Assembly: GCA_944376975.1 (NCBI GenBank)
Contig: CALWEE010000036.1
Location: 1-11,095 of the forward strand
DNA length: 11,095 nt
Direction of reading: 5' to 3'
DNA from: an uncultured Lachnospiraceae bacterium
GTDB taxonomy: Bacteria > Bacillota > Clostridia > Lachnospirales > Lachnospiraceae
In this document: piece after piece, positions 1-11,095 of the stretch
How positions within the stretch are numbered: the first letter of the stretch is position 1
Layout of the letters: the number at the start of each line of letters is the position of its first letter
Made by a program: the position numbers and the translations under genes
The notes under the pieces: generated by a model
Told to the model about the DNA's origin: nothing
Seen by the model: the letters and a program-made list of their open reading frames with translations, nothing else
Databases searched by the model: none

Positions 1-36
1 CACTCTTTACAAAGGGGAGTACTCTGAGGATGAAGA

Positions 37-57
37 TACAAAATTTTGAACATTGGA
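37..57 (+). repeat. 21-bp direct repeat, copy 1; candidate YhfZ operator
   Basis: TACAAAATTTTGAACATTGG plus one A is identical to 1078-1098. Its core CAAAATTTTG is a perfect 10-bp palindrome. It lies in the presumed leader of yhfZ, 23 nt before the chosen ATG. An exact 21-bp AT-rich repeat in a GC-rich neighbourhood, placed before the regulator and again before the second gene, is typical of an operator. Which protein binds it is inferred. Confidence 0.6.
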
Positions 58-80
58 AAGGGTCAGGAGGGCCAAATAAA

Positions 81-1013
81 ATGAAGCCGATGGTGAATAA
101 AGTTTTATATCAGAAAAAAGGCGTCACGATCAGCAATCTGGCCATGGATCTGCTTTCCAAGAACAAAGGGGACAGGATCCCCCCGGTCGCCTATTACCAG
201 CAGGAATTTCGGGTGTCCCGGGGGACCATACAGAACGCCTTTTCCTATCTTCAGGAGATCGGCGCCGTCGCGCTGGCGCATCACGGGCATCAGGGAACGT
301 ACATAGAAGATATGGATTACGGCAAACTTCAGGAAAGCTGCGTGCAGCAGAAGATACTGGGCATCATGCCCCTTCCCTATTCCCTCACCTATGAAGGTTT
401 CGCCACCGCGATCTACGAACAGCTCAACAGCCTGAAATTCAACATGGCTTATGCCCGGGGCGCGGTGGGAAGGATCGAGCTGGTGGAATCCGGAACGTAT
501 CAGTTCGCCGTCGTTTCCCAGTACGCGGCCTCTTACGCCATCGCGTCCGGGAAAGATGTGGAGATCCTCCAGAATTTCGGACCCGGGAGCTATCTGTCCA
601 GGCATGTGCTCCTTTTGCGGGACCCGAAGGCGGAAGGTATCGAAGACGGCATGCGGGTCGCCTATGACGACGACTCCCTTGACCAGAGCAAGATCACATC
701 CAACGTGATCAAGGGCCACAAGGTAGAGCTGGTCAATCTGCGGACCCAGCAGACTGTGGCGGCGCTCCACGGCGACGTGATCGACGCCGGCATATGCAAC
801 TATGACGACATCGTTGAAAACCATCATCTGGGGAACCTGAAGATGATATCCCTGTCGGAAAGAGATTATGATTACCAGTTTTCCACGGCGGTGATCCTCA
901 TCCGCAAAGGCAACATTTATCTGGAAGAGCTGATGCGCAAGAAGATAACCGTGGAGGATACGCTGCGTATCCTGGACGAAGTGAAGAACGGCAAACGGGA
1001 ACCTTATTATTGA
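81..1013 (+). CDS. yhfZ: YhfZ-family HTH transcriptional regulator
   Basis: Likely regulator of the downstream yhf operon. Residues about 15-75 form a GntR-like helix-turn-helix domain, with a recognition-helix stretch VSRGTIQNAFSYL at about 45-57. Residues about 90-310 resemble the YhfZ C-terminal domain, a periplasmic-binding-like sensor fold, and include the family signature IMPLPYSLTYEGFA. The ending EPYY also resembles the E. coli protein as I remember it (about 300 aa). I chose ATG 81 (310 aa) because AGGAGG lies 10 nt upstream and the length fits the family. The in-frame ATG at 30 would add 17 residues, has poor ribosome-binding spacing, and would place a 21-bp repeat shared with the yhfY leader inside the coding sequence. 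The effector ligand is unknown. The family call is confident; the regulatory target is inferred from position. Confidence 0.9.
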   Translation: MKPMVNKVLYQKKGVTISNLAMDLLSKNKGDRIPPVAYYQQEFRVSRGTIQNAFSYLQEIGAVALAHHGHQGTYIEDMDYGKLQESCVQQKILGIMPLPYSLTYEGFATAIYEQLNSLKFNMAYARGAVGRIELVESGTYQFAVVSQYAASYAIASGKDVEILQNFGPGSYLSRHVLLLRDPKAEGIEDGMRVAYDDDSLDQSKITSNVIKGHKVELVNLRTQQTVAALHGDVIDAGICNYDDIVENHHLGNLKMISLSERDYDYQFSTAVILIRKGNIYLEELMRKKITVEDTLRILDEVKNGKREPYY

Positions 1014-1022
1014 CCGGCCGCG

Positions 1023-1043
1023 GGGAGGTCCTTTGGGCCTCCC
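1023..1043 (+). other. hairpin in the yhfZ-yhfY gap
   Basis: GGGAGGTCC (1023-1031) pairs with GGGCCTCCC (1035-1043) across a TTT loop: nine pairs with one T-G wobble, starting 9 nt after the yhfZ stop. No T-run follows, so a strong intrinsic terminator is unlikely. It could weaken read-through or protect RNA ends between the regulator gene and the rest of the operon. Confidence 0.5.
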
Positions 1044-1077
1044 GGAACAGGTCGGGCACCATCAATATACACAATAG

Positions 1078-1098
1078 TACAAAATTTTGAACATTGGA
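1078..1098 (+). repeat. 21-bp direct repeat, copy 2; candidate YhfZ operator
   Basis: Identical to 37-57, with the palindromic core CAAAATTTTG at 1080-1089. The end of the repeat runs into the GGAGG ribosome binding site of yhfY (1096-1100), so a protein bound here could block translation-proximal transcription or mark a second promoter. No convincing -35/-10 pair could be assigned in 1014-1107. Confidence 0.6.
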
Positions 1099-1107
1099 GG
1101 TTGAGTC

Positions 1108-1479
1108 ATGAGTACCACAGAGTTGAAAGAAAGCCTGTATGCCCGTGTCGGGATACTGGAAGACAATCAGGTGATCGGCAAAAAAGAGGCCGATTTCACG
1201 CGGCGCGCGGTGGATATGCTCCTTGCCGAGAAACCGGACGCTTCCGCCGAGAAGGCAGAGATGTTTTTCACCCATCTGGCCATGGCCGCCATGCGGGCGG
1301 AACAGGGCATCGCGGAAAATCCCATCGACGCGGCGATACTGGAAGCGGCGGCGTATGAGCCGTCCTGGGAGAAGGCGGTGGATTTCAGGGACCGCCTGAT
1401 GAAGGAGACCGATATCGCGTTCCCTCAGACGGAAAAGGATTTCCTGTCGGTGCATCTGTGCAATCTTTTCGCGGAGTAA
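1108..1479 (+). CDS. yhfY: YhfY, stand-alone PRD domain protein
   Basis: Small helical protein of 123 aa (E. coli YhfY is about 120 aa) matching one PTS regulation domain (PRD) without an HTH or PTS EIIA/EIIB partner domain. Two histidines at the usual PRD positions are visible: His56 in FFTHLAMA and His116 in LSVHLCN. These are the residues that PTS proteins phosphorylate in other PRDs, but no PTS gene is nearby, so phosphorylation is only possible, not shown. The start ATG has GGAGG 7 nt upstream. It sits between the regulator and yhfU, so a sensing or accessory regulatory role is inferred. Confidence 0.85.
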   Translation: MSTTELKESLYARVGILEDNQVIGKKEADFTRRAVDMLLAEKPDASAEKAEMFFTHLAMAAMRAEQGIAENPIDAAILEAAAYEPSWEKAVDFRDRLMKETDIAFPQTEKDFLSVHLCNLFAE

Positions 1480-1525
1480 ATAAAGCATAACGGCGCCAAA
1501 AGCGCTTGAGATAAGGAGGATTATT

Positions 1526-1900
1526 ATGAAAATTGTTGTTGGCGGACAGATCGATAAGGAAGAGATCGCTTCCCTTATCAGAAAACAGCTGGGTGACGCG
1601 GCCGAAGTGACGGTCAAAGGCGACCTGGAGGCGACCATGGGCATGAAAAGCGGTCAGTACGACTACTATGTAGGCGCCTGCAATACAGGCGGAGGCGGCG
1701 CGCTGGCTATGGCGCTGGCTTTGCTTGGAAAGGCCAACTGCGCCACTGTTTCCATGCCGGGAAATATCCGGAGCGATGAAGAGATCCGGGACGAAGTCCG
1801 GAGCGGAAAAGTCGCTTTCGGTTTCACCGCGCAGCATAAAGAAGCCGTTTTGCCGGTGCTTCTGGATGCTTTTGTTAAGAAAGAGGAGGGAACGTTATGA
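1526..1900 (+). CDS. yhfU: YhfU, DUF2620 family protein
   Basis: A 124-aa soluble protein of a family with no established function (DUF2620; E. coli YhfU is about 117 aa). It opens with a beta strand followed by a GG (MKIVVGGQ), has a glycine-rich turn ACNTGGGGALAMA at 51-63, then CATVSMPGN at 72-80. The overall alternation of strands and helices looks like a small alpha/beta nucleotide- or phosphate-binding fold; that is an impression, not a proven homology. AAGGAGG lies 7 nt before the ATG. The last codons overlap yhfT by four bases (ATGA), so the two are translationally coupled, and a partnership with the YhfT membrane protein is a reasonable inference. Confidence 0.88.
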   Translation: MKIVVGGQIDKEEIASLIRKQLGDAAEVTVKGDLEATMGMKSGQYDYYVGACNTGGGGALAMALALLGKANCATVSMPGNIRSDEEIRDEVRSGKVAFGFTAQHKEAVLPVLLDAFVKKEEGTL

Positions 1901-3207
1901 GATATGTTGTGATCGCTTTGATCGGCGCTCTCGCGGCACTTTTGTCCAACCAGGGTATCGCGGTGTTCAACGACGGCTTCCGGCCGATCGTTGGCCAGTA
2001 CTTCAACAAAGAGATCAGCCGTAAAGAGCTGGCGGCCATGAGTTTCGCCATCAGCTTTGGTCTGGTCATCGGATTTGGTATCCCCACATCCATCGCGGCA
2101 AGCATCATCCTGATCCACTGCCTGCTGCTGACCACGGATATCATCGGATCTTTCTGTCCGGCCACAAAGACCGGTATGATCCTGTCCGCGGTCATCGGCG
2201 CCGTATATGGCCTGGCTGTCCTGGCCGGCCTGGAATTCATCGTGAACCTGTTCGCGATGATGCCTTACAACTTTACCAATGAACTGGGTAACGTATCCAC
2301 ATATGTTACCGTTGCCTTTGCCGTATTCCCGGCTGTCGGCGTAGCGTACCAGCACGGGTTCAAAAAAGGCGTGATCACGGCTGCCGTGACCGTAGCGGCC
2401 TATTTTCTTGTTTCCAAATTCGGAACATTTTCCATCGGCGGCAACACGGTTGCCCTGAACGCGGCCGGTATGGCCATGCTGGTGGGCATGATCCTCATGA
2501 TCGTATTCGCTGCCCGTCAGAAAGGTACGAACGACGCCAACGCGGCCCTGACCCAGACATTTGAGACCAATGTGTCCCGTATCCGTAAAAACTGGATCTT
2601 CCTGGCGGCTATGGGCGGTCTGATCGCGGCCGGCACAAGTATGGCGCTCATCGCCGGCGACCCGGCTTCCCTGGCGCTGCTGGCTGAAGGGGAATACACC
2701 AACGCGGCCCTGACCGCTCTGGCGCGGGCCATCGGTTTCATCCCGCTTGTATTTACCACGGCGATCGTAACCGGCGTATATGGAACATCCGGATGTACCT
2801 TCGTATTCGTTGTCGGCCTGCTCCTCCATGGCAATCCCATCGTCGCGTTCATCGTCGGCGTTGTTGTCATGGTCGTTGAGATCGCTCTGATCAACCTGTT
2901 CGCGAAAGGCATGGACCGTTTCCCGGGCGTGAAAGACATGGGCGAGCACGTACGTACATCTATGAATAAAGTCCTGGAAGTCGCTCTTTTGGCAGGCGGT
3001 ATCGTATCGGCCGAGCAGATGGCTTCCGCGGCGTCCGGCCTTGCCGGCGTCGGCGCGCTGTTCGTTATCGGCGCGTTCCTGCTGAACAAAAAGGCGAAGA
3101 AACCGATCGCCGATATGGCTGTCGGCCCGGTTGCCTGCATCATATTTGGAGTTCTTCTGAACCTGCTGCTGCTCATCGGCCTGATCGCCGTTCCGGCAGC
3201 GGCCTGA
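1897..3207 (+). CDS. yhfT: YhfT, polytopic membrane protein, probable transporter
   Basis: A 436-aa integral membrane protein matching the YhfT family (E. coli YhfT is about 434 aa). Roughly 11-12 hydrophobic segments are visible, for example near residues 3-22, 50-80, 92-120, 133-150, 157-172, 185-206, 232-253, 272-310, 313-336, 380-396 and 405-430. Small conserved-looking loops include FGIPTSIAAS (60-69), GSFCPATKTGM (84-94) and VYGTSGCTF (294-302). A basic and acidic loop at about 207-231 splits the protein into two halves. No signal peptide beyond the first membrane segment. The ATGA overlap with yhfU and AGGAGG at 1884-1889 support the start. Transport of the pathway substrate is inferred from topology and context; the substrate is unknown. 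Confidence 0.88.
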   Translation: MRYVVIALIGALAALLSNQGIAVFNDGFRPIVGQYFNKEISRKELAAMSFAISFGLVIGFGIPTSIAASIILIHCLLLTTDIIGSFCPATKTGMILSAVIGAVYGLAVLAGLEFIVNLFAMMPYNFTNELGNVSTYVTVAFAVFPAVGVAYQHGFKKGVITAAVTVAAYFLVSKFGTFSIGGNTVALNAAGMAMLVGMILMIVFAARQKGTNDANAALTQTFETNVSRIRKNWIFLAAMGGLIAAGTSMALIAGDPASLALLAEGEYTNAALTALARAIGFIPLVFTTAIVTGVYGTSGCTFVFVVGLLLHGNPIVAFIVGVVVMVVEIALINLFAKGMDRFPGVKDMGEHVRTSMNKVLEVALLAGGIVSAEQMASAASGLAGVGALFVIGAFLLNKKAKKPIADMAVGPVACIIFGVLLNLLLLIGLIAVPAAA

Positions 3208-3224
3208 TCATCGGACATACACAG

Positions 3225-3361
3225 GGGCGAAAGGCGGACGCCTTCTGCCCGACACAGCATCAAGCATCCTGAAGCATAGACGGCATACGGCTATGCGCGA
3301 CAAACCGGCATACATATAAACAGACGCTCCTCCGGGAAGCCCGGGCAAAGGGCTTTCCGGA
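3225..3361 (+). other. hairpin-rich yhfT-php spacer
   Basis: The 202-bp gap between yhfT and php codes for nothing I can see but holds three inverted repeats: 3225-3235 with 3240-3250 (11 positions, one wobble and one mismatch), GCATAG 3274-3279 with CTATGC 3291-3296, and 3331-3342 with 3350-3361 (12 positions, one wobble). None is followed by a T-run, so they look more like RNA processing or stability elements, or a weak attenuator, than intrinsic terminators. TATAAA at 3315-3320 could be a -10 box but has no good -35. Confidence 0.5.
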
Positions 3362-3409
3362 AGGGCGATCTTCAGATCATAAGGGATCTTTCATAAACAG
3401 GTGAAAACA

Positions 3410-4291
3410 ATGGAATTAAAAGATGGCTATACATTAATGCACGAGCATGTGACAATAGATTTATCCGGAGTAAAAAAAGACGACGACTGCCGGCTGGACT
3501 GTTTCGACGAAACAGTCAAAGAGTTTAAGCGGCTCTATGACTACGGCGTACGCAATATACTGGAAGTGACCAACATGGGGATGGGACGGGATCCGCGCTA
3601 TATCCGCGAAGTGGAAAAGGCGAGCGGCATACAGATCATCATGTCCACCGGATTCTATAAAGAACCCTTCCTCCCGGACTTTGTTTACAGACAGACGGCG
3701 GAAGAACTGGCCGACCTGGCGGTAAAAGAGATCACGGAAGGCATTGACGATACCGGCTTTAAAGCCAGCGTGATCGGCGAATTCGGGACCAGCAAAGACC
3801 AGATGACGGCCATGGAAGAAAAGGTGTTTGAAGCCATGTCCCTGGCGGCGGTACGGACAAACGTCCCGGTGACCACCCACACGACCCTCGGCACCATGGG
3901 GGCGCGGCAGGCGGATTACCTGATCGCCCATGGCGTGAAGCCGGAGAAGATCATCATCGGCCACATGGATCTGTCCCAGGATACGGACTATATCCTGTCC
4001 GTCCTTGAAAAAGGCGTGAACGTGGGATTTGACACGGTGGGCAAATTGAACTATTGCCCGGATACGTTCCGGGTGGAGGCGCTGAAACGGATCGCCGATG
4101 AAGGACGGCTGGGACAGGTGGTCCTGTCCATGGACATTACCCGTAAATCCCATATGAAATATAAAGGCGGCATCGGCTATGGCTATATGTTTGAGTCGTT
4201 CATACCGCTGTTAAAAGAAAACGGATTCACCCAGAGCCAGATCGACCGGCTTCTTGTGGACAAACCGAAACGCATACTGGAAAGCATGTGA
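3410..4291 (+). CDS. php: Phosphotriesterase homology protein (YhfV/Php)
   Basis: Binuclear metal hydrolase of the amidohydrolase/phosphotriesterase superfamily. The metal-site residues are all present on the numbering from ATG 3410 (293 aa; E. coli Php is 292 aa): His11 and His13 in MHEHVTID, Glu124 in GEFGTS, which bridges the metals in this subfamily in place of carboxylated lysine, His157 in TTHTT, His185 in IGHMDLS, and Asp242 in SMDITRKSH. E. coli Php is structurally known but has no confirmed physiological substrate; a lactone or phosphoester is possible. I chose ATG 3410 because AGGTGA lies 5 nt upstream; the in-frame GTG at 3401 would overlap that site. The first 25 codons are unusually AT-rich compared with the rest of the gene. 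Confidence 0.93.
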   Translation: MELKDGYTLMHEHVTIDLSGVKKDDDCRLDCFDETVKEFKRLYDYGVRNILEVTNMGMGRDPRYIREVEKASGIQIIMSTGFYKEPFLPDFVYRQTAEELADLAVKEITEGIDDTGFKASVIGEFGTSKDQMTAMEEKVFEAMSLAAVRTNVPVTTHTTLGTMGARQADYLIAHGVKPEKIIIGHMDLSQDTDYILSVLEKGVNVGFDTVGKLNYCPDTFRVEALKRIADEGRLGQVVLSMDITRKSHMKYKGGIGYGYMFESFIPLLKENGFTQSQIDRLLVDKPKRILESM

Positions 4292-4313
4292 CGGGGGAGA
4301 GGAGGAAAGGATC

Positions 4314-5408
4314 ATGCGGACTTACCCATTATGCAGCCTGAGCGTGGAAGAAGCGATGAAACGCCAGTTCCGGGTGGTGGACTGCATTACGAAAGAATTT
4401 GAAGGACACGAGTTTTTGAACAGAGGCGACCTGGGCGTGGTCATGGGGCTGAACAAACCGGTGACCACATGGAAAGCGGAAAAGGTGATCGCCCGTATTT
4501 TTCACGCGGAAGCGGCCATGCTCGTCCGGGGAGCCGGGAGCGGCGCCATCCGTCTGGGCCTTCACGCCATGCTGAAATGCGGGGAGAAGATACTGGTGCA
4601 TAAAGCGCCGATCTACAGCACGACGGCCACATCGCTGGAGATGATGGGCATCATCCCGGTGGAAGCGGACTACAATGACCTTTCCGATATCCGGCGCGCG
4701 CTGACGGCCGATCCGGATATCGCCGGCGCCCTTGTCCAGTACACCCGACAGAAGCTGGACGACCGTTACGATATGGGCGAAGTGATCCGGACCATCAAAG
4801 ACGTCCGGGATATCCCGATCATCACCGATGACAATTACGCGGTCATGAAAGTGGAAAAGACCGGGGCGGAATGGGGAGCGGACCTGTCCTGCTTCTCATC
4901 GTTCAAACTGCTCGGGCCGGAAGGCGTGGGCGTGATCATCGGCAAAAAAGCGTATATCGACAAGCTGATACAGGAAAATTATTCCGGCGGCATGCAGGTC
5001 CAGGGCCACGAGGCCATGGATGTGCTCCACGGACTGGTGTACGCGCCGGTTTCCCTGGCCATCCAGGCTCAGGTCAATGAAGAATGTGTCCGCCGCCTGA
5101 AAGACGGGGAGATACCGGAAGTCAAAGACGCGTTTCTGGCCAATGCCCAGTCCAAAGTCCTTCTGGTGGAATTTTACGACGATATTGCCGGGAAGGTGCT
5201 CGAAGAAGCCCAGAAGCTGGGCGCGGCGCCGAACCCGGTGGGGGCGGAATCCAAATACGAGATGGTCCCCATGGTATACAGAGTTTCAGGAACATTCAGG
5301 AAGGCCGATCCCACCCTTGAGCGTCGGATGATCCGTATCAATCCCATGCGGGCGGGCGCGGATACCATTCTTGAGATCATCAAAAAAGCAGTGGAAAGGG
5401 TGAAGTAA
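4314..5408 (+). CDS. yhfS: YhfS, PLP-dependent aminotransferase-fold enzyme
   Basis: Fold-type I PLP enzyme, 364 aa (E. coli YhfS about 361 aa). Visible landmarks are the phosphate-binding turn GAGSGAIR at 73-80, the Asp pair in IITDDNY (about 169-175) expected to contact the pyridine nitrogen, and Lys198 in SSFKLLGPEG as the likely Schiff-base lysine. The last motif recalls the selenocysteine-synthase/cystathionine-lyase-like branch more than classical aminotransferases, so lyase chemistry is also possible. Start ATG 4314 has GGAGG 8 nt upstream; an upstream in-frame start at 4254 would overlap php and is less likely. It lies 22 nt after php and directly abuts yhfX. The true substrate is unknown. 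Confidence 0.88.
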   Translation: MRTYPLCSLSVEEAMKRQFRVVDCITKEFEGHEFLNRGDLGVVMGLNKPVTTWKAEKVIARIFHAEAAMLVRGAGSGAIRLGLHAMLKCGEKILVHKAPIYSTTATSLEMMGIIPVEADYNDLSDIRRALTADPDIAGALVQYTRQKLDDRYDMGEVIRTIKDVRDIPIITDDNYAVMKVEKTGAEWGADLSCFSSFKLLGPEGVGVIIGKKAYIDKLIQENYSGGMQVQGHEAMDVLHGLVYAPVSLAIQAQVNEECVRRLKDGEIPEVKDAFLANAQSKVLLVEFYDDIAGKVLEEAQKLGAAPNPVGAESKYEMVPMVYRVSGTFRKADPTLERRMIRINPMRAGADTILEIIKKAVERVK

Positions 5409-6569
5409 ATGTTTCTGAAACAGACAATGGAACGCAACCGGCGGCTGATCGACGCGGCCTTCGCGCTGCATCAGGCGGGAAAGATCCTGCCCGATACCTA
5501 CGTGATCGACGTGGACGCTTTCCTGGAAAACGGGAAGAAGATCATCGATAAAGCCAAAGCCCGGGGCTATAAAATGTATTTCATGCTGAAACAGGCGGGG
5601 AGGAATCCCTGGCTGGCGGAGGAACTGACCCGTATGGGCTATGACGGCGCCGTCGTCGTCGATTACAAAGAAGCCCTGACCATGATGGAACATCACATTC
5701 CCCTCGGCAATGTGGGCCATCTTGTGCAGATCCCCGGAAGCATGGTCAAAAAAGTGGTGGAAGCGAAACCGGAAGTGATCACGGTATACTCCCGGGAAAA
5801 GCTTTCGCAGATAGAGGCGGCAGCGGCAGAACTGGACCAGACCCAGGGTATCATGAGCCGGGGGGTTGACGATCCGGACATGATATAGTCCGGACAGACG
5901 GCCGGTTTCCATCTGGATGAACTGGAAGATACGGTGAACTGGATGCGAAAAACCTGCCCGCACCTGATCGTCAAAGGCGTCACGTCATTTCCGTGTTATC
6001 TTTATGACGCCCAAAGGGACGATATCGTCCCGACAGCCAATCTGGGGACTGTGAAAAAGGCGGAGGCCATACTGGACGCCATGGGCATACGGGACATCAT
6101 CCTGAACACGCCTTCCGCCACCTGCTGCCTCACCCTTGATAAAATGGCGGAGCACGGCGGCAACTGCGGCGAACCGGGCCACGGTCTTTCCGGGACCACG
6201 CCCATGCACGCGGTCCACGACATGGAGGAGATACCGGCGGTGGTTTACGTCAGCGAGATCTCTCATAATTTCGAGGGGAACGCCTACTGCTTCGGCGGCG
6301 GCCACTACAGACGGTCCCATGTGGAAAACGCCCTGGTGGGCAAAGACGCGGCCACCGGCGTATGGCGCGAAGTGATCCCGCCCTCCGATGAGAGCATCGA
6401 CTATCATTTCGGCATCCGGGGCGGCTGCCCTGTGGGCGATACCGTCGTTATGGCGTTCCGTTTCCAGATTTTCGTGACGCGCAGCGATGTGGCTCTGGTA
6501 CGAGGGCTTTCTGCCGGCCAGGGAGAACTGATCGGGATCTATGACAGCCAGGGAAGAAAGAAGGCATGA
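5409..6569 (+). pseudogene. yhfX: YhfX, alanine-racemase-like PLP enzyme with in-frame TAG
   Basis: Fold-type III PLP enzyme related to alanine racemase. The full frame is 386 codons before the TGA, matching E. coli YhfX (about 387 aa), but codon 160 is TAG. The N-terminal half (5409-5888, 159 aa) has the beta-alpha barrel start with Lys61 in YFMLKQAGRN as the likely PLP lysine. The second half (codons 161-386) stays in the same frame with family motifs SGQTAGF directly after the stop, TSFPCYLYD, LNTPSATC, GEPGHGLSGTTPMHA, HYRRSHVENA and QIFVTRSDVALV. No other stop or frameshift is seen, and the end overlaps yhfW by ATGA. A GTG at 5934 could restart the second half but has only a weak ribosome binding site. 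In homologues I recall Tyr before SGQ, one base from TAG. It may be a fresh nonsense mutation, a sequence error, or a read-through/recoded codon. Confidence 0.85.
5886..5888 (+). other. in-frame amber codon inside yhfX
   Basis: Reading from ATG 5409, the codons GAC ATG ATA are followed by TAG and then TCC GGA CAG in the same frame. The conserved peptide SGQTAGF follows at once. A perfect 7-bp inverted repeat, TCCGGAC 5873-5879 with GTCCGGA 5888-5894, encloses an 8-nt loop that ends at the TA of the codon. Confidence 0.9.
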
Positions 6570-7780
6570 ACATGAAAAAGTTTATCGTCATCGTTCTGGA
6601 CGGGTTCGGCATCGGCGCCATGGACGACGCCGCGACCGCCCGCCCGGGGGATGAAAAAGCCAATACATTAAGGAGCATCCTGAAAGATCATCCGGACCTT
6701 AAACTGCCCAATCTGGAAAAGCTGGGATTGATGAACGCTTTCGGCAGCGAAAGCGGGCGCATGGCGTTCCATGACGAAGCCAATTTCGGCAAGTCTGCCC
6801 TGATGCACTTCGGCGCGGATACCTTCATGGGCCATCAGGAGATCATGGGGACGCTGCCGAAAAAACCGGACGTCCATCCGTTTCAGGAAAAGGTGGACGC
6901 GGTGGCGGACCATCTGCGAAAAAACGGCCATGACGTGAAGATCATCAAAAGGCAGGGGCTGCGCTACGTCCTGTGCGACGACTACGTGACTGTAGCCGAC
7001 AATCTGGAGGCGGATCTGGGCATGTGCTACAACGTGACCGCGCCGCTGGATTTCATATCCTTTGAGAAAGAGTGTGCCATCGCCCGTCTGGTGCGGGAAG
7101 TGGTAACGGTGGGGCGGGTCATCGTATTCGGCGGGACAGGCAACACCATGGACGATCTGTGGAACGCGGAGGAGATCAAAGACGGCCGGTTCATCGGCAT
7201 CGCTTCCGCCAAGTCCCGGTCCTATGAACAGGGCTATCAATGCCTCCACCTGGGATATGGCGTGGACAAAAACGTCCAGGCGCCCACCATCCTCACCAAC
7301 GCGGGGATACCGGTGACGCTCATCGGGAAGGTGGCGGATATCGTGGCCAACGACGGCGGGGAAAGCATTTCCTGCGTGCCGACGGCGGAATGCCTGAGCC
7401 ATACCATTGAGGCGTACCGGCGCATGGAGACCGGGTTCATATGCACCAACGTCCAAGAGACCGACCTGGCCGGCCATTCCCAGTCTTCCGATACCTATAA
7501 AGAAATATTGGAGATCGCCGACCGGGGCATCGGCGAACTGATCCCCATGCTCACGGAGGACGATATCCTGCTGGTCATGGCGGATCACGGGAACGATCCG
7601 GACATCGGCCACAGCAAGCACACGCGGGAGAACGTGCCGCTGCTCGTCTACAAAAAAGGCGTTCACGGAAAACGCCTGGGACAGCGAACGACCCTTTCCG
7701 ACGTGGGAGCCAGCGTGTGCGACTATTTCCAGGTGGACGCGCCTCAGAACGGCCGGTCCTTTCTGGAACGCTTAAAATAA
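6566..7780 (+). CDS. yhfW: YhfW, phosphopentomutase-like metalloenzyme
   Basis: Alkaline-phosphatase superfamily protein of the phosphopentomutase (DeoB) branch, 404 aa (E. coli YhfW about 408 aa). Metal and catalytic motifs are in order: Asp12 in VLDGFGIGAMDD, Thr86 in ADTFMGHQEIMG as the likely phosphorylated residue, GGESISCVPTAE (264-275), Asp300 and His304 in QETDLAGHSQ, and Asp340, His341 and His352 in MADHGNDPDIGHSKHT. It probably moves or removes a phosphate on a sugar-like intermediate; the substrate is unknown. ATG 6566 overlaps the yhfX stop. ATG 6572 (starting MKKFIVIVLDGFG) is an equally good start, with AAGG 7 nt upstream. Last gene of the operon. Confidence 0.9.
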   Translation: MNMKKFIVIVLDGFGIGAMDDAATARPGDEKANTLRSILKDHPDLKLPNLEKLGLMNAFGSESGRMAFHDEANFGKSALMHFGADTFMGHQEIMGTLPKKPDVHPFQEKVDAVADHLRKNGHDVKIIKRQGLRYVLCDDYVTVADNLEADLGMCYNVTAPLDFISFEKECAIARLVREVVTVGRVIVFGGTGNTMDDLWNAEEIKDGRFIGIASAKSRSYEQGYQCLHLGYGVDKNVQAPTILTNAGIPVTLIGKVADIVANDGGESISCVPTAECLSHTIEAYRRMETGFICTNVQETDLAGHSQSSDTYKEILEIADRGIGELIPMLTEDDILLVMADHGNDPDIGHSKHTRENVPLLVYKKGVHGKRLGQRTTLSDVGASVCDYFQVDAPQNGRSFLERLK

Positions 7781-7807
7781 GATCAGCCCATTGGCGGGCC
7801 TTTGACG

Positions 7808-7843
7808 GCAGGGATTCCTGTTCGGTCAGGGGCCTGCTTTTTT
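7808..7843 (+). terminator. intrinsic terminator of the yhf operon
   Basis: GCAGG (7808-7812) pairs with CCTGC (7833-7837), and an inner CCTG (7817-7820) pairs with CAGG (7827-7830) around a TTCGGT loop. Six T residues (7838-7843) follow. It starts 28 nt after the yhfW stop. Confidence 0.8.
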
Positions 7844-7864
7844 CATCTTTAATGAACAGGCGGA

Positions 7865-7893
7865 TGGTCATATGAAATAAAATGTGATACAAT
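7865..7893 (+). promoter_or_regulatory. extended -10 promoter for nfo-metY
   Basis: TACAAT (7888-7893) matches five of six bases of the -10 box and is preceded by an extended TGN (7885-7887). TGGTCA (7865-7870), 17 bp upstream, matches four of six -35 bases. It lies just after the yhf terminator and about 57 nt before the nfo ATG, so region 2 has its own sigma-70-type promoter. Confidence 0.65.
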
Positions 7894-7950
7894 AGGTAGA
7901 AAGCGCCGGGCCGGGAAGACGGCAAGGCGGTTTGATGCGGAGGAGGACAT

Positions 7951-8844
7951 ATGTGCAAGATCGGTTCCCATGTGGGTATGAAAGGCAAAGAGATGTTCCT
8001 GGGATCGGTGAAGGAAGCCCTTTCCTACGGAGCGGACACGTTTATGATCTATACCGGCGCGCCTCAGAATACCCGGCGCAGGCCCATTGAAGAGCTGAAC
8101 ATTGAAGCCGGTCAGGCGTGCATGAGAGAGAACGGCATAAAGGACTTTGTCGTCCACGCCCCTTATATCATCAATATGGCCAATACGGTCAAGCCGGAAA
8201 CGTTCCAGCTGGCCCTGGATTTCATGCGGCTGGAGATCGACCGGACATATGCCATGGGAAGCCGGCTGCTGGTCGTCCATCCAGGGGCCCACGTGGGCGC
8301 GGGCGCGCAGGCGGGCATCGACCAGATCGCCCGGGCGCTGAACGAAGTGCTCACGCCGGATACGCCGGTTTATGTGGCGCTGGAGACCATGGCCGGAAAG
8401 GGCAGCGAGATCGGCCAGTCCTTTGAGGAGCTGGCGGCCATTTACGATAAAGTCCATTGCAGCGATAAGCTGCGCGTCTGCTTCGACACGTGCCATACCA
8501 GCGACGCCGGTTACGATATCATCCATGACCTGGACGGGGTGCTGGAACGGTTTGACAGCCTTCTGGGCCTGTCCCAGATCGCCGTTTTCCATATCAACGA
8601 CAGCAAGAACGCGCCGGGGGCGGCCAAAGACCGGCATGAAAATATCGGTTTCGGCCACATCGGCTTTGAAGCCCTCAACCGGATCGTTCATGACAGGCGT
8701 TTTCCGGATGTGCCAAAGATACTGGAGACGCCGTATATACAGGACGGGCGGGATCCGAAAAAGACCCGGCCACCTTATAAACAGGAAATTGACATGCTCA
8801 GAAAGGGGATCTTCGATCCCGGACTAAAGGAGGAAACACCATGA
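7951..8844 (+). CDS. nfo: Endonuclease IV family AP endonuclease
   Basis: Apurinic/apyrimidinic endonuclease of the trinuclear-zinc endonuclease IV family, 297 aa (usual length about 280-300). It cuts DNA 5' of abasic sites in base excision repair in the cytoplasm. All nine zinc-ligand positions of the family can be seen: His69 (VHAPY), His110 (VVHPGAH), Glu145 (ALETMAG), Asp179 and His182 ([12 protein letters not shown]), His214 (FHINDSK), Asp227 and His229 (DRHENIG), and Glu259 (ILETPY). The N-terminus IGSHVG is also typical. GGAGGAGG lies 4 nt before the ATG. It overlaps the metY-like gene by ATGA, so the two are co-translated although their known functions are unrelated. Confidence 0.93.
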
Positions 8845-10103
8845 GAGACGAAACAAAATGCCTGCATTCCGGATATACGCCGAAAAACGGGGAACCAAGG
8901 GTCATGCCCATCGTGCAGAGCACGACTTATGTATTTGATTCCACAGACCATATCGCCGAGCTGTTCGATATGCCGACAGAACCCATGTACTCCCGGTTCG
9001 CCAACCCGACGGTGGACGCGGTGGAGAAAAAGATCGCCGATCTGGAAGGCGGCGTCGGAGCCATGTGCACCTCCTCCGGACAGGCGGCGTCCCTGTTTTC
9101 CATACTGAACCTGTGCAAATGCGGCGACAGTTTTATCAGTACGTCCACGATCTATGGCGGAACGGTGAACCTGTTCGCGGTGACGCTGAAGCGGCTGGGG
9201 ATCGAATGTATCTTCGTGGACGCGGACGCCGATGAAGAAGAGATCCAGAAAGCTTTTAAACCCAACACCAAAGCGGTGTTCGGCGAAACGCTGGCCAATC
9301 CGGCCCTGGCGGTGTTGGACATTGAGAAATTCGCCCGTATCGCCCATAAAAACGGCGTGCCCCTTATCGTGGACAACACCTTCGCCACGCCGATCCTGTG
9401 CAAACCGTTTGAATTCGGGGCCGATATCGTGGTCCACTCCACTTCCAAATATATGGACGGCCATGCCCTCCAGGTCGGCGGCGTGATCGTGGACAGCGGC
9501 AATTTTGACTGGACAAACGGAAAGTTCCCGGAATTTACCGAGCCGGATGAAACCTATCACGGCGTGGTCTATACAAAAGATTTCGGGCGCATGGCCTATA
9601 TCATCAAGGCCCGCATGCAGCTCATGCGTGATTTTGGCGCCTATCCGGCGGCCCATTCCGCTTTCCTTTTAAATCTTGGCCTGGAGACCCTTCCGCTGCG
9701 CATGGAACGGTACTGTGAGAACGGCCTTCGGGTGGCCGAGTATTTCCGCGGTTCCGACAAGATCGAATCGGTCAATTATGCGGCCCTTCCGGGAGATAAA
9801 TATCATGAACTGGCGAAAAAGTACCTTCCCAAGGGAACGTGCGGCGTGATCTCCATCGTCATCAAAGGCGGCAGGGAGAAAGCGGTCCGGTTCATGGACG
9901 GCCTGAAACTGGCCTCCAACGAAGTGCATGTGGCGGATATAAGGACCTGCGTCCTCCATCCGGCCAGCGAGACCCATCGTCAGCTCACCGACGAACAGCT
10001 CATTGCCGCCGGCATCAACCCGGGCATGGTGCGTTTTTCCGTCGGTCTTGAAAACGTGGAAGACATCATTGCCGATATCGATCAGAGCCTGAGCCGGCTG
10101 TGA
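8841..10103 (+). CDS. metY: O-acetylhomoserine sulfhydrylase-type PLP enzyme
   Basis: Cys/Met-metabolism PLP-dependent enzyme, 420 aa. Landmarks are YSRFANPT (50-57), with Tyr50 and Arg52 for PLP phosphate binding from the neighbouring subunit, SSGQAA (78-83), Asp178 in VDNTFATP, and Lys203 in [10 protein letters not shown] as the Schiff-base lysine. The long insertion after about residue 220 ([11 protein letters not shown] and following) and the length favour O-acetylhomoserine sulfhydrylase (MetY), which makes homocysteine from O-acetylhomoserine and sulfide. Methionine gamma-lyase is the main alternative, because the families share these motifs. GGAGG at 8829-8833 precedes the ATG by 7 nt. 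No SAM or T-box riboswitch is visible upstream, since the gene is coupled to nfo. Confidence 0.85.
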
Positions 10104-10126
10104 TCCGCGGCGATACGATAAAAGAC

Positions 10127-10179
10127 AAGCCCGCCTCCGGCTTCCCGCTTTAAAAGCGGGGCCGGAGACGGGCTTTATC
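10127..10179. terminator. bidirectional terminator between convergent genes
   Basis: AAGCCCG (10127-10133) pairs with CGGGCTT (10169-10175), CTCCGGC (10135-10141) with GCCGGAG (10161-10167), and CCCGCTT (10144-10150) with AAGCGGG (10154-10160), leaving a 3-nt loop. TTTATCT follows on the + strand, and on the - strand the stem is followed by TTGTCTTTT. It can end both metY and the opposing aminotransferase gene. Confidence 0.85.
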
Positions 10180-10215
10180 TATGGCAGTCGGCCGGTACGC
10201 CGGATAGATGTGGTT

Positions 10216-11095
10216 TTATTCAAACTGGCGGAATACCCGGTCGTAGACATCCAGTATATCGTCGATCATGGACGCGGTCTCGTAGCACAGATAGGTCTTG
10301 CCGCCGCCGGATATGATCAGGCCTTCCGCGGTGAGGGCCATGGCGAATTCCATGACGCAGCGGGACGCCTCCGCCGTCTGACGGGCATATTCCGGATCCG
10401 ACGGCTTGTAGAAGGTGGGGATATGCTGGGAAGCGGCCACGTCGATGTGAAGGATGGACTGATGGTTGAACACGAGAGCCGGTATCTGATATTTATCGGT
10501 CAGCGCGCCGATCTCTTTCATCAGCCGGTCCGCCGCATCAGCCATGATCTTATGGGCGCCCAGCCGTTCCAGTTCCTCAATGGTCCGCCGTCCCGCGAAA
10601 GCGGTCAGCGGGTTGGCGGAGAGGGTGCCGCCCACCCGGACTTTCTGTGAACGGTCTTTGTTGATGCCGGCGGCCAGCATGGAGATGATCTCCTGTCTGC
10701 CTCCGATGCCGCCGGAACAGCCGAATCCGCCGCCGATGATCTTGCCGAAGATGGTCAGGTCCGGATGGGTCCCGAAAAGGGCCTGGGCGCCGCCCATGCC
10801 GATACGGAAAGCGGTGACCACTTCATCGTAGATCAGGAGCGCGTTGTACTTGCGGCAAAGTTTTTCCGCTTCTTTATGATATTCCGGCGTCAGCGGAACG
10901 GCGCCGCTGTCCTGTCCGAGAGGCTCCAGGATGAGAGCGGCGGTACCGCCCTGTTTTTCGTTTTCAGCGAACTGGCGCTCCAGGTCTTCGATATCGTTGG
11001 GCTCCACGCAATGGGTGCTCTTGAAGCAGTCGACGGGGATGCCGTTAAGGCAGGCCTGACCGTTGGGCGCTTCCACCGCGTTGTAGATCAGCTGG
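10216..11095 (-). CDS. Class III aminotransferase, GSA-aminomutase-like (partial)
   Basis: C-terminal 292 residues of a fold-type I, class III PLP enzyme; the frame stays open past the right edge of the window, so the N-terminal part is missing. Numbering from the first whole codon, the pyridine-binding Asp90 is in LLIYDEVVTAFR, GMGGAQALFG is at about 99-108, the likely Schiff-base Lys118 is in TIFGKIIGGGF, and GTLSANPLT is at about 157-165. These motifs are closest to glutamate-1-semialdehyde 2,1-aminomutase, which makes 5-aminolevulinate. However, the C-terminus (GLIISGGGKTYLCYET) differs from typical HemL and no haem gene is nearby, so a different amino-acid aminotransferase or aminomutase is equally possible. 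It ends with TAA and converges on the metY-like gene. Confidence 0.85.
   Translation of the reverse strand, partial: QLIYNAVEAPNGQACLNGIPVDCFKSTHCVEPNDIEDLERQFAENEKQGGTAALILEPLGQDSGAVPLTPEYHKEAEKLCRKYNALLIYDEVVTAFRIGMGGAQALFGTHPDLTIFGKIIGGGFGCSGGIGGRQEIISMLAAGINKDRSQKVRVGGTLSANPLTAFAGRRTIEELERLGAHKIMADAADRLMKEIGALTDKYQIPALVFNHQSILHIDVAASQHIPTFYKPSDPEYARQTAEASRCVMEFAMALTAEGLIISGGGKTYLCYETASMIDDILDVYDRVFRQFE

What the first reader, a model, noticed from the sequence alone, without database searches (positions are those of the whole stretch)
5409..6569. yhfX is split by one in-frame TAG but otherwise intact
Codon 160 of a 386-codon frame is TAG. The frame, the family motifs on both sides, the full-length size and the ATGA overlap with yhfW are all preserved. 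A decaying gene would normally show more damage. The options are a very recent nonsense mutation, a base error, amber suppression, or recoding with an inserted amino acid such as pyrrolysine. The codon sits where homologues, as I recall them, have Tyr before SGQ, near the PLP-barrel region.
Basis: partly seen in the sequence, partly recalled or inferred. Interest (0 to 1): 0.7.

Follow-up and report, generated by a model that had tools for sequence, protein, structure and literature searches.

The report
Likely base-call errors in yhfX
The stop codon inside this enzyme gene is most likely one of a cluster of four sequencing errors in a draft gut-bacterium genome, because a near-identical intact version of the protein exists and no machinery for reading the stop as an amino acid was found.

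Summary
The TAG at 5886-5888, codon 160 of the yhfX frame, is there as described. Three more odd codons (150, 152, 153) lie within ten codons upstream, one at a Val that all 120 listed homologues keep. A near-identical intact protein (P0002, 386 aa; inferred to come from the same or a very close species) matches the window except at eight codons, and four of those eight are 150, 152, 153 and 160. At all four sites the same-genus genome G001 has T where the window has G. Four same-strand T>G differences within 32 bases of a 274-contig draft fit the error type reported as commonest for early Illumina data; platform and coverage here are unknown. All 120 listed homologues have Tyr at codon 160. 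The genome has RF1, other genes end in TAG, and no CTA-anticodon tRNA was seen among 28 tRNA matches nor a PylS above cut-off. Best explanation: miscalled bases (0.85). Main rival: a real recent clustered mutation (0.13). Raw reads would decide.

The parts
5409..6569 (+). yhfX, predicted PLP-dependent amino-acid racemase-like enzyme (386 codons), interrupted once
5886..5888 (+). in-frame TAG at codon 160, where 120 of 120 listed homologues have Tyr
5856..5888 (+). stretch with four codons (150, 152, 153, 160) that differ from the near-identical protein P0002; each difference fits a T>G change and G001 has T at each of the four sites
5873..5894 (+). 7-base inverted repeat (5873-5879 with 5888-5894); the G of the TAG is the innermost base of the second arm
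4314..5408 (+). yhfS, PLP-dependent aminotransferase-like gene upstream (searches used 4311 as first base, one codon too early)
6566..7780 (+). yhfW, phosphopentomutase-like gene overlapping the end of yhfX by ATGA; intact, used as a control
30..4291 (+). rest of the yhf operon: yhfZ regulator, small gene with a weak PRD match (below cut-off), DUF2620 gene, yhfT, phosphotriesterase-like gene

Best explanation
The gene in the organism is most likely an ordinary intact yhfX. The TAG and the three neighbouring odd codons are base-call errors that entered the contig where few reads covered it. Miscalls of T as G, which are reported to pile up late in reads and around GG and inverted-repeat contexts, would give four same-direction T>G changes in 32 bases, one of which turns a Tyr codon into TAG. 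Shown: the cluster, its single fitting change type, the intact near-identical protein, Tyr in all listed homologues, other genes ending in TAG. Inferred: low coverage, an Illumina platform and the read-level cause.
For: P0002 (386 aa, intact, representative of a cluster of 10 sequences) differs from the window's frame at 8 of 386 positions, 4 of them in codons 150-160. All four fit T>G (the one at 160 also C>G from protein alone), and G001 has T at all four sites. Of 157 columns conserved in at least 95% of the 120 homologues the window breaks 5; P0002 shares 3 of these (30, 46, 68), and the 2 it does not share, 152 and 160, are both in the cluster. Control: yhfW against its near-identical P0121 has, start aside, 8 substitutions, 4 of them transitions, at most 2 T>G and 1 more possibly A>C, no four within 11 codons, and breaks no conserved column that P0121 keeps. 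Meacham et al. [quoted passage not shown] PMC8002175 recounts the T-to-G preference and finds GGT the most error-associated trimer (passages); PMC3622629 names inverted repeats, GGC and GGT as error motifs (passages). One of the four sites is in a GGT context and an inverted repeat reaches the TAG (context read by eye). In 165,089 bases of 21 contigs the TAG is the only one of 8 well-supported in-frame stops without a start codon within 7 codons after it (picked by eye from 61 rows).
Against: No reads or coverage were available and the sequencing platform is unknown. The T-to-G preference recounted in PMC8002175 comes from early Genome Analyzer studies, and motif effects vary widely among the newer instruments, NovaSeq 6000 being less influenced; PMC3622629 says the GGT effect alone is small. 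Only one of the four sites is in GGT. P0002 comes from a 1,264-base contig and may carry errors of its own: at 271 and 309 the window has the commoner residue and P0002 the odd one. Its DNA could not be fetched, so silent differences are unknown. Codon 153 is variable in more distant relatives. Against G001, codons 150-160 are not an outlier in number of amino-acid differences (5; 42 of 376 windows of 11 codons reach 5). Real clustered mutations exist.
Confidence: 0.85

Rival explanations
1. A real, very recent clustered mutation in this strain: several bases changed in one event (error-prone repair, or template switching at the inverted repeat), leaving yhfX dead. The first 159 residues end before the C-terminal domain, so no working enzyme would be expected.
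For: The G of the TAG lengthens an inverted repeat from 6 to 7 bases, as a templated correction could. Outside the cluster only 4 codons differ from P0002, which fits a recent event.
Against: Template switching at this repeat would explain one of the four changes. Four same-strand T>G-type changes fit a reported instrument error better. No second copy of the gene was found in the genome (40 of 58 first-look candidates were scored), nor of 23 bases of the changed stretch with up to 3 mismatches, to act as donor.
Confidence: 0.13
2. TAG is read as an amino acid here, by pyrrolysine, an amber-suppressor tRNA or a changed code, and a full-length YhfX is made.
For: The frame is open on both sides. 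The draft is 91% complete and its tRNA set looks incomplete, so a missing suppressor cannot be excluded.
Against: 120 of 120 listed homologues have Tyr, so there is no conserved TAG. PylS: 0 of 5 genomes of the genus have a match over cut-off; weak matches of 20.7-25.7 bits against a cut-off of 178.15 occur in 5 of 5, and the control rings in 13 of 14 genomes but over the cut-off in 1. No CTA anticodon among 28 tRNA matches: 26 named by ARAGORN, 2 cut by contig ends and read by eye as CAT and GTA. A looser CTA pattern gave 4 matches against 8 in its control; 2 lie in tRNA-Leu(cag) and tRNA-Arg(tct), 2 give no tRNA. RF1 scores 540.6 bits, cut-off 423.25. TAG ends 14 of 104 greedy ORFs of 150 codons or more in 21 contigs; 12 remain after leaving out the yhfX TAG itself and one ORF antisense to yhfT. 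It would not explain codons 150, 152 and 153.
Confidence: 0.01
3. Two proteins: the gene has become a split pair, the second half starting from GTG 5934 or ATG 5943.
For: The second half is open and holds the YhfX-like C-terminal domain.
Against: The break falls inside the racemase domain (the first half matches positions 1-115 of 220 of that profile), not at a domain border. The first start is 16 codons after the TAG, and P0002 and G001 have the same stretch in one frame. The 120 listed homologues are 374-389 aa long, but that search could not list proteins under 0.55 of the query length and showed only the best 120.
Confidence: 0.01

Closest known systems
YhfX family PLP-dependent enzyme (solved example PDB 4kbx, 'Uncharacterized protein YhfX')
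   Same: P0002 matches 4kbx over residues 1-383 (E 1.4e-100); the window's halves match Ala_racemase_N and YhfX-like_C; the gene sits among other yhf genes
   Different: The window's copy has a TAG at the Tyr that 4kbx also keeps and three odd codons beside it
Illumina T>G miscalls (Meacham et al. 2011, PMC3295828; passages seen)
   Same: All four clustered changes fit T>G on one strand; one lies in a GGT context
   Different: That study measured repeated errors at fixed sites; here depth and platform are unknown and three of the four sites lack the GGT context
Pyrrolysine or amber-suppressed genes
   Same: An in-frame TAG in an otherwise open frame
   Different: No PylS over cut-off, no CTA tRNA found, no TAG at the site in listed relatives

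Membership tests
YhfX family | Ala_racemase_N domain followed by YhfX-like C-terminal domain | tested here: met
   halves match PF01168 (32.5 bits, cut-off 24.1) and PF21279 (125.4 bits, cut-off 27)
YhfX family | full-length reading frame with the conserved Tyr at codon 160 | tested here: not met
   TAG there in the contig; Tyr in 120 of 120 listed homologues and 30 of 30 loci
Pyrrolysine-encoding gene | PylS in the genome | tested here: not met
   0 of 5 genomes of the genus have a match over cut-off; the draft is 91% complete
Pyrrolysine-encoding gene | pylB, pylC, pylD in the genome | not tested
   not searched
Pyrrolysine-encoding gene | tRNA with CUA anticodon | tested here: not met
   none among 28 tRNA matches; pattern search below control level
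Pyrrolysine-encoding gene | TAG kept at the site in relatives | tested here: not met
   Tyr in 120 of 120 and 30 of 30
Code change (TAG as sense) | RF1 lost, or TAG not used as terminator | tested here: not met
   RF1 540.6 bits, cut-off 423.25; 12 other long ORFs end in TAG
Illumina miscall cluster | several same-type changes, T>G dominant, close together | tested here: met
   4 of 4 in codons 150-160 fit T>G
Illumina miscall cluster | disagreement among reads or very low depth at the site | not testable with these tools
   no reads available

The most novel reading that the evidence does not exclude
The four changes are real and came from one mutational event at a local inverted repeat, giving a snapshot of a gene killed by a strand-biased mutation shower in one gut strain.
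Probability: 0.1. Interest if true: 0.3.

Novelty: not a real feature. Interest (0 to 1): 0.07.

Why it matters
Single in-frame stops in draft genome bins are easily taken for recoding or decay. Comparing with a near-identical protein and looking for neighbouring same-type changes is a cheap test that separates miscalls from biology, and here it removes a false lead for amber recoding.

Tried and rejected
Diversity-generating retroelement or gene conversion: the gene (40 of 58 candidates scored) and 23 bases of the changed stretch with up to 3 mismatches were found once in the genome, so no donor was seen. TAG as a sense codon: rejected. Pyrrolysine by PylS or tRNA, or a suppressor tRNA: not found; pylB, pylC and pylD were not searched.

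A first codon-usage scan for in-frame stops was badly tuned and missed even the yhfX TAG. It was redone with other training: 61 candidates at a permissive threshold, of which, by eye, 8 have their own frame scoring above the other frames on both sides (one more, L068:7139, ties). Seven of the 8 have a start codon within 7 codons; the yhfX TAG has none for 16. The scan needs 40 open codons on each side, and its training set includes at least one antisense ORF, so it is rough. ABC-transporter domains as a yardstick: 59 matches in G000, 26 of them among the printed rows, those 26 without inside stops (counted by eye). Invariant-column scan of the window genes: yhfZ, nfo and the methionine gamma-lyase-like gene had 3, 1 and 1 homologues among the 30 loci and gave nothing; the window broke 2 of 27 invariant columns in orf1108 (5 homologues only), 1 of 39 in yhfT, 1 of 33 in the phosphotriesterase-like gene, 0 of 16 in yhfU, 0 of 96 in yhfS, 0 of 108 in yhfW and 1 of 83 (the TAG) in yhfX. 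None of those breaks outside yhfX fits a single T>G. yhfS was no near-identical control, because its best match is the window's own protein. One paper search for YhfX found 10 papers, 9 listed; by title and abstract start none is about its function (listing only).

Full report
Observation. The window is the whole of contig C36 of a draft genome of 1,828,507 bases in 274 contigs, 91.43% complete. The frame 5409-6569 holds one in-frame stop, TAG at 5886-5888, codon 160 of 386. Its halves match Ala_racemase_N and YhfX-like_C, and it lies between yhfS and yhfW in a yhf operon.

Relatives. With the C-terminal half as query, 2 of 61 genomes have a match, the own one included; of the four other genomes of the genus one, G001, has it, intact. 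G001 is taken to be Ca. Onthocola gallistercoris, because a contig of that name has the same length, 34,458 bases, and an identical YhfX (L004). A protein search with G001's YhfX found 2,102 matches and listed the best 120. P0002 among them is intact, 386 aa, and near-identical to the window's frame; that it comes from the same or a very close species is inferred from this. All 120 have Tyr at codon 160, and so do all 30 loci from named genomes, G001's contig included; none of these 30 has a stop inside. The solved YhfX 4kbx also aligns with Tyr there.

The overlooked damage. The window and P0002 differ at eight codons: 63, 150, 152, 153, 160, 271, 309 and 369. Four of these lie in codons 150-160. 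Random placement of eight differences puts four within 11 codons in about 0.3% of 200,000 trials; this was tested after seeing the cluster. At 152 all 120 homologues have Val, at 150 all have L, I or V, and at 153, 113 of 120 have Tyr or Phe; the window has Gly, Ser and Val. In the 30 more diverse loci 150 is L or I in 30, 152 is V in 26 and L, M or A in 4, and 153 is variable, so 153 is the weakest of the four. Each of the four differences fits a change of T to G, and G001 has T at all four places. Of the other four differences, one more fits T>G (369), one A>C (309), one C>G (271) and one T>C (63). At 271 and 309 P0002, not the window, has the rarer residue, so P0002 may carry errors too.

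Conserved columns. Of 157 columns conserved in at least 95% of the 120 homologues the window departs at five: 30, 46, 68, 152 and 160. P0002 shares the first three, so only 152 and 160 are peculiar to the window.

Control. The neighbour yhfW compared with its near-identical P0121 shows, start aside, eight substitutions: four transitions, at most two T>G and one that may be A>C, with no four within 11 codons. Of 246 conserved columns the window breaks one, and P0121 shares it. For yhfS the nearest protein is the window's own, so it is no such control. Against the more distant G001, codons 150-160 do not stand out in number of amino-acid differences (42 of 376 windows of 11 codons reach 5). The signal rests on the near-identical protein and on the conserved residues.

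Why miscalls. Passages of Meacham et al. (PMC3295828) report an extremely strong tendency for T>G errors, mostly at GGT, and more errors toward read ends. Passages of PMC8002175 recount the T-to-G preference from early Genome Analyzer work and find GGT the most error-associated trimer, with wide variation among newer instruments. Passages of PMC3622629 name GGC, inverted repeats and GGT as error motifs but call the GGT effect alone small. Here one of the four sites lies in a GGT context, and a 7-base inverted repeat spans 5873-5894 with the G of the TAG as the innermost base of its second arm. That the data are Illumina reads and that the site was thinly covered is inference.

Why not recoding. 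No PylS match over cut-off in any of the five genomes of the genus; weak matches far below the cut-off occur in all five and in most control genomes. Among 28 tRNA matches none has a CTA anticodon: ARAGORN named 26, and I read the other two, cut by contig ends, as CAT and GTA. A looser pattern gave four matches against eight in its control; two are in tRNA-Leu(cag) and tRNA-Arg(tct), two give no tRNA. RF1 is present. In 21 contigs (165,089 bases, window included) TAG ends 14 of 104 greedy ORFs of 150 codons or more; two of the 14 are the yhfX TAG itself and an ORF antisense to yhfT, leaving 12. In the same contigs the yhfX TAG is the only one of 8 well-supported in-frame stops not followed by a start codon within 7 codons (chosen by eye). 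The tRNA set looks incomplete and pylB, pylC and pylD were not searched, so absence is not proof.

Verdict. Most likely an ordinary intact yhfX with four base-call errors in the assembly (0.85). A real clustered mutation in one strain is the main rival (0.13). Recoding or a split gene is very unlikely (0.01 each).

Noticed in passing
window 30-7780: The yhf operon looks patchy: a relative of the YhfX C-terminal half was found in 2 of 61 genomes (own included) and in 2 of 5 of the genus, which suggests gain or loss.
   Followed up: no
window 4869-4874: yhfS reads Glu-Trp where 116 of 120 homologues have Gln and 116 of 120 have Cys; 4 and 3 of 120 share the window's residues, one of them the window's own protein, while the next closest (P0242, 91%) has Gln-Cys. 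Both differences fit changes to G, so a second miscall spot is possible; unresolved.
   Followed up: partly
window 4314-5408: The protein database lists the window's YhfS (P0241) on 2 contigs, the longest of 11,100 bases, while the window contig has 11,095; a second, nearly equal contig may exist whose yhfX could be checked.
   Followed up: no
window 5849-5894: Two 7-base inverted repeats (5849-5855 with 5879-5885; 5873-5879 with 5888-5894) overlap the cluster of odd codons.
   Followed up: partly
window 10216-11094: A minus-strand ORF runs off the contig end; it looks like a class-III aminotransferase (recalled, not searched).
   Followed up: no
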